From Winogradskyella sp. (GTDB lineage Bacteria; Bacteroidota; Bacteroidia; Flavobacteriales; Flavobacteriaceae), in contig JAOEWO010000005.1 in the NCBI GenBank assembly GCA_028383925.1, positions 1 through 64,000 on the forward strand: DNA of 64,000 nucleotides. The letters are read 5' to 3'. The stretch's first letter is position 1. Every line of letters begins with the position of its first letter. The translations under genes were made by a program, and so were the position numbers. Under the pieces are notes generated by a model that had not been told where the DNA came from, made no database searches, and was given only the letters and a program-made list of their open reading frames with translations. Of this stretch, positions 1 to 64,000 are shown piece after piece.

Positions 1-694
1 AGCACCAATTACTATAAATGGTTTGGTATGGATGGGAAGTGAGGCCTTTATGCGAGCACAAATAAAAGATAAAATAGCTACTGGTTTTAGTTGTATTAAA
101 TTAAAAATTGGTGCTATAGATTTTCAATCAGAATTAGATATTCTTAAATCTATACGAAAAGAATTTTCAGCATCAGATATAGAATTGCGAGTAGATGCTA
201 ACGGAGCATTTTTACCAGAACATGCTTTAGAAAAATTAAAACAACTCTCAGAGTATCAATTACATTCTATAGAACAGCCTATAAAACCTAAGCAATTTGA
301 AGCTATGGCAGAGCTTTGTGAGAAGACACCATTACCAATTGCATTAGATGAAGAGCTTATTGGTGTTTTTCAAATTAAAGAGAAAGCACATATTTTACAA
401 ACTATAAAACCACAGTATATTATCCTTAAACCAAGTTTGGTTGGTGGCTTTAAAGGAAGTAAAGAATGGATTGATTTGGCAGAAGCAGCACAGATTAACT
501 GGTGGGTTACAAGTGCGCTAGAAAGTAATATAGGCTTAAACGCAATTTCTCAATGGACGTATACACTTGGTAATAATAGGCCGCAAGGCTTAGGTACAGG
601 TAGTTTATTTACAAATAATTTTGATTCGCCATTAACTGTAAAAAATGGTACTTTGCATTACGATTTAAACAAAAATTGGACCTTTAATTTATAA
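1..694 (+). CDS. menC: o-succinylbenzoate synthase, 3' part (5' end outside window)
   Basis: Cytosolic enolase-superfamily enzyme that dehydrates SHCHC to o-succinylbenzoate in menaquinone synthesis. The reading frame is already open at base 2 (it reads APITINGLVWMG), so the gene runs in from the left edge. The TTG at 23 is only an internal codon. About 231 residues are visible: the KxK lysine pair (IKLKIG), metal ligands in RVDANG, SIEQP and ALDEE, and the second catalytic lysine in IILKPS. The stop is followed after 2 nt by the CPBP gene, and menE lies beyond it, which supports menC over another enolase-family enzyme such as muconate cycloisomerase or a dipeptide epimerase. Confidence 0.9.
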   Translation, partial: APITINGLVWMGSEAFMRAQIKDKIATGFSCIKLKIGAIDFQSELDILKSIRKEFSASDIELRVDANGAFLPEHALEKLKQLSEYQLHSIEQPIKPKQFEAMAELCEKTPLPIALDEELIGVFQIKEKAHILQTIKPQYIILKPSLVGGFKGSKEWIDLAEAAQINWWVTSALESNIGLNAISQWTYTLGNNRPQGLGTGSLFTNNFDSPLTVKNGTLHYDLNKNWTFNL

Positions 695-696
695 CT

Positions 697-1656
697 ATGA
701 ATTACATACAACAAGCTTACAAAGGCTTGCACGACGGTTGGCGCTATTTGTTGGGCACCGTAATAATTATCTTTTTTGTTTTTGCTGGCCAAATACCATT
801 TACCATTGCTGCGTTGCTAGAAGCTAAAAACCAAGGCCTAAATATGTTTGGTTTAGATGAAAGCACTTTAATGGGGCTTTTAGAGCCTAACCTTAATCTA
901 TTTTTAATGCTTTTGTCTTTTGCTGTAGGTCTTTTTGGTCTCTTTTTGGTAAATAAGTTTATACACAAATTATCTATTACCAACTTAACTACTGCGAGAG
1001 ATAAAATAGATTGGAAACGCTTTTGGCTCATCTTTTTTGGTTGGGGTATACTCTCATCTGGCCTGGTGTTATTAGATTATTATATGTCGCCACAGGATTA
1101 TGTTTGGAATTTTGATCTTAATAATTTTTTAATATTAGCTGTAATTGCTATCGCGTTAGTGCCATTGCAAACCAGTTGCGAAGAGTACCTGTTTAGAGGG
1201 TATTTAATGCAAGGTATTGGTGTTGTTGTAAAAAATAAGTGGGTACCATTAATTATTACCTCTGTAGTTTTTGGGATGCTTCATATTGCAAACCCTGAGG
1301 TAGAACAATTAGGGTATGTAATTATGATTTATTACATAGGCACGGGCTTCTTTTTGGGTATCATTACTTTAATGGACGATGGTATGGAATTGGCCTTGGG
1401 CTTTCATGCTGCTAATAATTTGTTTACCGCCTTATTGGTAACAGCAGACTGGACGGCTTTTCAGACGTATTCTATTTTAAAAGACACCTCAGACCCTACA
1501 GCTGCTTCTTTAGCAGAGATTGTAGTACCTGTATTTGTTATATTTCCTATTATTATTTTAGTGCTCTCAAAACTATATGGTTGGAATAACTGGAAAGAAC
1601 GTTTACTCGGAAAAGTAACAGCTCCACCAAAGGAAGATTATAAAGTTATAGATTAA
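697..1656 (+). CDS. CPBP family intramembrane metalloprotease
   Basis: Polytopic membrane protein of 319 residues with about eight hydrophobic segments. The three CPBP (Rce1/Abi) motifs are present: the glutamate pair with arginine in CEEYLFRG, the first histidine in FGMLHIAN, and HxxxN in GFHAANN. These form the intramembrane metal site of Rce1-type proteases. It sits 2 nt after menC and abuts the GTG start of menE, so it is co-transcribed with menaquinone genes. No substrate can be read from the sequence. I infer only that the order menC-CPBP-menE is an operon and cannot say whether the protease acts on the pathway. Confidence 0.85.
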   Translation: MNYIQQAYKGLHDGWRYLLGTVIIIFFVFAGQIPFTIAALLEAKNQGLNMFGLDESTLMGLLEPNLNLFLMLLSFAVGLFGLFLVNKFIHKLSITNLTTARDKIDWKRFWLIFFGWGILSSGLVLLDYYMSPQDYVWNFDLNNFLILAVIAIALVPLQTSCEEYLFRGYLMQGIGVVVKNKWVPLIITSVVFGMLHIANPEVEQLGYVIMIYYIGTGFFLGIITLMDDGMELALGFHAANNLFTALLVTADWTAFQTYSILKDTSDPTAASLAEIVVPVFVIFPIIILVLSKLYGWNNWKERLLGKVTAPPKEDYKVID

Positions 1657-2739
1657 GTGAAGCCTTCATTTAGTAAAATACACGATAGTTTTAAGTTAAA
1701 TGGAAATCATTTTAACCCTAAATATTTAAAAGAGCTTGCTATAGATTTTATTAAAGATGGTGAGCCTTACGAAGTACAAATTGGTAGTTTTTTAATAAAT
1801 TGGTTAGACCAAAACGAGTGTGTAAATGTAAGTACATCGGGCTCTACTGGAATACCAAAAACAATCAAATTAGCAAAAGAAGCTATGGTTAACTCTGCTA
1901 TAGCAACGGGCTTGTTTTTTAATTTAAAACCAACAAATAAAGCACTTCATTGTTTGCCTAGTAGCTATATTGCTGGTAAAATGATGTTGGTACGCGCTAT
2001 GGTTTTGGGTTTAGAAATAGATTGTGTAAACCCAACTTCTAAGCTTCAAATTAATAAAAATAAAACCTATCATTTTTCTGCAATGGTACCATTGCAAGTC
2101 CGCAATAATAGTAATGCTATTCATAATATTAAAACGCTAATTATTGGTGGCTCTAAAGTTTCAAAATCATTAGAAGCACAATTAATAGAGAGTCCTTGTA
2201 ACAGCTATGAAACCTACGGAATGACAGAAACGGTTACACATGTTGCAGTACGTCAACTTCAATCAAAATTTTTAAAAGTCCAGCCGTATTTTAAGGCACT
2301 GCCATCCATTCATTTTTCTCAAGACCATAGGCAATGTTTAGTTATTAAGGCGCCCAAAATCACTAATACGGTAGTGGTAACTAATGATATAGTGCGTTTA
2401 ATTACAGATACAAGTTTTGAATTGTTAGGCCGTTACGACAACGTAATTAACTCTGGTGGAGTAAAATTGTTTCCGGAGCAAATAGAAGCGAAGTTGCACG
2501 TTATACTAAAACAACGCTTTATGGTTGCAGGTATAAAAGACGAAACACTTGGCGAAAAATTAGTGCTTATAATAGAAAATCCTTCCGAAGCGATAACTAC
2601 TATTTTAAATAAAATAAAGACGTTAAAAACGCTAGATAAGTTTGAAATACCAAAAGCAATTTATGCTTTAGACGCCTTTGTAGAAACCAACTCTGGTAAA
2701 CTACAACGTGGTAAAACACTTAAAAAGGTTTTAGTGTAG
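1657..2739 (+). CDS. menE: o-succinylbenzoate-CoA ligase (short form)
   Basis: AMP-forming ligase that activates o-succinylbenzoate with CoA for menaquinone synthesis. At 360 residues it is shorter than the usual 450-490. The start is GTG, immediately after the CPBP stop. Visible motifs are the phosphate loop STSGSTGIPK (about residues 59-68), the adenylate motif YETYGMTE, the hinge LLGRYDNVINSGG, and the C-terminal catalytic lysine in NSGKLQRGK. The linkage with menC fixes the substrate better than the motifs alone. It is the last gene of the operon. Confidence 0.9.
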   Translation: MKPSFSKIHDSFKLNGNHFNPKYLKELAIDFIKDGEPYEVQIGSFLINWLDQNECVNVSTSGSTGIPKTIKLAKEAMVNSAIATGLFFNLKPTNKALHCLPSSYIAGKMMLVRAMVLGLEIDCVNPTSKLQINKNKTYHFSAMVPLQVRNNSNAIHNIKTLIIGGSKVSKSLEAQLIESPCNSYETYGMTETVTHVAVRQLQSKFLKVQPYFKALPSIHFSQDHRQCLVIKAPKITNTVVVTNDIVRLITDTSFELLGRYDNVINSGGVKLFPEQIEAKLHVILKQRFMVAGIKDETLGEKLVLIIENPSEAITTILNKIKTLKTLDKFEIPKAIYALDAFVETNSGKLQRGKTLKKVLV

Positions 2740-2793
2740 TTAACTCACTCAAAGTCCCACTTTACTCATTCTCAGTTTTATATTCTAGGTATT

Positions 2794-2823
2794 GCCGTTA
2801 GTTTTAGGGTAACTAAAAACGGC
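2794..2823 (+). other. hairpin just before the start codon of the next gene
   Basis: The arms GCCGT and ACGGC enclose TTTTAG and CTAAAA with a 3-nt bulge and a 5-nt loop. The stem ends 5 nt before the ATG at 2829. No T-tract follows, so it is not a standard terminator for menE. It could restrict translation initiation of the downstream gene or be a fossil repeat. Only the base pairing is directly seen. Confidence 0.4.
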
Positions 2824-2828
2824 TAACA

Positions 2829-3434
2829 ATGAAAAAATTAATCACCACAGCACTTGTATTGATGCTATCATTTATAGGTAGCACCCAAGAAAAAAATATT
2901 GAAACAGACGCAGTTACAATAGATAATTTAATCACTTTTGTTGTAGAAAACTACAGTGTAAAAAAAGATTCTACTAACACAAAAAACATCACATTTCTTA
3001 TAGAAACCTATGCAGATGGTTTTAATACAGAAGACCGTGTAATTCTTAAACAAGCTTTTAAATTATTAACAAAGCGCGTTACAGATAACGATCTTATTAG
3101 CATAGTTATGTATTCTAATTATAATGGTGTTGCATTAAACCAAGTAAAAGCTACAGATATTAAAAAGCTACTATATGTTATTGAGCATCCAAAATCTAGT
3201 GTAAAAACATTACAAGACGATGGTGTAGAGGTAGCTTATACCTTAACTAAAGAAAATTTTATAGAAGCAGCTACTAACGCCGTGGTGATGCTTCGTTTGC
3301 CCAATCGTCAATCTCACATAAATAATGCTATTGCCAATGTGCCTACAACACAACACAAAAAGAAAAGCAATACGCTTGTTTTAACAGCGATAGCATTGTT
3401 GCCCGAAATTATAGCAGTTAAAAAGATTAAGTAA
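2829..3434 (+). CDS. secreted VWA-like protein with degenerate metal site
   Basis: 201 residues with an N-terminal signal peptide (MKKLITTALVLMLSFIGS). The region from about residue 50 resembles the von Willebrand A domain of YfbK-type proteins: a hydrophobic strand (NITFLIETYADG), a helix (LKQAFKLLTKRVT), the strand LISIVMYS, then SSVKTLQDDGVEVAYTL. The DxSxS metal-adhesion motif expected at the end of the first strand reads ETYAD, so metal binding is probably lost. It precedes a much larger VIT/VWA gene in the same orientation with an 18-nt gap. A partner role is inferred from position. No enzymatic function is visible. Confidence 0.6.
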   Translation: MKKLITTALVLMLSFIGSTQEKNIETDAVTIDNLITFVVENYSVKKDSTNTKNITFLIETYADGFNTEDRVILKQAFKLLTKRVTDNDLISIVMYSNYNGVALNQVKATDIKKLLYVIEHPKSSVKTLQDDGVEVAYTLTKENFIEAATNAVVMLRLPNRQSHINNAIANVPTTQHKKKSNTLVLTAIALLPEIIAVKKIK

Positions 3435-3452
3435 TCATTAAAATTAAATATT

Positions 3453-6400
3453 ATGAAAAAAGTACTACTAATTATACTTCTACTAGTCACGTACACTAAC
3501 TATTCGCAAAATTTTCCTGTAATAACGCTAAATGATAAGTCTAGTTTAAAGCTAGATCAACTATATGTAAATGCAGAAATTTCTGGAAACTATGCCACAG
3601 TTACTTACGATATGACTTTTTATAACAGACTTAATAGAGTTTTAGAAGGTGAATTAGCTTTTCCTTTAGCACAAGGGCAAAGTGTGTCTCATTTTGCAAT
3701 GGATTTAAATGGTAAATTAAGATCTGCCGTGGTTGTAGAAAAAGAATTAGGTAGAGTGGCTTACGAGAATACGATTAAACAGCGTATAGATCCTGCATTA
3801 TTAGAGCAAACTCAAGGTAATAATTATAAAGCGAGGGTTTACCCAATACCAGCCAAGGGTTACAAACGAATTGTTATTACCTACGAACAGAATTTATTAA
3901 TAAATGATAAAAATTACCAATTTGAAATTCCTTTTGGATTTAAAGACTCTGTTAATAGTTTTAAAATTGAAATAAAAAGCAATAATATAAATAGCATGCC
4001 TAAGGTTAATGAAAGCTTTTGCGATGATCTTTAATTTATAAAGACAGGCACATCATTAGTTGCAAAACATCAAATTAATGCTATTAATCTAGACAGAAAC
4101 TTAAAGATTAGCTTCCCAACGGAAGACGTTTATTCATTACAAACGTTTAACGAATACTTTCATATTAGTAAAGCTTTTGTGCCAAAAAACAGATTAAAGA
4201 CTAAACCTAAAAGTGTCACTGTTTTATGGGATGCATCTTATTCTATGTACTATAAACAAGCAGAAAAAGAGCTAATCCTAATTTCAGATTATCTAAAGTA
4301 TTTAAATGATGTAAACGTAAAATTAATTGTGTTTAGTAATACCATAATAAACACAAAAAATTTTAAAATAAATGCAGGTAATAGTAACCAATTATTAACC
4401 TTTTTAAAGACGGTTAACTACGATGGTGGCACGTCTTATAAAAGTTTACCTAAAATAAAACCTGATGAAATTATTTTGTTTTCAGACGGTCTGCATAATC
4501 TTGGTGAAATTGAGCTAAATAAAAATTCAAAATTGTATTGTGTTAATTCGGTTACTTCTGCAAATCACGAATTATTAGAGCTTTTAGCAACTAAAAATGA
4601 CGGAAAATATATAAATCTAAATAATGAGTCAAACGCATCCGCATTAAGCTTAATTAAGAGCGAAGCATTTCAATTTATTGGCGTTAATCATGAAAATACT
4701 CTTTATGAAACGTACCCAAAACCCAAAACAGTGATTAATGAAGATTTTAATTTTAGTGGTAAGTATGTTCAAAAGAAACCAATTGAGTTATTGTTTGGTT
4801 ATGGCAACGAAATTACGCAGCGTATTAAGGTAGATATGACTTCGTCGGCAACTTCTAAAACAGTGAGGCGCTTATGGGCAAAAAATAAATTAAAGTATCT
4901 AAAAATAAATAAAGAAGAAAATAAAAATAAAATTATTGATTTAGCTAAAGCTTATCATCTAATTACTCCATACACATCTATGATAGTATTAGATAGACTA
5001 GAAGATTATGTGCGTTATAAAATTGAACCTCCAGCCGAATTATTAGAAGCATACAATCGCAGACTATCGCAGTCTAAAGTACAGCAACAAAATTTAATAG
5101 AAAATATAGCAGATAGAAAAGATGAGTTAAAAGACGACTACGACGATTTAAGAGATTGGTATGCTAAAGATTTTATTGTAAAGCGTGAGAAGAAAAAGAG
5201 AAGCCCTAGAAGTCAAAAACCAAGAATAAATACCACTTCTTCATCTAAAATTGAAATAACTAATGCACGAGATAATATTGTAAATAATTGGCTCATTAAT
5301 AACACAGAATTAGATACAACTAAAAACGTAATATACGGCACCATAACTACATTAAGTGATGGGCTTCCACTTTCCTTTTCTAAGGTAGTAATTAAAGGTA
5401 CAAATACAGGCACTCAAACAGATTTTGATGGTAAATATTCTATAAACGCAAATGAAGGTGATATACTGCTATTTTCTTATGTAGGAATGATTACAGCAGA
5501 GGTTATAGTAACTAATTTAAACACATATAATGCAGCACTTAGAGAAAGTGACCTTTTAGAAGAGGTTGTAGTAATAGGCTATGCTACAACAACTAAACAA
5601 TCGTTTACTAGTTCTGCATCAGTTGTGACTTCTGAGCAAATTGAATCTAAAGATTTTTCGAATATATCACAAAGTTTAGCTGGCGAAGTAGCAGGTGTAA
5701 AGGTTGTTTCTACAAGTGGTCTACCTGGTAGTTCTAGTACATTTAGAATTAGAGGTTTTGGTACGTTGAGCGGAAATAGAGCGCCATTAATTATCGTTGA
5801 TGGTATTCCGTTTACAGGCAATTCAAATGATATTAATCCAACAGATATAAAAACTACATCTATTCTTAATGCTACAACAGCAAATGCAATTTATGGTTCT
5901 AGAGGTGCTAAAGGGGTTATAATTATTACCACTAAAGCTGGTTCATTAGAAGATGAAGCAAATATTAAAATTTTAAATGAAAAAATAATTGAGGTTTCAA
6001 CGATAAAGCCATGGGATAAAAATGCATCTTATATAGAATATATAAGCGAACAAAGTTCGACCAAAGCTTCTTATGAAGCGTATTTAAAAATTAGAGAAAC
6101 CTACAGAAGTACACCTTCGTTTTTTTTAGATGTAGCTGATTTTTTTGAGACAAAAGACAGAATAGATCTTTCGCTAAGAATTGTAACAAACCTTATCGAG
6201 ATAGATTTAGATAACTACGAGCTTATAAGAGCCTTAGCTTATAAACTAGAGCAATACAAAAATTATGATTTAGCGGTATATGTTTATAAAGCTATTTTAG
6301 AATTACGCCCAGAGCATCCGCAATCTTACAGAGATCTAGCTTTAGCTTATGAGGCAAATGTTGATTTTGAGGCGTCTATCGATTTATTCTTAAATATAGT

Positions 6401-6905
6401 AAACGGTGACTTGCTTAATAAAGATGCACAAGAAATTTATTACGGTATAGAGAAAATAGCGTATGTTGAGTTATCTCGTTTAGTTAATATGCATAAAGGA
6501 AAAAGGCTAAAGGAATTAAGACAAACATATAAACCCATTAAAACAGATATTAGAGTTGTTGTAGATTGGAATCATGGTGAGACTGATTTAGATTTGTACA
6601 TAACTAACCCAAAAGGGGACGTCATTAATTATGCAAATAAAACCTCTAAATATGGTGGTAAATTATCTGAAGATATGACAGATGGTTACGGTCCAGAAAG
6701 CTTTTGGATTAAGAAAGCGATAAAAGGTAATTATGAAATTTCTGTAGATTACTACTCAGATAGTGTGCAGAAAATAACAGGGCCAGCAAGTTTAAAAGTT
6801 ACGATTTATAAAAATTATGGTAAGTCTAACGAAGAAAAAGAAATTAAAGTTCTTAGACTTAATGACAACGATTCTAAAAGAAAAGTAAAGACAATCACCT
6901 TTTGA
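3453..6905 (+). pseudogene. VIT-VWA-CarboxypepD_reg-TonB plug-TPR-DUF2135-like protein, interrupted by one stop codon
   Basis: Two open segments (3453-4034 and 4035-6905) lie in the same frame, separated only by the TAA at 4032-4034 (codon 194). No frameshift is needed, so this is one 1150-residue gene with a single nonsense codon. Domains in order: signal peptide; VIT domain (about 25-150); VWA domain (about 250-400) with intact MIDAS residues DASYS, GGTSY and SDG; charged coiled region (about 500-600); carboxypeptidase-regulatory-like fold (about 625-695, YGTITTLSDG); SusC-type TonB plug (about 700-835, with VDGIPF and YGSRGAKGVIIITTK) but no beta-barrel; TPR-like helices (about 860-1010); C-terminal DUF2135-like strand domain (DWNHGETDLDLYITNPKG). 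Probably an exported, surface-associated protein. Translation could restart at GTG 4179 without the VIT domain. A sequencing error is the main alternative to real inactivation. Confidence 0.75.
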
Positions 6906-7054
6906 ATTGCCCTAAAGCAGTTTGACAGTTAATATTCTGTTTTTAGTTAATTAAATAGGGCATCTCTTCCTATTTTTATTATATAGCTAAAGGTTTAAAC
7001 GCTGCAATTTTATTGTAGTTATTTTAGTTTCTATAAATGTTTTAGTTTTGCTTT

Positions 7055-7504
7055 ATGTCAAACTATCGTAAGAATTCGCATTCAATAAGTAATTTGAGTT
7101 GTCCTAAAAAGGGGAAGCCTACAGTATGGGAGACGAAATATCGCTATTCTATTTTAGAAGATGATATTCAGCATCCTTGCCGTGATTTGTTAATACAGCT
7201 ATGTAATTCAGAAAATGTTCAAATTCTAAAAGGTTTTGTAAGCAAAGACCATGTTCATATGTATGTTGAGCATCTTCCTTCTTTGAGTTTAAGCGTTTTG
7301 GTAAAAAAATTAAAGGTACGTTCTTCTCGACTTCTACAGAAGGAATTTCCAAGCTTGAACCAGCAATATTTGGGACGTTATTTTTGGGCTTTAAGTTATG
7401 GTGCATGGAGTGTTGGAAAGTTAACAGATGAAATGGTTTAACAGTATCTTGAGCATCATAAAGATAAGCCCAATTCAGAAAAGGGTAACTGGATTTTAAA
7501 GTAA
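7055..7504 (+). pseudogene. tnpA: IS200/IS605 transposase TnpA, truncated before the catalytic tyrosine
   Basis: Y1 HUH single-strand transposase. The HUH motif is present (KDHVHMYVE), as are family blocks such as CRDLLIQLC, VKKLKVRSSRLLQ and GRYFWALSYG. A TAA at 7439-7441 ends the frame after TDEMV, but the same frame continues as QYLEHHKDKPNS to a second TAA at 7502-7504. The tyrosine of this QYLEHH segment is, by family alignment, the catalytic Y1 residue, so the 128-residue product should be inactive. Restored length would be 149, normal for the family. The first strand is also odd: a Lys/Pro/Gly-rich stretch (SCPKKGKPT) replaces the usual hydrophobic residues. Confidence 0.75.
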
Positions 7505-7536
7505 TGTTAAAAAAGAATTTCATTCTTTATTCTAAA

Positions 7537-7559
7537 ACTATGGACTTCCAGTTCATAGT
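7537..7559 (+). repeat. IS200/IS605 right-end hairpin
   Basis: ACTATGGACT, then TCC, then AGTTCATAGT: a 10-bp stem with one G-T wobble and a 3-nt loop, 33 nt past the last tnpA codon. IS200/IS605 transposases recognise such imperfect subterminal hairpins. Position and form fit the right end of the decayed element. Confidence 0.6.
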
Positions 7560-7588
7560 GGTTTATTTTAGGATTGAACAAAACAAAA

Positions 7589-7617
7589 AAAAGCCCTGAA
7601 GACTAATCAGGGCTTTT
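7589..7617 (-). terminator. rho-independent terminator of the photolyase unit
   Basis: AAAAGCCCTGA pairs with TCAGGGCTTTT around a 7-nt loop. On the minus strand the stem is followed by a run of eight T, and on the plus strand by only four. It therefore best serves the minus-strand unit ending with the photolyase at 7752, about 135 nt upstream. It may also insulate the IS remnant. Confidence 0.75.
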
Positions 7618-7751
7618 GAAATTGTTTATGGAAAATGGTTATTCCTCTTAAAAACTTTAACGTCTTAAAATACGTAACGTAATTTTTTTTAAATTATTGT
7701 GATTACAGTCTATTTAATTTACAATAAGTTGATAATACGTCTTTTTCTGTG

Positions 7752-9056
7752 TTAATTTAATGCAGATTTGTAAGTAGTTAAGCAGCGTTCTCTAGCCATT
7801 TTATGATCTACCATAGGTTGTGGGTACGTTAGTTCTTGAAAATCTGGTGCCCACTGTTTTATATAATCTAAATTTTTATCGAATTTTTGAATTTGTGATG
7901 TTGGGTTAAATATTCTAAAATAAGGAGCAGCGTCAACACCACAACCGGCAACCCACTGCCAATTACCTACATTACTAGACATATCATAATCATGAAGTTT
8001 TTCGGCAAAGTAAGCTTCGCCCCAACGCCAATCTATTAAAAGGTGCTTACATAAAAAACTACCAACTAGCATGCGTACGCGGTTATGCATAAAACCAGTT
8101 TCGTTAAGTTGACGCATACCAGCATCTACTAAAGGATATCCGGTTTCTCCCTTACACCACAGTTTAAATTCAGCTTCATTATTTCGCCATTCAATCCGTT
8201 CGTATTTAGGTTTAAAAGCAGCGTCTTTCGTATGCGGAAAATGCCATAAGATTTGCATAAAAAACTCACGCCAAATCAGCTCTTGCCAAAATATCTCATT
8301 GGTTTCTGCAATTGCTTTTTCAACCATTTTGCGCACACTTACAGATCCAAAACGTAAGTGAGGGCCTAAGCGCGATGTAGAATCTTGTGCAGGGAAATTT
8401 CGAGTCTCTTCGTAGTTTTGTATCACTTTAGGGTTTACATCGTATGCTGTAATAGGTTGACTAGATGTCTTAAATCCTATATCAGTTAAGCTTAAGTTTA
8501 CGGTATTAGTATCTTTAATAAGGTTACCAAAAAGCGACTTTGTATCATAAATTTTAAAGTCTATAGTTTTAAACTTTTCCTTCCAAATACGCATGTAAGG
8601 TGTGTAAACCATGTATGGTTTACCATCCTTTTTTACGACTTCATTTTTTTCAAAAATAACGTGGTCTTTGTAGGTTTTAAATTCTATATTTTTATCTTTT
8701 AAAAATTCTTTTATGGTATTGTCGCGCTCATTAGCATAAGGTTCATAATCATGGTTTGTGAAAACAGAACCTATAGTATGTTCTTTAATTAGTTGTGCAA
8801 AGATTTCTTTCGGTTTACCATAAAACATAGCTATAGAACTACCGTAGATATCGTTAAGCTCTTTACGCATGTGTTGTAGCGTATTATGTATAAAGGTAAC
8901 GCGAGCGTCGTTTTCTGGTAATCGGTCTAGTATGTCTGAGTCGAAAATAAAAATTGGTAACACAGAAGCATCACTTTGCAAAGCTTTATAAAACCCAACG
9001 TTATCGTCTAGTCTTAAGTCGCGCCTAAACCAGAATATGTTTATTTTTTTATCCAT
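7752..9056 (-). CDS. phrB: class I deoxyribodipyrimidine photolyase (CPD repair)
   Basis: 434 residues. Flavoenzyme that uses blue light to split cyclobutane pyrimidine dimers. The N-terminal alpha/beta antenna domain begins INIFWFRRDLRLDDN. The C-terminal FAD domain shows TSRLGPHLRFG, WQELIWREFF, TGYPLVDAGMRQL, FMHNRVRM, DYDMSSNVGNWQWVAG with the Asn next to FAD and the Trp of the electron chain, and FRIFNPTSQ. All class I signatures are intact, so this is the best repair enzyme of the four paralogues here. It is the last gene of its unit, 47 nt after an SRPBCC gene. Confidence 0.93.
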   Translation of the reverse strand: MDKKINIFWFRRDLRLDDNVGFYKALQSDASVLPIFIFDSDILDRLPENDARVTFIHNTLQHMRKELNDIYGSSIAMFYGKPKEIFAQLIKEHTIGSVFTNHDYEPYANERDNTIKEFLKDKNIEFKTYKDHVIFEKNEVVKKDGKPYMVYTPYMRIWKEKFKTIDFKIYDTKSLFGNLIKDTNTVNLSLTDIGFKTSSQPITAYDVNPKVIQNYEETRNFPAQDSTSRLGPHLRFGSVSVRKMVEKAIAETNEIFWQELIWREFFMQILWHFPHTKDAAFKPKYERIEWRNNEAEFKLWCKGETGYPLVDAGMRQLNETGFMHNRVRMLVGSFLCKHLLIDWRWGEAYFAEKLHDYDMSSNVGNWQWVAGCGVDAAPYFRIFNPTSQIQKFDKNLDYIKQWAPDFQELTYPQPMVDHKMARERCLTTYKSALN

Positions 9057-9103
9057 TATTAATATTGATACTCGTTAGAGAAATACTTATTGTAATTTTT
9101 CTA

Positions 9104-9565
9104 TTAAAATTTACCAAAGAGCGCTTCTAGTTGTGTAGTCCTATAATTAAAGATACTCTTTAATTTAGGTGCCACTAATATAGGGTGTACTAGTTGACCC
9201 AATACACCAAAAGGTACTTTGTAGTCAATAATGTCTTCCATTTCTACACCACCTTTAATCTCGTGTATAAAATGCTTATGATGCCATAAAGCATAAGGGC
9301 CGTATAATTGCACATCTACAAAGTACTTTTTGTCTTCGTATTGTGTTATTTCACTAACCCATTTAGTTTTTATTCCGGCTAAAGGAGTAACGTTATATTG
9401 TAGTATCTGGCCTGCATACATTGGTCTATCTGCACCAGAGATAATTGTCATATTCATCTCCGAAGGTGTTAATTTAGATAGATTAGCTGGATTACAAAGA
9501 AACTCCCAAGCCTGATCTAAACCAATAGGTAGTTTTTGCTTTTGATGCAATGTATAAATTTTCAT
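9104..9565 (-). CDS. SRPBCC family protein
   Basis: 153-residue START/Bet v1-like protein. The opening KIYTLHQKQKLPIGLDQAWEFLCNPANLSKLTP is characteristic (strand, helix with W/F and the NPANL turn). Such proteins bind hydrophobic ligands in a cavity. No ligand can be inferred. Two nucleotides separate its start from the tspO stop. Family members are often found in photolyase/cryptochrome neighbourhoods, and the tight spacing suggests co-expression with the photolyase. Confidence 0.75.
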   Translation of the reverse strand: MKIYTLHQKQKLPIGLDQAWEFLCNPANLSKLTPSEMNMTIISGADRPMYAGQILQYNVTPLAGIKTKWVSEITQYEDKKYFVDVQLYGPYALWHHKHFIHEIKGGVEMEDIIDYKVPFGVLGQLVHPILVAPKLKSIFNYRTTQLEALFGKF

Positions 9566-9567
9566 GT

Positions 9568-10032
9568 TTAATTATGTATTAAAATATAGGCATTAAGTGA
9601 GGTTGCAATAAGTAACCAAACGATGTAAGGCAATAAGAGATATTTACCTTTTTTTAGTCTGTCGTTTCTAAAGGTTATAAATAGGTAACCAATAACCATT
9701 GTAAGTAATATGAGAATTATAAGACCAAATAATGTGAGTTGTTGATTAAAGAATACCCAATTCCAACTTATATTTAATATTACTTGAAAACTATATAATA
9801 ACCAAAGTGTTGTTTTTGCACGCAAGGTAAAAATTTCTGCTAAATACCACGAAAAGCTTAACATTATTAATGTCCAGGCGGCACCAAAAACCCAACCTGG
9901 AGGTGTCCAAGGTGCTTTATCTAAGTTAGTGTACCAAGTCTCTGATACGGCATCACCCATAAAATAATTACCAAGTGCTAAACCACCAAAATTAATAATT
10001 AAGAATAGTGAGAAAAGATAAATCTTTTTCAA
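9568..10032 (-). CDS. tspO: TspO/MBR family tryptophan-rich sensory protein
   Basis: 154 residues with five membrane segments. The TspO signatures are WYTNLDKAPWTPPGWVFGAAWTLIM in the first loop/TM2, the aromatic run SWYLAEI, and NISWNWVFF in TM4. Bacterial TspO binds porphyrins and is linked to light- and oxygen-dependent control and tetrapyrrole photo-oxidation. Its place within a photolyase unit fits a photoprotective role (inference). Confidence 0.9.
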   Translation of the reverse strand: MKKIYLFSLFLIINFGGLALGNYFMGDAVSETWYTNLDKAPWTPPGWVFGAAWTLIMLSFSWYLAEIFTLRAKTTLWLLYSFQVILNISWNWVFFNQQLTLFGLIILILLTMVIGYLFITFRNDRLKKGKYLLLPYIVWLLIATSLNAYILIHN

Positions 10033-10036
10033 GGTT

Positions 10037-10204
10037 TTACTTTTTTAAAATCTCAATTTGCTCTATAATTTTTTGAGCTTCAGCATATTTTTTATCGCTT
10101 TCAGATCTGTTTGTAGTAGATAACTTATGCCAATCAGCCATAAGTGTTTCATATTGCTTTTGTAATTTATCTAACTGAGATGTTTTCTTAAATAATCCGA
10201 ACAT
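10037..10204 (-). CDS. small Lacal_2735-like protein
   Basis: A 55-residue frame starting MFGLFKKTSQLDKLQKQYE and ending EQIEILKK. It is almost entirely charged helix and probably coiled-coil. It fills the gap between glutathione peroxidase and tspO with 6 and 4 nt on either side, so it belongs to the same transcription unit. I recognise it as like the short flavobacterial family named Lacal_2735, whose function is unknown. Confidence 0.7.
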   Translation of the reverse strand: MFGLFKKTSQLDKLQKQYETLMADWHKLSTTNRSESDKKYAEAQKIIEQIEILKK

Positions 10205-10210
10205 AAAAAT

Positions 10211-10750
10211 TTATTTTAAATATGAAGTAATACGAGAATTCATTGGTTTTGTAATAGAGTAGAAGTGGTCTAAAAGTTGGCCATTTTCATCTACCAAATA
10301 TTTCTGAAAATTCCACTTTACAGCAGAATTTTGTTTTCCGTTAATCGCTTTTTTTGTTAACCATTGGTATAGGCTGTGCTGATGTGTACCTTTAACATCT
10401 ACTTTTTCTGTAATTAGGAAAGATACACCATAGTTAACTTCACAAAATTCTTGAATTTCATCTGAGTTACCAGGTTCTTGTTTGCCAAACTGGTTGCAAG
10501 GCACACCAATTACTAACAATTTATCTTTATAGGTGTCTTGTAATTCTTGTAACTCTTTATATTGTGGTGTAAAACCACATTTTGAAGCAACGTTTACAAA
10601 CAAGAGCTTTTTACCTTTAAAGTCGGCTAAATCAATCGGTTTACCTTGTAAGCTGTTAATGGCTAAAGTGTATATAGACTTAGATGCTTTTTTTACAACA
10701 TTTTTATCTGTTGTTGTTAATGTACCTATAAATGCTTTTAACGGATTCAT
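10211..10750 (-). CDS. glutathione peroxidase-family thiol peroxidase
   Basis: 179 residues with a thioredoxin fold. The peroxidatic residue is cysteine in VASKCGFTPQY. The catalytic glutamine lies in CNQFGKQEPG, whose Cys is a possible resolving residue, and the Trp/Asn pair is in VKWNFQKYLV. Cysteine-type bacterial members usually use thioredoxin rather than glutathione. No signal peptide is seen, although there is an N-terminal extension of about 25 residues before the fold (IYTLAINSLQG). It likely detoxifies peroxides produced under light stress (inference from context). It starts 3 nt after the SDR stop. Confidence 0.88.
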   Translation of the reverse strand: MNPLKAFIGTLTTTDKNVVKKASKSIYTLAINSLQGKPIDLADFKGKKLLFVNVASKCGFTPQYKELQELQDTYKDKLLVIGVPCNQFGKQEPGNSDEIQEFCEVNYGVSFLITEKVDVKGTHQHSLYQWLTKKAINGKQNSAVKWNFQKYLVDENGQLLDHFYSITKPMNSRITSYLK

Positions 10751-10753
10751 CTA

Positions 10754-11440
10754 TTAGAGTTTAAAGCTTACAATACCACAGTCCATTTCAAAAATCTGTC
10801 CAGACATTGAAGCTGCTTTATTAGAAATTAAAAAACCTGCCATGTCTGCTACTTCTTCAGGTTGAAGATATTTTTTAAGCGGATGACGCTCGTTCATATT
10901 TTCAATCATTCTGTCGTTACGTAACAATTTAGATGCTAAATCTGTATTTGTAACAGTTGGTGCTATAGCATTAACTCTAATAGTTGGTGCTAATTCTGCA
11001 CCTAAAGATTTTGTTAAACCTTCTACTGCAGCTTTTGAAGCTGCAACACTTGCATGAAACGGCATCCCTAATTTTGCTGCTACTGTACTAAAAAGTAAAA
11101 TAGCTGGTGTTGTTCCGTTTTTTAAAGCTGGAAGATATTTCTGTATTGTTTTAACTGCACCAAGTACATTGATTTCAAAATCATTTTTAAAATCATCTAT
11201 ACTTAGTCTATTTATAGGTTTAAGATTGATGCTTCCAGGACAATATATTAACCCATCTGCAGTATCAAAATCGGGTAATTCATCGTTAATGACATCACAA
11301 TTGTAATGTTTTAAATTGGGGTGTTGCTGTGCTGGCGCTGTTCTACTGATGTTTACAATTTCATCATAAGAAGAAAGCAAAGATGTGACTATTGCATTGC
11401 CAATACCTTTGCTTCCTCCGATTACTATTAATCTTTTCAT
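10754..11440 (-). CDS. SDR family protein lacking the usual catalytic tyrosine
   Basis: 228 residues with a Rossmann fold: the glycine motif GGSKGIG at the N-terminus, CPGS replacing the common NNAG, and the catalytic serine in LLFSTVAA. In the active-site block HASVAASKAAVEG the lysine is present but the residue four before it, normally Tyr, is Val. The C-terminal MSGQIFEMDCG is typical. Either the reaction differs from ordinary SDR chemistry or the protein binds NAD(P) without catalysis. It lies within the light island between a peroxidase and folE. Confidence 0.8.
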   Translation of the reverse strand: MKRLIVIGGSKGIGNAIVTSLLSSYDEIVNISRTAPAQQHPNLKHYNCDVINDELPDFDTADGLIYCPGSINLKPINRLSIDDFKNDFEINVLGAVKTIQKYLPALKNGTTPAILLFSTVAAKLGMPFHASVAASKAAVEGLTKSLGAELAPTIRVNAIAPTVTNTDLASKLLRNDRMIENMNERHPLKKYLQPEEVADMAGFLISNKAASMSGQIFEMDCGIVSFKL

Positions 11441-11449
11441 ATTTTATAA

Positions 11450-11677
11450 CTATGATTCTGTTAAAGGTCTCCCTTTTAAACGTTTTTCTATTTTTTGTTT
11501 TATTGCTGTAAGACGCTTCATCAAATCCATGAGTTTAGCATCCTTTTTTTCCTTGTATAGCTCGTTTACTTCTAATATTAAGTCTTTAGCTTCTCTTGCT
11601 GCTAAGATTCTGTCGCTTGTTGTTTTGAAAGCAAACTTTCTATTTTCAAATTCAACAGCCTTTTCTATTGTTTTCAT
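11450..11677 (-). CDS. hypothetical charged helical protein
   Basis: 75 residues with no family I recognise. Strongly charged and predicted all-helical (AAREAKDLILEVNELYKEKKDAKLMDLMKRL), ending in a basic stretch (IEKRLKGRP). It has no cysteine, signal or membrane segment. It starts 3 nt after the folE stop and ends 9 nt before the SDR start, so it is co-transcribed with the island. A protein-protein or nucleic-acid-binding role is possible but unsupported. Confidence 0.6.
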   Translation of the reverse strand: MKTIEKAVEFENRKFAFKTTSDRILAAREAKDLILEVNELYKEKKDAKLMDLMKRLTAIKQKIEKRLKGRPLTES

Positions 11678-11680
11678 AGC

Positions 11681-12373
11681 CTAATTGTTTAAATAGTTCT
11701 GTAATTCTGCAATTTTTGCAGAGGTGTTAAACTCACCACCATAATATGTTGTTACAGTTGCAGACGTATCATCTTTAACGCCTCTAGAAGACACACATAA
11801 ATGTTTAGCATCAATAATAACTGCAACATCTTCTGTTTCTAATACTGTTTTTAATTCGTTTGCAATTTGATTTGTTAAACGCTCTTGTACTTGAGGACGT
11901 TTAGCATAATACTGAACTATTCTATTTAATTTTGAAAGTCCAATAACTTTACCAGATGATTTGTAAGCAATATGTGCTTTACCAATAATAGGTACAAAGT
12001 GATGCTCACAATTAGAGTAGAAGGTAATATTTTTTTCTACCAACATTTGGTTATATTGATATTTATTATCAAACAAAGCCACTTTTGGTTTGTTTTTAGG
12101 GTCTAAACCAGAGAATATTTCTTCAATATACATTTTAGCAACACGGTCTGGTGTGCCTTTTAGTGAGTCGTCTGTTAAGTCTAAACCTAGCACATCCATT
12201 ACCTCAGAGAATAGTATTGATATTCGCTTTTTCTTTTCGTCGTTAGACATTTCAAAAGCATTAGGTTTCATTGGTGTTTCTAAATTTGTAAAAAGGTGGT
12301 CGTCACCAATGTCTTCTGTAGAAAAACCATTGAATGCTGCTTGTTTGTTGTTAGAAATTGTTTCTGTTTTCAT
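11681..12373 (-). CDS. folE: GTP cyclohydrolase I
   Basis: 230 residues. Converts GTP to dihydroneopterin triphosphate, the first step of folate and pterin synthesis. Zinc ligands and active-site blocks are clear: FYSNCEHHFVPIIGKAHIAY, GLSKLNRIVQYYAKRPQVQERLT, and HLCVSSRGVKDDTSATVTTYYGG. The N-terminal 40 residues are a variable extension. Being inside a photolyase unit, it may supply methenyltetrahydrofolate, the antenna pigment of many photolyases and Cry-DASH proteins (inference). It could also simply be the housekeeping copy. Confidence 0.93.
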   Translation of the reverse strand: MKTETISNNKQAAFNGFSTEDIGDDHLFTNLETPMKPNAFEMSNDEKKKRISILFSEVMDVLGLDLTDDSLKGTPDRVAKMYIEEIFSGLDPKNKPKVALFDNKYQYNQMLVEKNITFYSNCEHHFVPIIGKAHIAYKSSGKVIGLSKLNRIVQYYAKRPQVQERLTNQIANELKTVLETEDVAVIIDAKHLCVSSRGVKDDTSATVTTYYGGEFNTSAKIAELQNYLNN

Positions 12374-12428
12374 AAAATCTTTTTAATGTGCTGGCTTTAA
12401 GTACCCTAGATTTAAATCAAAGCACGTA

Positions 12429-12701
12429 TTAACGTTTTGAAATAGAGTTATTTGATATTGATCTTTGTCTAGAGCATTTAAATCTGCCCTCTTCAAAAGT
12501 TCTTTTTTTACTGTGTTTTGTTGCTCTTCCTTGTACTCTGGCGCGCCACAACCTAAAACTTTTAGGCTTTAGCTCACGTCGCATTAAGGTAATAACTTCT
12601 TGTTCTTTTAACCCAAATTGAAATGTTATTGCATCAAAAGGTGTTCTGTCTTCCCATGCCATTTCTATGATGCGGTCTATATGTTTAAGTTCTAAAGTCA
12701 T
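12429..12701 (-). CDS. TIGR03643 family protein (DUF2805)
   Basis: 90 residues. The family core is IDRIIEMAWEDRTPFDAI then FGLKEQEVITLMRRELKPKSFRLWRARVQGR, followed by a basic tail (TKHSKKRTFEEGRFKCSRQRS). The fold looks like a small helix-turn-helix. Its function is unknown. The gene overlaps the upstream gene by 17 nt, which suggests translational coupling. This family is common next to cryptochrome and photolyase genes. Confidence 0.85.
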   Translation of the reverse strand: MTLELKHIDRIIEMAWEDRTPFDAITFQFGLKEQEVITLMRRELKPKSFRLWRARVQGRATKHSKKRTFEEGRFKCSRQRSISNNSISKR

Positions 12702-13128
12702 AATCTTGAGGCATTGTAAATTGTGTATCGTATTTTACTTTTTCGTCAAGTAATTTGTCAAAGAATTTTTTATTTTCTTTAAATGTTTTACTATTTCTAA
12801 AGTGAACAAAACGACCTTGGGCGTGTATACTAGATCCGTTTGTTTTGTAAATTACGAGTTGATAATAAGGAATAACCCATGTAAAGTTTTTTAACCCTTT
12901 GTTTATCATTACCAAAACGCCTTTTGGTCGTAATTCTATATTTGCATAATTGACATCTGATACCACGTTCATCATTGACTTCATATTCGGACTTACATCA
13001 TCAACAATCATGCGTTTAGATCCTACGCCACCAAGTTTCAATTTCTGTACCAAACTAAAAGAGCTGCCAATTAAGTCGGCAATAATTTTTTTGTGTTCTG
13101 AGTTGTGATGTGTAGTGTTAAGTATCAT
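12685..13128 (-). CDS. conserved-looking hypothetical protein, first gene of the downstream light unit
   Basis: 147 residues with no recognised family. The middle shows alternating hydrophobic strands (YANIELRPKGVLVMINKG, FTWVIPYYQLVIYKT) and a histidine-rich N-terminus (THHNSEHKK), suggesting a small alpha/beta domain with no signal or membrane segment. It directly follows the operator and -7 box at 13136-13178. The ATG lies only about 8 nt past the box, so the leader is very short. As lead gene of the unit ending in phrB, it may be tied to light control (inference). Confidence 0.65.
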   Translation of the reverse strand: MILNTTHHNSEHKKIIADLIGSSFSLVQKLKLGGVGSKRMIVDDVSPNMKSMMNVVSDVNYANIELRPKGVLVMINKGLKNFTWVIPYYQLVIYKTNGSSIHAQGRFVHFRNSKTFKENKKFFDKLLDEKVKYDTQFTMPQDYDFRT

Positions 13129-13135
13129 AATTATT

Positions 13136-13178
13136 CAAAGTTACAAAATGTTTAACCTTTAGTATATATAGTTAAACA
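13136..13178 (-). promoter_or_regulatory. promoter with 8-bp inverted-repeat operator (light unit 2)
   Basis: On the minus strand an exact Bacteroidota -7 box TAACTTTG (13136-13143) is preceded by an inverted repeat, TGTTTAAC / 14-nt AT-rich spacer / GTTAAACA (13149-13178). A further TTAACA lies beyond it. No TTTG is found at the -33 position, which the repeat covers. The same layout occurs at 21862-21903. It looks like a binding site for a dimeric regulator, probably an activator, identity unknown. Confidence 0.65.
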
Positions 13179-13230
13179 AAAATTAACACATTATTAGGAT
13201 TGTAAGAAAATGACTCCCAAAAATTACATA

Positions 13231-14721
13231 TTATTCATTTCTCAACAGACGGTTTCTTTCGCTAATAGTATGTCGCTTTAATATTCTAAAACTTTCACGT
13301 ACTACTTCAGTATCGTTTCTCATATTCCATAAAATATCACTAGCGCGTCTTCTGTTTATCTTAATATCTACGATAGGTAGCGGATAATCTTCACCTAGTT
13401 TAAAGTTGTAAAATGTTTGTTCCATTTCGGTCATTAGATAGGGCTCATGTATAAACGGTGTATCTAATTCTGCTAATTCGGGCACCCATTTTTTTATAAA
13501 TACAGCATCTGGGTCGTGTTTTAAACTATTTGATGTAGGATTATATATTCTTAGTGTATTAATACCTGTCTCACCCGCGGCCATTTGTAATTGTGGAAAA
13601 TGTATACCAGGTTCAAAATCTAAAAATTGTTGCGATAAATGCCGTGTGGCCTCCTGCCATGGTTGCCAAAGTATGTGTGTAAAAAAAGATGCCAACATGG
13701 CACGCATCCTAAAATTAACGTAACCTGTCTCAAGAAGGCATCGCATACTTGCATCTACTAACGGAAAGCCTGTTTTACCTTTAAACCAAGCATTTTGGTA
13801 GTCTTCAGAAATACTCTTTTTTAGTTTATGGTAGCCTTTATTTACACTTGCTTCTTCCATGGTATGCTCCATTTCAAACTTTTGAATAAAATGTGCTTGC
13901 CAACGCAACCGCGATAAAAAGCCCGAAATATGACGTTTATCTTTACTAACCGCTTTAATCGCTTGCCCTTTTTGAAATACTTGTCTTATAGATATATTAC
14001 CCCAAGCTACATATGGTGAAATTCTGCTGCAACTACTTCGTGATGCTTCTGGTTTAGAGATGTTATACATGTACGCTTCATGTCTGCTATTAAAAAACGA
14101 ATCTGCATATTTCCAACCTACAGTACTTCCCCCTTTTTGAAACGGTGCTTCTTTTGGTGTTTCTAAACAGGTAATGCTAAATACTTTTTCTAACCTCTCA
14201 ATAACTTCATTAGAGACGAGTTGGTTGTCTGCTGGGTTAAATATTTCAAGAGGTTTATTCATATAAACTTCCCAATTTTCAAACCAATCTTTTCTGCTTG
14301 TTAAACCACGCTCTACACCATTATTAGTAGTTTCTACCCACTTTATAAAATTATTTTTACAATAGCGTTTAAATTCTTTATCTCTTTTATACGTTAGAAG
14401 CAGACCTGTTTCTACATGTGAGTAAATGGTATTTATTTTATAAAATTCTTGTAACTGATTAAAGGCACTCGTAATATCGCTTGTTACTGTTAATACTTTA
14501 GAGTTGTAAGGTTTTAGTTGTGTGTTAAGGTCTCTTAAGGCTTCTTTTATAAAGTTAAAGTGGCGCTGGCTATAATGATTATCGTTAAGTAATGCGTGTT
14601 CAAAAACATAAAATAAGATAACACGTCTGCCAGTTTTTAAGGCAGTGGTAATCGCTTCATTATCTTGTAATCTTAGATCTCTTTTTAACCAAACTACATT
14701 TATATGTTCTCTATCTGCCAT
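13231..14721 (-). CDS. photolyase/cryptochrome family protein with atypical FAD pocket
   Basis: 496 residues. Standard N-terminal antenna fold (VNVVWLKRDLRLQDNEAI-like start) and FAD domain blocks (SRISPYVAWG, FLSRLRWQAHFIQKFE, KTGFPLVDASMRCLLETG). In the loop near the flavin N5, class I photolyases have D-x-S-S-N-x-GNWQW. Here it reads DFEPGIHFPQLQMAAGETG, then INTLRIYNPT. The usual Asn and the proximal Trp are thus replaced, by my alignment with His and Leu. It belongs to a distinct branch of the superfamily, and repair activity cannot be assumed. It sits 1 nt downstream of the next photolyase-like gene. Confidence 0.85.
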   Translation of the reverse strand: MADREHINVVWLKRDLRLQDNEAITTALKTGRRVILFYVFEHALLNDNHYSQRHFNFIKEALRDLNTQLKPYNSKVLTVTSDITSAFNQLQEFYKINTIYSHVETGLLLTYKRDKEFKRYCKNNFIKWVETTNNGVERGLTSRKDWFENWEVYMNKPLEIFNPADNQLVSNEVIERLEKVFSITCLETPKEAPFQKGGSTVGWKYADSFFNSRHEAYMYNISKPEASRSSCSRISPYVAWGNISIRQVFQKGQAIKAVSKDKRHISGFLSRLRWQAHFIQKFEMEHTMEEASVNKGYHKLKKSISEDYQNAWFKGKTGFPLVDASMRCLLETGYVNFRMRAMLASFFTHILWQPWQEATRHLSQQFLDFEPGIHFPQLQMAAGETGINTLRIYNPTSNSLKHDPDAVFIKKWVPELAELDTPFIHEPYLMTEMEQTFYNFKLGEDYPLPIVDIKINRRRASDILWNMRNDTEVVRESFRILKRHTISERNRLLRNE

Positions 14722-14722
14722 A

Positions 14723-16198
14723 CTAAAGTTGCTTTAAAAAGTGTTCTGCATTTTTAAAATGCGTTTCTTTTATTTCTGGCTTCATTTTATCAAATGTTCT
14801 AATAAGCATTCCTAAACGAGGGTTGCTCAAAAAGAAATCACGGTGTTTGTCCATAAACGTCCAAAACAGACCATCCCAAGTGGGCTGCCAATCTCCTTTT
14901 TTGTAATCGCTCATTTTTTTTATATAATTACTACCACTTATGTAAGGTTTTGTAGACATTAAACCACCATCGGCATATAAACTCATACCGTAAACATTGG
15001 GTACCATCACCCAATCGTAGGCATCAATAAACAATTCCATAAACCATTGGTAAACTTCATCAGGATCAAACTCGCACAATACCATAAAATTTCCCAGTAT
15101 CATTAGTCGTTCTATATGGTGGGCATAGCCTGTTTTTAAAACTTTTTTAATGACATCGTCTATAGGTTCAATTCCCGTTGAGCCATCATAAAATGAAGCA
15201 GGGATTTTTCGTTTAAAGTTCCAAAAGTTTTTAGTGCGTTCTTCGGTGCCTTTTACTTCATAAACACCTCTTATAAATTCGCGCCACCCTAATATTTGGC
15301 GCAAAAAGCCTTCGGTAGAATTTAATGGAATATCATTTTTTTTAGCATATGCTATAGCCTCATTAATAACATGTAGTGGCTCTAGTAATCCTATATTAAT
15401 TAATGGTGATAAAATGCTGTGGTTTAAATAACTTTCTTGGCGTACAATAGCATCTTCATACACACCAAACTCATGAAAACGAACTTCTAAAAATTGCTGA
15501 AACCAATCATTTGCCGTTTCAAAACTAATAGGGTAGAGGGCAAAATCAGTTAATTCTCCATAGTGGTTTTTAAAATATGTATTTACATATGTTTCTGCTT
15601 CTTTGTGAAACGTAGTTTTATCAGGAAACTGAATTGGTGGCGGTGTTTTATCTTTTGGGTATTTTTTTCTGTTTTCAGAATCGTATGTTAATTTACCACC
15701 TTCGGGTTGGTCACCAGTCATTAAAATATTTCTATCTTGACGTTGGTTTTTGTAAAATGACGTTTGAAAAAATTTCTTTTTTGAGGGCTTAAAGAAGGCG
15801 CTTAATTCATCTTTTGTGTTTATAAATAAGGGATTATTATACCACTTAATTTCTATAGTATCAGAAACAGAATTGATATGTTTTTGAAGCCAATTATCTG
15901 TTGGGTCTATAATATGAAAGGTATTAAAACCGTCTTCTATTAATTTTGGAATGAGTTGTCTAACATCGCATAAATCGTTTATGGCTTCTATATAATGAAC
16001 TGTTTTTCCTTTTGATTGTAAATAGGCTTGGTAACACTTCATCGTGGCACGATGAAATGCTATTTTTTGTTTGTGAAATTTATAGTGTTTAAAAAATAAG
16101 AATTCTTCAATTAAATAAATAGAACCTTCGATATCTAAAAGTTCTGAATTTTTAAATAATTGGTGTGGAAAAATAAGTAGGGCCTCTTTGTTGTTCAA
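14723..16198 (-). CDS. FeS-BCP/PhrB-type (6-4) photolyase-related protein lacking most cluster cysteines
   Basis: 491 residues. The start LLIFPHQLF and the blocks FLRQILGWREFIRGVY, GYAHHIERLMILGNF, FIDAYDWVMVPNVYGMSLYADGG and TKPYISGSNYIKKMSDY define the prokaryotic (6-4) photolyase/FeS-BCP branch. That branch carries a [4Fe-4S] cluster on four cysteines. Only one of the four positions is a Cys here (MVLCEFDPD), and the segment after MSDY reads KKGDWQPTWDG without cysteine. The cluster is probably absent. The antenna in characterised relatives is dimethyl-ribityllumazine. It could still be a (6-4) photolyase or a photoreceptor. Confidence 0.85.
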   Translation of the reverse strand: MNNKEALLIFPHQLFKNSELLDIEGSIYLIEEFLFFKHYKFHKQKIAFHRATMKCYQAYLQSKGKTVHYIEAINDLCDVRQLIPKLIEDGFNTFHIIDPTDNWLQKHINSVSDTIEIKWYNNPLFINTKDELSAFFKPSKKKFFQTSFYKNQRQDRNILMTGDQPEGGKLTYDSENRKKYPKDKTPPPIQFPDKTTFHKEAETYVNTYFKNHYGELTDFALYPISFETANDWFQQFLEVRFHEFGVYEDAIVRQESYLNHSILSPLINIGLLEPLHVINEAIAYAKKNDIPLNSTEGFLRQILGWREFIRGVYEVKGTEERTKNFWNFKRKIPASFYDGSTGIEPIDDVIKKVLKTGYAHHIERLMILGNFMVLCEFDPDEVYQWFMELFIDAYDWVMVPNVYGMSLYADGGLMSTKPYISGSNYIKKMSDYKKGDWQPTWDGLFWTFMDKHRDFFLSNPRLGMLIRTFDKMKPEIKETHFKNAEHFLKQL

Positions 16199-16236
16199 TG
16201 TTCTTTTTTTTTGGTGTTATGTTTTTATTTGGTGGC

Positions 16237-17544
16237 TTAAAACAAACTAGGTTGTAACCAAAGTTTTCTGAATTTACCGTTTTCATCGTAGCGTTCTGCT
16301 TGTAATTGTACATTAAACTTACGATCTCTCGGATCATTACCAACACCAGCAACATACATCCAATTACCATAATTGCTATGTACGTCATAATCTATAAGAA
16401 GCGATTCAAAGTAAGCTGCACCAATGCGCCAATCTAGCTTTAGCTCTTTAGCGAAATACGAAGCTACATTTTGTCGACCTCTATTACTCATCCACCCAGT
16501 TTGTTTTAATTCTAACATATTAGCGTTTACAAAGTCGGAATTTGTTTCACCATTAATCCACTTTTTAATCTGATTTTTATTGGTAGACCATTCGTAATCT
16601 TTATGTAAAATTCCATCTAGTTTAAAAATTTGGCTACCGTATTTTAACGATACATATTTAAAATAATCGCGCCAAATTAATTCAAAAATGAGCCAATAAG
16701 TAGATTCGTTTTTATAGTGCTCTTTTTCAAATTGTTTAACTTTCCAATAAATGGTTTTTGCAGAGATTGACCCATTAGCTAACCATGATGAAAATTTTGA
16801 ACTGTAGTCCGTACCAACTAAACCATTTCTTGTTTTTTTATAGAATCCGAGTTTTTTGGTATTAAAAAAATAATCATCTAAACGTTTTAGTGCTTCTGTT
16901 TCTCCACCTTTAAAAGGGAATGCAGAATGCACGTGTGTTTTAAAATCAGCTATACCTAAGTCGTGTAAAGTCGGAATTCTAGTGTCATTTTCAATACGGT
17001 TAGATTCTGGTAACTTTTTAATAACAGCTGCTTCACGAATAGCCACGTACTTTTCTAATTTCTTTCTAAACACTGTAAATACTTGTGGTATTTTTTCTAT
17101 TTCGAAATTTATATCTTCAGGATGATACAGAAGTTGGTTATACGATTTATGAAAACTAACGTGCTCTAATTTAGCTTTAATGGCATTTTCTGTAGCCATT
17201 TCATCTTTTGTCCAATCGTTTTGAAGGTAAACATCTGTAACCTTATATTTTGCGCAGATTTCTGGAATAATAGCTTCTGGCTTAGTGTTAAATACTAATA
17301 GATCTACATTTAAAAGTAGAAGTTGTCTTTTTAAATCTTCAATAGTTTCTAATAAAAATTTAGCACGATATTTTTCTGTTATTTTAAAACCGTATTTATT
17401 AGTTTCAAAATATTTAGGATCAAAACAATAGATGCCAATTACCTTATTTTTAGTTGCGCAGGCTTCTGCTAAAGCATTGTTATCAATGGTTCTTAAATCG
17501 TATCTAAACCAAACTAAACTTGTGTTGTTTTGTTTTTCTTGCAT
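16237..17544 (-). CDS. cryptochrome DASH
   Basis: 435 residues. DASH signatures: [17 protein letters not shown] at the N-terminus, [84 protein letters not shown]. The last block (GVGNDPR) is diagnostic. Cry-DASH proteins repair CPDs in single-stranded DNA and may signal light, and they use MTHF as antenna, which links to folE in the same island. It is 38 nt upstream of the FeS-BCP-type gene and overlaps DUF2256 by 31 nt. Confidence 0.93.
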
Positions 17545-17666
17545 TTTTCGCTACAATATTTTATGTTATCCCAATCGCGTTCCCATTTTTTTCTCCAAGT
17601 GAATGGTTTGCTACAAACCAAACAGGTTTTTTTGGGTAGATTTTGTTTTTTTATTCCTTTTGGCAT
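17514..17666 (-). CDS. DUF2256 zinc-ribbon protein
   Basis: A 50-residue frame beginning [18 protein letters not shown]. Two cysteine pairs, CLVC and CSEKC, flank the conserved [14 protein letters not shown] core, a short zinc-ribbon. DUF2256 genes are commonly found beside cryptochrome genes. Here the 3' end overlaps the Cry-DASH start by 31 nt in another frame, so the two are probably translationally coupled. The role is unknown. A function with the photoreceptor is inferred from linkage. Confidence 0.85.
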
Positions 17667-17680
17667 TATTTCATTTTTTT

Positions 17681-17773
17681 GTCATATTGAACTTATGAAA
17701 GCTATCTTAAAAACTGTATAACATAGTTTTTTACGTGATTTCTTGTCGCTAAGGCTTCAATTTTCAAAATGAC
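17681..17773. repeat. intergenic inverted-repeat element
   Basis: Outer arms GTCATATTGAA and TTCAAAATGAC (10 of 11 pair) flank a nested hairpin AAAAACT / AGTTTTT. The element fills the space between DUF2256 and the DUF2867 gene. Layout (outer GTCA..TGAC arms with inner arms) resembles the repeat units at 25236-25601, although the sequence differs. It may serve as a terminator or a remnant of a small mobile repeat. Confidence 0.45.
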
Positions 17774-17781
17774 AACACATT

Positions 17782-19203
17782 TTATTTTTTTTCTACTAAG
17801 GCGTTAATCATCCCGTTAAAAACAAAGGCATGAAACGGTAATACCGAATACCAATACAATCTGCCCCAAACACCTTTTGGTCTAAAAACAGCGCGTTGGT
17901 ATAATTTATCTTTTACTATTTTAAATTCTAGCCAAGCCTCCCCAGGTAATTTCATTTCAGCAAAAAGCAGTAATCTTTTTTCGTCTTTATCTGCCAATAG
18001 TACACGCCAAAAATCTAAAGGGTCGCCAGCTTCTAAATACGTGTCGTGTGTACGACCACGTCTTAAACCTACACCACCAAAGAGTTTATCCATGTAACCT
18101 CTGAGTTTCCATAGTCTATTAAAACTATACCATCCATTACGACCACCAATACTCCAAATTCGGTCTATGGTGTAGTTTTCATCTTTTATTGTTCTGTATC
18201 TTACATCTTTAAAACAGCCAAATTGTGGTAATTCTATATGTTTAGATAATTGGTCTCTAAAGACACCACTACTAACGGCATCTTTCCAACTAGAAATTAC
18301 AGAGTTTTGTTCAATTTTTTGAAAAGCTAAGTTTACCGCAGTTTTATAAGTCATTGGTGTAATAGCAATATGGTTATTAATATCGCTAGGTCTTCCTATT
18401 ACTTCCACCTTCATACTATCTACTAATGCAGAGGCGAGCTGAAATGATGTAGAGGTTACAAAATAGAGCCAATAGGATGATAATTTAGGACTTAAAACTG
18501 GTAACGTGAGTATGTGTCTTTTTAGGCCTCTTACTTCTGCAAATTGCAAAAGCATTTGCTTGTAAGTTAAAACTTCTGGTCCAAAAATATCAAACGCTTT
18601 ATTGTACAATTCCTCTTTGTAAAGTGCGCCACATAAGTAGGTGAGTACGTCTCTAATACCTAAAGGTTGCGTTTTTGTATTTAGCCACCTAGGTGTTACC
18701 ATAATAGGAAGCTTTTCTACGATATCTCTAATAATCTCAAATGAGGCACTACCACTACCAACAATAATACCAGCTCTAAATGTGGTTAATGCATAAGCTT
18801 CAGATTTTAAAGTATGTTCTACTTGTAGTCGAGACTTTAGGTGTTTAGATAACGATTTGTCATTAACAATACCGCTTAAATAAATAACATGTTGACATTG
18901 AGTTTTAGAAACTAGTGCTTTAAAGTTAGCAGCACAATCTTCTTCTAAAGTTTCAAAATTACTAGAAGATGTTGCCATAGAATGTATTAAATAATACGCG
19001 GCATCTATATCTTTAGGTATGTTAGCTAGCTTGGGCTTTAAAAAGTCTATTTTAATGAATGTACACCTAGGATGTTCTTCTATTTCATCTGGTATTCTGC
19101 TCATATCGCGTACACAACACACTAACTCATGGTTGTCTTCGAGAAGTTGAAGTGCTAGTCGTTTAGCTATATAGCCTGTGGTACCTGTTATGAGAATTTT
19201 CAT
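17782..19203 (-). CDS. NAD(P)-binding protein with C-terminal DUF2867
   Basis: 473 residues. The N-terminal half is an atypical SDR/NmrA-like Rossmann fold (ITGTTGYIAKRLALQLL, then HVIYLSGIV and FRAGIIVGSGSASFE). The C-terminal 170 residues match DUF2867 (RYRTIKDENYTIDRIWSIGGRNGWYSF, GDPLDFWRVLLADK, GRLYWYSVLPFHAFVFNGM). The substrate is unknown. It lies 8 nt after the flavin reductase stop, in the upstream light unit. Confidence 0.82.
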   Translation of the reverse strand: MKILITGTTGYIAKRLALQLLEDNHELVCCVRDMSRIPDEIEEHPRCTFIKIDFLKPKLANIPKDIDAAYYLIHSMATSSSNFETLEEDCAANFKALVSKTQCQHVIYLSGIVNDKSLSKHLKSRLQVEHTLKSEAYALTTFRAGIIVGSGSASFEIIRDIVEKLPIMVTPRWLNTKTQPLGIRDVLTYLCGALYKEELYNKAFDIFGPEVLTYKQMLLQFAEVRGLKRHILTLPVLSPKLSSYWLYFVTSTSFQLASALVDSMKVEVIGRPSDINNHIAITPMTYKTAVNLAFQKIEQNSVISSWKDAVSSGVFRDQLSKHIELPQFGCFKDVRYRTIKDENYTIDRIWSIGGRNGWYSFNRLWKLRGYMDKLFGGVGLRRGRTHDTYLEAGDPLDFWRVLLADKDEKRLLLFAEMKLPGEAWLEFKIVKDKLYQRAVFRPKGVWGRLYWYSVLPFHAFVFNGMINALVEKK

Positions 19204-19211
19204 TCATTATC

Positions 19212-19841
19212 TTATTTTGAAAATTCTGGTTTTGGACGTTGGTAGTCTAATCTTGTTTTTAAAGTTGGTATTGTATAACCATCTAACCCATTAATACTAG
19301 CTATTTTTCCTTTTGCAAGATTAATAAAACCATCCTTTTCTATTAAATGATCATCTACAAAAAGATTTACTATTTTACCAATAACTAATATGGTATTGTT
19401 AGCCGCTATTGGGTATTCTTCAACAAATTCCATTTCCATTTGTATAGGCGAATCTTTAACAAAAGGTACGTCTATATTTGGTTTGTATTCTTCATTTAAC
19501 GATGTAACATTAAACTCAGAAACCGTCTCATCGTATTTGGCAGACGTATGGTGTGCATCTTCAAGAATATCTTCGTAAATATGATTTAAAGTATAAGACC
19601 CACTTTTTTTAAGGTTATGATAGGTGTTGCGCATTACTGTAGTGGGCCTTAAAAAAAAGCCCAATAAAGCAGGATTAGAGCCTATATGGGTTACCGAACT
19701 AAATACAGCAACATTACTAATACCATCTTCACTTTTTGTACCAATAAGATTTGCAGACTTATAACCAGAGCAACTATTTATTAAGTTGATACGGTACAGA
19801 TGGTGCATTTTATCGATGTCTTCAAAACTAAATTTAGCCAT
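19212..19841 (-). CDS. flavin reductase-like FMN-binding split-barrel protein
   Basis: 209 residues. The split-barrel opening INSCSGYKSANLIGTKSEDGISNVAVFSS and PALLGFFLRPTTVMRNTYHNL are typical of the flavin-reductase-like family. The stop-to-start distance to the UbiB-like gene is nil (adjacent codons). It may bind FMN and reduce flavins. A link to flavoprotein photoreceptors is plausible but inferred. Confidence 0.82.
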   Translation of the reverse strand: MAKFSFEDIDKMHHLYRINLINSCSGYKSANLIGTKSEDGISNVAVFSSVTHIGSNPALLGFFLRPTTVMRNTYHNLKKSGSYTLNHIYEDILEDAHHTSAKYDETVSEFNVTSLNEEYKPNIDVPFVKDSPIQMEMEFVEEYPIAANNTILVIGKIVNLFVDDHLIEKDGFINLAKGKIASINGLDGYTIPTLKTRLDYQRPKPEFSK

Positions 19842-21152
19842 TTACAGGTTTTTAAAGTTATTGATTTTTACATCTTGTGCTTTTAAATCGAACATAAGGT
19901 TGTAAAGGCCAAAGAAAGTTCTATTAATATATATAAAGTGTGTAGACCCTCGGTTACCATTCATGTTTCTTAACTTAGTGCTTTTAGAATAACGTTGTCC
20001 CATTTCTGAGATTTTATTAAAAAAGTCTGGATTAGAAAAATCAAATTCTTCCACATGAAACGGTTTTGTAAACAGACTTAACAACTCATGAAACATGTTG
20101 CTGAAGAATTTAATTTCTTCTGGCGAATCATCTGTTCTTAATATTTCTAATTCGTATAGTTTGTCTGTAAAAAGTTGCTTGTTACTAATGCATTTAGGAT
20201 CTGCTAATTCAAAATATGGTGTGTAGAAATCTAAAGGGATCGTTTTCATACACCCAAAGTCTAAAGCAATTAAGTCGCCATCTGGTGATATTAAAAAATT
20301 ACCAGGATGCGGATCTGCATGTACCTTTTTTAGTTTATGAATTTGAAACATATAAAAGTCCCAAAGTGCTTGACCTAGCTTATTAGAAACCGTTCTGTCT
20401 GTGTTATGTGCTACAAATTCTGAAAGGTGTTCACCAGTCATATAATCCATAGTTATAATACGCTCAGATGAAAATTTCTCGTAATAATTAGGGAATTTTA
20501 AATTAGGAATATGATTACAAGCTTCAACAACAGCCTTGCTTTGTGAAATCTCTAATATGTAGTTGGTCTCTTCTGTAAGTTTATTTTCTACTTCTTTAAA
20601 ATACTTATCCGAGTCGTTGCCTCTTATATTAAACATCTTAATAGCTATGGGTTTAACCAAGGCTAAATCTGATGAGATACTCTCCGCAACTCCAGGATAT
20701 TGGATTTTCACAGCAAATTTCTTCCCATTCTTTTCTGCAATATGGACTTGGCCAATACTGGCAGCGTTAACTGAAGTTGCGTTGAAGGTATCAAAAATAT
20801 CTTCGGGATGTTTTCCAAAATATTTCTTAAATGTTTTTATAACTAATGGTGGTGATAAAGGCGGAACAGAGAATTGAGATAAAGAAAATTTCTCCACATA
20901 GGCTTGTGGTAAAATACTTTTTTCCATACTTAGCATTTGCGCAACCTTTAGGGCACTACCTTTTAGCGTTTTTAGACTATTGTATATGTCTTCTGCATTG
21001 TTTTGGTTTAGACGTTCTTTGGCATCTTCCTTAGATTTTACCATCTTGTCACCATAATATTTTAAATAATTTACACCAACTTTAGCACCAGTGGTTACTA
21101 ATTTTGATGCTCTAGATATTTTAGAAATTGGAATACTGTCTATTGTTTTCAT
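19842..21152 (-). CDS. ABC1/AarF (UbiB-like) atypical kinase
   Basis: 436 residues. The family signatures are KGSALKVAQMLS (the KxGQ motif is altered to KVAQ), ASIGQVHIAEKNGKKFAVKIQYPGV with the nucleotide-binding lysine, EETNYILE, the catalytic-like loop VHADPHPGNFLISPDG and the metal-binding ALDFG. UbiB/ABC1 proteins support isoprenoid quinone synthesis or lipid handling. No C-terminal membrane pair is obvious. It lies 28 nt after the TetR-family gene, which probably controls the unit. Confidence 0.88.
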   Translation of the reverse strand: MKTIDSIPISKISRASKLVTTGAKVGVNYLKYYGDKMVKSKEDAKERLNQNNAEDIYNSLKTLKGSALKVAQMLSMEKSILPQAYVEKFSLSQFSVPPLSPPLVIKTFKKYFGKHPEDIFDTFNATSVNAASIGQVHIAEKNGKKFAVKIQYPGVAESISSDLALVKPIAIKMFNIRGNDSDKYFKEVENKLTEETNYILEISQSKAVVEACNHIPNLKFPNYYEKFSSERIITMDYMTGEHLSEFVAHNTDRTVSNKLGQALWDFYMFQIHKLKKVHADPHPGNFLISPDGDLIALDFGCMKTIPLDFYTPYFELADPKCISNKQLFTDKLYELEILRTDDSPEEIKFFSNMFHELLSLFTKPFHVEEFDFSNPDFFNKISEMGQRYSKSTKLRNMNGNRGSTHFIYINRTFFGLYNLMFDLKAQDVKINNFKNL

Positions 21153-21180
21153 AGTAGGCTGAATATGTATTCAGTATGTA

Positions 21181-21837
21181 TTAATTAGACATCATTTTTT
21201 CTTTGTATAAAAACTTACCAAAGTCAATAATGCTTTTTAGGGGTGTGGTGTCTATTAAATCGAAACTCGCTCTTACCGATTTTTCAATAAAAATATCTGT
21301 TTTTTCAAATGAAGGTGACGTGTCATCTAACCAAAATTTCATAGTTACTAATAACTGAAACCAAGCCGATTCTTTTAAGCCTCTATTTTGGAGTTTAACT
21401 AATTGTTCTTGTTTTAAATCTATTGTTTTAATATCTAAATGCTCAATGTAGTTGGTAAACCTCTTTTTTAAATGCGCTAAGGATTTTAGAGATTTAAGCT
21501 GATTTTTATTTTCACCTAATAAATGAACAACATAACTTCTGTTGGCTGTAAGAATTTCGAAAAAGGTGAAATAAAAACTTAATAATTTATCTTTAGGATG
21601 AAAAGTTAAATACTCTTCGCTTTTTTCTAAAACAGTATGTGCATTATCAAAAAATATTTTAAATATTGATTGCTCTAAAGCTTCAAATGTACCAAAGAAT
21701 TCATAAAATGTTTGTTCTTCAAATTTGTTGTCTTTTGCAAAAGCGTAAACTGATTTTGGTTTGTGATTATGTGTTAGTACATAATCCATATAAAAACCTA
21801 TAATGTCTGATTGTGTAATTGATTTCTTGTTAGCCAT
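21181..21837 (-). CDS. TetR-like transcriptional regulator
   Basis: 218 residues. The N-terminus has a TetR-like three-helix arrangement (SDIIGFYMDYVLTHNHKPKSVYAFAKDNKFEEQTFYEFFG). The Y/F-rich recognition helix resembles TetR family members and the basic residues are few. The C-terminal helical domain is typical of ligand-binding halves. It is the first gene after the operator at 21862-21903, so it may autoregulate. It could also be a co-opted TetR-fold protein with weak DNA binding. Confidence 0.7.
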   Translation of the reverse strand: MANKKSITQSDIIGFYMDYVLTHNHKPKSVYAFAKDNKFEEQTFYEFFGTFEALEQSIFKIFFDNAHTVLEKSEEYLTFHPKDKLLSFYFTFFEILTANRSYVVHLLGENKNQLKSLKSLAHLKKRFTNYIEHLDIKTIDLKQEQLVKLQNRGLKESAWFQLLVTMKFWLDDTSPSFEKTDIFIEKSVRASFDLIDTTPLKSIIDFGKFLYKEKMMSN

Positions 21838-21861
21838 TGTAATTTATTTTTTACTACATTG

Positions 21862-21903
21862 TAAAGATACGAATGTTTAACTATTTTAATATATGCTTAA
21901 ACA
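21862..21903 (-). promoter_or_regulatory. promoter with inverted-repeat operator (light unit 1)
   Basis: The minus-strand -7-like box TATCTTTA (21862-21869) lies 4 nt from an inverted repeat, TGTTTAAC / 14-nt AT spacer / CTTAAACA (21874-21903), followed by TTTAACA. Spacing and sequence match the operator at 13136-13178, so both halves of the island appear to answer to one regulator. The regulator may be the TetR encoded next door or a light-sensing protein elsewhere (inference). Confidence 0.6.
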
Positions 21904-21967
21904 AAATTTAACAAGAATATAGGATACCAATTACGATAGTATAATTCAGTATGGTATTTTTAATTTA

Positions 21968-22612
21968 TTATTGAATGGTTTTATGGCAAAAAACAGCAAG
22001 TATAGCACCAATTATAGGTGCGGTTAGGTAAAGCCAAAGGTGTTCTAAATTACCAGAAACAAATGCAGGTGCCAAAGATCTTGCCGGATTCATTGATGCT
22101 TTTGTCATTGGACCAGCAAACATAGCTTCTAGTAAAATAACACCACCAACTGCTATTGCCGCCATAGAGCCTATTTCTTTGCTGCCAATAGAGACATTTA
22201 AGATAACAAGCATTAAGAAAAAAGTTAAAAATAATTCAAATATAAAAGCTTTATATGGTGCAAATCCTTCTGCAGGATATGTATGTCCAAAACTACTGCT
22301 TTCAGGAAATAGTAGCCATAAAACCAAAATAGCCAAAAACGCACCCATGGTTTGCGCTGTAAGATATAATGGTACATCTTTCCATTTAAATTTTTTAGCC
22401 ACAGCAAAACCAATGGTTACAGCTGGGTTTAGGTGTGCACCAGATATGTGGCCAAAAGCGTAAATCATTGCCATTACTACAAGTCCCCAGGTTATAGCAA
22501 CACCAACATGTGTTATGGCTCCACCTGTTATTTCGTTAACCGTCATGGCACCACAGCCACAAAACACCATTATAAATGTGCCTAATAATTCTGCAAACGC
22601 CTTTTTACTCAT
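21968..22612 (-). CDS. aqpS: aquaglyceroporin of the arsenic operon (AqpS-like)
   Basis: 214 residues with six membrane segments and the two NPA boxes of the MIP family (SGAHLNPAVT and ASMNPARSLAP), starting KKAFAELLGTF. It follows arsC with a 41-nt gap in an arsR-led operon that contains no ArsB or Acr3. In Sinorhizobium meliloti, AqpS replaces the pump and lets arsenite leave down its gradient after ArsC reduction. I transfer that role by context. A general glycerol/water channel is the alternative. Confidence 0.82.
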   Translation of the reverse strand: MSKKAFAELLGTFIMVFCGCGAMTVNEITGGAITHVGVAITWGLVVMAMIYAFGHISGAHLNPAVTIGFAVAKKFKWKDVPLYLTAQTMGAFLAILVLWLLFPESSSFGHTYPAEGFAPYKAFIFELFLTFFLMLVILNVSIGSKEIGSMAAIAVGGVILLEAMFAGPMTKASMNPARSLAPAFVSGNLEHLWLYLTAPIIGAILAVFCHKTIQ

Positions 22613-22653
22613 TCTGTTTTTATTAGTTTGTTTAGTGATGTTTTAGCGTTTAA

Positions 22654-23268
22654 TTAAGCTTTAATCTGAGAAAATACATAGTTTAATTCTGTTGCAATTT
22701 GCAAACTACGTTCGGTGTATTTTTCTAGTTGTTGTGGTGTATTATCAAATGCTTTTGGGTCTTTGTAAGTAATTGGTATACGCTTTTCGGCACCAATTAT
22801 AAAAGGGCATCCCTTGTCTGCACTAGAGCAAGTAAGTATAGCTGCAAAATTTGAAGTTGGGTTAAAATCGGCATCAAAAGTTTTAGAAAAACCAATAATG
22901 GGATGGTTGTTTTCAGAATACTTTATAGCATAAACCGGATTACTTTCATTAGAAAGCTTTTCAATTTTAAATCCAGAATTTTCTAAAGTTTCTACAGCAA
23001 CAGGAAATAATGCAGTAGCCTCAGTACCGCCAGAGTAGCAGGTTACATTTTTAAGGTTATAATATTGTGCAATTGTTTGAGCCCAAACTTGCGATAAATG
23101 ACTTCTACGCGAATTGTGCGTACAAATAAAATTAAGGTTTACAGCTCTATTATGAGTCACTTTTTCTTGTACATAATTTATTAAGTGTTGTAATAGGTCT
23201 AAACGTTCTGGTGCTAAAGCTACTTTTGGTAATGCTTCTATTTGTGCAACTATTTTTGGGTATAACAT
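22654..23268 (-). CDS. arsC: arsenate reductase, low-molecular-weight phosphatase fold
   Basis: 204 residues. The phosphatase loop CTHNSRRS begins at Cys49 after an extension of about 40 residues. The redox pair CSSADKGC matches the C-x6-C spacing (Cys82/Cys89) of thioredoxin-coupled ArsC, and DPKAFDNTP carries the catalytic aspartate. It reduces arsenate to arsenite. The gene lies between DUF6428 and the aquaporin, all in one direction. Confidence 0.88.
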   Translation of the reverse strand: MLYPKIVAQIEALPKVALAPERLDLLQHLINYVQEKVTHNRAVNLNFICTHNSRRSHLSQVWAQTIAQYYNLKNVTCYSGGTEATALFPVAVETLENSGFKIEKLSNESNPVYAIKYSENNHPIIGFSKTFDADFNPTSNFAAILTCSSADKGCPFIIGAEKRIPITYKDPKAFDNTPQQLEKYTERSLQIATELNYVFSQIKA

Positions 23269-23293
23269 GTTTTTATTTTAGGGTATTAATAGC

Positions 23294-23764
23294 TTAACAG
23301 CAGCCAGAATTTGGTGTGCAGCCAGAGGTGGTTTTTTGAATCTCAGATATTTTAACTTTTGGTTTTTCAGTTGGTAAGCCACAAGACGACAATGCTAAAC
23401 ATGCGGTTTGTTTAGGTATTAAAAGAAAGTCTTTGCCGTTAAACTCTAAGTCGTATTTACCAATGGTTTGGCTTTGGTATTCTACTTCAATATCTAGATT
23501 ACCAATTTTTAATATTTTTTCTGAGAGTTCTATGATATCTAATAATTTTTCGGGATGCAGTCTGTGGTCATAATCATTAGCTTCCCATAATTGAAAATTA
23601 GCAACTTCTTCGTGTCTTACTGTACCACCGCAGTCAATAAAATCTTTAGATATTTTACCAACTTCTGTTACATGAAAATGGTTAGGTACTAAAGAGCCAT
23701 CTGGTAACTGAAAAGCGATAGTCTTTATTTCTGTGAGTATGGTTTTAATTTCTTTTAATTTCAT
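23294..23764 (-). CDS. DUF6428 family protein of ars operons
   Basis: 156 residues. Core motifs are VPNHFHVTEVG, FIDCGGTVR, FQLWEANDYDHRL and VEYQSQTIGKYDLEF. The C-terminus carries several cysteines (ACLALSSCG and the final GCTPNSGCC), which could bind arsenite or other thiophilic metals (inference). The function is unknown. The family is typically found in Bacteroidota ars operons, as here between arsR and arsC. Confidence 0.82.
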   Translation of the reverse strand: MKLKEIKTILTEIKTIAFQLPDGSLVPNHFHVTEVGKISKDFIDCGGTVRHEEVANFQLWEANDYDHRLHPEKLLDIIELSEKILKIGNLDIEVEYQSQTIGKYDLEFNGKDFLLIPKQTACLALSSCGLPTEKPKVKISEIQKTTSGCTPNSGCC

Positions 23765-23773
23765 AATATATAA

Positions 23774-24106
23774 TTAACAACAGTTATTTTCTTCATTAAT
23801 GTCTTGGTTAATAAATTCTGCAATTACAGACTTCATTTGTGTCCAACTATTTTGGTTTATACAATAACAAATACTCGTACCTTCTATGTTACCTTTTATT
23901 AACCCTAAGTTTTTTAATTCTTTTAAGTGTTGCGAAATAGTGGGTTGCGCCAATCCTATTTCATCAACCAGATCACCACAAATACAAGATTTTATTTTAA
24001 ATAAATGTTGAAGAATTGCCACTCTTGCTGGGTGGCCAAAAGCTTTTGCGATATTAGATATCTGATTTTGTTGGTCTGTAAATATTTCGCTTTTTGTTAA
24101 CCCCAT
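23774..24106 (-). CDS. arsR: ArsR family repressor
   Basis: Winged helix-turn-helix repressor. I start at the ATG at 24106 (MGLTKSEIFTDQQ) rather than at a possible upstream start at 24160, because the longer form would run across the palindrome at 24122-24133 and adds a non-family hydrophobic stretch. The arsenite-sensing motif is SCICGDL, like the CVC of classical ArsR, followed by the recognition helix QPTISQHLKELK. It ends in EENNCC, two extra cysteines. It heads the operon arsR-DUF6428-arsC-aqpS. Confidence 0.9.
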   Translation of the reverse strand: MGLTKSEIFTDQQNQISNIAKAFGHPARVAILQHLFKIKSCICGDLVDEIGLAQPTISQHLKELKNLGLIKGNIEGTSICYCINQNSWTQMKSVIAEFINQDINEENNCC

Positions 24107-24121
24107 GCTTATTGTATTATT

Positions 24122-24133
24122 ATATTGCAATAT
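24122..24133. promoter_or_regulatory. putative ArsR operator
   Basis: ATATTGCAATAT is a perfect 12-bp palindrome, 16 nt upstream of the arsR ATG and within its promoter. ArsR proteins bind such AT-rich dyads. Assignment rests on position and symmetry only. Confidence 0.45.
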
Positions 24134-24291
24134 TACGATTAATATATTTAATACAGTCAAACGTTTTAGATTATGTCAGAAAACACAAGAAATAAATAGT
24201 AAAACCTTTTAAGTATTTGTTAACATATAAGGCTTAAGGTAAGTTGTAAATTTACGACACATTAATAAACAACCATTTAACACAATACAAA

Positions 24292-25137
24292 ATGAAGAGA
24301 TTAGTACTTTTTACATTTGCTTTAACTTTAATGTTTTCGGTAAATGCACAGATTGAAACACCACAACCTAGCCCATTTACTAAAGTAGAGCAGAAGGTTG
24401 GTTTAACAGATGTAACTTTAGAGTATTCTCGCCCAAGTATGCGAGGAAGAGAAGTTTTTGGCAACTTAGTACCTTTCGGTAAACTATGGAGAACAGGAGC
24501 AAACAAAAATACCATGATTACGTTTAGTAACCCTGTAACCGTTGATGGTCAGGACTTAAAAGCGGGTTCTTACGCCATTTTTATTACACCTAGTCAAGAT
24601 TCTTGGGATGTTGTTTTTTATTCAGATACCAATAATTGGGGAACACCAGGAAAATGGGATGCTACAAAAGTTGCTGCTAAAACAACAGTTAATACAATGA
24701 AAATGCCAATGCAAGTTGAGACCTTTACAATAACATTTGATAATCTTACAAATTCTTCGGCTGAATTAGGTTTTATTTGGGGTAATACAATGGCCAATGT
24801 AAAGTTTGAAGTACCAACTGATGCTGCAGTAACTGCTGCAATAGAAAAGACAATGGCTGGTCCTTCTGCAAACGATTATTATGCGTCTGCGGTTTATTTT
24901 ATGCAACAAGATAAAGATTTAGGTAAAGCTAAAATGTGGATGGATAAAGCTATGGCTATGTCTAAAGAGCCTGCGTTTTGGCAATTAAGACAACAGTCTT
25001 TATTATATGCTAAAATGGGTGATACTAAAAATGCAATTGCAACGGCTAAGAAGTCATTAGAGAAATCTAAAGTAGCTGGTAACGCAGATTACGTAAAAAT
25101 GAACACAGATTCTCTAAAAGAATGGGGTGCTATGTAA
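24292..25137 (+). CDS. DUF2911 secreted protein with TPR-like C-terminus
   Basis: 281 residues with signal peptide MKRLVLFTFALTLMFSVNAQ. DUF2911 occupies about residues 30-180 (EYSRPSMRGREVFGNLVPFGKLWRTGANKNT, then KAGSYAIFITPS and WGTPGKWD). The last 80 residues form two helical repeats (AKMWMDKAMAMSKEPAFWQLRQQSLLYAKMGD). Likely periplasmic or outer-membrane-associated, function unknown. A perfect palindrome GTAAATTTAC lies about 36 nt before the start. The gene is monocistronic, with a terminator at 25192. Confidence 0.88.
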   Translation: MKRLVLFTFALTLMFSVNAQIETPQPSPFTKVEQKVGLTDVTLEYSRPSMRGREVFGNLVPFGKLWRTGANKNTMITFSNPVTVDGQDLKAGSYAIFITPSQDSWDVVFYSDTNNWGTPGKWDATKVAAKTTVNTMKMPMQVETFTITFDNLTNSSAELGFIWGNTMANVKFEVPTDAAVTAAIEKTMAGPSANDYYASAVYFMQQDKDLGKAKMWMDKAMAMSKEPAFWQLRQQSLLYAKMGDTKNAIATAKKSLEKSKVAGNADYVKMNTDSLKEWGAM

Positions 25138-25191
25138 TATTCAATTTTAGCTAATTGGTGTTAGCCTTTAGCAAATTGTTATATAAAAAAG

Positions 25192-25220
25192 CACAACTCA
25201 TTGAGTTGTGTTTTTTTTTT
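25192..25220 (+). terminator. rho-independent terminator of the DUF2911 gene
   Basis: CACAACTCA and TGAGTTGTG form a stem with a tight loop, followed by ten T. It lies 55 nt after the DUF2911 stop and is correctly oriented. Confidence 0.85.
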
Positions 25221-25235
25221 GTTTGTAATTTGAAC

Positions 25236-25601
25236 TTTACCATCGCTTCGAGTGAAATTCATTTTTCTTGAATTTTGTATCGAGAAGTTTTTACACGAAA
25301 TTAGTATTTGGTATTCACCTGGGTTCTCAATACATTTTGCCCACAAAAGGTCGAAACACTCGAACTGACATTATGCTTTCAGTTTTAGTTTTTACCGTCA
25401 CTTCGAGTGAAATTCATTATTCTTGAATTTTGTATCGAGAAGTTTTTACACGAAATTAGTATTTAGAGTTTATATTAGTTCTCGATACATTTCGACTAAA
25501 AAAAGGTAGAGATACTCTAACTGACGTTATGCTTTCAATTTTAGTTTTTACCGTCACTTCGAGTGAATTGCGAAGAATAAACAAATAGTATCGAGAAGTG
25601 C
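25236..25601. repeat. tandem array of an intergenic palindromic repeat (two full copies, one partial)
   Basis: Units begin TTTACC(A/G)TC at 25236, 25391 and 25547, a period of about 155 bp. Each full unit has outer arms GTCACTTCGAGTG and CACTCGAACTGAC and inner arms GTATCGAGAA and TTCTCGATAC, so it can fold as a cruciform. The third copy diverges after the GTATCGAGAAG block. No frame is maintained. It fills the 500-bp gap between the DUF2911 terminator and the end of the symporter gene, and is most likely a genome-wide flavobacterial repeat. Confidence 0.75.
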
Positions 25602-25636
25602 TAATACATAATATTTGTATTTACAAATTCTAAATA

Positions 25637-27448
25637 CTAAGCTTCAGTCTTTTTTGGTAGAATAACTTGCAAGATGTTAGCAATACCAATTACGACAACA
25701 CAACCAAAAAGATTTAACCATAAATAAGGCATCCAATCTAACAGCCAGCCAATTACAACTATAGCTTGTGTAATAAGTGCCCCTATAAATACAGCATTAC
25801 CTTTAATGTGTTTAAAGAAAAACGCTAATAGAAAAATACCTAAGACGTTACCATAAAAGATGGAACCTATAATATTAACTAGTTGAATTAAATTTTCTGC
25901 AAGATTTGCAAAACAGGCTATTATAATGGCAATAATTCCCCAACCTAAAGTAAACCATTTGGTCATTTTAACGGTATGTGTTTCGCCTTTATCTTCTTTT
26001 AAGTTTCTACTGTACAGGTCAATAGAAGTAATTGTTGCTAATGCATTTATTTCTGATGCGGTAGAAGACATTGCTGCAGATAAAATTACAGCTAATAACA
26101 AACCAATAAGTCCTGTTGGTAAGTGATTAAGAATAAACCTAATAAACATATAATCTTTGTCATTAGTTTGGGTGTCTTTTGCTGCGTCTTTATAAAGTGC
26201 TGTAAGTTCAGCAGACTTTAAGATGTAGGCTTCGCTTTCAGGATTCGATTTTAGAGCGTTAATTTCAGATTGAAGGGTGTTGTATTCTAAAGTATAGTCT
26301 GGGTCGACCGCTTTTTTAATCAGAAATTTAGATTCTGAACGGTAGGTTTTTTCTACACTATCGAGTTGAAATAATTCGCGTTTTAAGCTCGAATCTTCAC
26401 TTTTAGATAAAGCTAAACTAACGGTTTGTTTCTTTTGAAATAAGGTGGCTTGTTTATCTTGAAGTGCTCTATAGTCATCACCATAATCTGATGCTAAAAC
26501 GGTTTGCGTAGACGCATCAATAAAGTTTAAAGGTGACGGATTAAATTGATAAAACACAAATACCATAACACCAACGAGTAAAATAAAGAACTGCATTGGT
26601 ACTTTTAAAAGACCATTAAAAATTAAACCCATCTGCATTTCTTTCATAGATTTTCCTGAAAGGTAACGTTGCACTTGGCTTTGGTCGGTTCCAAAATAAG
26701 ACAGCATTAAAAACGTACCACCAATAATACCTGTCCAAACAGTATATCTATTTTCTAAATCGAATGAAAAATCTAAAACTTCCATTCTACCTGTAGCACC
26801 TGCAATATCTATGGCATCAATAAAAGAAACCTCTTCTGGTATTAAGCTAATAACCACAAAAAGTGCTGCAAACATACCTGCGAAAATTACAAACATTTGT
26901 TGTTTTTGCGTTACAGTAACGGCTTTTGTTCCGCCAGAAACCGTGTAAATAATCACTAAAACACCAATAACAATATTAAGCGTTACAATATCCCAACCCA
27001 GCACTACAGACAGTATAATTGCTGGAGCAAAAATGGTAATACCAGCGGCTAAACCACGTTGTATTAAGAATAAAATGGCCGTAAGACTTCTTGTTTTTAG
27101 GTCGAATCGGTTTTCTAAAAACTCGTAAGCAGTATAAACTTTTAGACGATGATAGAGCGGAATAAAGACCAGACAAATAATAACCATGGCAATTGGTAGT
27201 CCAAAATAAAATTGAACAAAGCCCATACCATCAGAAAACGCCTGACCAGTAGTAGATAGAAATGTAATTGCACTGGCTTGAGTCGCCATTACAGACAGAC
27301 CAATAGTCCACCATTTTGAATTACTACCACCTTTAATGTAATCTTCTGCGTTTTTTTGACCTCTTGTTTTCCATGTGCCGTAGCCTACAATCGTTGCAAG
27401 GGTTGCAATGAGAACAGTCCAATCTATCCATTCTAAAGTTTGATGCAT
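25637..27448 (-). CDS. sodium:solute symporter (SSS family)
   Basis: 603 residues with about 13-14 membrane segments. Family features include WWTIGLSVMATQASAITFLSTTGQAFSDG (Na+ site region in TM1-2), VYTVSGGTKAVTVTQKQQ-like TM5 region and YFGTDQSQVQRYL. A hydrophilic insertion of about 120 residues (about 310-430) rich in K/E and predicted helical splits the membrane domain. The substrate is unknown. It follows a 39-residue membrane protein by 4 nt, with a PIG-L hydrolase upstream, so uptake of a sugar-like or acylated product is possible (inference). Confidence 0.88.
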   Translation of the reverse strand: MHQTLEWIDWTVLIATLATIVGYGTWKTRGQKNAEDYIKGGSNSKWWTIGLSVMATQASAITFLSTTGQAFSDGMGFVQFYFGLPIAMVIICLVFIPLYHRLKVYTAYEFLENRFDLKTRSLTAILFLIQRGLAAGITIFAPAIILSVVLGWDIVTLNIVIGVLVIIYTVSGGTKAVTVTQKQQMFVIFAGMFAALFVVISLIPEEVSFIDAIDIAGATGRMEVLDFSFDLENRYTVWTGIIGGTFLMLSYFGTDQSQVQRYLSGKSMKEMQMGLIFNGLLKVPMQFFILLVGVMVFVFYQFNPSPLNFIDASTQTVLASDYGDDYRALQDKQATLFQKKQTVSLALSKSEDSSLKRELFQLDSVEKTYRSESKFLIKKAVDPDYTLEYNTLQSEINALKSNPESEAYILKSAELTALYKDAAKDTQTNDKDYMFIRFILNHLPTGLIGLLLAVILSAAMSSTASEINALATITSIDLYSRNLKEDKGETHTVKMTKWFTLGWGIIAIIIACFANLAENLIQLVNIIGSIFYGNVLGIFLLAFFFKHIKGNAVFIGALITQAIVVIGWLLDWMPYLWLNLFGCVVVIGIANILQVILPKKTEA

Positions 27449-27452
27449 AAGT

Positions 27453-27572
27453 TTAAGCGAATGAAGCAGTTATAAAATAAAACAACACAATGTATAAGGC
27501 GTTTGCAACTAATACGATAGTGTACATTTTATCCCATTTTTGTTTTTGCTGTGGTTGGTTGTGGTTGTGCAT
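27453..27572 (-). CDS. tiny membrane protein paired with the symporter
   Basis: A 39-residue frame: hydrophilic His/Gln-rich start (MHNHNQPQQKQKWDK) and one transmembrane helix (MYTIVLVANALYIVLFYF). It lies 12 nt after the PIG-L stop and 4 nt before the symporter start, so translation is likely coupled. Some SSS transporters have small partner subunits (for example YhdT with PanF), and I infer a comparable role. Confidence 0.65.
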   Translation of the reverse strand: MHNHNQPQQKQKWDKMYTIVLVANALYIVLFYFITASFA

Positions 27573-27584
27573 ATTAGTTAGTTG

Positions 27585-30104
27585 TTAGTTTTTTAGTTGC
27601 ATTTTTGGTTCTTTTCCTGCGGATAGTAAATTAGCAAATAATCTGTAAGCACCAGAGACTCCAGCAGGAAATTCTCTAAAAAAGCTTAAACCGGTATAAA
27701 TATAATTGCCTTTGCCATATTTGGCCACCAAAAGGCTACCTTCTTTTGAGCTTTCTCCTTTATCGTTAAAAGCGAGTAGTGGTGTAAATTCTTCTGACCA
27801 TTCATTAGGAAAATATAAACCACGTTCTTGTACCCAACCTTCAAAGTCTTGAATGGTAATTTTGTTGGGGTAATTAAGTATTGGGTGATTAGGATCTAAC
27901 ATTCTAACCAACGCATTTTCATCGGTAACACGGTCTCTAGATAATTTTAGATTAAACGGTGAAAGGTTGTCTACTTTTATACCGCGACTTGTGTTGTATT
28001 GAATGATGAGATTACCGCCTTCATTTACATAATCTAATAAGAATTTTTGTTTAAATTTTAAGGCATCTACAATATTATAAGCTCTAATACCAACTACGAT
28101 AGCATCAAAATTCACAAGATTTTCTGGTGAAATTTGCTCAGGACGTATAACAGTAACATCATAACCGATTTGGCGTAAACTCTCTGGTACAACATCTCCT
28201 GCACCCTCTATATAACCAATATTAGTTCCGTTGGTTTTAATATCTAAACGTACGACTTTGCTTTCGCTAGGCATTAAAACCGTTTGAAACGGAATATGTG
28301 CATAATCGATTTCTATTAATTCATCTGTATAAAAATAGCCATTTAGGTTAACCATCGGTGTAATAAGTCCTTCGCTTTTATTTTTTGGTGGTACAATTGT
28401 AAATACCACTTTTTGAATGTCTCCTTTGTTTGCAATTGCTATCATTTGCTTTTGCGGATACACGCTCCAATCATCTGGGTAAGCCATTTTTATAAAACCT
28501 TCAATAGCATCACGACCTGCTTTTACCGTAACTTCAATTTCTTTTTGTTGGTCATTATCAAAAATAAAGACCTTATCGCTTATACGTACTGATACTTCAG
28601 GAATAATCTCAAAAGGTCTGTATAATTCGCCTTTATCTGGTTTTGAGTAGCGGTAAATTACTGGTTTTGTAATTATAATTGGTGTGCCTTCAATATTTAA
28701 ATTAAAATCTACAAATACAGCTCGTGGTGTTTCTGGTAAACCCACTAAGTCTTGATATTCTACAGCGTACATGCCAAGTGAACTTTGGTTGTTTAGCCAA
28801 TAAGGTGCTGTGTAAGCCATGTCATTTGGTATGCTAATACCTTCGTTAAAATTAACACGTTGGTTGGTAGATAATACCATGTTTTTAGCTATACCTTTTT
28901 GAAGTGTTGAAAGGTTGTAAGAGATTAAATTAATGTTTGAATCGCTTCGGTTTAGAAGCTCCATTTTTAAGTCTATCTTAGCATTTGGTGTTGCATGTGG
29001 AGTGTTTGATGATACTTCTAAGTACAAACCTGCACAGGCTTCAATAATAGTTTTAAGTTCTTTGGTTTTAATGACTTTCCAATGTTTGTTTTTTACGTTT
29101 TGAAGTAATTTATAGGCCTCTAAAAGTTGTGGTAGGTGAGAAGCCGGATTAACAAAATTGAAATCACTTTCAATAGCTGTCATTATATTAGCAATTGCTT
29201 GCCCATCTTCAATTCTATTCCATGAGGTATCAATACCTTCAAAAATATTTTTATCGTTAGTGAGCGGGTCGCCTTTTAAAAACTCTATATATTCTTGCTG
29301 ACTGCCTCGTGTTGTTACACGACCAAATCCTTGGCACAAATGTTGGCTACTAGCTATAGATGCTAATTCATTATTAGACATGCCTTTTGTTGGGTAATAC
29401 ACACCAACATCAAAGCTAACCATATTGGTTTTGTCTATTTTATCAAAAGCGTCTTGGCTACCATAACGCCACCACGAGGTGTTGTAAAATAGACGCTTAG
29501 GTTGCCATAACTCTGTTAACTCAAGTTGTGAGCTGTATTTGGTAGCGTCGTTTGCTAAATCAAAAGCTTCCATGCTTAACATGGCAGAACTCGTATGATG
29601 GCCATGTGTTTGGCCAGCTCTTCTATGGTCAAAACGGTTAATGATTATATCTGGTTTAAACTCACGTATAGCCCAAACCACATCTGCTAAAACGTCGTCT
29701 TTATTCCATATTTCTAAAGTTTCGTCAGGATGTTTAGAATACCCAAAATCATTAGCTCTTGTAAAACGTTGTTCACCACCATCTACGCGTCTTGCAGCTA
29801 ATAGTTCTTGTGTTCTAATGACTCCTAAAAGTTCTCTAATTTCTGGTCCAATAAGATTTTGTCCGCCATCACCACGAGTTAGAGATAAGTAAGCTGTACG
29901 CGCTTTAACATGGTTAGACATGTATGAGATTAAACGTGTGTTTTCATCATCTGGGTGCGCAGCTATATAAAGTACAGAACCTAAAACATTTAGTTTTTGA
30001 ACGGCTTCATAAATTTCTGATGCATTTAATTTTTTTGGTTGTTGTGCTTGTAAAGTAAAAATACTGCTTAAAAGCAGAAGAATACAGATTTTAATCTGGT
30101 GCAT
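27585..30104 (-). CDS. secreted PIG-L family (LmbE-like) deacetylase
   Basis: 839 residues, signal peptide ending around LQAQQPKK. The PIG-L domain (about 35-300) has the zinc motif AAHPDDENTR, LSLTRGDGGQ and the histidines in THGHHTSS. The remaining 500 residues contain beta-rich segments and a C-terminal glutamine-amidotransferase-like fold (GIRAYNIVDALKFKQKFLLDYVNEGGNLIIQYNTS, YIYTGLSFFREFPAGV). It likely removes acetyl groups from an amino sugar outside the cytoplasm. It leads the unit with the small membrane protein and the symporter. Confidence 0.87.
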   Translation of the reverse strand: MHQIKICILLLLSSIFTLQAQQPKKLNASEIYEAVQKLNVLGSVLYIAAHPDDENTRLISYMSNHVKARTAYLSLTRGDGGQNLIGPEIRELLGVIRTQELLAARRVDGGEQRFTRANDFGYSKHPDETLEIWNKDDVLADVVWAIREFKPDIIINRFDHRRAGQTHGHHTSSAMLSMEAFDLANDATKYSSQLELTELWQPKRLFYNTSWWRYGSQDAFDKIDKTNMVSFDVGVYYPTKGMSNNELASIASSQHLCQGFGRVTTRGSQQEYIEFLKGDPLTNDKNIFEGIDTSWNRIEDGQAIANIMTAIESDFNFVNPASHLPQLLEAYKLLQNVKNKHWKVIKTKELKTIIEACAGLYLEVSSNTPHATPNAKIDLKMELLNRSDSNINLISYNLSTLQKGIAKNMVLSTNQRVNFNEGISIPNDMAYTAPYWLNNQSSLGMYAVEYQDLVGLPETPRAVFVDFNLNIEGTPIIITKPVIYRYSKPDKGELYRPFEIIPEVSVRISDKVFIFDNDQQKEIEVTVKAGRDAIEGFIKMAYPDDWSVYPQKQMIAIANKGDIQKVVFTIVPPKNKSEGLITPMVNLNGYFYTDELIEIDYAHIPFQTVLMPSESKVVRLDIKTNGTNIGYIEGAGDVVPESLRQIGYDVTVIRPEQISPENLVNFDAIVVGIRAYNIVDALKFKQKFLLDYVNEGGNLIIQYNTSRGIKVDNLSPFNLKLSRDRVTDENALVRMLDPNHPILNYPNKITIQDFEGWVQERGLYFPNEWSEEFTPLLAFNDKGESSKEGSLLVAKYGKGNYIYTGLSFFREFPAGVSGAYRLFANLLSAGKEPKMQLKN

Positions 30105-30253
30105 GGAAGTTATTGGTTAGTTACCTTTCAAATATATAAAAGTTAGTTGCTTAAGTCTGTTTTTTAGGTTTTGTTTAACGGTTGTTTTTATGTTGAAATT
30201 ATCATCATCACAACTCTGTAAGTTTATACTATAAGTTTTACTATTGAATAGTA

Positions 30254-31330
30254 TTAAAGCCACCTTCTGCGTTTAAAATAAAATAATAAGGCAATAAACA
30301 TCGCAAACATGACGCCTAAAAGTATAAAGTAGCCATTCTCATATTTTAATTCTGGAATGTACTCAAAATTCATTCCGTAGAGTCCTGCAAGAAAGGTTAA
30401 TGGAATAAAAATAGTAGAAATTATGGTGAGTACTTTCATAACTTCATTCATCTTATTGCTAATGGTTGTCATATACATATCCATTAAACTCCAAATCATT
30501 TCGCGGTAAATATCTATGTTTTCTGATACTTGAATTAAGTGGTCGTAAACATCTCTATAGTAAGTAATTGTGCGTTTGTAGATAAATGGATGTTCGCCTT
30601 TTTCCATGCGATTTATAATTTCGCGAAGTGGAAATATAGCACGACGTACTTTTAAAATTTCACGCTTTAATTGTTGAATTTCGATATTTATATTCTCTCT
30701 TGCATTACCTGCAAAAAGTTCGGCTTCTAAATCTTCAATTTTATTGCCTAAGGTTTCTATAATGCTAAAGTAGTTGTCTACAACAGCATCAATTAAGGCG
30801 TACATAAGATAATCAGATTTTAAGCCTCTTATTCTACCGTTGTTTAATCTTAAGCGTTCTCTAATTGTATTAAAAACATCACCTTCGGATTCTTGAAACG
30901 TGATGACATAATTTTTACCAAGTGCAAAACTAACTTGCTCAATTACAATTTTTTCATCCTTATCATAATACAGCATTTTTAAAACTATAAATAAGTAATT
31001 ATCGTACTCATCTATTTTAGGCCGTTGCGATGTGTTTACAATATCTTCTAATACTAATGGATGTAGGTTGTATTGTTTGCCAATATTAGCTATTTCGTCT
31101 ATATGCTTTAGTCCATCTACATTTATCCAAGTAACAGAGTCTGTATCTTTGTAGTTAATGGCGTCTTCAATATTTAATAAGACCGATTCTTCAATAGTTT
31201 CTTTAGTATAATCAAAACATTCTACATGTAAGTTTTTATCAGATTTTTTACCTGTATATACAAGTGTGCCAGGTACTTTGCCAATGTAATGTTTGTAGTT
31301 GTCGGTTCTTACTTTTTTTGGTTGCTTCAT
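30254..31330 (-). CDS. corA: magnesium/cobalt transporter CorA
   Basis: 358 residues. Soluble N-terminal domain, long stalk helix (IEDLEAELFAGNARENINIEIQQL and onwards) and two C-terminal membrane helices joined by the selectivity motif YGMNFEYIPE. A final basic tail (FKRRRW) lies in the cytoplasm. Forms a pentamer for Mg2+ uptake in characterised relatives. It starts 3 nt after the MscS-like gene. Confidence 0.95.
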   Translation of the reverse strand: MKQPKKVRTDNYKHYIGKVPGTLVYTGKKSDKNLHVECFDYTKETIEESVLLNIEDAINYKDTDSVTWINVDGLKHIDEIANIGKQYNLHPLVLEDIVNTSQRPKIDEYDNYLFIVLKMLYYDKDEKIVIEQVSFALGKNYVITFQESEGDVFNTIRERLRLNNGRIRGLKSDYLMYALIDAVVDNYFSIIETLGNKIEDLEAELFAGNARENINIEIQQLKREILKVRRAIFPLREIINRMEKGEHPFIYKRTITYYRDVYDHLIQVSENIDIYREMIWSLMDMYMTTISNKMNEVMKVLTIISTIFIPLTFLAGLYGMNFEYIPELKYENGYFILLGVMFAMFIALLFYFKRRRWL

Positions 31331-31333
31331 AAT

Positions 31334-31867
31334 TTATAGAATACTACTATCATCTAAAGCATCTTTTTCTATTAAGGTCACTGCTTTTTGAAGAATTAGA
31401 TTGTTGGGATACTTTGTAATATCACCATTGTCTTCTCTTAATATAAGTTGAAATGCTCTAATGTCTTCAATAATTGCTTCGATAGGATAGTCTTTATCGT
31501 GAATTTTTATTTTGTCGCCAACTTTATAAGGAAACGAGAAAAACATAATTACACCAGATGTAATATTGCTTAAAATAGACCAGATAGCAAACAATGCAAT
31601 ACCAATTACGGCAAATACAGAAGAGAATACTAATGAGATATCGTGAGCTTTTGCGCCAAGGATAAAAGCTTCTATTAAAACAGCAATTAATACTAGGGTT
31701 ACTGTTGCATAGCGCCCAATTAAGATGGCTCTAGCTTCTGTAGTACCACTTCTTTTTCCTATTTTTTTTACGGTAATTACAATTATTGCGCGTATAATAG
31801 AAAGTACAAAAAGAAGTATAGCCGTAGATATAATTTCAGATTGGTATGTTTGAAAAAACTGAGACAT
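31334..31867 (-). CDS. small MscS-family mechanosensitive channel
   Basis: About 177 residues from the ATG at 31867 (MSQFFQTYQ). A longer form from TTG at 31891 would overlap a -7 box. It has three membrane segments followed by the MscS beta-domain start (FSFPYKVGDKIKI and IIEDIRAFQLILREDNGDITKYPN). The C-terminal alpha/beta domain is missing, so it is a short member. Co-transcribed with corA. Confidence 0.85.
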   Translation of the reverse strand: MSQFFQTYQSEIISTAILLFVLSIIRAIIVITVKKIGKRSGTTEARAILIGRYATVTLVLIAVLIEAFILGAKAHDISLVFSSVFAVIGIALFAIWSILSNITSGVIMFFSFPYKVGDKIKIHDKDYPIEAIIEDIRAFQLILREDNGDITKYPNNLILQKAVTLIEKDALDDSSIL

Positions 31868-31888
31868 GTTAAGTTTATTAGTACTTAA

Positions 31889-31896
31889 CAAATATA
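31889..31896 (-). promoter_or_regulatory. -7 box for the mscS-corA unit
   Basis: TATATTTG on the minus strand is a perfect TAnnTTTG element, about 22 nt before the ATG at 31867. No good -33 TTTG was found at 19 nt spacing. Confidence 0.45.
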
Positions 31897-31915
31897 GTTA
31901 GATTGCTTAAAAAGT

Positions 31916-32851
31916 TTACTGCAATTTTAGTTTTTCGCGCAACACTTCATCTTCATTACTATTTTTGCCCCAATATGCAGATTTAAGTGCAACAAGTTTA
32001 GTAGCTTTAGTAGTAAGTGTTTTACGATTAGTGCCATAACCAGAAATTACGGTGTCTTCCCAGCCTAAAATATCATAAGGAAATTGTACATTATAGTTAA
32101 TCTTTAATATACGATCTAGCTTAGGGTAACTAAGTTTGTAAACACCATTTTCTAAAGTAGCTATAGCGTCATAACTTTTAATATCTACATGCTTAAGTCT
32201 GGTATGCTCTAAAGACGGGATAATAGATATAGTACCTGTTGGAAGACTTTTAGGGTCTATTCTTAATTTGATCCAAAGTTCGTTTTCTGTCCACGTTTTT
32301 TCAATATTAAAATTTTGGTCTGCTTCGTTCTGAAAGTAAGAATGCGATGTAATTTGGAAACGATCTCTATTATTAAGTTGTGCATAAACATGCCCACACC
32401 ATTCTTGTATGGATGCCGAAACCTTTAAAGCGTGCTGGTTATTAGCAACAGGGTAAAATGTGCTTTGCATTATGCTATAAGGATAAATACCCGTATTAAA
32501 ATTTTTAGTGGCATTTAACTTTAAAACAGGCGTATTGGTTTTATTATAGTTGTCTGCTTTAACTTGTACGTGTGGCAAAAAATCTTCTGTAACAAAGACT
32601 AAAACAGCGTTGCCATCTCTCATTTCGCCGTAGCGCGCTTGCTCTAGTTTGTAAGAGGTGATTTCTGCCTCACCAGCATACCAATAGGTATTAAATTCTT
32701 TACTTAATACTGTTTTTGGTTTTAAAGAGGTATCGGTTTTTGGTGTTATAATAGGTACAGATTCTGCTGTTTCTGTTTTAGTATCTCTACAAGAAGATAA
32801 CATTGTTAATAGCAAAACACATAATCCGATTCTATTTATAGTCTTAGTCAT
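31916..32851 (-). CDS. hypothetical lipoprotein downstream of maf
   Basis: 311 residues with lipoprotein signal (LLLTMLSSC lipobox). The mature part is beta-rich, with VSKEFNTYWYAGEAEITSYKLEQARYGEMRDGNAVLVFVTEDFLP as a conserved-looking block and an EWCGHVYAQLN segment. I recognise no Pfam family. It lies 29 nt after the maf stop, in the DUF2520-kdsC-ubiA-maf unit. Relatives are sometimes mis-named after Maf because of this linkage, but the sequence is unrelated to Maf. Confidence 0.75.
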   Translation of the reverse strand: MTKTINRIGLCVLLLTMLSSCRDTKTETAESVPIITPKTDTSLKPKTVLSKEFNTYWYAGEAEITSYKLEQARYGEMRDGNAVLVFVTEDFLPHVQVKADNYNKTNTPVLKLNATKNFNTGIYPYSIMQSTFYPVANNQHALKVSASIQEWCGHVYAQLNNRDRFQITSHSYFQNEADQNFNIEKTWTENELWIKLRIDPKSLPTGTISIIPSLEHTRLKHVDIKSYDAIATLENGVYKLSYPKLDRILKINYNVQFPYDILGWEDTVISGYGTNRKTLTTKATKLVALKSAYWGKNSNEDEVLREKLKLQ

Positions 32852-32880
32852 ACCAATTAATTTTATACAAAGTTACTCGT

Positions 32881-33474
32881 CTAATTACCTTGTGCAATGG
32901 CATTTAACGTTTCGTAAAGCAAATGTGTAGGTAAGCCAACTACGTTATTATATGAGCCTTCTATGCGTGTTATGCCAATGGCACCTATCCATTCTTGTAT
33001 GCCATAAGCACCAGCTTTATCTAATGGTTTATAAGTGTTTACATAGTACCAAATTTCATCATCTGTAAGTGCTTTAAACGTCACTTTTGTGGTGGTATTT
33101 AGCACGTGTTGTTTGTGTGGTTGGGTAAAACAGATTGAAGTCATTACCTCGTGTGTTGTGTTGCTTAGCGATTTTATCATTCTAAACGCATCTGCCTCAT
33201 CCTTAGGTTTTTCTATAGCTTTATCATTTAACCACACAATGGTGTCACTAGTAACTAGTATATCTTTTGATTTTAAATTTGCTTTAAAAGCTTCAGCCTT
33301 TAATTTAGCGAGGTAGTCTGTTATTTCTTTGCCTTTAAGATGTTTTGGATAAACTTCATCTATTGGTTTTAGTTGAATTTCGAAATCGAGATTCATAGTT
33401 TTAAAAAATGCATGACGTCTAGGTGACGCTGAGGCTAAAATAATATTGAAATCTTTAAGCTTTTCGTTTAACAT
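32881..33474 (-). CDS. maf: Maf-like nucleotide pyrophosphatase
   Basis: 197 residues. Maf signatures are ILASASPRRHAFF at the N-terminus, SDTIVWLNDKAIEKPKDEADAFRMIKSLS, and DKAGAYGIQEWIGAIGITRIEGSYNNVVGLP. Maf enzymes hydrolyse dTTP/UTP or modified NTPs to monophosphates. Its start is 1 nt from the ubiA stop, so the two are co-transcribed. Confidence 0.92.
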   Translation of the reverse strand: MLNEKLKDFNIILASASPRRHAFFKTMNLDFEIQLKPIDEVYPKHLKGKEITDYLAKLKAEAFKANLKSKDILVTSDTIVWLNDKAIEKPKDEADAFRMIKSLSNTTHEVMTSICFTQPHKQHVLNTTTKVTFKALTDDEIWYYVNTYKPLDKAGAYGIQEWIGAIGITRIEGSYNNVVGLPTHLLYETLNAIAQGN

Positions 33475-33475
33475 A

Positions 33476-34405
33476 TTATTTAAGTAAAATAAAATTATAG
33501 AGCAATATAGATAACATGCCAGTTAACATAACTAACTTTAAAATAAGGCTAATGTGTTTGTAGTCTGATTTTTGTGTTGCGCTAAATAGTTTAATTGAGA
33601 TATAAATTAGTGGTGCAATAACTACTATTAAAAAATAACCAACAACTGCTAGCTGTTTAAATAAATAGGTAATAACGTAATAAGTTACCGTAAATAAGGG
33701 TATTAGTGATAGTACGAATGTAATTTTAGTGGCACGCGCTCTGCCAGCGATTACTGGTAGTGATTTTGTACCCGCTTTGTAGTCACCATCTATATCTTCA
33801 ATATCTTTTACCATTTCTCGTATAAGATTAATAATAAAAGCAAAAATAGCATAATCTCTAATGATGCTAAAAAACAGAATTTGTATAGATCTATTGTCTA
33901 CAGTCATTACAGGCAGTAATTCAAAAATACCAACTAATAAAATACTTAAGGAAACGACGAGTGCTACAATGATGTTGCCCACTAAAACAATATGTTTTAA
34001 AAACGTTGAGTACATATAGAGTAGTGCAGAAGCAACAAAAAAGATAGGAAACAAGTTAGATTTACCTATGCGACTTGCTATATAATAGCCTAGACCAACA
34101 CCTATAATATTTAAAATTACAAATAAGGCTGTTGCTATATTTTCATTAATATGTTTGTTAATGATAACCTTATGTGGTTTGTTAATACTATCCGATTCAA
34201 TATCTTGAATATCGTTAATAATATAACCACCAGCAGCAATACAAATTGTAGCTAAAACTAATAGAAAAAAATTAAAATGGCTTAATGTGGTTACAACACC
34301 ATGGGTTTGGGTAAAGGGAAGTAATAGTGCATATTTAATTAAATATTGCACTAGGGCAATCATTATTAGGTTTTTAAAACGGATAAGCTTAAAAAAGTAT
34401 AACAT
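33476..34405 (-). CDS. UbiA-family geranylgeranylglycerol-phosphate geranylgeranyltransferase-like prenyltransferase
   Basis: 309 residues and about eight membrane segments. Both Asp-rich motifs are present: NDIQDIESDSINKP and DIEDIDGDYKAGTKSLP. The family includes quinone prenyltransferases and the archaeal-type lipid enzyme, and Bacteroidota members at this locus are usually named geranylgeranylglycerol-phosphate geranylgeranyltransferases. The acceptor substrate cannot be read. Linked to kdsC upstream (48 nt) and maf downstream. Confidence 0.85.
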   Translation of the reverse strand: MLYFFKLIRFKNLIMIALVQYLIKYALLLPFTQTHGVVTTLSHFNFFLLVLATICIAAGGYIINDIQDIESDSINKPHKVIINKHINENIATALFVILNIIGVGLGYYIASRIGKSNLFPIFFVASALLYMYSTFLKHIVLVGNIIVALVVSLSILLVGIFELLPVMTVDNRSIQILFFSIIRDYAIFAFIINLIREMVKDIEDIDGDYKAGTKSLPVIAGRARATKITFVLSLIPLFTVTYYVITYLFKQLAVVGYFLIVVIAPLIYISIKLFSATQKSDYKHISLILKLVMLTGMLSILLYNFILLK

Positions 34406-34453
34406 AGTTTTTAGTAAACTGAATTTAATTTAAAACAAGATAGAGACAGAAAC

Positions 34454-34987
34454 CTAATCGTATTTAGCATTAAAATTACCATTCCATTTGCCATGCACCT
34501 TAAGCACTTGCTCAATAACATCTCTAACAGCACCTTTACCACCATTTTTATGAGAAATATATTTAGAAATGGCTTTAATTTCTGGCACGGCATCTTGTGG
34601 GCAACACGGTAAACCTGCTAATATCATAACAGGATAATCTGGTATGTCATCTCCCATATACAATACTTGCGATTTCTTAATATTGTTTTTGTTTAAGTAA
34701 GCGTCTAGTTGCTCTATTTTATTGTGCGCACCTAAATAAATGTCTTTAATACCTAAACCGGCCAAACGTTTTCTGACACCTTCGTTTGAGCCACCAGAAA
34801 TAATACACATATTATAACCAGCATCAATAGCTGTTTTTAAAGCAAAACCATCTTTTATATTCATGGTTCTTAACATTTCACCATCTGTAGTTACAGTAAT
34901 TGTACCATCGGTAAGCACACCATCTACATCAAAAATAAAAGTAGTAATATCTGTTAAAAGTTCTTTATAGCTTTTATCGTTGTCCAT
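34454..34987 (-). CDS. kdsC: KdsC-type HAD phosphatase
   Basis: 177 residues. HAD motifs: FIFDVDGVLTDGTI (nucleophile Asp), MCIISGGSNEG (motif II), YMGDDIPDYPVM (motif IV). No cap domain, as in 3-deoxy-manno-octulosonate-8-phosphate phosphatase, which makes Kdo for lipopolysaccharide. It overlaps the DUF2520 gene by 14 nt, indicating coupled translation. Confidence 0.9.
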   Translation of the reverse strand: MDNDKSYKELLTDITTFIFDVDGVLTDGTITVTTDGEMLRTMNIKDGFALKTAIDAGYNMCIISGGSNEGVRKRLAGLGIKDIYLGAHNKIEQLDAYLNKNNIKKSQVLYMGDDIPDYPVMILAGLPCCPQDAVPEIKAISKYISHKNGGKGAVRDVIEQVLKVHGKWNGNFNAKYD

Positions 34988-35735
34988 GTGTTTTTTTTAT
35001 TGAATTGGTTAGTAATTCATAAATCTTTTTATGCTCGTCACTTTCAATCTGTTTAAGATGACGTTTTATTGTTTTTTTATCGTTTCGTTTTGCAGGGCCA
35101 GTTTGTGCCATGTAAGGTGATATGTGTTGTACTTTTTTAGCCGTCTCTAAAATGAGAGGTTTTAAAATATTAAAATCTACATTTTCAGCATCACCAATTT
35201 CATGCGCTATTCTATACATTTGATTGGTGAAATTATTAACAAAAACAGCTGCTAAATGAAGTGTTTGTCTTTGTTCTGTATAAATTTTGTAAGACACACA
35301 GCCAATGGCTTTTGCTAAATCTTTTAAAATTTTTAGATTTTGTTTTTCTTTAATTTCAATACAAATAGGCACTGTATTAAAGTCTAAATCTGTGGCTTTA
35401 GAAAACGTTTGAAGCGGATAAAACACACCAAGCCTATTTTTTCTGTCCATATCATGAATAGACACACTACCAGAGGTGTGCACAATTAAACGGTCTTTAA
35501 AGGGTAAATCTTTAGAAAGTTGAGCTATACTATCATCGCTAATAGCAATAATATAAATATCTGCTTCTTTTAAGTCATTAAGGTTGTCTATAACTTCTAC
35601 CTCATTTGCATATTGGGCTATTGTTGTGCGCGTTCTATTGTACCATTGTACTACAGAGACATCTTCCGATTTTTTAAAAGCTTTATATAAATGTGTGGCT
35701 ACATTACCTGCGCCAAGTACTACTACTGATATCAT
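34974..35735 (-). CDS. Rossmann-like protein with DUF2520
   Basis: 253 residues. N-terminal nucleotide-binding motif VVLGAGNVATHLYKAF, followed by strands ending in IVHTSGSVS. The C-terminal DUF2520 domain (LHLAAVFVNNFTNQMYRIAHEI) gives a fold like pyrroline-5-carboxylate reductase/ketopantoate reductase. The substrate is unknown. First gene of the unit that continues to kdsC, the prenyltransferase, maf and a lipoprotein. Confidence 0.87.
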   Translation of the reverse strand: MISVVVLGAGNVATHLYKAFKKSEDVSVVQWYNRTRTTIAQYANEVEVIDNLNDLKEADIYIIAISDDSIAQLSKDLPFKDRLIVHTSGSVSIHDMDRKNRLGVFYPLQTFSKATDLDFNTVPICIEIKEKQNLKILKDLAKAIGCVSYKIYTEQRQTLHLAAVFVNNFTNQMYRIAHEIGDAENVDFNILKPLILETAKKVQHISPYMAQTGPAKRNDKKTIKRHLKQIESDEHKKIYELLTNSIKKTHGQR

Positions 35736-35805
35736 AGCGTAAAAATACTAAGATTTCCTATTCTGTAACAACAACTATCGTATTAAAAGAATAACTTTGA
35801 TAGAT

Positions 35806-36195
35806 ATGGCAAAAAGTGATATAAAAAATAGAGACGATGTTTTTAATTTGGTAACTTCATTTTACGAAAAAGTGAGGAAAGATATTGTTTTAGGTCCTTT
35901 TTTTATTGACACTATAAAAGATTGGGATGCACATTTACAGCATTTAACGACTTTTTGGGAATCTAGTTTGTTTTTAAAAACCAAGTATTATGGCGACCCG
36001 CTAAAAGCCCATGTTAAAGTAGATGCAATACATAATAATAGTATTACAGAGCTTCATTTTGGACTTTGGTTAAACTTGTGGTTTCAGACTATAGACGAGT
36101 TGTTTGAAGGTGATTATGCCGAAAACGCAAAACGCCGTGCGCGTAAAATGGGCTCTTTCTTATATCTTAAAATTTTTGAAGCTAGAAATAGCTAA
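35806..36195 (+). CDS. group III truncated haemoglobin
   Basis: About 129 residues from ATG 35806. The TTG at 35797 lies inside an exact -7 box (TAACTTTG, 35792-35799), so the mRNA is probably almost leaderless. Helix features: NLVTSFYEKVRKDIVLGPFF, WDAHLQHLTTFWESSLF with a distal-side aromatic, and TELHFGLWLNLWFQTI with the likely proximal histidine. Such globins bind O2 or NO and often serve in redox or nitrosative defence. It is transcribed divergently from DUF2520. Confidence 0.85.
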   Translation: MAKSDIKNRDDVFNLVTSFYEKVRKDIVLGPFFIDTIKDWDAHLQHLTTFWESSLFLKTKYYGDPLKAHVKVDAIHNNSITELHFGLWLNLWFQTIDELFEGDYAENAKRRARKMGSFLYLKIFEARNS

Positions 36196-36251
36196 TCATT
36201 TACAAGCTTCTTCCTAAATTTGTGTTTTTCAATTTTATAAAAATAAACACA

Positions 36252-36701
36252 ATGAAACTTCTTAAAGAATTTAAAGAATTTGCAGTAAAAGGTAATATGA
36301 TGGATATGGCCATTGGTATCATTATCGGTGCGTCTTTTAATAAGGTGATAGACGTATTAGCGAAGCAAGTTATTTTACCACCATTATCCTTACTGTCTGA
36401 TGGTGTAAACTTTGAAAGTAGAAAGTTAATTCTTAGAGATGAAGTTGCAGATGCAACAGGTACAGTCACAATTAGCGAAGTTGCTGTAGCTTACGGTAAA
36501 TTAATTGAGGTGTTTTTAGATTTCTTAATTATAGGTTTTACCATATTTATTGTTGTAAAGTTTATGAATAGATTACGAAATAAAGCGCAAGACACAGACG
36601 ATGTAACGGTAGTAACACCAAAGGATATTCAGTTATTATCAGATTTAAAAGATTTAATGCAAGAGCAGAATAGGTTATTAAAGTCTAATGTTTCAAATTA
36701 A
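36252..36701 (+). CDS. mscL: large-conductance mechanosensitive channel MscL
   Basis: 149 residues from ATG 36252. An earlier GTG at 36222 would add a non-family stretch. N-terminal amphipathic helix (MKLLKEFKEFAVKGN), first membrane helix with the MscL signature (MAIGIIIGASFNKVIDVLAKQVILPPL), periplasmic loop, second helix (FLDFLIIGFTIFIVVKFMN) and a C-terminal coiled bundle (LLSDLKDLMQEQNRLL). Opens under membrane tension after osmotic downshock. Confidence 0.95.
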   Translation: MKLLKEFKEFAVKGNMMDMAIGIIIGASFNKVIDVLAKQVILPPLSLLSDGVNFESRKLILRDEVADATGTVTISEVAVAYGKLIEVFLDFLIIGFTIFIVVKFMNRLRNKAQDTDDVTVVTPKDIQLLSDLKDLMQEQNRLLKSNVSN

Positions 36702-36807
36702 TTGAAAGGTTTTTCTTAAATTTTAACGCTTTTTTGGGAATCTAAATACCATACTAAAATGGTCAAAATGTCATATCTTTGCAAGAGCTAAAAATAAGCC
36801 TAGAGCT

Positions 36808-39800
36808 ATGCAAAAAAAAATCGCGAATTTCCTATTCTCAACAAGACTTACTGCCTTTTTATTTATCTTATTTGCTGTTGCCATGGCAACGGGTACCTTA
36901 TTAGATAGAAATATGGAAACCTCACCCACACCATATACAAGAACTCTTATTTATAATGCGTGGTGGTTTGAGGCTATTATGGTATTCTTTATCATCAATT
37001 TTGTTGGTAATATTTTTAGATTCCGACTTCATAAAAAAGAAAAGTGGGCAACTTTAACACTGCATTTGTCCTTTATATTAATCCTTTTAGGTGCATTTAT
37101 AACACGCTATGTTGGTTATGAAGGTATGATGTCTATAGAAGAAGGTGCTACCGAAAGTGAATTTAGATCTCAAAAAACATACCTCACAGCTTATGTTGTA
37201 GGAAGCCACAAAATTGATGGAGTTTTGCAGCGTTATAATTTTCAGCGCGTTACAGACTTTTCACCACGATTAGATAATCATTTTGATGAAACTATAGATT
37301 ATGGTGGTACCGCTGTAAATTTCAACTTAAACAAGTTTATTAAAGGTGCAGAGAAAGATATCATACCAGATGAAAGTGGAGAAAGTTACCTTAAAATTGT
37401 TGAAGCGTCAGATGGTAGACCACACAATCATTTTTTAAAAGACGGACAAGTTTCAAACTTACACAATCTGCTTATTTCTTTAAATAAAGAGCAAGAAGGT
37501 GCTATAAATATAACAAATACAGAAGATGGTATATTTATAAAATCACCTTACGAGGGTGAATTTTTAACCATGGCCACTGGTACAACAGGCAAGTTGGTGA
37601 AAGATAGTTTACAGCCTTTAGCTTTACGTTCTAGATATATTATTGGCGATATGCAATTGGTGTTTCCTAAGCCAGTAGTAAAAGGGGTTTTTGATATTGT
37701 AAAAAAACCAGTTATTCTTAAAAATGATGAAGACGGTATTGTGCTAGATATCACAGCTAATGGTGAAACAAAAAGCATTAAACTTATTGGTGGAGTAGGT
37801 ACTCATAATAAATTTGAAGAAGTTGAAGTTGGTGGTTTAGAAATTGCATTACAATATGGTGCGCGTTTAGAAAAGTTACCATTTTCAGTTAAATTGAATG
37901 ATTTTATTGCAGAAAAATATCCTGGTACAGAAAAAGCTTATTCGTCTTACGAGAGTAAAGTCACTGTTATCGATGAGGAATCTGGTGATTTTGATTATCA
38001 CATATATATGAATAATATCTTAGATCATAAAGGCTATCGGTTCTTTCAGGCAAGTTTTCACCCAGATGAAAAAGGAACAATCTTATCGGTTAACCATGAT
38101 ATGTGGGGAACTTACATAACATATGCAGGTTATATGTTACTTTATTTTGGACTAATGGCTATCTTGTTTGCTAAAAACACACGTTTTGATGATATAAGAA
38201 ATCGTCTAAGAAAACTAAAAGAAAAGAAGGCTAAAATGATGACAATGATTTTGTTATTATTTAGTTTCTCTGGTTTTGCACAAGTACAACATTCTGCTGG
38301 CAATGGTCATGATAATGCAGATACCAGACCTATAAAAACACAATTAGATTCAGTTTTAAAAGCAAACATTACACCAAAAGCGCACACCGATAAGTTTGCA
38401 GAAATGGTGATACAAGATTACAGTGGCCGTATGATGCCAATACATACTTATGCTTCTGAAATGTTAAGAAAAATAAGTAAAAGTGATACGTATGAAGGTT
38501 TAGACGCAACACAAGTATTTTTGTCTATACAAGAAAGTCCAATGCTTTGGTATAACATACCAGTTATTTATTTAACACCAAGAAAAGCAGATTCTATAAG
38601 AACTATTATTGGGGTGGAGAAGAGCCAGAAATATGTGAGTTTATTAGACTTTTTTACCGAAAAAGGAAGAAACAAGCTAGGGCCATATATAGAAGAAGCT
38701 TTTAAGGCGCAAGTCCCTAATGGGTTTCAAAAAGAAGTAAAAGACACCTACGGAAGATTAAATTTATTGTCTGACGCTATTGAAGGTAGATCTATAAAAA
38801 TATTTCCTGTTCCAGATGATGAAAACAATAAATGGATTTCGTCTTTTGAATACAAACGTGAAGGTTTTAAAGACACAATTAAAGATTCTTTATATGGTGG
38901 TTTTGTGAGTAAAGGCTTTAGTTATTATTTAATGACTTTAAATAATTCTAAGCAAACAGGCGACTTTACAAATGCAGATAGATTACTAGAAGATATTAAA
39001 AAAACACAACAAAAATTAGGTGGCGAGATTATGCTATCTGAAGAAAAAATAAAAACAGAAATACTTTACAATAAGTACGATATCTTTAAGAAACTTTTTA
39101 GTTGGTACTTGTATGCTGGCTCTTTAATGTTTGTGTTGTTAATTGTTCAAATATTTAAGTACAAGAGTAAGCTTATAAATACGGCTGTAAACGTATTTAA
39201 ATATATTATTTTAGGTCTATTATTAGTGCATACAGGTGGTTTAATAACACGTTGGTACTTGTCTGGTCATGCACCTTGGAGTGATGCTTACGAATCTATG
39301 ATTTATGTAGCTTGGTCTACCATGTTGTTTGGTTTTATTGCAGGTATTACAAAACGAAAGAAAAAAGCAACTAAAGAAAAATCTGTAAGTTTCATAAAAT
39401 CTATATTTAGTAGTACAAGCTCATCAGACTTAACCATTGCTGCATCTGCATTTGTAACATCTATGATTCTTATGATTGCACATTGGAACTGGATGGATCC
39501 TTCTATTGCCAACCTAGAGCCTGTATTACAAGGCTATTGGTTAATGATTCATGTTTCTGTAATTGTTGGTAGTTATGGACCATTTACCTTAGGTATGATA
39601 TTAGGTGTTGTAGCACTTTTACTAATGATATTTACCACAAAAGAGAATAAAGCCCGAATGGATATTAACATAAAGGAGTTAACCATTATTAACGAAATGG
39701 CATTAACTGTTGGTTTGGTAATGTTAACTATTGGTAACTTTTTGGGTGGTATGTGGGCCAACGAAAGTTGGGGACGTTATTGGGGCTGGGATCCTAAAGA

Positions 39801-40080
39801 GACTTGGGCTTTAATTAGTATTATGATCTATGCTTTTGTTATTCATATGCGTTTGGTACCAGGTTTAAGAAGTACATGGTTATATAATTTTATGTCTATT
39901 ATAGCTTTTGGTAGTATAATGATGACCTATTTTGGCGTTAATTTCTACCTATCAGGCTTACATTCTTATGCTAGTGGAGATCAAATATTAAGCTTCCAAT
40001 TTATAGCTATAACCTTAGGTGTCATAGCTGTTTTAGGATTCTTTGCATACCGAAAATATAAGATACATTATAAAAAATAA
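36808..40080 (+). CDS. ccsBA: cytochrome c maturation protein CcsBA (ResB-CcsA fusion)
   Basis: 1090 residues. The N-terminal third is ResB-like with membrane helices (LTAFLFILFAVAMATGTLLDR) and a large extracytoplasmic domain. Near residue 475-490 a second signal-like hydrophobic stretch (MMTMILLLFSFSGFAQ) starts another extracytoplasmic domain. The C-terminal CcsA part (from about 760) has several helices and the haem-binding WWD motif WGRYWGWDPKETWA at about residues 986-999, with histidines on the flanking loops. It exports haem and attaches it to apocytochromes (System II). A -7 element TATCTTTG lies at 36774-36781. Confidence 0.92.
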   Translation: MQKKIANFLFSTRLTAFLFILFAVAMATGTLLDRNMETSPTPYTRTLIYNAWWFEAIMVFFIINFVGNIFRFRLHKKEKWATLTLHLSFILILLGAFITRYVGYEGMMSIEEGATESEFRSQKTYLTAYVVGSHKIDGVLQRYNFQRVTDFSPRLDNHFDETIDYGGTAVNFNLNKFIKGAEKDIIPDESGESYLKIVEASDGRPHNHFLKDGQVSNLHNLLISLNKEQEGAINITNTEDGIFIKSPYEGEFLTMATGTTGKLVKDSLQPLALRSRYIIGDMQLVFPKPVVKGVFDIVKKPVILKNDEDGIVLDITANGETKSIKLIGGVGTHNKFEEVEVGGLEIALQYGARLEKLPFSVKLNDFIAEKYPGTEKAYSSYESKVTVIDEESGDFDYHIYMNNILDHKGYRFFQASFHPDEKGTILSVNHDMWGTYITYAGYMLLYFGLMAILFAKNTRFDDIRNRLRKLKEKKAKMMTMILLLFSFSGFAQVQHSAGNGHDNADTRPIKTQLDSVLKANITPKAHTDKFAEMVIQDYSGRMMPIHTYASEMLRKISKSDTYEGLDATQVFLSIQESPMLWYNIPVIYLTPRKADSIRTIIGVEKSQKYVSLLDFFTEKGRNKLGPYIEEAFKAQVPNGFQKEVKDTYGRLNLLSDAIEGRSIKIFPVPDDENNKWISSFEYKREGFKDTIKDSLYGGFVSKGFSYYLMTLNNSKQTGDFTNADRLLEDIKKTQQKLGGEIMLSEEKIKTEILYNKYDIFKKLFSWYLYAGSLMFVLLIVQIFKYKSKLINTAVNVFKYIILGLLLVHTGGLITRWYLSGHAPWSDAYESMIYVAWSTMLFGFIAGITKRKKKATKEKSVSFIKSIFSSTSSSDLTIAASAFVTSMILMIAHWNWMDPSIANLEPVLQGYWLMIHVSVIVGSYGPFTLGMILGVVALLLMIFTTKENKARMDINIKELTIINEMALTVGLVMLTIGNFLGGMWANESWGRYWGWDPKETWALISIMIYAFVIHMRLVPGLRSTWLYNFMSIIAFGSIMMTYFGVNFYLSGLHSYASGDQILSFQFIAITLGVIAVLGFFAYRKYKIHYKK

Positions 40081-40154
40081 TCTTTTTTCCTACATTATAT
40101 AGGTGACTTAATTAGTATTTTTCTTAACTTGAAAGCTTTAAACCAATCTTTAAA

Positions 40155-40343
40155 ATGAATTACATCAAAAAATTAGGAACTGCAAATCTACTTATGTTAG
40201 GATTGTGCGCAGTTATAATTATTGTCGCAGAATATTTATTTCTAACCGGAGATCAGCTTCATGGTATATTTGTAGGCCTTTGGGCACCAACATTACTAGG
40301 TGTAATGATCTACTTAAAAATTGTAGACCATGGTAGCAAATGA
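40155..40343 (+). CDS. small two-helix membrane protein
   Basis: 62 residues, two membrane helices (ANLLMLGLCAVIIIVAEYLFL and HGIFVGLWAPTLLGVMIYLKI) with a short polar loop. No family recognised. The 3' end overlaps the next tiny gene by 14 nt, so the two are probably translated together. The pair follows ccsBA by 75 nt. Confidence 0.6.
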   Translation: MNYIKKLGTANLLMLGLCAVIIIVAEYLFLTGDQLHGIFVGLWAPTLLGVMIYLKIVDHGSK

Positions 40344-40440
40344 TATTGTCTTATGGTTTTCTGTTATCGTTATTTTACTTGTTGTAATATGGGCAACACT
40401 AATGATTAGAGCTTATAATAAAGTCAGTAAAAACGACTAG
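40330..40440 (+). CDS. tiny single-helix membrane protein
   Basis: A 36-residue frame (MVANDIVLWFSVIVILLVVI then WATLMIRAYNKVSKND). One membrane helix and a basic C-terminal tail. The start lies inside the preceding gene, 14 nt before its TGA, which favours coupled translation. A small partner subunit is possible, and a chance frame is the alternative. Confidence 0.5.
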   Translation: MVANDIVLWFSVIVILLVVIWATLMIRAYNKVSKND

Positions 40441-40487
40441 TTTATTCACTATCTTAAGACTTTAATAGTAGAGTCATCACCTTAAAA

Positions 40488-40880
40488 ATGTACACCATGC
40501 AATTAACATTACGTTTAGCAGCAATTTATAATCTTATTTGGGGCGCATGGGTTGTTTTATTTCCAAATCACTTTTTTAATTTAGTTGGTATGGAGCCACT
40601 TAACCATCCTATGGTTTGGCAAGGAATGGGCATGGTAATTGGGGTTTACGGACTTGGTTATTGGTGGGCATCTTACAACCCTATGAAACATTGGCCAATT
40701 GTAGCCGTTGGGTTTTTAGGAAAAATATTTGGGCCTCTTGGTTTTATCTTTAATTACATAAAAGGGGATGTACCGTTTGAGTTTATATATACCTTATTAA
40801 CCAATGATTTTATCTGGTGGATTCCTTTCTTTTTAATCTTAAAGAAAGTACACACAGATTATAAATGGAAATTATCTTGA
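40488..40880 (+). CDS. hypothetical four-helix membrane protein
   Basis: 130 residues with about four membrane segments rich in Trp and Gly (YNLIWGAWVVLFPNHFFNLVG, VWQGMGMVIGVYGLGYWWA). No family recognised with certainty. Overlaps the DoxX-like gene by 16 nt. It belongs to a three-gene run of small membrane proteins (40488-41668). Confidence 0.65.
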   Translation: MYTMQLTLRLAAIYNLIWGAWVVLFPNHFFNLVGMEPLNHPMVWQGMGMVIGVYGLGYWWASYNPMKHWPIVAVGFLGKIFGPLGFIFNYIKGDVPFEFIYTLLTNDFIWWIPFFLILKKVHTDYKWKLS

Positions 40881-41242
40881 TAACGTTTCTAAGACTACTA
40901 CTTATAGCATTTTATGCCTTTGCAGGAAGTTATCATTTTATAAATCCTGAATTTTACGCTGACTTAATTCCAGATTATTTGCCCTACCATAGTGTTATAA
41001 ATTATGCTAGTGGACTCTTAGAGATTAGTCTTGCCCTTGGTGTTGCACTACCAAAAACACGCTTGGTAGCGGTAAAAGGAATTATAGTATTACTCATTTT
41101 ATTTGTGCCTTCTCACGTTTATTTTATACAAATTGGTTCTTGCGTAGAAAGCGCATTTTGTGTTACACCTTGGGTCGCTTGGGTAAGATTATTAATTGTG
41201 CATCCTTTGCTTATATTTTGGGCCTGGACCATAAGAAAATAG
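40865..41242 (+). CDS. DoxX/MauE-like membrane protein
   Basis: 125 residues with four membrane helices. The AGSYHFINPEFYADLIPDYLP segment and the following YASGLLEISLALGV match the DoxX-like fold. Two cysteines (GSCVESAFC) in the last loop could be redox active. Probably an inner-membrane redox or quinol-linked protein. The specific role is unknown. Confidence 0.72.
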   Translation: MEIILITFLRLLLIAFYAFAGSYHFINPEFYADLIPDYLPYHSVINYASGLLEISLALGVALPKTRLVAVKGIIVLLILFVPSHVYFIQIGSCVESAFCVTPWVAWVRLLIVHPLLIFWAWTIRK

Positions 41243-41248
41243 AATAAA

Positions 41249-41668
41249 ATGGAGTTAGATTTTATACGCTTATTAATAGATTTCGGATTTGTAGTTTTAA
41301 TTTGGGCTGTACAATTAGTTATTTACCCTGGTTTTAAATTTTATAACAGAGAAAATTTATATGTGTGGCACCAAAGCTATACAGCAAGAGTCACCATAAT
41401 TGTTTTACCATTAATGTTTAGTCAGCTTATTTTGGCGTCTATTCAATTATGGCAAACTCAAAATTTGTATACAATTTTAAGTGGCTTAATCATTGTAACC
41501 TTATGGCTTCAAACCTTTCTTATTTTTGTACCCTTGCATCAAAGTATAGACAATAATAAGGCAAAAGCTAACGTCTGTAGTCAACTAGTTACCAAGAATT
41601 GGATGCGGACATTACTGTGGACACTTCTTTTCTTCATTTCCTTGTGGCATTACTTCTTAATTTATTAA
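41249..41668 (+). CDS. hypothetical membrane protein
   Basis: 139 residues and four membrane helices (LIDFGFVVLIWAVQLVIYPGF, VTIIVLPLMFSQLILASIQL, ILSGLIIVTLWLQTFLIFV, TLLWTLLFFISLWHYFLIY). No motif recognised. It starts 6 nt after the DoxX-like gene and ends 26 nt before the PLP-enzyme start. Confidence 0.62.
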   Translation: MELDFIRLLIDFGFVVLIWAVQLVIYPGFKFYNRENLYVWHQSYTARVTIIVLPLMFSQLILASIQLWQTQNLYTILSGLIIVTLWLQTFLIFVPLHQSIDNNKAKANVCSQLVTKNWMRTLLWTLLFFISLWHYFLIY

Positions 41669-41694
41669 ATTTAGGTCATTAAATTAAAATAATA

Positions 41695-42843
41695 ATGTCT
41701 AAAGATAAATTAGGTTTAAATACCATTTGCACGCACGTCGGTGAGGTTAAAGACGAACAATTTAAAGGCGCAGTCTCGCCTATGTATTTGAGTTCCTCTT
41801 ACCAATTTTTAGACGTTGACGTAAAGCGTTATCCTCGCTATTTTAATACACCTAATCAAGAATTTTTAAGTAAAAAGATAGCAGCTTTAGAGCATACGGA
41901 AGCAGCCATGATTTTTGGTTCTGGTATGGCAGCTATTAGTACTATGTTTTTAGCGTTTTTAAAACAAGGGGATCATTTAGTGGTTCAAAACACATTGTAT
42001 GGCGGAACGGTTAATTTCATAAAAGAAGAGTTTCCAAAGTATGGTATAGAATATACGTTTACAAACGGTTATAGTATTGAAGATTTTGAAGCTGCAATTC
42101 AGCCAAACACAACGTTAATTCATATCGAAACACCTTCAAACCCTTTAATGACTATTACAGATATAAAAGCTGTTGCGCAATTGGGTAAGTCTAAGTCTAT
42201 TTTTACATCTATAGATAATACGTTTGCCTCACCAGTAAACCAAAACCCTATAGATATGGGTATAGATATGGTAATGCACTCAGCTACGAAGTACTTTGGT
42301 GGACACAGTGATATTTGTGCAGGTGCTGTTGCAAGTTCTGCCGTGCATATAGAACGTATTTGGAATGTTGGTAAAAACTTAGGCGGCAGTTTAAGTGATA
42401 TGACAGTTTGGATGCTAGAACGTAGTATGAAAACCTTAGGATTGCGTGTAAAAGCACAAACAAAAAATGCAATGAAACTTGCCAAATGGCTAGACAAACA
42501 TCCTAAAATAGCTAAAGTCTATTATCCAGGTTTAAAATCGCATCCAGAGTATAAATTAGCAAAATCTCAAATGAAAGGCTTTGGTGCCATGTTATCTTTT
42601 GAGCTAATAGAAGGCTTAGAATCTCATGCATTTCAAAACGCATTACAGCTTATTAAATCTTCAATGAGTTTAGCTGGTGTAGAGAGCACAATGCTTTCAC
42701 CACATTTAACATCACATTCTTTATTAACCCAAACGGAGCGTGACGCTATTGGTATTAGCGACCAGTTAATTCGTTTTTCGGTAGGTATAGAAAGTATAAA
42801 AGATTTAAAACACGATATAGACAAGGCGTTGAGCCAAATTTAA
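41695..42843 (+). CDS. Cys/Met metabolism PLP-dependent lyase
   Basis: 382 residues. The trans-sulfuration fold (cystathionine gamma-synthase/lyase, methionine gamma-lyase) is shown by SSSYQFLD, the PLP-phosphate region EAAMIFGSGMAAIS, IDNTFASPVNQNPIDMG, the catalytic lysine in HSATKYFGGHSDICAG and the C-terminal RFSVGIESIKDL. Specificity (beta or gamma, lyase or synthase) cannot be settled by eye. Neighbouring bshB1 suggests a link to cysteine and thiol metabolism. Confidence 0.88.
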   Translation: MSKDKLGLNTICTHVGEVKDEQFKGAVSPMYLSSSYQFLDVDVKRYPRYFNTPNQEFLSKKIAALEHTEAAMIFGSGMAAISTMFLAFLKQGDHLVVQNTLYGGTVNFIKEEFPKYGIEYTFTNGYSIEDFEAAIQPNTTLIHIETPSNPLMTITDIKAVAQLGKSKSIFTSIDNTFASPVNQNPIDMGIDMVMHSATKYFGGHSDICAGAVASSAVHIERIWNVGKNLGGSLSDMTVWMLERSMKTLGLRVKAQTKNAMKLAKWLDKHPKIAKVYYPGLKSHPEYKLAKSQMKGFGAMLSFELIEGLESHAFQNALQLIKSSMSLAGVESTMLSPHLTSHSLLTQTERDAIGISDQLIRFSVGIESIKDLKHDIDKALSQI

Positions 42844-42857
42844 AAGTAAATACAAAA

Positions 42858-43580
42858 ATGAAACTAGATATATTAGCTATTGGTGCACACCCTGATGACG
42901 TAGAATTAGGTTGTGGTGCCACTTTAGCAAAAGAGGTTGCAAACGGTAAAAAAATTGGTATTATAGACTTAACACGAGGGGAGTTGGGTACAAGAGGTAC
43001 TGCCCAAACTAGAGATGAAGAGGCTTTTAATGCTGCTAAAATTTTAGGTGTACACTTAAGAGTTAATATGCAGTTTGCAGATGGTTTTTTTGTGAATGAT
43101 AAAATACATCAATTAGAAATTATAAAAATGATTCGCTATTACCAGCCCGAAATAGTGATTTGTAATGCTATTGATGATAGACATATAGATCATGGTAAAG
43201 GCAGTCAGTTAGTAAGTGATGCTTGTTTTTTAAGTGGCTTACGTAAAATTGAAACGGTACATAAAGATGAAAATTCTAATCAAGAACCATGGAGACCCAA
43301 AGCGATATACCATTATATACAATGGAAAGATATTGAGCCCAATTTAGCTGTAGATGTTTCTGGTTATATGGATAAAAAAATGGCATCTGTTTTAGCATAC
43401 AAAACACAATTTTTTGACCCAAATAGCGATGAGCCCGAAACACCAATTTCGAGTAAGAATTTTGCAGATAGTGTTTTGTATAGGGCAAAAAATTTAGGAC
43501 GCCTAGTTGGTACCGAGTATGCCGAAGGTTATACCGTTGAGCGCTGTACAGCAGTAGACTCATTATTCAATTTAAAATAG
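42858..43580 (+). CDS. bshB1: bacillithiol biosynthesis deacetylase BshB1
   Basis: 240 residues, PIG-L fold. Zinc motif GAHPDDVELGCG near the N-terminus, DLTRGELGTRGTAQTRDEEA, the DDRHIDHGKGSQ histidines and KTQFFDPNSDEPETPIS. Removes the acetyl group from GlcNAc-malate, the second step of bacillithiol synthesis. It begins 15 nt after the PLP-enzyme stop. Confidence 0.92.
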   Translation: MKLDILAIGAHPDDVELGCGATLAKEVANGKKIGIIDLTRGELGTRGTAQTRDEEAFNAAKILGVHLRVNMQFADGFFVNDKIHQLEIIKMIRYYQPEIVICNAIDDRHIDHGKGSQLVSDACFLSGLRKIETVHKDENSNQEPWRPKAIYHYIQWKDIEPNLAVDVSGYMDKKMASVLAYKTQFFDPNSDEPETPISSKNFADSVLYRAKNLGRLVGTEYAEGYTVERCTAVDSLFNLK

Positions 43581-43589
43581 AAAACAAAA

Positions 43590-43613
43590 AAGCCTTTCAT
43601 TTCTGAAAGGCTT
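43590..43613 (-). terminator. terminator of tRNA-His
   Basis: AAGCCTTTCA and TGAAAGGCTT pair around a 4-nt loop. The T-run lies on the minus strand side, so it serves the tRNA-His gene. It also abuts the bshB1 stop. Confidence 0.75.
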
Positions 43614-43623
43614 ACTAATTTAG

Positions 43624-43697
43624 GGTGGAAGACCGGTTTCGAACCGGCGACCTTCGGTACCACAAACCGACGCTCTAACCAGCTGAGCTACAACCAC
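43624..43697 (-). tRNA. tRNA-His (GTG)
   Basis: The cloverleaf reads from 43697 downwards. The anticodon stem TCGGT/ACCGA encloses loop TTGTGGT (anticodon GTG), and the T-arm GCCGG/TTCGAAA/CCGGT is intact (with a terminal G-T pair). A G lies at 43698, so the extra 5' G-1 typical of tRNA-His is available, and residue 73 is C. Two U-U oppositions occur in the acceptor stem at positions 5-68 and 6-67. CCA is not encoded. Confidence 0.92.
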
Positions 43698-43714
43698 CAT
43701 TTTAATTAGGAATG

Positions 43715-43745
43715 CAAATGTAAATTATTTCCTATTTTCTACAAA
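43715..43745 (-). promoter_or_regulatory. canonical Bacteroidota promoter for tRNA-His
   Basis: On the minus strand TTTG (43742-43745), 19 nt, then TACATTTG (43715-43722), an exact TTTG-N19-TAnnTTTG promoter about 17 nt before the tRNA 5' end. It serves as a reference for this window. Confidence 0.8.
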
Positions 43746-44097
43746 GATTTTTACACTATTTTTTAAAAAATAAAGTGGCTGTCAAAAATCTTTTACCTAC
43801 TGTCTTTTATAGTGTAATAGACGAAAATTAAAACACTGAATTTCAATGTATTTCAACTATCCATAAAGTTATAAAATATAATAGGAGTCTGTTTTAGAGA
43901 GCCACTTTTACAATATTTTTTTTATTATTATTTAATATAAGGTTAAATACCTTCAATTTTATTGCTGTTGTTTTCGTTTTTATAAACTTATAAGTACTGA
44001 TGTTTTTTAGTTTGTATCAGCAATGAATGACGAAAAATCATTAATAATAAAATTCCTTATTGTGTTTTATTTCTAATAACAATTTAATCTAAAAAGA
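43746..44097. other. 352-bp non-coding stretch with interleaved inverted repeats and an IS-end-like segment
   Basis: No frame of note. Two perfect 9-bp inverted repeats interleave: TTACACTAT / ATAGTGTAA (43751-43759 and 43809-43817) and AAAGTGGCT / AGCCACTTT (43772-43780 and 43900-43908), an a-b-a'-b' (pseudoknot-like) order. Bases 43954-43986 match 28 of 33 positions of 7006-7038 in front of the IS200 transposase. The stretch may be a decayed mobile element or a structured RNA. Neither is proven. Confidence 0.45.
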
Positions 44098-44130
44098 GAA
44101 ATTCATTATTTAATTAAAATAATGAATTTC
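44098..44130 (-). terminator. AT-rich terminator of the M28 peptidase gene
   Basis: A perfect 14-bp stem (GAAATTCATTATTT / AAATAATGAATTTC) with a 5-nt loop, 20 nt after the peptidase stop on the minus strand, followed by CTCTTTTTAG. Confidence 0.65.
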
Positions 44131-44149
44131 AAATTTATATTGGTTGTAT

Positions 44150-45724
44150 TTATTCTGTAGCTTTATCTACAACGAGTCTTTCAGCTCTATTTGCGACTTC
44201 CCAAGCGGTATGAAACACTAAACGCGTTCGGTTTTCTAACAAATCATATTCTATTTTATCTGGTGTATCGCTTGCTTTATGATAATCTGCATGTGTACCA
44301 TTAAAATAAAAAATAACAGGAATATTATTTTTAGCAAAGTTATAGTGGTCAGATCTGTAGTAAAAACGATTAGGATCGTTTTCGTCATTATACGTATAAT
44401 CTAATTCTACATTTGTGTATTTAGAGTTTACAGCTTCCGATATATTATGAAGGTCTGTACTTAATTTGTCACTACCAATGAGGTAAATATAGTTTCTGTC
44501 ACCTTCTTTACGCTCAGGATCTGTACGGCCTATCATATCAATATTAAGATCTGCAACGGTATTTGCTAACGGAAAAATAGGATCATTATCTGTGTAATGT
44601 TTTGAGCCTAACAAACCTTTTTCTTCGCCTGTAACATGTAAAAATAATATAGAACGTTTAGGACCATGACCAGCTTTTTCTGCCATTTTAAAGGCTTCGG
44701 CAATTTCTAAAATGGCTATTGTACCAGAGCCATCATCATCAGCGCCATTATACACTTCACCGTCTTTTATGCCTTCGTGATCTAAATGTGCTGAGATTAC
44801 AACAATTTCGTCTGGCTTTTCAGATCCTTTTATAAAAGCAACTACGTTTTCAGACATAATAGATTCAGACTTATTCTCGACAGCTATATTTAATTTGGTG
44901 TTTAAAGTCTTAGCGTTGGCATCTTCTAATATAGAGGTGTGTAGTGCCTTTGCTAAAGTTTCACTAATCATCATCATCATCATACCTTCTTCATTACTTT
45001 TTAAAGACAAACGACCAGAGGTGCCAGATTCTGTCTGACGTTTAAAAAACGGGGCATATCTTGCAAATAAATTAGCATCCATAAGTAGCAATCCTTTTGC
45101 GCCATTATCTTTAGCTGCATCTCTTTTGCTGGCAATAGATTGGCGTCCATTGGTCCATTTTGTGTCTTCATCTTTACCAGACGTTATGTAATTACCATTA
45201 GCGTCTTTTGGCTCACCAGCTTTAGCTAAAACGAGTTTACCTTTAACATCTACAGCCTTATAATCTGAATAATTATCAGCATCAATACCATAACCAACAT
45301 AAACGATGTCGGTAACAGAGATATTCATTGATTTTGAAATTGCTAATACAATATGGTCGTCAAAGCTATTAAAAGACTTGCCATTTACAGAGAGTTGAGC
45401 CTCTGCTGTTTTTTGCTTTTCTAATGGTACGTCTTGAAAATAATTATCTCCACCCAAAGGTGTTGGTATCTCTAATGCTTTGTATTGCATTTTTAGGTAT
45501 TCGACAGCCATTTTTTGGCCTTTTTCACCCGTTTCGCGACCTTCAAATTCATCTGAAGCGAATTTGTATAGCATTTCTTTTAATTCTGCAGATGTAATTG
45601 TTGAAGCATAATCTGTTGGGTTTGCAATTTCTACTGCTTTGGTTGAAGGTGAATTGCCTTTAGAAGATGTACCGCAACTAAAAATTAGCCCGGAAACAAG
45701 ACACGTTAATAGTATTTTTTTCAT
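44150..45724 (-). CDS. M28 family metallopeptidase, lipoprotein, with PA domain
   Basis: 524 residues. Lipoprotein signal (LVSGLIFSCG). A protease-associated-type insert lies at about 100-280 (YVGYGIDADNYSDYKAVDVKGKLVL). The catalytic domain has the co-catalytic zinc ligands: SAHLDHEG, NGADDDGSGT, HVTGEEKGLLGS with the catalytic Glu, LNIDMIGRTD and YRSDHYNFAKNNIPVIFYFNG. It likely trims peptides outside the cytoplasm. A shorter paralogue lies directly upstream. Confidence 0.9.
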   Translation of the reverse strand: MKKILLTCLVSGLIFSCGTSSKGNSPSTKAVEIANPTDYASTITSAELKEMLYKFASDEFEGRETGEKGQKMAVEYLKMQYKALEIPTPLGGDNYFQDVPLEKQKTAEAQLSVNGKSFNSFDDHIVLAISKSMNISVTDIVYVGYGIDADNYSDYKAVDVKGKLVLAKAGEPKDANGNYITSGKDEDTKWTNGRQSIASKRDAAKDNGAKGLLLMDANLFARYAPFFKRQTESGTSGRLSLKSNEEGMMMMMISETLAKALHTSILEDANAKTLNTKLNIAVENKSESIMSENVVAFIKGSEKPDEIVVISAHLDHEGIKDGEVYNGADDDGSGTIAILEIAEAFKMAEKAGHGPKRSILFLHVTGEEKGLLGSKHYTDNDPIFPLANTVADLNIDMIGRTDPERKEGDRNYIYLIGSDKLSTDLHNISEAVNSKYTNVELDYTYNDENDPNRFYYRSDHYNFAKNNIPVIFYFNGTHADYHKASDTPDKIEYDLLENRTRLVFHTAWEVANRAERLVVDKATE

Positions 45725-45855
45725 TTAAGTAAATGTTAGTTAATTCTATTAATAATAGAAGTTATAGTTAGATATAGCTTAATGCTAGCCTCTAAATTTA
45801 CGAAATAAAAAAAGGTATTAAGTTTGGTGTAAATTTCTTTTAACAAAGTTTAACA

Positions 45856-46887
45856 CTAGATGATTTCTGGATAAATACGCTCTGGTGAGTTTGCTAAATA
45901 CCAGGCTGTTGCAAAAATAAGTTTTGTACGTTTTGTTAATAACGGATAATTAATTTTATCTGCGGTATCTGTCGGTTTTGTATAATCTTCGTGCTCACCA
46001 TTAAAGAAGAAAATTACTGGTATACCTTTTACTGCAAAATTATAATGATCAGATCTGTAATAATAGCGGTTATTATCATTTTCTGCATTAAACTTATAAT
46101 CTAATTCTAAATTTGTAAATTCTGTATTTGCTTTTTGTGCAATAAAATGAAGCTCTGTACTCATTCTGTCTGCACCAATAAGGTAAATGTAATTTTCATT
46201 ATTGGTGTGGCGCTCATCTACACGGCCAATCATATCTATATTTAATGTTGTTACCGTATCTTCTAAAGGAAAAATTGGGTTGTTGGTATAATAACGTGAG
46301 CCGTGTAAACCAACTTCTTCTGCAGTAACATGTAAAAAGACAATACTACGTTTGGGACGGTAACCATCTTTTACAGCTTTACTAAACGCTTCTGCTATTT
46401 CTAATACTGCAGCTGTACCAGAGCCATTATCATCAGCACCATTATAAATTTCGCCATCAATAACCCCTTCGTGGTCTGAGTGCGCAGAAATGTATATATA
46501 TTCGTTAGGGAATTCTGAACCCTCTATATATGCAATTATGTTTTGAGAATCATTTAAACTATCTGGCAATACTTCTTTAGGTACTTTTTGATAGTAATTA
46601 GGGTGTGTTTTTGGTGCTTGTATATCTTGAGAAATGTAATATTGTCTAATGTAGTCGCAAACTTCATTATGACCTTTTTCACCAGTCATTCTGCCATTAT
46701 ACTTATCTGAAGAGACTTCTACAACATGACTTTTTAATTCTTCTTTATCAATAGTTAAAAGATACTGCTCAACAATTGCTTTATCGTTAAATTGAATACT
46801 GTCTTTAAGGTTCTCAATTTTTTCAGTGTGTCTAATTGTAGAACAAGAGCCAACTAATATGAGTGCAGAAGCAACTAAGGTTTTCAT
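45856..46887 (-). CDS. M28 family metallopeptidase, lipoprotein, short paralogue
   Basis: 343 residues with lipobox LILVGSC. The catalytic core is strongly similar to the gene at 44150 (SAHSDHEG, NGADDNGSGT, HVTAEEVGLHGS, LNIDMIGRVD, YRSDHYNFAVKGIPVIFFFNG), but the PA insert is missing. All five zinc and catalytic positions are kept, so it should be active. A tandem duplication followed by loss or gain of the insert is likely. The 131-bp gap between them suggests separate or read-through transcription. Confidence 0.88.
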   Translation of the reverse strand: MKTLVASALILVGSCSTIRHTEKIENLKDSIQFNDKAIVEQYLLTIDKEELKSHVVEVSSDKYNGRMTGEKGHNEVCDYIRQYYISQDIQAPKTHPNYYQKVPKEVLPDSLNDSQNIIAYIEGSEFPNEYIYISAHSDHEGVIDGEIYNGADDNGSGTAAVLEIAEAFSKAVKDGYRPKRSIVFLHVTAEEVGLHGSRYYTNNPIFPLEDTVTTLNIDMIGRVDERHTNNENYIYLIGADRMSTELHFIAQKANTEFTNLELDYKFNAENDNNRYYYRSDHYNFAVKGIPVIFFFNGEHEDYTKPTDTADKINYPLLTKRTKLIFATAWYLANSPERIYPEII

Positions 46888-46955
46888 CTGAGGTCGTGAT
46901 TTTCACAAAAGTAACATAATTATATGTAAAAATTTCTTACACTTATATACAAATT

Positions 46956-47291
46956 TTAATAAGTGTCATTTATTTCACTAGCTTCAAGAATATCTTTAGA
47001 ATCTTTTAAATTTTCTTCCTCGCGTATTTCTAACGCTTCGGTATCACCAATTTCATTACCATTAAACACCCCTTTATAAATAGTTAATGTAAGTGCTATA
47101 ATTACTAATAGAAAGATATACTGAATCGTTTTTGTTTTGTTCTTCTGCTTTTTAGAAATGAAAAGCACTATTAACCCGCAAAGAAACGCTATAACTAATG
47201 GGAAAATTGCAAGATTAGATAATGGTGTAACTGCTAGGATTACGGCTAATATAGCAGCAATAAAACCTAAAATAATACATAGTTTTTTCAT
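46956..47291 (-). CDS. hypothetical membrane protein
   Basis: 111 residues, three membrane helices (CIILGFIAAILAVILAVTPL, LAIFPLVIAFLCGLIVLFI, TIQYIFLLVIIALTLTIY) and an acidic tail (EALEIREEENLKDSKDILEASE). No family recognised. It lies 6 nt after the DUF3108 stop, in the same unit. Confidence 0.65.
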   Translation of the reverse strand: MKKLCIILGFIAAILAVILAVTPLSNLAIFPLVIAFLCGLIVLFISKKQKNKTKTIQYIFLLVIIALTLTIYKGVFNGNEIGDTEALEIREEENLKDSKDILEASEINDTY

Positions 47292-47297
47292 TTTGTT

Positions 47298-48077
47298 TTA
47301 GTTTTTTAATCCTGTTGCAGATTCAATTTTTAGTTCGCCATTACCAACCGGAATTTTAAATTTAGCATACACGGGTATTTTATTTTTATCTGCTGTTAAC
47401 CATAATAAATTATCATTAGTACCTTTAAACAGCGTGTTACCCTTTATAGATATTACTAATTTGTAGCAGTCTTTTTTACCAATTTTTGTAGAAATGGTCT
47501 CTTTACCAATGTATTTTAATACTAAAGTATGTTCTTTATTATCAAAAAGTATTTTAAAATTTTGCTGTTCACCGACTGTGGCTTTGTGTATATCTAGATT
47601 ACGAATGTAATATAAGGTGCTCATAACATCTTTAGCTGTAGCGCTAATATTTAGTACCTTGTTCTCATCCCAAGTTTTACCATCTTTATTTTTTTTACGT
47701 TTAAGACTCTTTACTGTTTTAGACTTGTGGTTGTAATTGTATTGCATAAACTTATAATAACCACCTTCGTTTATGTCTCGTTTGTACAAGTATGGTGTGA
47801 GCGTTTTTGGGTTTACATAACTTTCGTATAAATCTCTTATTTTAAAGAAATCATCCCATTTTTTATAAGTTGTCGCTGTACCCTTTAAACGTAATAAAGT
47901 ATGCTTAGAGGTTTTTACTTCACTTGTTTCCATTTTAACCTGTGCAATATCTGTAAGTAAGCCAGATATGTTATAAGATGCTGTAAATATTAGTTTTTCG
48001 CCAGCTGCAACTGTTGTGTTTTGGGCAAAATTATTAAGACTCAAAAGCGCTAAGAAAGTAAAAATAAAATATTTCAT
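47298..48077 (-). CDS. DUF3108 periplasmic protein
   Basis: About 259 residues from ATG 48077 (MKYFIFTFLALLSLNNFAQ, a signal peptide). An earlier ATG at 48113 would put twelve residues before the signal and is unlikely. DUF3108 features are AGEKLIFTASYNISGLLTDIAQVKMET, the lipocalin-like strand pattern and DVMSTLYYIRNLDI. Function unknown; possibly envelope-lipid related. Confidence 0.85.
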   Translation of the reverse strand: MKYFIFTFLALLSLNNFAQNTTVAAGEKLIFTASYNISGLLTDIAQVKMETSEVKTSKHTLLRLKGTATTYKKWDDFFKIRDLYESYVNPKTLTPYLYKRDINEGGYYKFMQYNYNHKSKTVKSLKRKKNKDGKTWDENKVLNISATAKDVMSTLYYIRNLDIHKATVGEQQNFKILFDNKEHTLVLKYIGKETISTKIGKKDCYKLVISIKGNTLFKGTNDNLLWLTADKNKIPVYAKFKIPVGNGELKIESATGLKN

Positions 48078-48208
48078 ATCATAGGTTTTTAACCATAACG
48101 TATTAAGTAACATATATTATGCCGAAAAATACAATGCTTTAAGAAATGATGCTAATTTTATTTTTGAAAAGGCATTAAAAAAATTAAAGAAAAAAATAAA
48201 GAAATATC

Positions 48209-48239
48209 TTTGGCAACATAAAAAAGGGTTTTATATTTG
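48209..48239 (+). promoter_or_regulatory. canonical Bacteroidota promoter for tRNA-Ser
   Basis: TTTG (48209-48212), 19 nt, then TATATTTG (48232-48239), 12 nt before the tRNA-Ser start. Same geometry as in front of tRNA-His. Confidence 0.8.
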
Positions 48240-48250
48240 CACCCGCTAAA

Positions 48251-48335
48251 GGAGAGTTGGCAGAGTGGTCGAATGCGGCAGTCTTGAAAACTGTTGAGGG
48301 TCACACCTCCAGGGGTTCGAATCCCTTACTCTCCG
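48251..48335 (+). tRNA. tRNA-Ser (TGA)
   Basis: 85 nt. Acceptor GGAGAGT/ACTCTCC with discriminator G, D-arm with GGCAGAGTGGTCGAATGC, anticodon stem CAGTC.. with loop CTTGAAA (anticodon TGA), a long variable arm typical of type II tRNA-Ser, and the T-arm GGGGTTCGAATCCC. Confidence 0.95.
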
Positions 48336-48345
48336 CTTAGAGCAA

Positions 48346-48378
48346 AGCTCAATTTCTGAAAAGAAATTGGGCTTTTTG
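48346..48378 (+). terminator. terminator of tRNA-Ser
   Basis: AGCTCAATTTCT / AGAAATTGGGCT stem (one G-T wobble) with a GAAA loop, followed by TTTTG and a further T run, 11 nt after the tRNA. Confidence 0.85.
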
Positions 48379-48476
48379 TTTTTATAAGCTTTACGAGTTT
48401 ACTCTGGTATGCTTAGAAAAACAAAAAGCTCAAAGCTAGCGTTAGCAGTATTTAACAACAAATGTTTAAAACACTT

Positions 48477-48701
48477 TTAATACCTTAATATATTATCAGC
48501 TCCAATTACAGGATATCCAATTCTAGATAATACATGTTTAGCGTTTTCAAAATCGTGTTTTGTGTGGTAGTTAAAAGTTACCGTTTGTGTTTTATAATCT
48601 ACATCAACATCGCTAATGTTTTTAACGTTTATAAGGTGTTCAATAATGCTGTTTTTACAGCCACAACCTTTTAAATTGTCTATGTGTAGCGTCGTTGTCA
48701 T
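48477..48701 (-). CDS. heavy-metal-associated (HMA) domain protein with altered metal motif
   Basis: 74 residues with the ferredoxin-like HMA fold (TTLHIDNLKGCGCKNSIIEHLINVKNISDVDVDYKTQTVTF). The usual CxxC motif reads GCGC, i.e. a CxC, shifted by one residue from the common CGGC. It may still bind a soft metal. Stand-alone HMA proteins act as metal chaperones, but no partner ATPase is adjacent. Confidence 0.8.
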   Translation of the reverse strand: MTTTLHIDNLKGCGCKNSIIEHLINVKNISDVDVDYKTQTVTFNYHTKHDFENAKHVLSRIGYPVIGADNILRY

Positions 48702-48943
48702 ATGAATAGGTTTTAAATTAGACTTTATCTTATGGTATAAAAAAGAGACTGTATTAAACCATCAGGCATTTTTATAAATGCGTTATTTCGAGTTAATTTT
48801 ACTACTGAAGATGGAAAAAATTTGTGTCCAGAAGCTGAATTTTTAGTTTTTAAATAGTTATTGATACCCTTTTTTATATCTCAAAATCAATCGATAGATG
48901 TATTTTGTATCTTTTTTTACTACAAAATGCACAACAGGTTATA

Positions 48944-49735
48944 TTAGCTTTTTATAGTATTAAACTTTATTTTTAATTGAACAGTTGGGTTATCTTCTAG
49001 GGCTTTTTTTGTGGCTTCATAGCCTATTTTAAACATAGTATCTATGTGAGTTTTTTCAAAAGTACCATACACATCGAGTTGCGTAGGCATAACAACAAAA
49101 TCGCAATCTTTAAATTTTGCATAATCTTCTTTAGCCGATTTTAGCTTAAAGGCACGTTCAAATACGCTATAAGAATGTTTTAAATCATTAATAGTAATGT
49201 CTTTATAGCCGTTTACATAAACACCAATAATAATATCACATTTACTTTTTAAATACTTTACAGGAAAATTATCTAGCGCACCACCATCAATATAGTAAGA
49301 CGACCCAATTTTTACAGGTGAGAATACACCCGGAAATGCAGCAGAAGCTAAGACCGGTTTAATAAGTTCACCAGAGTTAAAAGCTTTAAGTTTTCCGTTT
49401 AAAATATTGGTTGCAGTAACAGATAATGACTTTTTTAAGATGCTAAAATCATCTTTTTTTATATAGGTTTTAAATTCTGAATAAAACTTTTCAGTATCTA
49501 TAAAACCAGGTTTACCAAATGCATATTTTTTAATATCAAAAATTTGAATTTTCTTAAAAAATTGCAACATCTCTTGCCAACCATAACCATAGGCGTATAA
49601 ACTACCAACTATAGCACCTGCGCTAGACCCAGAGATGTGAGTGGCATAAACACCAAATTCTTCTAATGCTTTTATAGCACCAATTTGAGCAACACCCCTT
49701 AAGCCACCACCAGAAAGTACTAAACCAATATTCAT
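48944..49735 (-). CDS. patatin-like phospholipase
   Basis: 263 residues. Oxyanion glycines in LVLSGGGLRGVAQIG, nucleophile serine in HISGSSAGAIVGS, catalytic aspartate in YIDGGALDNFP. The fold is complete and without signal peptide, so cytosolic or membrane-bound. Substrate unknown. Divergent from mlaE; a shared interest in phospholipids is only inferred. Confidence 0.9.
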   Translation of the reverse strand: MNIGLVLSGGGLRGVAQIGAIKALEEFGVYATHISGSSAGAIVGSLYAYGYGWQEMLQFFKKIQIFDIKKYAFGKPGFIDTEKFYSEFKTYIKKDDFSILKKSLSVTATNILNGKLKAFNSGELIKPVLASAAFPGVFSPVKIGSSYYIDGGALDNFPVKYLKSKCDIIIGVYVNGYKDITINDLKHSYSVFERAFKLKSAKEDYAKFKDCDFVVMPTQLDVYGTFEKTHIDTMFKIGYEATKKALEDNPTVQLKIKFNTIKS

Positions 49736-49783
49736 GTTGTTTTTTTATTTTATTCTAAACTACAATGAGACTAAGGTTTTAAA

Positions 49784-49821
49784 AATGATATGCATCAGTC
49801 TTATAGCTGATTTATATCATT
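49784..49821. promoter_or_regulatory. tandem Crp/Fnr-like half-site pairs between patatin and mlaE
   Basis: Two TGAT-N4-ATCA sequences, TGATATGCATCA (49786-49797) and TGATTTATATCA (49808-49819), centred 22 bp apart. Together they also form one larger inverted repeat (AATGATAT...ATATCATT). The form resembles Fnr-type boxes. The regulator and target direction are unknown. Confidence 0.35.
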
Positions 49822-49871
49822 TTATTAAGCCTCCTAATTGTTTATTTTTATACATAACAGAACAATAATAT

Positions 49872-50654
49872 ATGGCTTGGTATGGTCGTTTAAAAACACG
49901 TAAAGACGCTTTTCTTATAGAGATTGGTGAACTCTCGTTTTTTACATTTCGTTTTTTTAAAGATCTTTTTAAATACCCTTTTGAGTTTAAAGAACTTGCG
50001 CGTCAATGTTATATTTTGGGTAATCGCTCACTCGTTTTGGTATGCATTACAGGTTTTATAATAGGTTTAGTTTTAACCTTACAAACACGACCAACATTAA
50101 TGGAGTTTGGTGCTGTAAGTTGGATGCCGTCCATGGTAAGTATTTCAATAGTTAGAGAAATAGGTCCCATTATTACAGCTTTAGTTTGTGCAGGCAGAAT
50201 TGGTTCTGGTATTGGTGCAGAGTTAGGTTCTATGCGTGTTACAGAGCAAATAGATGCTATGGAAGTATCGGGTACTAATCCGTTTAAATATTTGGTGGTA
50301 ACACGTGTTTTAGCAATTACGCTAATGCTACCATTATTAGTTATTATTGGTGATGCTGTGGCGCTATTTGGGTCGTTTATTGTAGAAAATACAAAAGGTA
50401 ATGTTTCATTTACACTCTATTTTAATCAGGTTTTTGATGCTATAGAATTTGGTGATCTTATGCCTGCAACTATTAAAACATTCTTTTTTGGTTTGGCCAT
50501 TGGCTTGGTAGGTTGTTACAAGGGGTATTATTGTAAAAAAGGGACAGCTGGTGTTGGTGCAGCCGCTAATTCTGCCGTTGTTGTAGCGTCATTATTACTT
50601 TTTGTAATAGATTTTATAGCTGTTTTTATAACTGATATTTTTTTCGATTTATGA
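49872..50654 (+). CDS. mlaE: MlaE-family ABC transporter permease
   Basis: 260 residues, five or six membrane helices. Family blocks: SLVLVCITGFIIGLVLTLQ, the AVSWMPSMVSISIVREIGPIITALVCAGRIGSGIGAELGSMRVTEQIDAMEVSG region, and GCYKGYYCKKGTAGVGAAANSAVV. With MlaF and MlaD it moves phospholipids between the two membranes. Its last 4 nt overlap mlaF. Confidence 0.93.
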   Translation: MAWYGRLKTRKDAFLIEIGELSFFTFRFFKDLFKYPFEFKELARQCYILGNRSLVLVCITGFIIGLVLTLQTRPTLMEFGAVSWMPSMVSISIVREIGPIITALVCAGRIGSGIGAELGSMRVTEQIDAMEVSGTNPFKYLVVTRVLAITLMLPLLVIIGDAVALFGSFIVENTKGNVSFTLYFNQVFDAIEFGDLMPATIKTFFFGLAIGLVGCYKGYYCKKGTAGVGAAANSAVVVASLLLFVIDFIAVFITDIFFDL

Positions 50655-51412
50655 TACCAAAAACTCACATAACCCAAAAAGATATTGTGTTGCAAATTAA
50701 AGATTTGCAAAAGAGTTTTGGTGATAACCATGTACTTAATGGTTTTAATTTAACACTTTATCAGGGTGAAAATTTGGTAATTATGGGTAAATCTGGATCA
50801 GGAAAATCGGTAATGATAAAATGTTTGGTAGGCCTAATGGAAGCAGACAGTGGCTCTATTTCTGTAATGCATAAGGATATAACTAAATTAAACCAAAGCG
50901 CTTTAGATATTTTGCGTGCAGATATTGGTTTTTTATTTCAGGGAAGCGCATTATATGATTCTATGACGGTACGCGAAAATTTAGAATTTCCGTTAAGACG
51001 CCACAGTAAAAGGTTTAATAAAAACACAACTACAGATACGCTGGTTATAGAAGCTTTACAGAGTGTAGGTTTAGAGTCTGCTATAGATTTAATGCCGTCA
51101 GAATTATCTGGTGGTATGAAAAAACGTGTCGCAATTGCAAGAACTCTAATTTTAAAACCAAAAATAATTCTCTATGATGAGCCAACAAGTGGTTTAGACC
51201 CAATTACTGCAAAAGAAATTATTTTACTCATGAAAAAATTACAGAAACAATACGGTACATCTTCACTTATAATTACGCACGATGTTGATTGTGCTCGTGT
51301 AATTTCAGACAGAATGCTTCTTCTCATTGATGGTAAAGATTATGCGGTTGGCACGTTTTTAGAATTATCAAAAAATGAAGATCCAAAAATTAAAGCTTTC
51401 TTTAAAAATTAG
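50651..51412 (+). CDS. mlaF: MlaF-family ABC transporter ATPase
   Basis: 253 residues. Walker A GKSGSGKSV, Q-loop LFQGSALYDSMTVRENL, signature LSGGMKKRVAIA, Walker B IILYDEP and the H-loop ITHD. The ATG overlaps the mlaE stop (ATGA), so translation is coupled. Confidence 0.93.
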   Translation: MIPKTHITQKDIVLQIKDLQKSFGDNHVLNGFNLTLYQGENLVIMGKSGSGKSVMIKCLVGLMEADSGSISVMHKDITKLNQSALDILRADIGFLFQGSALYDSMTVRENLEFPLRRHSKRFNKNTTTDTLVIEALQSVGLESAIDLMPSELSGGMKKRVAIARTLILKPKIILYDEPTSGLDPITAKEIILLMKKLQKQYGTSSLIITHDVDCARVISDRMLLLIDGKDYAVGTFLELSKNEDPKIKAFFKN

Positions 51413-51476
51413 TAATGTAAAACAGCTAGTATGGTGTAACTAAGCTTATATAACAACTTAAAAATAAATTAGTAAG

Positions 51477-52469
51477 ATGAAACAATCTAACTCACAAAAA
51501 ATTAATTTAGGTCTCTTTGTTACTATAGCAACTGTTCTTTTTATTGCAGCGGTTTATCTCATTGGGCAACGCCAAGATATGTTTAAAAAAACATTTACTA
51601 TAAGTGCTTATTTTCAGAATATAAATGGGTTACAAAGCGGAAATAATGTACGTTATGCTGGTATTAATATTGGTACAGTTAAGGGTATTAACATGCTTAA
51701 TGATTCTACCATTAAAATTGATATGACTATTGACGAGAAAATTATTTTGCATATTAAAAAAGATGCAATTGCTACTATTGGCTCAGACGGATTAGTTGGT
51801 AATATGATTGTAAATATTGTGCCAGGCAAAGGGGAATTAGGATCTATTAATAATGGCGATTTTATTGATTCTTATAGTAAAATAGGCACTGATGATATTT
51901 TAAACACCCTAAATACGAGTACAGAAAATGCTGCAATACTCACATCAGATTTATTAAAAATTACGAGCAGTATTACTAAAGGTAAAGGCACAATTGGTGT
52001 GTTGCTTAATGATACTTTAATGGCAAATGATTTAAAAATGTCTATAGCAAATCTTAAAAACGCCAGTTATAATGCTGTTTTGTCTATTAATGAAATTAAT
52101 GAATTTGTAACAAATATAAAAACGGATGATGCCTCTGTTTTAGGACTGTTGTTAAATGACACTATTTCTGCAAATAAAATAAAAAAGATGATTTATAATC
52201 TTGAAACGTCTAGTGCAGAAATAGGCAGTGTTGTAACATCTATTAATACAGTAATACAGGATATTACGACAAGTAATGGCACGTATAATTATATTTTAAA
52301 AGACACAACCTTGGTTAACAGTTTAAAATCTACATTAGATTATATTAATGAAGGTAGCGATAAATTTAACCAAAATATGGAAGCCTTAAAGCATAATGTC
52401 TTAACACGTAGTTATTTTAGAAAATTAGAGCGCCAAGAACGAAAAGCCGCTAAAAAGGTGCACGATTAA
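51477..52469 (+). CDS. mlaD: MlaD-family substrate-binding protein (MCE domain)
   Basis: 330 residues. One N-terminal membrane helix (LGLFVTIATVLFIAAVYLIG) then an MCE domain (TISAYFQNINGLQSGNNVRYAGINIGTVKGI, IVNIVPGKGELGSI), followed by a long helical part up to the lysine-rich C-terminus (RQERKAAKKVHD). Periplasmic, linking inner and outer membrane. It lies 64 nt after mlaF. Confidence 0.92.
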   Translation: MKQSNSQKINLGLFVTIATVLFIAAVYLIGQRQDMFKKTFTISAYFQNINGLQSGNNVRYAGINIGTVKGINMLNDSTIKIDMTIDEKIILHIKKDAIATIGSDGLVGNMIVNIVPGKGELGSINNGDFIDSYSKIGTDDILNTLNTSTENAAILTSDLLKITSSITKGKGTIGVLLNDTLMANDLKMSIANLKNASYNAVLSINEINEFVTNIKTDDASVLGLLLNDTISANKIKKMIYNLETSSAEIGSVVTSINTVIQDITTSNGTYNYILKDTTLVNSLKSTLDYINEGSDKFNQNMEALKHNVLTRSYFRKLERQERKAAKKVHD

Positions 52470-52492
52470 AAAGCTCTAAGACATCAATAGCA

Positions 52493-53596
52493 TCATAATG
52501 AGGGAGCCTGTGTTTTATTATAATCAATAGCTATTATTTCTAAATTTAACCAGTTAAAATCTTCGTTTTTTAACTTCCAAGTCACATTACATTGTGATGG
52601 TATTTTTATTGTATTAAATAGTTTATAGTTTTCTACTGTAATTTGCCATTTTTCGAGTTTAGAATTTTTATTTCCACCGTAATATCTATCGGCTTCAAAA
52701 CCTATAAAATCACCATTATCGTTAAATAAAAACAAACCAGATACCGATTTGTTTTTATAAGTAAATGTAGCTTTTGCGGTATTAGAATCTACACTTTGCC
52801 ACTTTATATAATCACTCAGTGCAGCAGACGGAAACCAACATATTTCTGCTAAATATCTAAGCATGGCACCTTGGTTTATTTTAGTGTTATCTGATATGTT
52901 TACTATCGGTATTAGTCCGGCGAGTTTAATTAGCATTTTACCCTTACCGTTTTTTAGTTGGTCTCTACCAAGCATATTTAGATCTGGAAATATAACAACT
53001 TTAGTATGCCAAACAAATGCCGGATGCAAAACATTAAATGATTGAGTAGCTTCAAAAGGCATCCAATTACCACTAGGTTTGGTGCGCATGGTACCGCGTT
53101 GCTTTAAGCTTACGCTTTGTACTTTTGGTTTACCAATAATGCCTGTATTAACCATCCATTTTTTTACAGTTTCTGGTAAATGCGTAAGATCAGTTTCTGA
53201 GACTATCCTCGAGTTTTTAGTTTTTACTTTGGTAAGTATTTTATAAGTTTCTTGTGCAGCCATTTCATAAAACCTAGCTGTTTCAAAAGCAGATAGACTA
53301 ACTATTAGAATAAGTACATTAGCAATAGTGCCAAATTTAGTATTTTGCCAAGCTGTAAAAACAAGTATTTGAGATATAAAAACAGCAATAAAAGCTAAAT
53401 AAAACCATTTCTTATCCGTTATAAATTGTATGGCAACAATCGTAAATAGAATAAATGTAACCAGTCAAATTGCGCCTATAGGTTTTGATACACCAACCAT
53501 TTGTTTGCTGCTTTCGGTTTCAAAAAAAGCTTTTACGTAACCTAGTAAATGTATTAGGCTGTGAGTTATTACTATAAAGCTAAAAGCATATTTCAT
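52493..53596 (-). pseudogene. DUF6544-type membrane-anchored protein, interrupted by one TGA
   Basis: The segment ending at 52493 begins with an internal ATG at 53263, but the same frame stays open upstream to ATG 53596 except for TGA at 53465-53467 (codon 44). The 5' part encodes membrane helices (AFSFIVITHSLIHLLGYVKAF; LVTFILFTIVAIQFI). The residue lost is most likely a tryptophan (TGG). The soluble part matches DUF6544 by eye: LPETVKKWMVNTGIIGKPKV, WMPFEATQSF, LRYLAEICWFP. Original length about 367 residues. The 3' part could still be made from 53263, without most of the membrane region. A base-call error is the alternative. Confidence 0.75.
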
Positions 53597-53995
53597 CTTT
53601 TTTTTATTACACAGTTGTTTTGAAACCTAGTGTCATATAAAAGTTTTGTATTTCACTAGGTTTCTGTTTTAAACATTACATAAAGTATTTTTAAATTTTA
53701 TACACATAAGATGGTACTTAGCATAAGCATTAATACAGTAATACATAGTTTGAGAAGGATTTTCATAATAGCACATTATTTTATAATCCAAAGCTAAATA
53801 TTACTACTTTTTTATAGAATGATGTGGGTCAGTAGAACCTTAAAAAGCAACTGTTTATATATGTTTTAATTGGTTTATTGGTGGTAAAAGCCACCTTAAG
53901 TTTTGTATAGTGTGCCAAAAAAGAAGATATCTAAGTTAGACTAAATACTATTTTGTGTCTGTTTTTAGTGTTGAAATATTAATATTAAAAAGATG
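53597..53995. other. 399-bp intergenic stretch
   Basis: No convincing gene. Bases 53622-53632 and 53654-53664 form a perfect 11-bp inverted repeat (GAAACCTAGTG / CACTAGGTTTC, 21 nt apart). A Crp/Fnr-like sequence TGATGTGGGTCA lies at 53820-53831. A 22-residue minus-strand frame (53698-53766, one hydrophobic stretch) starts 54 nt from it and is too short to call. Confidence 0.5.
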
Positions 53996-54451
53996 CTAAT
54001 GTTTTCTCATTTTACCAGTAATTTCTTCAATTTTAATTTGAAAAACAATGGGTAAATTACCTTTGTATATTTTGCTCGAAAACTCACTTATAAAATCTAA
54101 TTTTCGCTGTTCTTTTTTAATAATAAGATCTTTTACACCAAGAGAAAACTCATGTAATTGCGCTGTGGCTTCACCCTCGGTAAGTTCTAAATATGTGCCT
54201 TGTACTTTAATAGATTTCCAAGAGTTAACCGATTCAATTTCCGAAACATTTAAGCACACATCTTTATGCCTTCGCATGGCTGTTATTTTATGTCCTTCTG
54301 AAGAATAACCAATAATAACATTATTTTTTTCGTCGTAAAAGTATGTAATAGGCGCTATGAAGGGTTTTTCTTTAAAAATGTAAGCCAAGTTACCAATGTA
54401 ATTGTTTTTAAGAATGCTTTCTTTCTCTCTTTCATTTAGTGTTCTAATCAT
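53996..54451 (-). CDS. pyridoxamine 5'-phosphate oxidase-fold flavin-binding protein
   Basis: About 151 residues from ATG 54451 (MIRTLNEREKESIL); the TTG eight codons earlier is less likely. Split barrel features: NNYIGNLAYIFKEKPFIAPITYFYDEKNNVIIGYSSEGHKI, then MRRHKDVCLNVSEIE and WKSIKVQGTYLEL. This NimA/PNPOx-like group binds FMN or F420 and often responds to low oxygen or stress. Two palindromic sites lie just upstream (54482-54518), suggesting control. Confidence 0.82.
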   Translation of the reverse strand: MIRTLNEREKESILKNNYIGNLAYIFKEKPFIAPITYFYDEKNNVIIGYSSEGHKITAMRRHKDVCLNVSEIESVNSWKSIKVQGTYLELTEGEATAQLHEFSLGVKDLIIKKEQRKLDFISEFSSKIYKGNLPIVFQIKIEEITGKMRKH

Positions 54452-54481
54452 TATTTTAGGTGTAATTAGTTTCAACTAAAA

Positions 54482-54518
54482 TATTGATAACACCATCAAT
54501 AAAACATGATTTTGGTCA
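54482..54518 (-). promoter_or_regulatory. palindromic sites upstream of the PNPOx-like gene
   Basis: TATTGAT / AACACC / ATCAATA (54482-54501) is a perfect 7-bp inverted repeat, and TGATTTTGGTCA (54507-54518) resembles a Crp/Fnr box. Both fall within 70 nt of the ATG at 54451, where an activator would bind. Regulator unknown. Confidence 0.35.
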
Positions 54519-54646
54519 GTTACATATAGTCTATAATTTAGTATACAATGGGTAGGTGAGTTGTGTTTATTATCTATTTAAAGATTAAAACCATCTCATT
54601 TTATTACAGTTACTTTAATTTATATAAAATTTATAAGAGGCTGTTA

Positions 54647-56599
54647 TTATTTGTAACGGAGCAATCTTAGGGCGTTTACAACAACAACGAGTGTAGATCC
54701 TTCATGAAAAACAACAGCTAAACCAATATTTGTAAGTCCAAGAATAGTAATAGGCACCAAGACTGAGACAACGCCTAAACTGATAAATATGTTTTGTTTA
54801 ATAATGCGTTTAGACGCACGACTAAGGCCAATAATAAAAGGCAAACTTTCAATTTTATCAGACATAAGTGCTACATCGGCAGTTTCTAAAGCCACATCAC
54901 TACCAGCTGCGCCCATTGCTATGCTAACAGTACTTATTGCCATTGCTGGCGCATCGTTAACACCATCGCCAACCATTGCAATTTTTTTATCTCTTTTAAT
55001 TAATTCTTTAAGTGCTGCAACTTTATCTTCTGGTAATAAATTGCCTTTTACCTCTGTAATGCCTATTTGTTTAGCAATAGCGTTGCCAACATTTTGATGG
55101 TCACCCGTGAGCATTATCATGTGTTTAATGCCTATCTGTTTTAGTTTTTCTAAAGTTGCTTTTGCTGTTTTACGAGGTAAATCCATAACACTGACTAAAC
55201 CAATAATTTCATTATTGTAAGCTATAATCATTACCGTTTGTCCATGTTCTAAAAGTGTATTCATTTTAGAAATAACATCTGTTTTTAACGTAATACCTTC
55301 AGTTTCCATCAATTTTACATTCCCTATAAATACTTTTTGACTGTTATAAATGGCATGAATCCCTTTGCCTTGAATAGCATACACATTTTTGGCTGTATTC
55401 TGAAATTTAAGACTGTATTTAATAGCTATATCTTTTGCTATTGCTTTTGCAAGTGGGTGATTGCTTAAGCTTTCTACCTCTAGTAATAGCTTAGCAAGCT
55501 CTTTTTCTTCAATAGTATGAAGTGTAATTATATTGGTGAGTTTGGGCTTTCCTTCAGTTAAAGTACCTGTTTTATCAAAAGCAATAGTTGATATTTCGCC
55601 CAAATTTTCTAAAGCCTTTCCACCTTTTATTAAGACGCCGTTTTGCGCACCTCTTGCAATAGCACTTAGTACTGCGCTTGGTGTAGAAATAGCCAAAGCA
55701 CATGGGCTTGCAGCTACTAAAACCGTAATTGCTCTATATAAGCTAGTGTTAAAATTCTCATCTATAATTAAGTAGGCAAAGCATAATGTTAGCACTAATA
55801 CGATTACAGTAGGGACATACCATTTTTCGAACTTTTTAGTGAGTCTCTGCGTTGGTGATTTTTGAGTTTCAACCTCACTTACCATTTTTATGAGTCTAGA
55901 AACTGTTGAGTCTTTACTTAGTTTAAGCACCAAAACATCAAGACTATTATCGCCATTAATGGTGCCCGTAAAAACCAAATGTTGACTTTCTATATCTTTA
56001 AATTCTGGCAAATTAGTATAGTCCGTAACACATGTTTTATCTACAGGTATGCTTTCACCCGTTATAGGTGCTTGGTTAATACTGCTACTACCGTTAATAA
56101 TTACACCATCTGCTGCAATTTTTGTATTAGGTTTTATAACGATAATATCATTAATTCTTAAAGCTTCAATTGGGATGTTTTCAAGCTTTCCATTTCTTTT
56201 AATAAGTGCCGTTTTAGGAGATAAATCACTTAAAGCCTCAATAGATTTTTTAGCTTTATTCATAGCGTAATGTTCTAACGCATGTCCTAAACTAAATAAA
56301 AACAATAGAAGTGCCCCTTCTGCCCAACTGCCTATATATGCGGCACCAATAGCTGCTGCAATCATTAAGAAATCTATATCAAAGCCTCCTTTAATTATTT
56401 TTTGAGAAGCTTCAATAAAAATAAAATACCCACCAAAAAAGTAAGATATTAGGTAAGCTACACTATTTTGCCAACTGGGAAAACTCGATATATGTTCAGC
56501 TATAAAACCAAAGCATAAAAAAACACCACATAACACAGCAAAATAAAGCTCTGTTTTTTTTCCAAAAAAAGAATTAGTTGCATGTTGGTGATTTTTCAT
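54647..56599 (-). CDS. P1B-4-like heavy-metal P-type ATPase
   Basis: 650 residues. No N-terminal metal-binding domain. Transport motif SPCALA in the sixth helix (about residue 298) instead of the CPC of Cu/Zn pumps, and HEGSTLVVVVNALRLL in the last helix pair, both typical of the P1B-4 group (Co, Zn, Fe). Phosphorylation motif DKTGTLT, hinge GDGVNDAP, ATP-binding SNHPLAKAI. Exports a divalent metal; which one is not certain. Confidence 0.88.
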   Translation of the reverse strand: MKNHQHATNSFFGKKTELYFAVLCGVFLCFGFIAEHISSFPSWQNSVAYLISYFFGGYFIFIEASQKIIKGGFDIDFLMIAAAIGAAYIGSWAEGALLLFLFSLGHALEHYAMNKAKKSIEALSDLSPKTALIKRNGKLENIPIEALRINDIIVIKPNTKIAADGVIINGSSSINQAPITGESIPVDKTCVTDYTNLPEFKDIESQHLVFTGTINGDNSLDVLVLKLSKDSTVSRLIKMVSEVETQKSPTQRLTKKFEKWYVPTVIVLVLTLCFAYLIIDENFNTSLYRAITVLVAASPCALAISTPSAVLSAIARGAQNGVLIKGGKALENLGEISTIAFDKTGTLTEGKPKLTNIITLHTIEEKELAKLLLEVESLSNHPLAKAIAKDIAIKYSLKFQNTAKNVYAIQGKGIHAIYNSQKVFIGNVKLMETEGITLKTDVISKMNTLLEHGQTVMIIAYNNEIIGLVSVMDLPRKTAKATLEKLKQIGIKHMIMLTGDHQNVGNAIAKQIGITEVKGNLLPEDKVAALKELIKRDKKIAMVGDGVNDAPAMAISTVSIAMGAAGSDVALETADVALMSDKIESLPFIIGLSRASKRIIKQNIFISLGVVSVLVPITILGLTNIGLAVVFHEGSTLVVVVNALRLLRYK

Positions 56600-56655
56600 A
56601 TTACCAATAAGGTTTTGGTTAAATTTAGTCTAAGTTAAATTTTTTTAACCACATA

Positions 56656-56862
56656 CTAATTAGCACAACTACCACCTTCTTTTTTTAGTCCTAATTTCAT
56701 CAAAATTGTTTCTAATAAGCACCATTTTGTAAATGCAGATTGTATTAAATTGAGACCAATAAATACAGTAAACCACATCCAGTTTTGGTTAACATAAAAG
56801 GTAAGTACCACACTTAGTATTACCATAAAACCTACTATTACTCTAAAATACGTGTTTAACAT
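56656..56862 (-). CDS. DUF2892 small membrane protein
   Basis: 68 residues, two membrane helices (VIVGFMVILSVVLTFYV and WMWFTVFIGLNLIQSAF) and the ending FTKWCLLETILMKLGLKKEGGSCAN, with the WCLLE cysteine of DUF2892. The domain occurs fused to rhodanese in YgaP and near sulfur-trafficking genes. 56 nt upstream of the ATPase. Confidence 0.8.
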   Translation of the reverse strand: MLNTYFRVIVGFMVILSVVLTFYVNQNWMWFTVFIGLNLIQSAFTKWCLLETILMKLGLKKEGGSCAN

Positions 56863-56926
56863 TTTGTTTAATTTTTATGATTATTATTTTATTCTGAAAG
56901 ATTTCTAACTTCTATAGTTATTGTGA

Positions 56927-56949
56927 CTTGTAATTATTATTTACAAGTA
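56927..56949. promoter_or_regulatory. palindrome between DUF2892 and PII-like genes
   Basis: ACTTGTAA / 7 nt / TTACAAGT, a perfect 8-bp inverted repeat, about 65 nt upstream of the DUF2892 start. No T-tract follows, so an operator is more likely than a terminator. Confidence 0.4.
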
Positions 56950-56969
56950 AACTTTTTAGGGTACTCGTG

Positions 56970-57275
56970 TTATATAAATCTTTCAATAGGCACCACAACG
57001 GCTTTTACAGGGTTATTGGTTTCTATAGTTGTATTAAATTCTTTAATTAAGTTGAATAATGTATCAATATGTTTATCATCTGTAAACGAGAAAAATAAAC
57101 CAGATGTATTACCACCTTCTTCGCCAGGAAACCAGTTTGAAGCCATTAATATGGACGTACTATTTTTATAACCATCAATTTCTGAACGGCTTAAATTGTG
57201 AATATTTGCTTTTTTGAAGAGTTTTAAAACATCTGTTCTAAATTCTTCGACTGCGGTAACTATAACTAATTTCAT
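56970..57275 (-). CDS. PII-like small protein linked to RND efflux
   Basis: 101 residues with an alternating alpha/beta pattern (MKLVIVTAVEEFRTDVLKLFKKANI, TSGLFFSFTDDKHIDTLFNLIKEFN, VKAVVVPIERFI) like PII/CutA trimer-formers. Such proteins accompany heavy-metal RND genes. The nucleotide-binding T-loop is not evident, and acidic and aromatic residues (NWFPGEEGG) lie where it would be. Role unknown. Confidence 0.6.
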   Translation of the reverse strand: MKLVIVTAVEEFRTDVLKLFKKANIHNLSRSEIDGYKNSTSILMASNWFPGEEGGNTSGLFFSFTDDKHIDTLFNLIKEFNTTIETNNPVKAVVVPIERFI

Positions 57276-57340
57276 ATACTTTTTTTTGTTCCCGCAGATT
57301 TCGCTTTTAATCGCAGGTTTTTATTGTTTACTTTTTTATA

Positions 57341-57368
57341 CCTACAAGGTTTCTAAAAACCTTGCAGG
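57341..57368. repeat. palindromic repeat, copy A
   Basis: CCTACAAGGTTT / 4 nt / AAACCTTGCAGG, 11 of 12 pairs. Same element at 60779 and 62052. Lies between the PII-like and RND genes. Confidence 0.65.
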
Positions 57369-57453
57369 AAAACAATAGCGTTTGTTTGTACGCAGTCTAA
57401 AACTATTTAAAATTCTAAAATCTAAAGGTCTCTACTGCACTAGACTTAATAGA

Positions 57454-60400
57454 TTACTTATAATTCTTCTTCTCAATCATGTAATACACCAATGGCACAA
57501 CTAACAGCGTTAATACTGTTGATACTATAGTACCTCCCATTAATGAAATGGCTAAGCCTTGAAAAATAGGATCAAACAGAATTACAAATGCTCCAATAAC
57601 TACGGTGCCTGCCGTTAATAAAATTGGTGTTGTACGTACTGCACTAGCTTCAATTGCTGCTTGTTTTAATGGCACACCTTCTGCTGTTCTTAAGTTTATA
57701 AAGTCAATGAGTAATACAGAATTTCGTACCATGATTCCTGCTAATGCAATCATACCTATAAAAGATGTAGCTGTAAAAAAGGCACCCATAATCCAGTGTC
57801 CTAAAATAATACCTATTAAGGATAAAGGAATAGCAACCATCATTACAATTGGTGCTTTAAAGTTTTGAAACCAGCCAACAATTAAAATATAGATTAAGAT
57901 AATAGCTCCTAAAAAAGCAATGCCTAAATCTCTAAAAACTTCTAACGTTATTTGCCATTCTCCATCCCATTTTACGGTATAATTATCTTCATAATCTGGC
58001 TGGCCTAAATACATTTCGTTCAACTCATAACCTTTTGGTAACTTAATGTCCTTTAGTTTATCTTCCATGCCTAATATTGCATAGGCTGGACTTTCCAGTT
58101 CACCGGCCATATCTGCCAATACATAGACCACACGTTTCTGGTTTTTACGGTAAATACTTTTGGCTGCAGTTGTTTTAGTAATCGTTACTAAATCTGCAAT
58201 TGGCACCATATTTCCTTGTTTCGACTTTACTTTTAATTGCGAGATATCACTAATTGTTGACTTCTCTTTTTCGTCTAAAGCTAATACAAGCCCAACTTGA
58301 TTAACAGCATCTTCGTCATACAAATTTGTAATAGCGTTATCAGACAATGCCATATTCATGGTATATGCAATTTGTTGTGGTGCCACACCGTACAACATCG
58401 CTTTTTCTTTATTAATATCAAACTGATATTCTGTTTGGTTATCTTCAACCATCCAATCAATATCAACCACATCATCAGTATTTTTCAAAATATCCTGAAT
58501 GTTATTGGCAATCTTAATCTGTTCGTTATAATCAGGCCCATACACTTCTGCAACTATGGTAGATAATACTGGTGGTCCTGGTGGTACTTCTACTAATTTC
58601 ACATTAGCATTATATTTGGCAGCAATTTTCTGAATCTCTGGTCTCAATAATTTTGCAATACCATGACTTTGTATACGTCGTTCCCCTTTATCAATTAAAT
58701 TTACTTGAATATCTGCCATGTTACTTCCACCACGCAAATCGTAATGGCGTACCAAACCGTTAAATGTAATAGGGGCAGAGGTACCTACATAATTTTGGTA
58801 GTTCACCACTTCTGCTCGTGTAGATAAATATTGAGCAATCTCTTGCGCTACAACACCAGTGCGTTCTAAGGTTGTGCCTTCTGGCATATCAATAACTACT
58901 TGAAATTCATTCTTATTATCAAAAGGCAACATTTTTACAGCAACCGAATTGGTAAAAAACAATACCATCGTTGCCATTAAGACTATAAATGTTCCTCCTA
59001 AAAACAACCAACGTTTAGCTTTACTCTCTAATAGAGGTCTTTCAATTTTGTTATAAACCCTATAAATAAGTGTGTCTTCTAATGGTTTTTCTACTTTTTT
59101 AGCCTTTCCTTTTTTATCTTTTTCTCTCAAGAATATTAAACCCAAGTATGGTGTAATAGTTAAGGCAACAAATAAAGATAAAATCATGGCTATAGAAGCT
59201 CCTATTGGCATTGGTGCCATATATGGGCCCATTAACCCAGAAACAAAAGCCATTGGTAAAACAGAGGCAATTACTGTAAATGTGGCTAAAATGGTTGGGT
59301 TACCTACTTCGTTAATGGCATATAATGCTGCTTGTTTAAATGGTAAGCGTTTCATTTTAAAATGCCTGTGCATGTTTTCGGCAATAATAATAGAGTCATC
59401 GACGACGATTCCTGTTACAAATACCAACGCAAATAATGTAATTCGGTTTAAGGTATAATCCATCAAATAATAACTCAATAACGTTAAAGCAAACGTAATT
59501 GGTACCGACAAAAACACAACCAACCCACCACGCCAGCCCATTGCTAACATTACTACAATAGTAACGGCAAAGATAGAGCCTATAAGGTGTAATAACAATT
59601 CAGAAACTTTATGAGAAGCCGTTTCGCCGTAGTTTCTTGTAATTTCGATATGCACATCATCCGGAATTAAAGTTGCACGTAAATGAGCTACTTTATCAAT
59701 AATAACCTCTGCAATTTTCATGGCATCAGCACCTTTTCGTTTGGCAACAGAAATGGTAACTGCAGGATATTCCGATTTATAATCTGATGATTTCACACTC
59801 CCATTTCCAAACCCTAAACTCACATAATTTTGAGGTACTTCTGGGCCATCAATAATCTTAGCCACTTGCTTTAAATAGATAGGCTGATTTTGCTGTGTAC
59901 CAACCACTAAATTCTCAACATCTGTAACCGATTGTAAAAATTTACCAGTATTTACTAAAAATTCTGTGTCATTTTTATTAAAACTACCAGCGCTTAATTG
60001 ACTATTATTTGCCATTATCATTTCAGAAACAGATATAAAATCTAAGCCACTAGCGGCTAATTTATCTTTATCTAAAACCACACGCAATTGACGGTTTCTA
60101 CCACCAATTTTATGGGTAATCGCCACGTCATTTACCTTTTTAATTTCAGCCTCTAACTCTTGTGCCATTTGGCTTAATTGGTAGTCGTCATAATTTTCGC
60201 TCCACAAGGTTAAACCTAACATGGGCACATCGTCAATAGCACGTGTTTTCACCAATGGAAACGTTACGCCTTCTGGCATTTGATCCATGTGTTTATTGAT
60301 TTCGTTGTATAATTTTACAAACGAACGCTCAATATCTTCGCCCACATAAAACTGAACAATGACCATGCCTTGCTCTTTCATAGATGTAGAATACACATAT

Positions 60401-60648
60401 TCTACACCTTTAATATTAGAAATTAATTGCTCTAAGGGTTTAATAACGCGCGACTCTACTTCCGTAGGGCTTGCACCAGCGTACCCTACAAAAATATCTG
60501 CCATAGGCACATCAATTTGTGGCTCTTCCTCTCGAGGAATTAAAAATGATGCATACACACCAATAACCATAAACACAATCATTAAAAGCACTGTAAGCTT
60601 TGATTGCATAAACACTTTGGCAATTTTTCCTGCGATACCTTCTTTCAT
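57454..60648 (-). CDS. RND efflux transporter permease
   Basis: 1064 residues, 12 membrane helices. First helix region LTVLLMIVFMVIGVYASFLIPREEEPQID; proton-relay motif GIVVDDSIIIAENM in helix 4 (two adjacent acids, as in HAE-type pumps rather than the HME metal type); a large periplasmic domain twice. Works with the membrane fusion protein and TolC-like gene downstream-to-upstream at 60860 and 62131. The substrate is not evident. A metal or sulfur-compound role would rest on neighbours only. Confidence 0.92.
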   Translation of the reverse strand: MKEGIAGKIAKVFMQSKLTVLLMIVFMVIGVYASFLIPREEEPQIDVPMADIFVGYAGASPTEVESRVIKPLEQLISNIKGVEYVYSTSMKEQGMVIVQFYVGEDIERSFVKLYNEINKHMDQMPEGVTFPLVKTRAIDDVPMLGLTLWSENYDDYQLSQMAQELEAEIKKVNDVAITHKIGGRNRQLRVVLDKDKLAASGLDFISVSEMIMANNSQLSAGSFNKNDTEFLVNTGKFLQSVTDVENLVVGTQQNQPIYLKQVAKIIDGPEVPQNYVSLGFGNGSVKSSDYKSEYPAVTISVAKRKGADAMKIAEVIIDKVAHLRATLIPDDVHIEITRNYGETASHKVSELLLHLIGSIFAVTIVVMLAMGWRGGLVVFLSVPITFALTLLSYYLMDYTLNRITLFALVFVTGIVVDDSIIIAENMHRHFKMKRLPFKQAALYAINEVGNPTILATFTVIASVLPMAFVSGLMGPYMAPMPIGASIAMILSLFVALTITPYLGLIFLREKDKKGKAKKVEKPLEDTLIYRVYNKIERPLLESKAKRWLFLGGTFIVLMATMVLFFTNSVAVKMLPFDNKNEFQVVIDMPEGTTLERTGVVAQEIAQYLSTRAEVVNYQNYVGTSAPITFNGLVRHYDLRGGSNMADIQVNLIDKGERRIQSHGIAKLLRPEIQKIAAKYNANVKLVEVPPGPPVLSTIVAEVYGPDYNEQIKIANNIQDILKNTDDVVDIDWMVEDNQTEYQFDINKEKAMLYGVAPQQIAYTMNMALSDNAITNLYDEDAVNQVGLVLALDEKEKSTISDISQLKVKSKQGNMVPIADLVTITKTTAAKSIYRKNQKRVVYVLADMAGELESPAYAILGMEDKLKDIKLPKGYELNEMYLGQPDYEDNYTVKWDGEWQITLEVFRDLGIAFLGAIILIYILIVGWFQNFKAPIVMMVAIPLSLIGIILGHWIMGAFFTATSFIGMIALAGIMVRNSVLLIDFINLRTAEGVPLKQAAIEASAVRTTPILLTAGTVVIGAFVILFDPIFQGLAISLMGGTIVSTVLTLLVVPLVYYMIEKKNYK

Positions 60649-60778
60649 TTTTTATTTTTATTTGGGCGTTTTAACAGGCTATCCGTTACAATCTTTTTTT
60701 GCCATATATGGCAGCAAAAAAAGGATTTTCACTAGTATCCTTAACGCGATATATCTTGTTTATTACTTCTAATTAATA

Positions 60779-60826
60779 CCTACAAGGTTAGATACTGAAA
60801 CAAGTTCTGCACAATAACCTTGCAGG
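60779..60826. repeat. palindromic repeat, copy B
   Basis: CCTACAAGGTTA ... TAACCTTGCAGG with a 24-nt interior. It sits in the 211-bp gap between the RND and fusion-protein genes, which otherwise holds nothing I recognise. Confidence 0.6.
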
Positions 60827-60859
60827 ATAATGATTACTGCGTCTGCGACTGTCAAATGC

Positions 60860-61939
60860 TTACTGAATACTAACTTTTGCTCCATTAAACAATTTCCCTT
60901 TAGCAGAAACAATGTAAGTTTCATCTGCATTTAGACCCGATAATACTTCTACTTGGTCACCAAAAATTCTACCCAAACGCAACCATCGCAATAGTGCTGT
61001 ATTGCTTTGACTTACGGTATAAACACCAGATAATTGACCTTTAGTTATAATAGCATCTACTGGAATTAAGACGAGTGTTGATGTTGCTTTTCTTTCTACT
61101 GGAAACTGAACCGTAGTAAACATACCTGATAAAATATTAGCATCTGTTTTCTCTAATTCAATTTTTACTAAATATTGTCCACCAGTGTTTTTAGCAGAAG
61201 TACTTACTTCTACAACTTTTCCTTTTATGGTTTTATTGATGGATTTTACTAAAACAGCTACTGAAGATCCATTTTTAATATCTGCAATTTCTGTTTCAGG
61301 TACCAAGGCCATCACTTCAAAATGCCCTGGTGATTCTATACTAATAAGCGGTATTCCAGGATTTGCCATATTACCAGCATTTACATTTTTACCTGTTACA
61401 GTTCCACTAAAAGGTGCAGTAATGTTACTGTAAGCAAACTGTGCATTGATTTCGTTTTTTATTTGGTTTGCAGATTCTAATCGTGCTTTAGCCATTTCAT
61501 AATTAGCCGTCATATCATCTAGTTCTTTTTGTGAGGCGCTATAATCTGCAAATAAGTTTTTAAAACGATTATAATCCTTTTGTGCATTTGTATAGGCTAC
61601 ATTAGCCTCTGTGATTGCTGCATTTACTTGTGCTCGTTTTGCTTGTAAATCGATGTTATTAATAGATACCAATAATTGTCCTTTTTTTACTTTATCGCCA
61701 ACATTAACGTGTACTTTGTTTACATAACCCATTAGTCGCGTGCTTAATTCTGCACTATTAGAAGCTTGAATTTTTCCACTTACTGATAAAAATGGATTGT
61801 TTCCATTTGTTTTAACCTGACTTATTTTTACAGCAATTGCAGGCAAATTATCCGCAACTAGTTTTTTGTCTTCGCTACCACAACTGATTAGGAATAATGA
61901 TGCTGTGGTTATTGTTAATAGGTATAAGTATTTTTTCAT
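60860..61939 (-). CDS. RND efflux membrane fusion protein, lipoprotein
   Basis: About 359 residues from ATG 61939 (MKKYLYLLTITTASLFLISCGSEDKK, lipobox LISC). The longer upstream start at 62014 would mask the signal and is rejected. Features: lipoyl-like hairpin halves (LMGYVNKVHVNVGDKVKKGQLLVSINNIDL, FSGTVTGKNVNAGNMANPGIPLISIES), alpha-hairpin (VAYTNAQKDYNRFKNLFADY) and beta-barrel. Connects the RND pump and the outer-membrane channel. Confidence 0.92.
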   Translation of the reverse strand: MKKYLYLLTITTASLFLISCGSEDKKLVADNLPAIAVKISQVKTNGNNPFLSVSGKIQASNSAELSTRLMGYVNKVHVNVGDKVKKGQLLVSINNIDLQAKRAQVNAAITEANVAYTNAQKDYNRFKNLFADYSASQKELDDMTANYEMAKARLESANQIKNEINAQFAYSNITAPFSGTVTGKNVNAGNMANPGIPLISIESPGHFEVMALVPETEIADIKNGSSVAVLVKSINKTIKGKVVEVSTSAKNTGGQYLVKIELEKTDANILSGMFTTVQFPVERKATSTLVLIPVDAIITKGQLSGVYTVSQSNTALLRWLRLGRIFGDQVEVLSGLNADETYIVSAKGKLFNGAKVSIQ

Positions 61940-62051
61940 TTTTGTTTGTTTTAAAAGCCTATCTCTTTCTAGAGGAAAAGGAACTGCTGTGTTAAGGATT
62001 TGTGTTCTTCTCACTGTAAGGATTATTGTTTTTTAATAGTTTTATTTTATA

Positions 62052-62078
62052 CCTACAAGGTTTTTGAAACCTTGCAGG
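62052..62078. repeat. palindromic repeat, copy C
   Basis: CCTACAAGGTTT / 3 nt / GAAACCTTGCAGG-type arms, in the gap between the fusion protein and the outer-membrane gene. Confidence 0.65.
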
Positions 62079-62130
62079 TAGGATAGTCGCGCTTGTTTAT
62101 CTACAAACTTGCTAGTTTCCCCTTTTGAGG

Positions 62131-63435
62131 TTAGGGGACTAAAAATTGTAAGTAAGCTTGCGCATAATTATACTCAAAAATGGTTTGGTAATAGTCTAAT
62201 TGCTTTTGTGCATATTGCGTTTCAGCCATTAATAAATCCGATGTTTTTTCTAAACCTTCTTTAAATCTGTTGGTTCTAATCCTTAACGATTCTTCAGACT
62301 GTTCTAAAGCTAAGTTGGTTAGTTTTAATTTGTTTTCCGCATCTAAAAAAGTACGCTTGGCTTTATTTAATTCTAAATTGCTCTGCAAAACGTATTGTTG
62401 GTATTCTAGCTTTGATTGTTCAAATTGCGACTTACTTTTTTGAGCTTTTCCAATCCGTTTTGAGCCCTGAAAAATATTCCAACTTAATTCCGCACCAAAT
62501 AAATAACCATTAGCATCGCCTTTAAATATGTCATCATCATATATCTCGTAACTTCCAAAGGCATTTAATGTTGGTAAAAACGCCATTTTATCTGCTTTGT
62601 TTAGGGCTTTGTAAGCGTTTGATGCTAATTGCATGGCTTTAATATCCGATCTGTTTTCAGAAATAGATTGGTTTTCTATAGTAGAGGTTTCTAGTGTTAA
62701 TTCATCGGAAGGTGTGTAAATGACATAATTGTCATCATTCATTAAAAACGACAAATAATTAGAGGCGTTTTGTACATTACTTTTAGCCGTTTGTAACTGA
62801 TTTTTAACTTCCGTTACGCGAACTTCAACATTAAGCACATCTGCACGTTGCAGGTAACCTTGTTTAAAGCTATTATCAGCTAATTTTTTATTTGAGTTTG
62901 CTGCTTCAAGCGCTTTTTCTAAAACTTCAACCGCTTTATATGCCAATTGCAATTGCATGTATGCTTTTTTCACCTCAAAGACTAAATAATCTTGCGTGCG
63001 TTGGGTTTTTAAAGCCATAGCGTCCATTTTAGATTTGGCAGCTTTACGCTGAAACATACCATCGACATTAATTAATGGTTGCTGAATTTCGAAACGTGTA
63101 GCAAAGTTTTGAATCTGCGATGGATTATTTAATAGGTTAGGATTAAAGTCGTTTTGCGTTAAAATCTCCTGATTTAATTTTGAACCAAACGCCATTAATG
63201 GGTTTGTAGTGGCAATACCTGTATGACTGGCTGTAATGTTAGGTAAAAACACCGCATTGGTCTGTCTAAAGTCTGCTCTTGCTTGGATAAATTCTTCTTT
63301 CGAAATTTTAATATTCGTATTGTTTTCTGAAACTTTAGATAAGACTTCATGTTTTGATATAGACACCAATTCTTGAGCCTGAATTGTAATACCTAAAACT
63401 ATAAACGAAAGTATTAAAACATATGCTTTTTTCAT
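62131..63435 (-). CDS. TolC-family outer membrane efflux protein
   Basis: About 434 residues. I start at ATG 63435 (MKKAYVLILSFIVLGITIQAQ, signal peptide); another ATG lies two codons upstream. The long helical repeats and motifs such as KKAYMQLQLAYKAVEVLEKALEAANS and ELSWNIFQGSKRIGK mark the OEP fold. First gene of the efflux unit; its promoter region holds a palindrome at 63486. Confidence 0.9.
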   Translation of the reverse strand: MKKAYVLILSFIVLGITIQAQELVSISKHEVLSKVSENNTNIKISKEEFIQARADFRQTNAVFLPNITASHTGIATTNPLMAFGSKLNQEILTQNDFNPNLLNNPSQIQNFATRFEIQQPLINVDGMFQRKAAKSKMDAMALKTQRTQDYLVFEVKKAYMQLQLAYKAVEVLEKALEAANSNKKLADNSFKQGYLQRADVLNVEVRVTEVKNQLQTAKSNVQNASNYLSFLMNDDNYVIYTPSDELTLETSTIENQSISENRSDIKAMQLASNAYKALNKADKMAFLPTLNAFGSYEIYDDDIFKGDANGYLFGAELSWNIFQGSKRIGKAQKSKSQFEQSKLEYQQYVLQSNLELNKAKRTFLDAENKLKLTNLALEQSEESLRIRTNRFKEGLEKTSDLLMAETQYAQKQLDYYQTIFEYNYAQAYLQFLVP

Positions 63436-63455
63436 TATCATCTTATTTGTTGCAA

Positions 63456-63499
63456 CAAAATTAGTTTTATGTATTATGAAAGTTTGTAACTAATGTTAC
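63456..63499 (-). promoter_or_regulatory. promoter/operator region of the efflux unit
   Basis: TAATTTTG on the minus strand (63456-63463) is a TAnnTTTG box about 21 nt before the ATG at 63435. Upstream lies the perfect palindrome GTAAC-TAAT-GTTAC (63486-63499), a possible repressor site. Confidence 0.45.
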
Positions 63500-63557
63500 T
63501 TGGTGTTTTTATTATTATGTAATAATTTTTTTACGGACCCAAAAGCAGATTACCACA

Positions 63558-63695
63558 TTAGTTAACTTTTCTTGTACCACCATGACCACCAGCAACCACT
63601 AGCATTATTTTAATACTTAAATAAATAAATTTAAAAAACTGAATGATAGGATTCATCATTTTAAATCTTTGATATTTTGAGATTCTTTGTGTCAT
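63558..63695 (-). CDS. small protein linked to the SQR-like gene
   Basis: A 45-residue frame starting MTQRISKYQRFKMMNPIIQF, with one hydrophobic stretch (FIYLSIKIMLVVAGG) and ending AGGHGGTRKVN. It lies 37 nt after the SQR-like stop and before the efflux unit. Probably a small membrane-associated protein; no function known to me. Confidence 0.55.
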   Translation of the reverse strand: MTQRISKYQRFKMMNPIIQFFKFIYLSIKIMLVVAGGHGGTRKVN

Positions 63696-63732
63696 AATAT
63701 TATTGTGTTGTTAGTTTTAAAACTAGTTTAGA

Positions 63733-64000
63733 TTATTCAGGAATTAACCACCAAAATGGGCGCATTTTAGCTTTATAGATAAAAGCATGATGCAGTGCTA
63801 GTTTAAGCCAATGGCCTGCTAAACCTATTTCGCCAAAAGTTTTACCTAGTTTTCTGCCTTGTGTTTTTGGGTATTTTTCGTAATCTGGTACAATGGGGAA
63901 TGTGGTAATACTTACACCACTACCTGTTGTCATTCCGTAACCTGCTGAAGCAATACAAGCAGCACCCATATTACCCATAGAACCTTTGTGATGCAAGGAT
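63733..64000 (-). CDS. sulfide:quinone-oxidoreductase-like FAD protein, C-terminal part (continues beyond the window)
   Basis: The frame is open through the right edge; the TTG at 63996 is only an internal codon. About 89 residues are visible: HHKGSMGNMGAACIASAG, a FPIVPDYEKYP segment, GEIGLAGHWLKLALHHAFIYKAKMRPFWWLIPE. This amphipathic tail with Trp/Phe matches the membrane-association end of SQR-type NAD(P)/FAD oxidoreductases. Catalytic cysteines lie outside the window, so the substrate is unproven. Confidence 0.65.
   Translation of the reverse strand, partial: SLHHKGSMGNMGAACIASAGYGMTTGSGVSITTFPIVPDYEKYPKTQGRKLGKTFGEIGLAGHWLKLALHHAFIYKAKMRPFWWLIPE

Follow-up and report, generated by a model that had tools for sequence, protein, structure and literature searches.

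An inverted-repeat operator before light-related genes of Flavobacteriaceae and a candidate CarH/LitR-like MerR repressor

An inverted repeat that precedes two light-related operons of Winogradskyella sp. is, judged by its conservation in sequence, a real operator used across the family Flavobacteriaceae, and very probably the binding site of a CarH/LitR-like MerR protein that would repress a light regulon. We present here the operator, its targets, its place in promoters, its co-occurrence with the MerR gene, and matched changes of operator and recognition helix, all as displayed by the genomes compared.

The window, meaning the whole 64,000-nt stretch of DNA that was analyzed, contains two copies of the exact motif TGTTTAAC-N14-(G/C)TTAAACA and no others, and a trinucleotide Markov model produced 0 exact sites in 150 simulated windows. 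Operator B (TGTTTAAC-N14-GTTAAACA, 13149 to 13178, minus strand) stands before the H147-DUF2805-folE...photolyase operon, 5 nt from a −7 box TAACTTTG at 13143 to 13136 (minus strand). Operator A (TGTTTAAG-N14-GTTAAACA, 21874 to 21903, minus strand) stands before the TetR-ABC1...photolyase operon, 4 nt from a −7 box TATCTTTA at 21869 to 21862 (minus strand). The flavobacterial −7 consensus is given as TAnnTTTG in the available text of PMC3587595, and the operon A box differs from it in the final base, a G in the consensus. Both promoters lack TTTG at the −33 spacing, as determined by eye. These results agree with the preliminary description of this DNA, which had reported the paired operators at 13136 to 13178 and 21862 to 21903 with −7 boxes 4 to 5 nt away, the missing TTTG, and no further copy in the window, the last of which holds for exact matches. 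With three mismatches allowed, the window contains 7 copies versus 5.9 expected; this is chance level, which leaves the exact form as the sole informative one in a single window, and the mismatched copies were not interpreted.

An additional TTAACA half-site (plus strand) had also been described. It is present 10 nt beyond the distal arm of both window operators, reading TGTTAA on the minus strand at 13183 to 13188 (operator B) and lying at 21908 to 21913 on the same strand for operator A, but most relatives' sites do not share it: TGTTAA stands at this distance in 4 of 23 TetR and 3 of 12 H147 sites among the matches listed. As a general part of the operator this minority feature was therefore rejected. 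A spacing of 11 bp to the third half-site, expected from CarH repeats, was likewise set aside, the distance in the window being 10 nt.

Operon A spans 21837 to 13231 and operon B 13128 to 7752, both on the minus strand; from gene spacing, each would form one transcript. Operon A begins with a TetR-type regulator (TetR_C_23, 21181 to 21837) and continues with an ABC1-type kinase (19842 to 21152), a flavin reductase-like protein (19212 to 19841), an NAD-binding/DUF2867 protein (17782 to 19203), a DASH cryptochrome (16237 to 17544; TIGR02765, over the cut-off), a photolyase-related protein (DPRP, 14723 to 16198), and a cryptochrome/photolyase-family protein (13231 to 14721). Operon B encodes H147, a conserved protein whose start is conserved in relatives (12685 to 13128), a DUF2805/TIGR03643 protein (12429 to 12701), the GTP cyclohydrolase I FolE (11681 to 12373), a short-chain dehydrogenase (10754 to 11440), a glutathione peroxidase-like protein (10211 to 10750), a TspO/MBR protein (9568 to 10032), a 153-aa protein without a Pfam match, provisionally labeled SRPBCC (9104 to 9565), and a DNA photolyase (7752 to 9056). 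A terminator-like hairpin of 11 pairs with a T-run follows operon B (7589 to 7617, minus strand); the region contains 10 such sites versus 6.6 expected. H147 matched no Pfam or NCBIfam family, and its confidently modeled fold (pLDDT, 89) gave weak matches, mostly to PH/PTB-like domains (best E value, 0.045). It is 86 to 88% identical (tblastn) to proteins of Winogradskyella tangerina and W. flava (L332 and L340), which points to a Winogradskyella-like source genome. Since just 7 nt separate the end of the operon B −7 box from the conserved start codon of H147 (13126 to 13143), the mRNA of this operon may be leaderless or nearly so. The crtI-like genes of relatives begin directly after the operator, and their transcripts may be leaderless too. 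Directly upstream of operator A is a likely arsenic operon (21968 to 24160, minus strand) encoding an ArsR-type regulator, DUF6428, an LMWPc-type protein, and an aquaporin-type MIP protein; it is linked to the light unit by position only.

Among 299 genomes of the same family, the exact motif was found in 118 and a reversed control pattern in 3. We read 82 sites of other genomes among the matches listed (30 returned loci and 52 fetched). Random placement, which the preliminary description named as evidence against a light operator, was not observed: 71 of these 82 exact listed sites lie within 250 nt before light-type genes, namely TetR (23), crtI-like (22), H147 (12), and fasciclin (10) genes, with single listed sites before FolE, a DASH cryptochrome, the 153-aa protein, and a photolyase. 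The name crtI-like is our own assignment, Pfam giving amino oxidase/NAD_binding_8. The remaining 11 listed sites comprise one between a proteorhodopsin gene and a divergent Blh-type gene (L209), two before a short gene and a DUF2452-type gene (assigned by Pfam in L195 and by resemblance in L211), one before a Porph_ging gene, two before a surface-type protein (likewise by Pfam in L206 and by resemblance in L201), one before an ALO oxidase, one before a DoxX_2 gene, two before a 74-aa protein, and one without an assigned downstream gene. The predicted copies near carotenoid, photolyase, and rhodopsin genes were thus found, and conservation before the same genes in relatives supports the idea of one operator shared by both light units.

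A second scan, made on named genomes with both arms plus TTTTGTA, gave at least 118 stretches, of which 80 were read. They hold 81 sites, 69 of which precede TetR (38), H147 (23), the 153-aa protein (7), or photolyase (1) genes; at least 16 of the 81 had been read before, so the two sets are not independent. The titles of 79 of the 80 listed stretches carry genus names that we place in the Flavobacteriaceae, or the names Flavobacteriaceae, Flavobacteriales, Bacteroidia, or Bacteroidetes. The remaining stretch comes from a MAG titled Algicola, the name of a genus in the Gammaproteobacteria. A short gene starting with MFGLFKK or alike was repeatedly observed behind the operator (L195, L211, L289, L291, L293, L298, L318, L320, and L350; visible only as MFGL in L291). 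A DUF2452-type gene follows it in L195 and L211, the latter being the same place as L298, and the two genes are likely an unrecognized light-regulated pair.

The best candidate for binding the operator is a MerR protein about 300 aa long that carries a B12-binding_2 domain and is often encoded before a crtI-like gene. It was detected in 240 of the 299 genomes, and TetR in 197. Nearly all motif-bearing genomes have this MerR (115 of 118); the three that lack it (the source genome, G079, and G271) are 76 to 83% complete and lack crtI as well, by a query that gave a match in 5 of 5 complete genomes. In near-complete genomes (n = 248), the motif is present in 106 of 218 with MerR versus 0 of 30 without it (p ~1e-8, shared ancestry ignored). 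Sixty TetR upstream regions, hand-picked among the matches listed, were fetched from 57 MerR-bearing and 3 MerR-less genomes. An operator with at least 13 of 16 matches and an N14 spacer, within 300 nt before TetR, was found in 52 of the 57 versus 0 of the 3; three further MerR-bearing genomes of the 57 have a TetR operator with a 15-bp spacer, and none was found before TetR in G014 and G007, where both MerR and TetR are present. The MerR-less genome G297 keeps one right arm beside the TetR −7 box. In the main type of locus, where the MerR gene precedes the crtI-like gene, an operator with at least 13 of 16 matches lies between them in 20 of 40 loci. The exact motif is missing from 125 of the 240 MerR-bearing genomes; imperfect copies would explain many of these, on the basis of 57 genomes and of sites before TetR only.

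Two candidate binders had been proposed for this repeat, the adjacent TetR-family protein (21181 to 21837) and a MerR/CarH-type regulator. If TetR bound the operator, it would regulate both units, including its own. Its gene does stand directly behind operator A, and 100 of the 118 motif genomes have TetR. The operator is not confined to such genomes, however, being present in 18 of the 118 that have no TetR, 15 of which are at least 90% complete. It is also missing before TetR in all three MerR-less genomes that keep this gene, and its arms are 22 bp apart, which is unusual for a TetR dimer. We therefore consider TetR binding highly improbable, and the adjacent TetR is probably a target. The MerR regulator is the likely binder, on account of its co-occurrence with the motif and a matched change of its DNA-reading helix and the operator, a co-change that TetR binding leaves unexplained.

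The main-type MerR has the recognition helix HTIRIWE[KR]RY in all 39 readable loci of 40. A divergent MerR is present in 21 genomes, and in 17 of these the helix is HTLRKWE[ST]RY (K-type). TetR operators of K-type genomes are changed on both arms (TGTCTAA/TTAGACA) in G038, G261, and G040, the last with N15, and G066 and G230 carry TGTCTAA on the left arm only; in K-type G014 the TetR operator was not found. The pattern TGTCTAAY-N14-RTTAGACA occurs in 9 of the 299 genomes, which are eight K-type genomes and G135, and all nine have a TLRKWE-type MerR. G135 had been scored as main-type and has two MerR matches, HTLRVWEKRY in the first copy and PTLRKWEERY in the second; the operator predicted a K-type protein in G135 before the second copy was read as one. 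Where helices were read, the exact variant operator is present in 9 of 19 genomes with a K-type protein versus 0 of 54 without one (p ~1e-6, shared ancestry ignored; the second MerR copy of G166 was unreadable), and the main motif in 0 of 17 K-only genomes. The matched pairs are thus I-type with the TGTTTAAC operator and K-type with the TGTCTAAC operator, a natural specificity switch for the CarH/LitR group from I to K in the helix and T to C in the operator. Non-K and K-type paralogues were observed together in G135 (L247/L251) and G212 (L245/L252); two MerR paralogues in one genome would allow two separable light regulons.

The position of the operator relative to the −7 box depends on the promoter. 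Among the matches listed, the first base of the box is operator position 36 in 20 of 23 TetR and 12 of 12 H147 sites, as it is in operon B, whereas in 21 of 22 crtI-like and 7 of 10 fasciclin sites it is position 16, inside the operator. At the start region of merR itself, TTGTTTA lies upstream in 33 of 40 loci and is overlapped by the −7 box in 28 of 40, and the other arm, (A/G/T)TGAACA, forms the start codon region in 33 of 40; TTGTTTA was found in 6 of 400 coding-sequence control windows. Because the operator precedes, covers, or follows the −7 box depending on the promoter, the arrangement favors repression in the dark over activation, that is, a predicted steric repression with autoregulation. 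Activation from the −33 region, as raised in the preliminary description and as practiced by classic MerR proteins, would account for the missing TTTG in both window promoters and for the fixed distance from operator end to −7 box in TetR and H147 promoters. A classic MerR activator, however, has its site at one fixed place between −35/−33 and −10/−7. Here, the same operator encloses the −7 box at crtI-like and fasciclin genes among the matches listed; at merR, there is overlap between the box and the left arm, with the start codon region serving as the right arm. No single fixed geometry accommodates these three arrangements, and an activating MerR is accordingly improbable, with a mixed activator/repressor role possible.

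The nearest solved sequences to the repressor candidate are 3whp and CarH 5c8d. Pfam reported MerR_1 and B12-binding_2 but not B12-binding in both proteins scanned (L009 and L023). The published CarH signature consists of Wx9EH, ExHxxG, SxV/T, and GG (PMC8156234, available text). Wx9EH was found in 66 of 67 MerR proteins read (missing in L157; 2 of 69 loci were unreadable) and ExHxxG in 67 of 67. The x41-SxV/T-x22-27-GG part is mostly not matched: Sx(V/T/L/I) was found around the position expected for it in 5 of 39 main, 1 of 21 divergent, and 0 of 7 two-copy MerR proteins, and strict GG in 1, 4, and 0 of these, respectively. Since SxV/T and GG are mostly unmatched and Pfam did not report B12-binding, the use of B12, as far as it can be read from the proteins, is not certain, and we describe this MerR as CarH-like in its action without classifying it as CarH.

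A MerR repressor that works without B12, fed by another photoreceptor such as the DASH cryptochrome or by another signal, like CarA and class II LitR, is an unlikely alternative. The mostly missing SxV/T and GG fit it, and operon A encodes a cryptochrome. In the accessible parts of PMC9758184, class II LitR is thought not to bind B12, has a LOV protein as partner in P. mendocina, and controls phrB, folE, and cryB in P. putida. Against this stand ExHxxG, kept in every MerR read, and Wx9EH, which caps adenosylcobalamin, is absent in CarA according to the text available of PMC8156234, and is all but universal here.

The comparison with known systems draws on the available parts of the papers cited. 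Like CarH of Thermus thermophilus and Bacillus megaterium, the flavobacterial protein has a MerR domain and a cobalamin cap with Wx9EH and ExHxxG (PMC9304148, PMC8156234), the half-site TAAACA matches the TnnACA pattern of CarH repeats described so far (PMC9304148), and the operator overlaps promoter elements and is linked to carotenoid genes (PMC9304148, PMC8156234). It differs from CarH in mostly lacking SxV/T and GG (PMC8156234) and in its wider predicted regulon, with photolyases, rhodopsin, and fasciclin (PMC9304148, PMC8156234). Known CarH operators consist of three to four tandem 11-bp direct repeats (nnnnTnnACAn; PMC9304148), whereas here TnnACA is present in two inverted arms about two turns apart with a nearly fixed 14-bp spacer, 14 being the best spacer, alone or tied, in 52 of 57 TetR promoters. 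Some myxobacterial CarH operators have one or two clear repeats plus degenerate ones (PMC9304148, PMC8156234). Because CarH operators are plastic and the Myxococcus xanthus CarA/CarH operator has inverted repeats (PMC9304148), the layout found here is a variant and not a new principle. M. xanthus CarA resembles the present system in its inverted repeats near the promoter and its repression of crt, and its operator is also used by M. xanthus CarH (PMC9304148, PMC8156234). CarA differs in lacking Wx9EH (PMC8156234), and its operator combines two inverted repeats in a different arrangement that only near relatives conserve (PMC9304148, PMC8156234). Class II LitR of Pseudomonas shares a light regulon with photolyase, folE, and a cryptochrome-like gene but has just the four-helix bundle left of its B12 domains (PMC9758184), whereas the flavobacterial MerR retains ExHxxG of the second domain. 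MliR of Bizionia was also considered; the available text of PMC9478572 describes it as an iron-homeostasis regulator.

Rhodopsin matches were found in 72 of the 299 genomes. Of the 30 rhodopsin loci returned, 17 have an operator with at least 13 of 16 matches in the 250 nt upstream and 13 do not; the shuffled rate is 0.9%. The source genome is among the 17, with an operator between its proteorhodopsin and Blh-like genes (L268, G000:C25) that reads TGTTGAAC-N14-ATTCAACA, altered at mirrored positions, with TAGATTTG inside. At up to two mismatches in this genome, the reversed control gave 9 and 9 loose matches versus 11 and 7 for the pattern; the control being as frequent as the pattern, only sites with zero or one mismatch were followed. 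One-mismatch copies lie before a fasciclin gene (L003) and a Porph_ging gene (L004, G000:C41:6154). Either could be chance; L003 is backed by 10 exact fasciclin sites of relatives among the matches listed, and L004 by one (L212). Porph_ging-family proteins thus adjoin a one-mismatch copy in the source genome and an exact copy elsewhere.

Neither the crtI-linked MerR nor crtI was found in the source assembly, which is 83% complete, and its sole MerR_1 match is a 111-aa frame. Proteorhodopsin and the Blh-like gene need carotenoid. Because the operators are intact, and because G157, a genome of the same genus, carries MerR next to crtI as well as an operator before TetR, we infer that the absence reflects an assembly gap and that the organism has MerR.

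Taken as a mechanism, these features suggest the following. In the dark, MerR, probably with adenosylcobalamin bound, would sit on both inverted arms about two helical turns apart and block RNA polymerase at the flavobacterial promoter. Light would split the cofactor and MerR would let go of the operator, a step suggested by analogy with its CarH relatives. Release would permit transcription of photolyases, cryptochromes, folE, TspO, glutathione peroxidase, TetR-ABC1, carotenoid genes, and fasciclin proteins and, in many genomes, proteorhodopsin/Blh. Physical binding, repression, and dependence on light and B12 are what we infer for this protein from the comparison.

Light-related gene sets are common in flavobacteria, and the literature found, in the parts available, establishes no regulator for them. 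One paper raises, as speculation, the possibility that a gene next to crtB has a role like that of CarA/LitR (PMC7064467, available text). A search, with most subscription journals outside its scope, found in the accessible texts no description of this operator or of a CarH regulon in Flavobacteriaceae; either may already be published elsewhere. The operator adds a layout to the CarH/LitR group, defines a regulon, points to a candidate sensor, and can serve as a DNA probe, and light induction of proteorhodopsin, carotenoids, and photolyases becomes directly testable. At about even chances, the master light switch of Flavobacteriaceae is a photoreceptor repressor of the B12 type that acts through an inverted-repeat operator, governing DNA repair and carotenoids together and, in many members, proteorhodopsin phototrophy as well. 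Many of these bacteria may have to import vitamin B12, and, if the switch is of this kind, a vitamin would act as the gate to light-driven growth in the sea.
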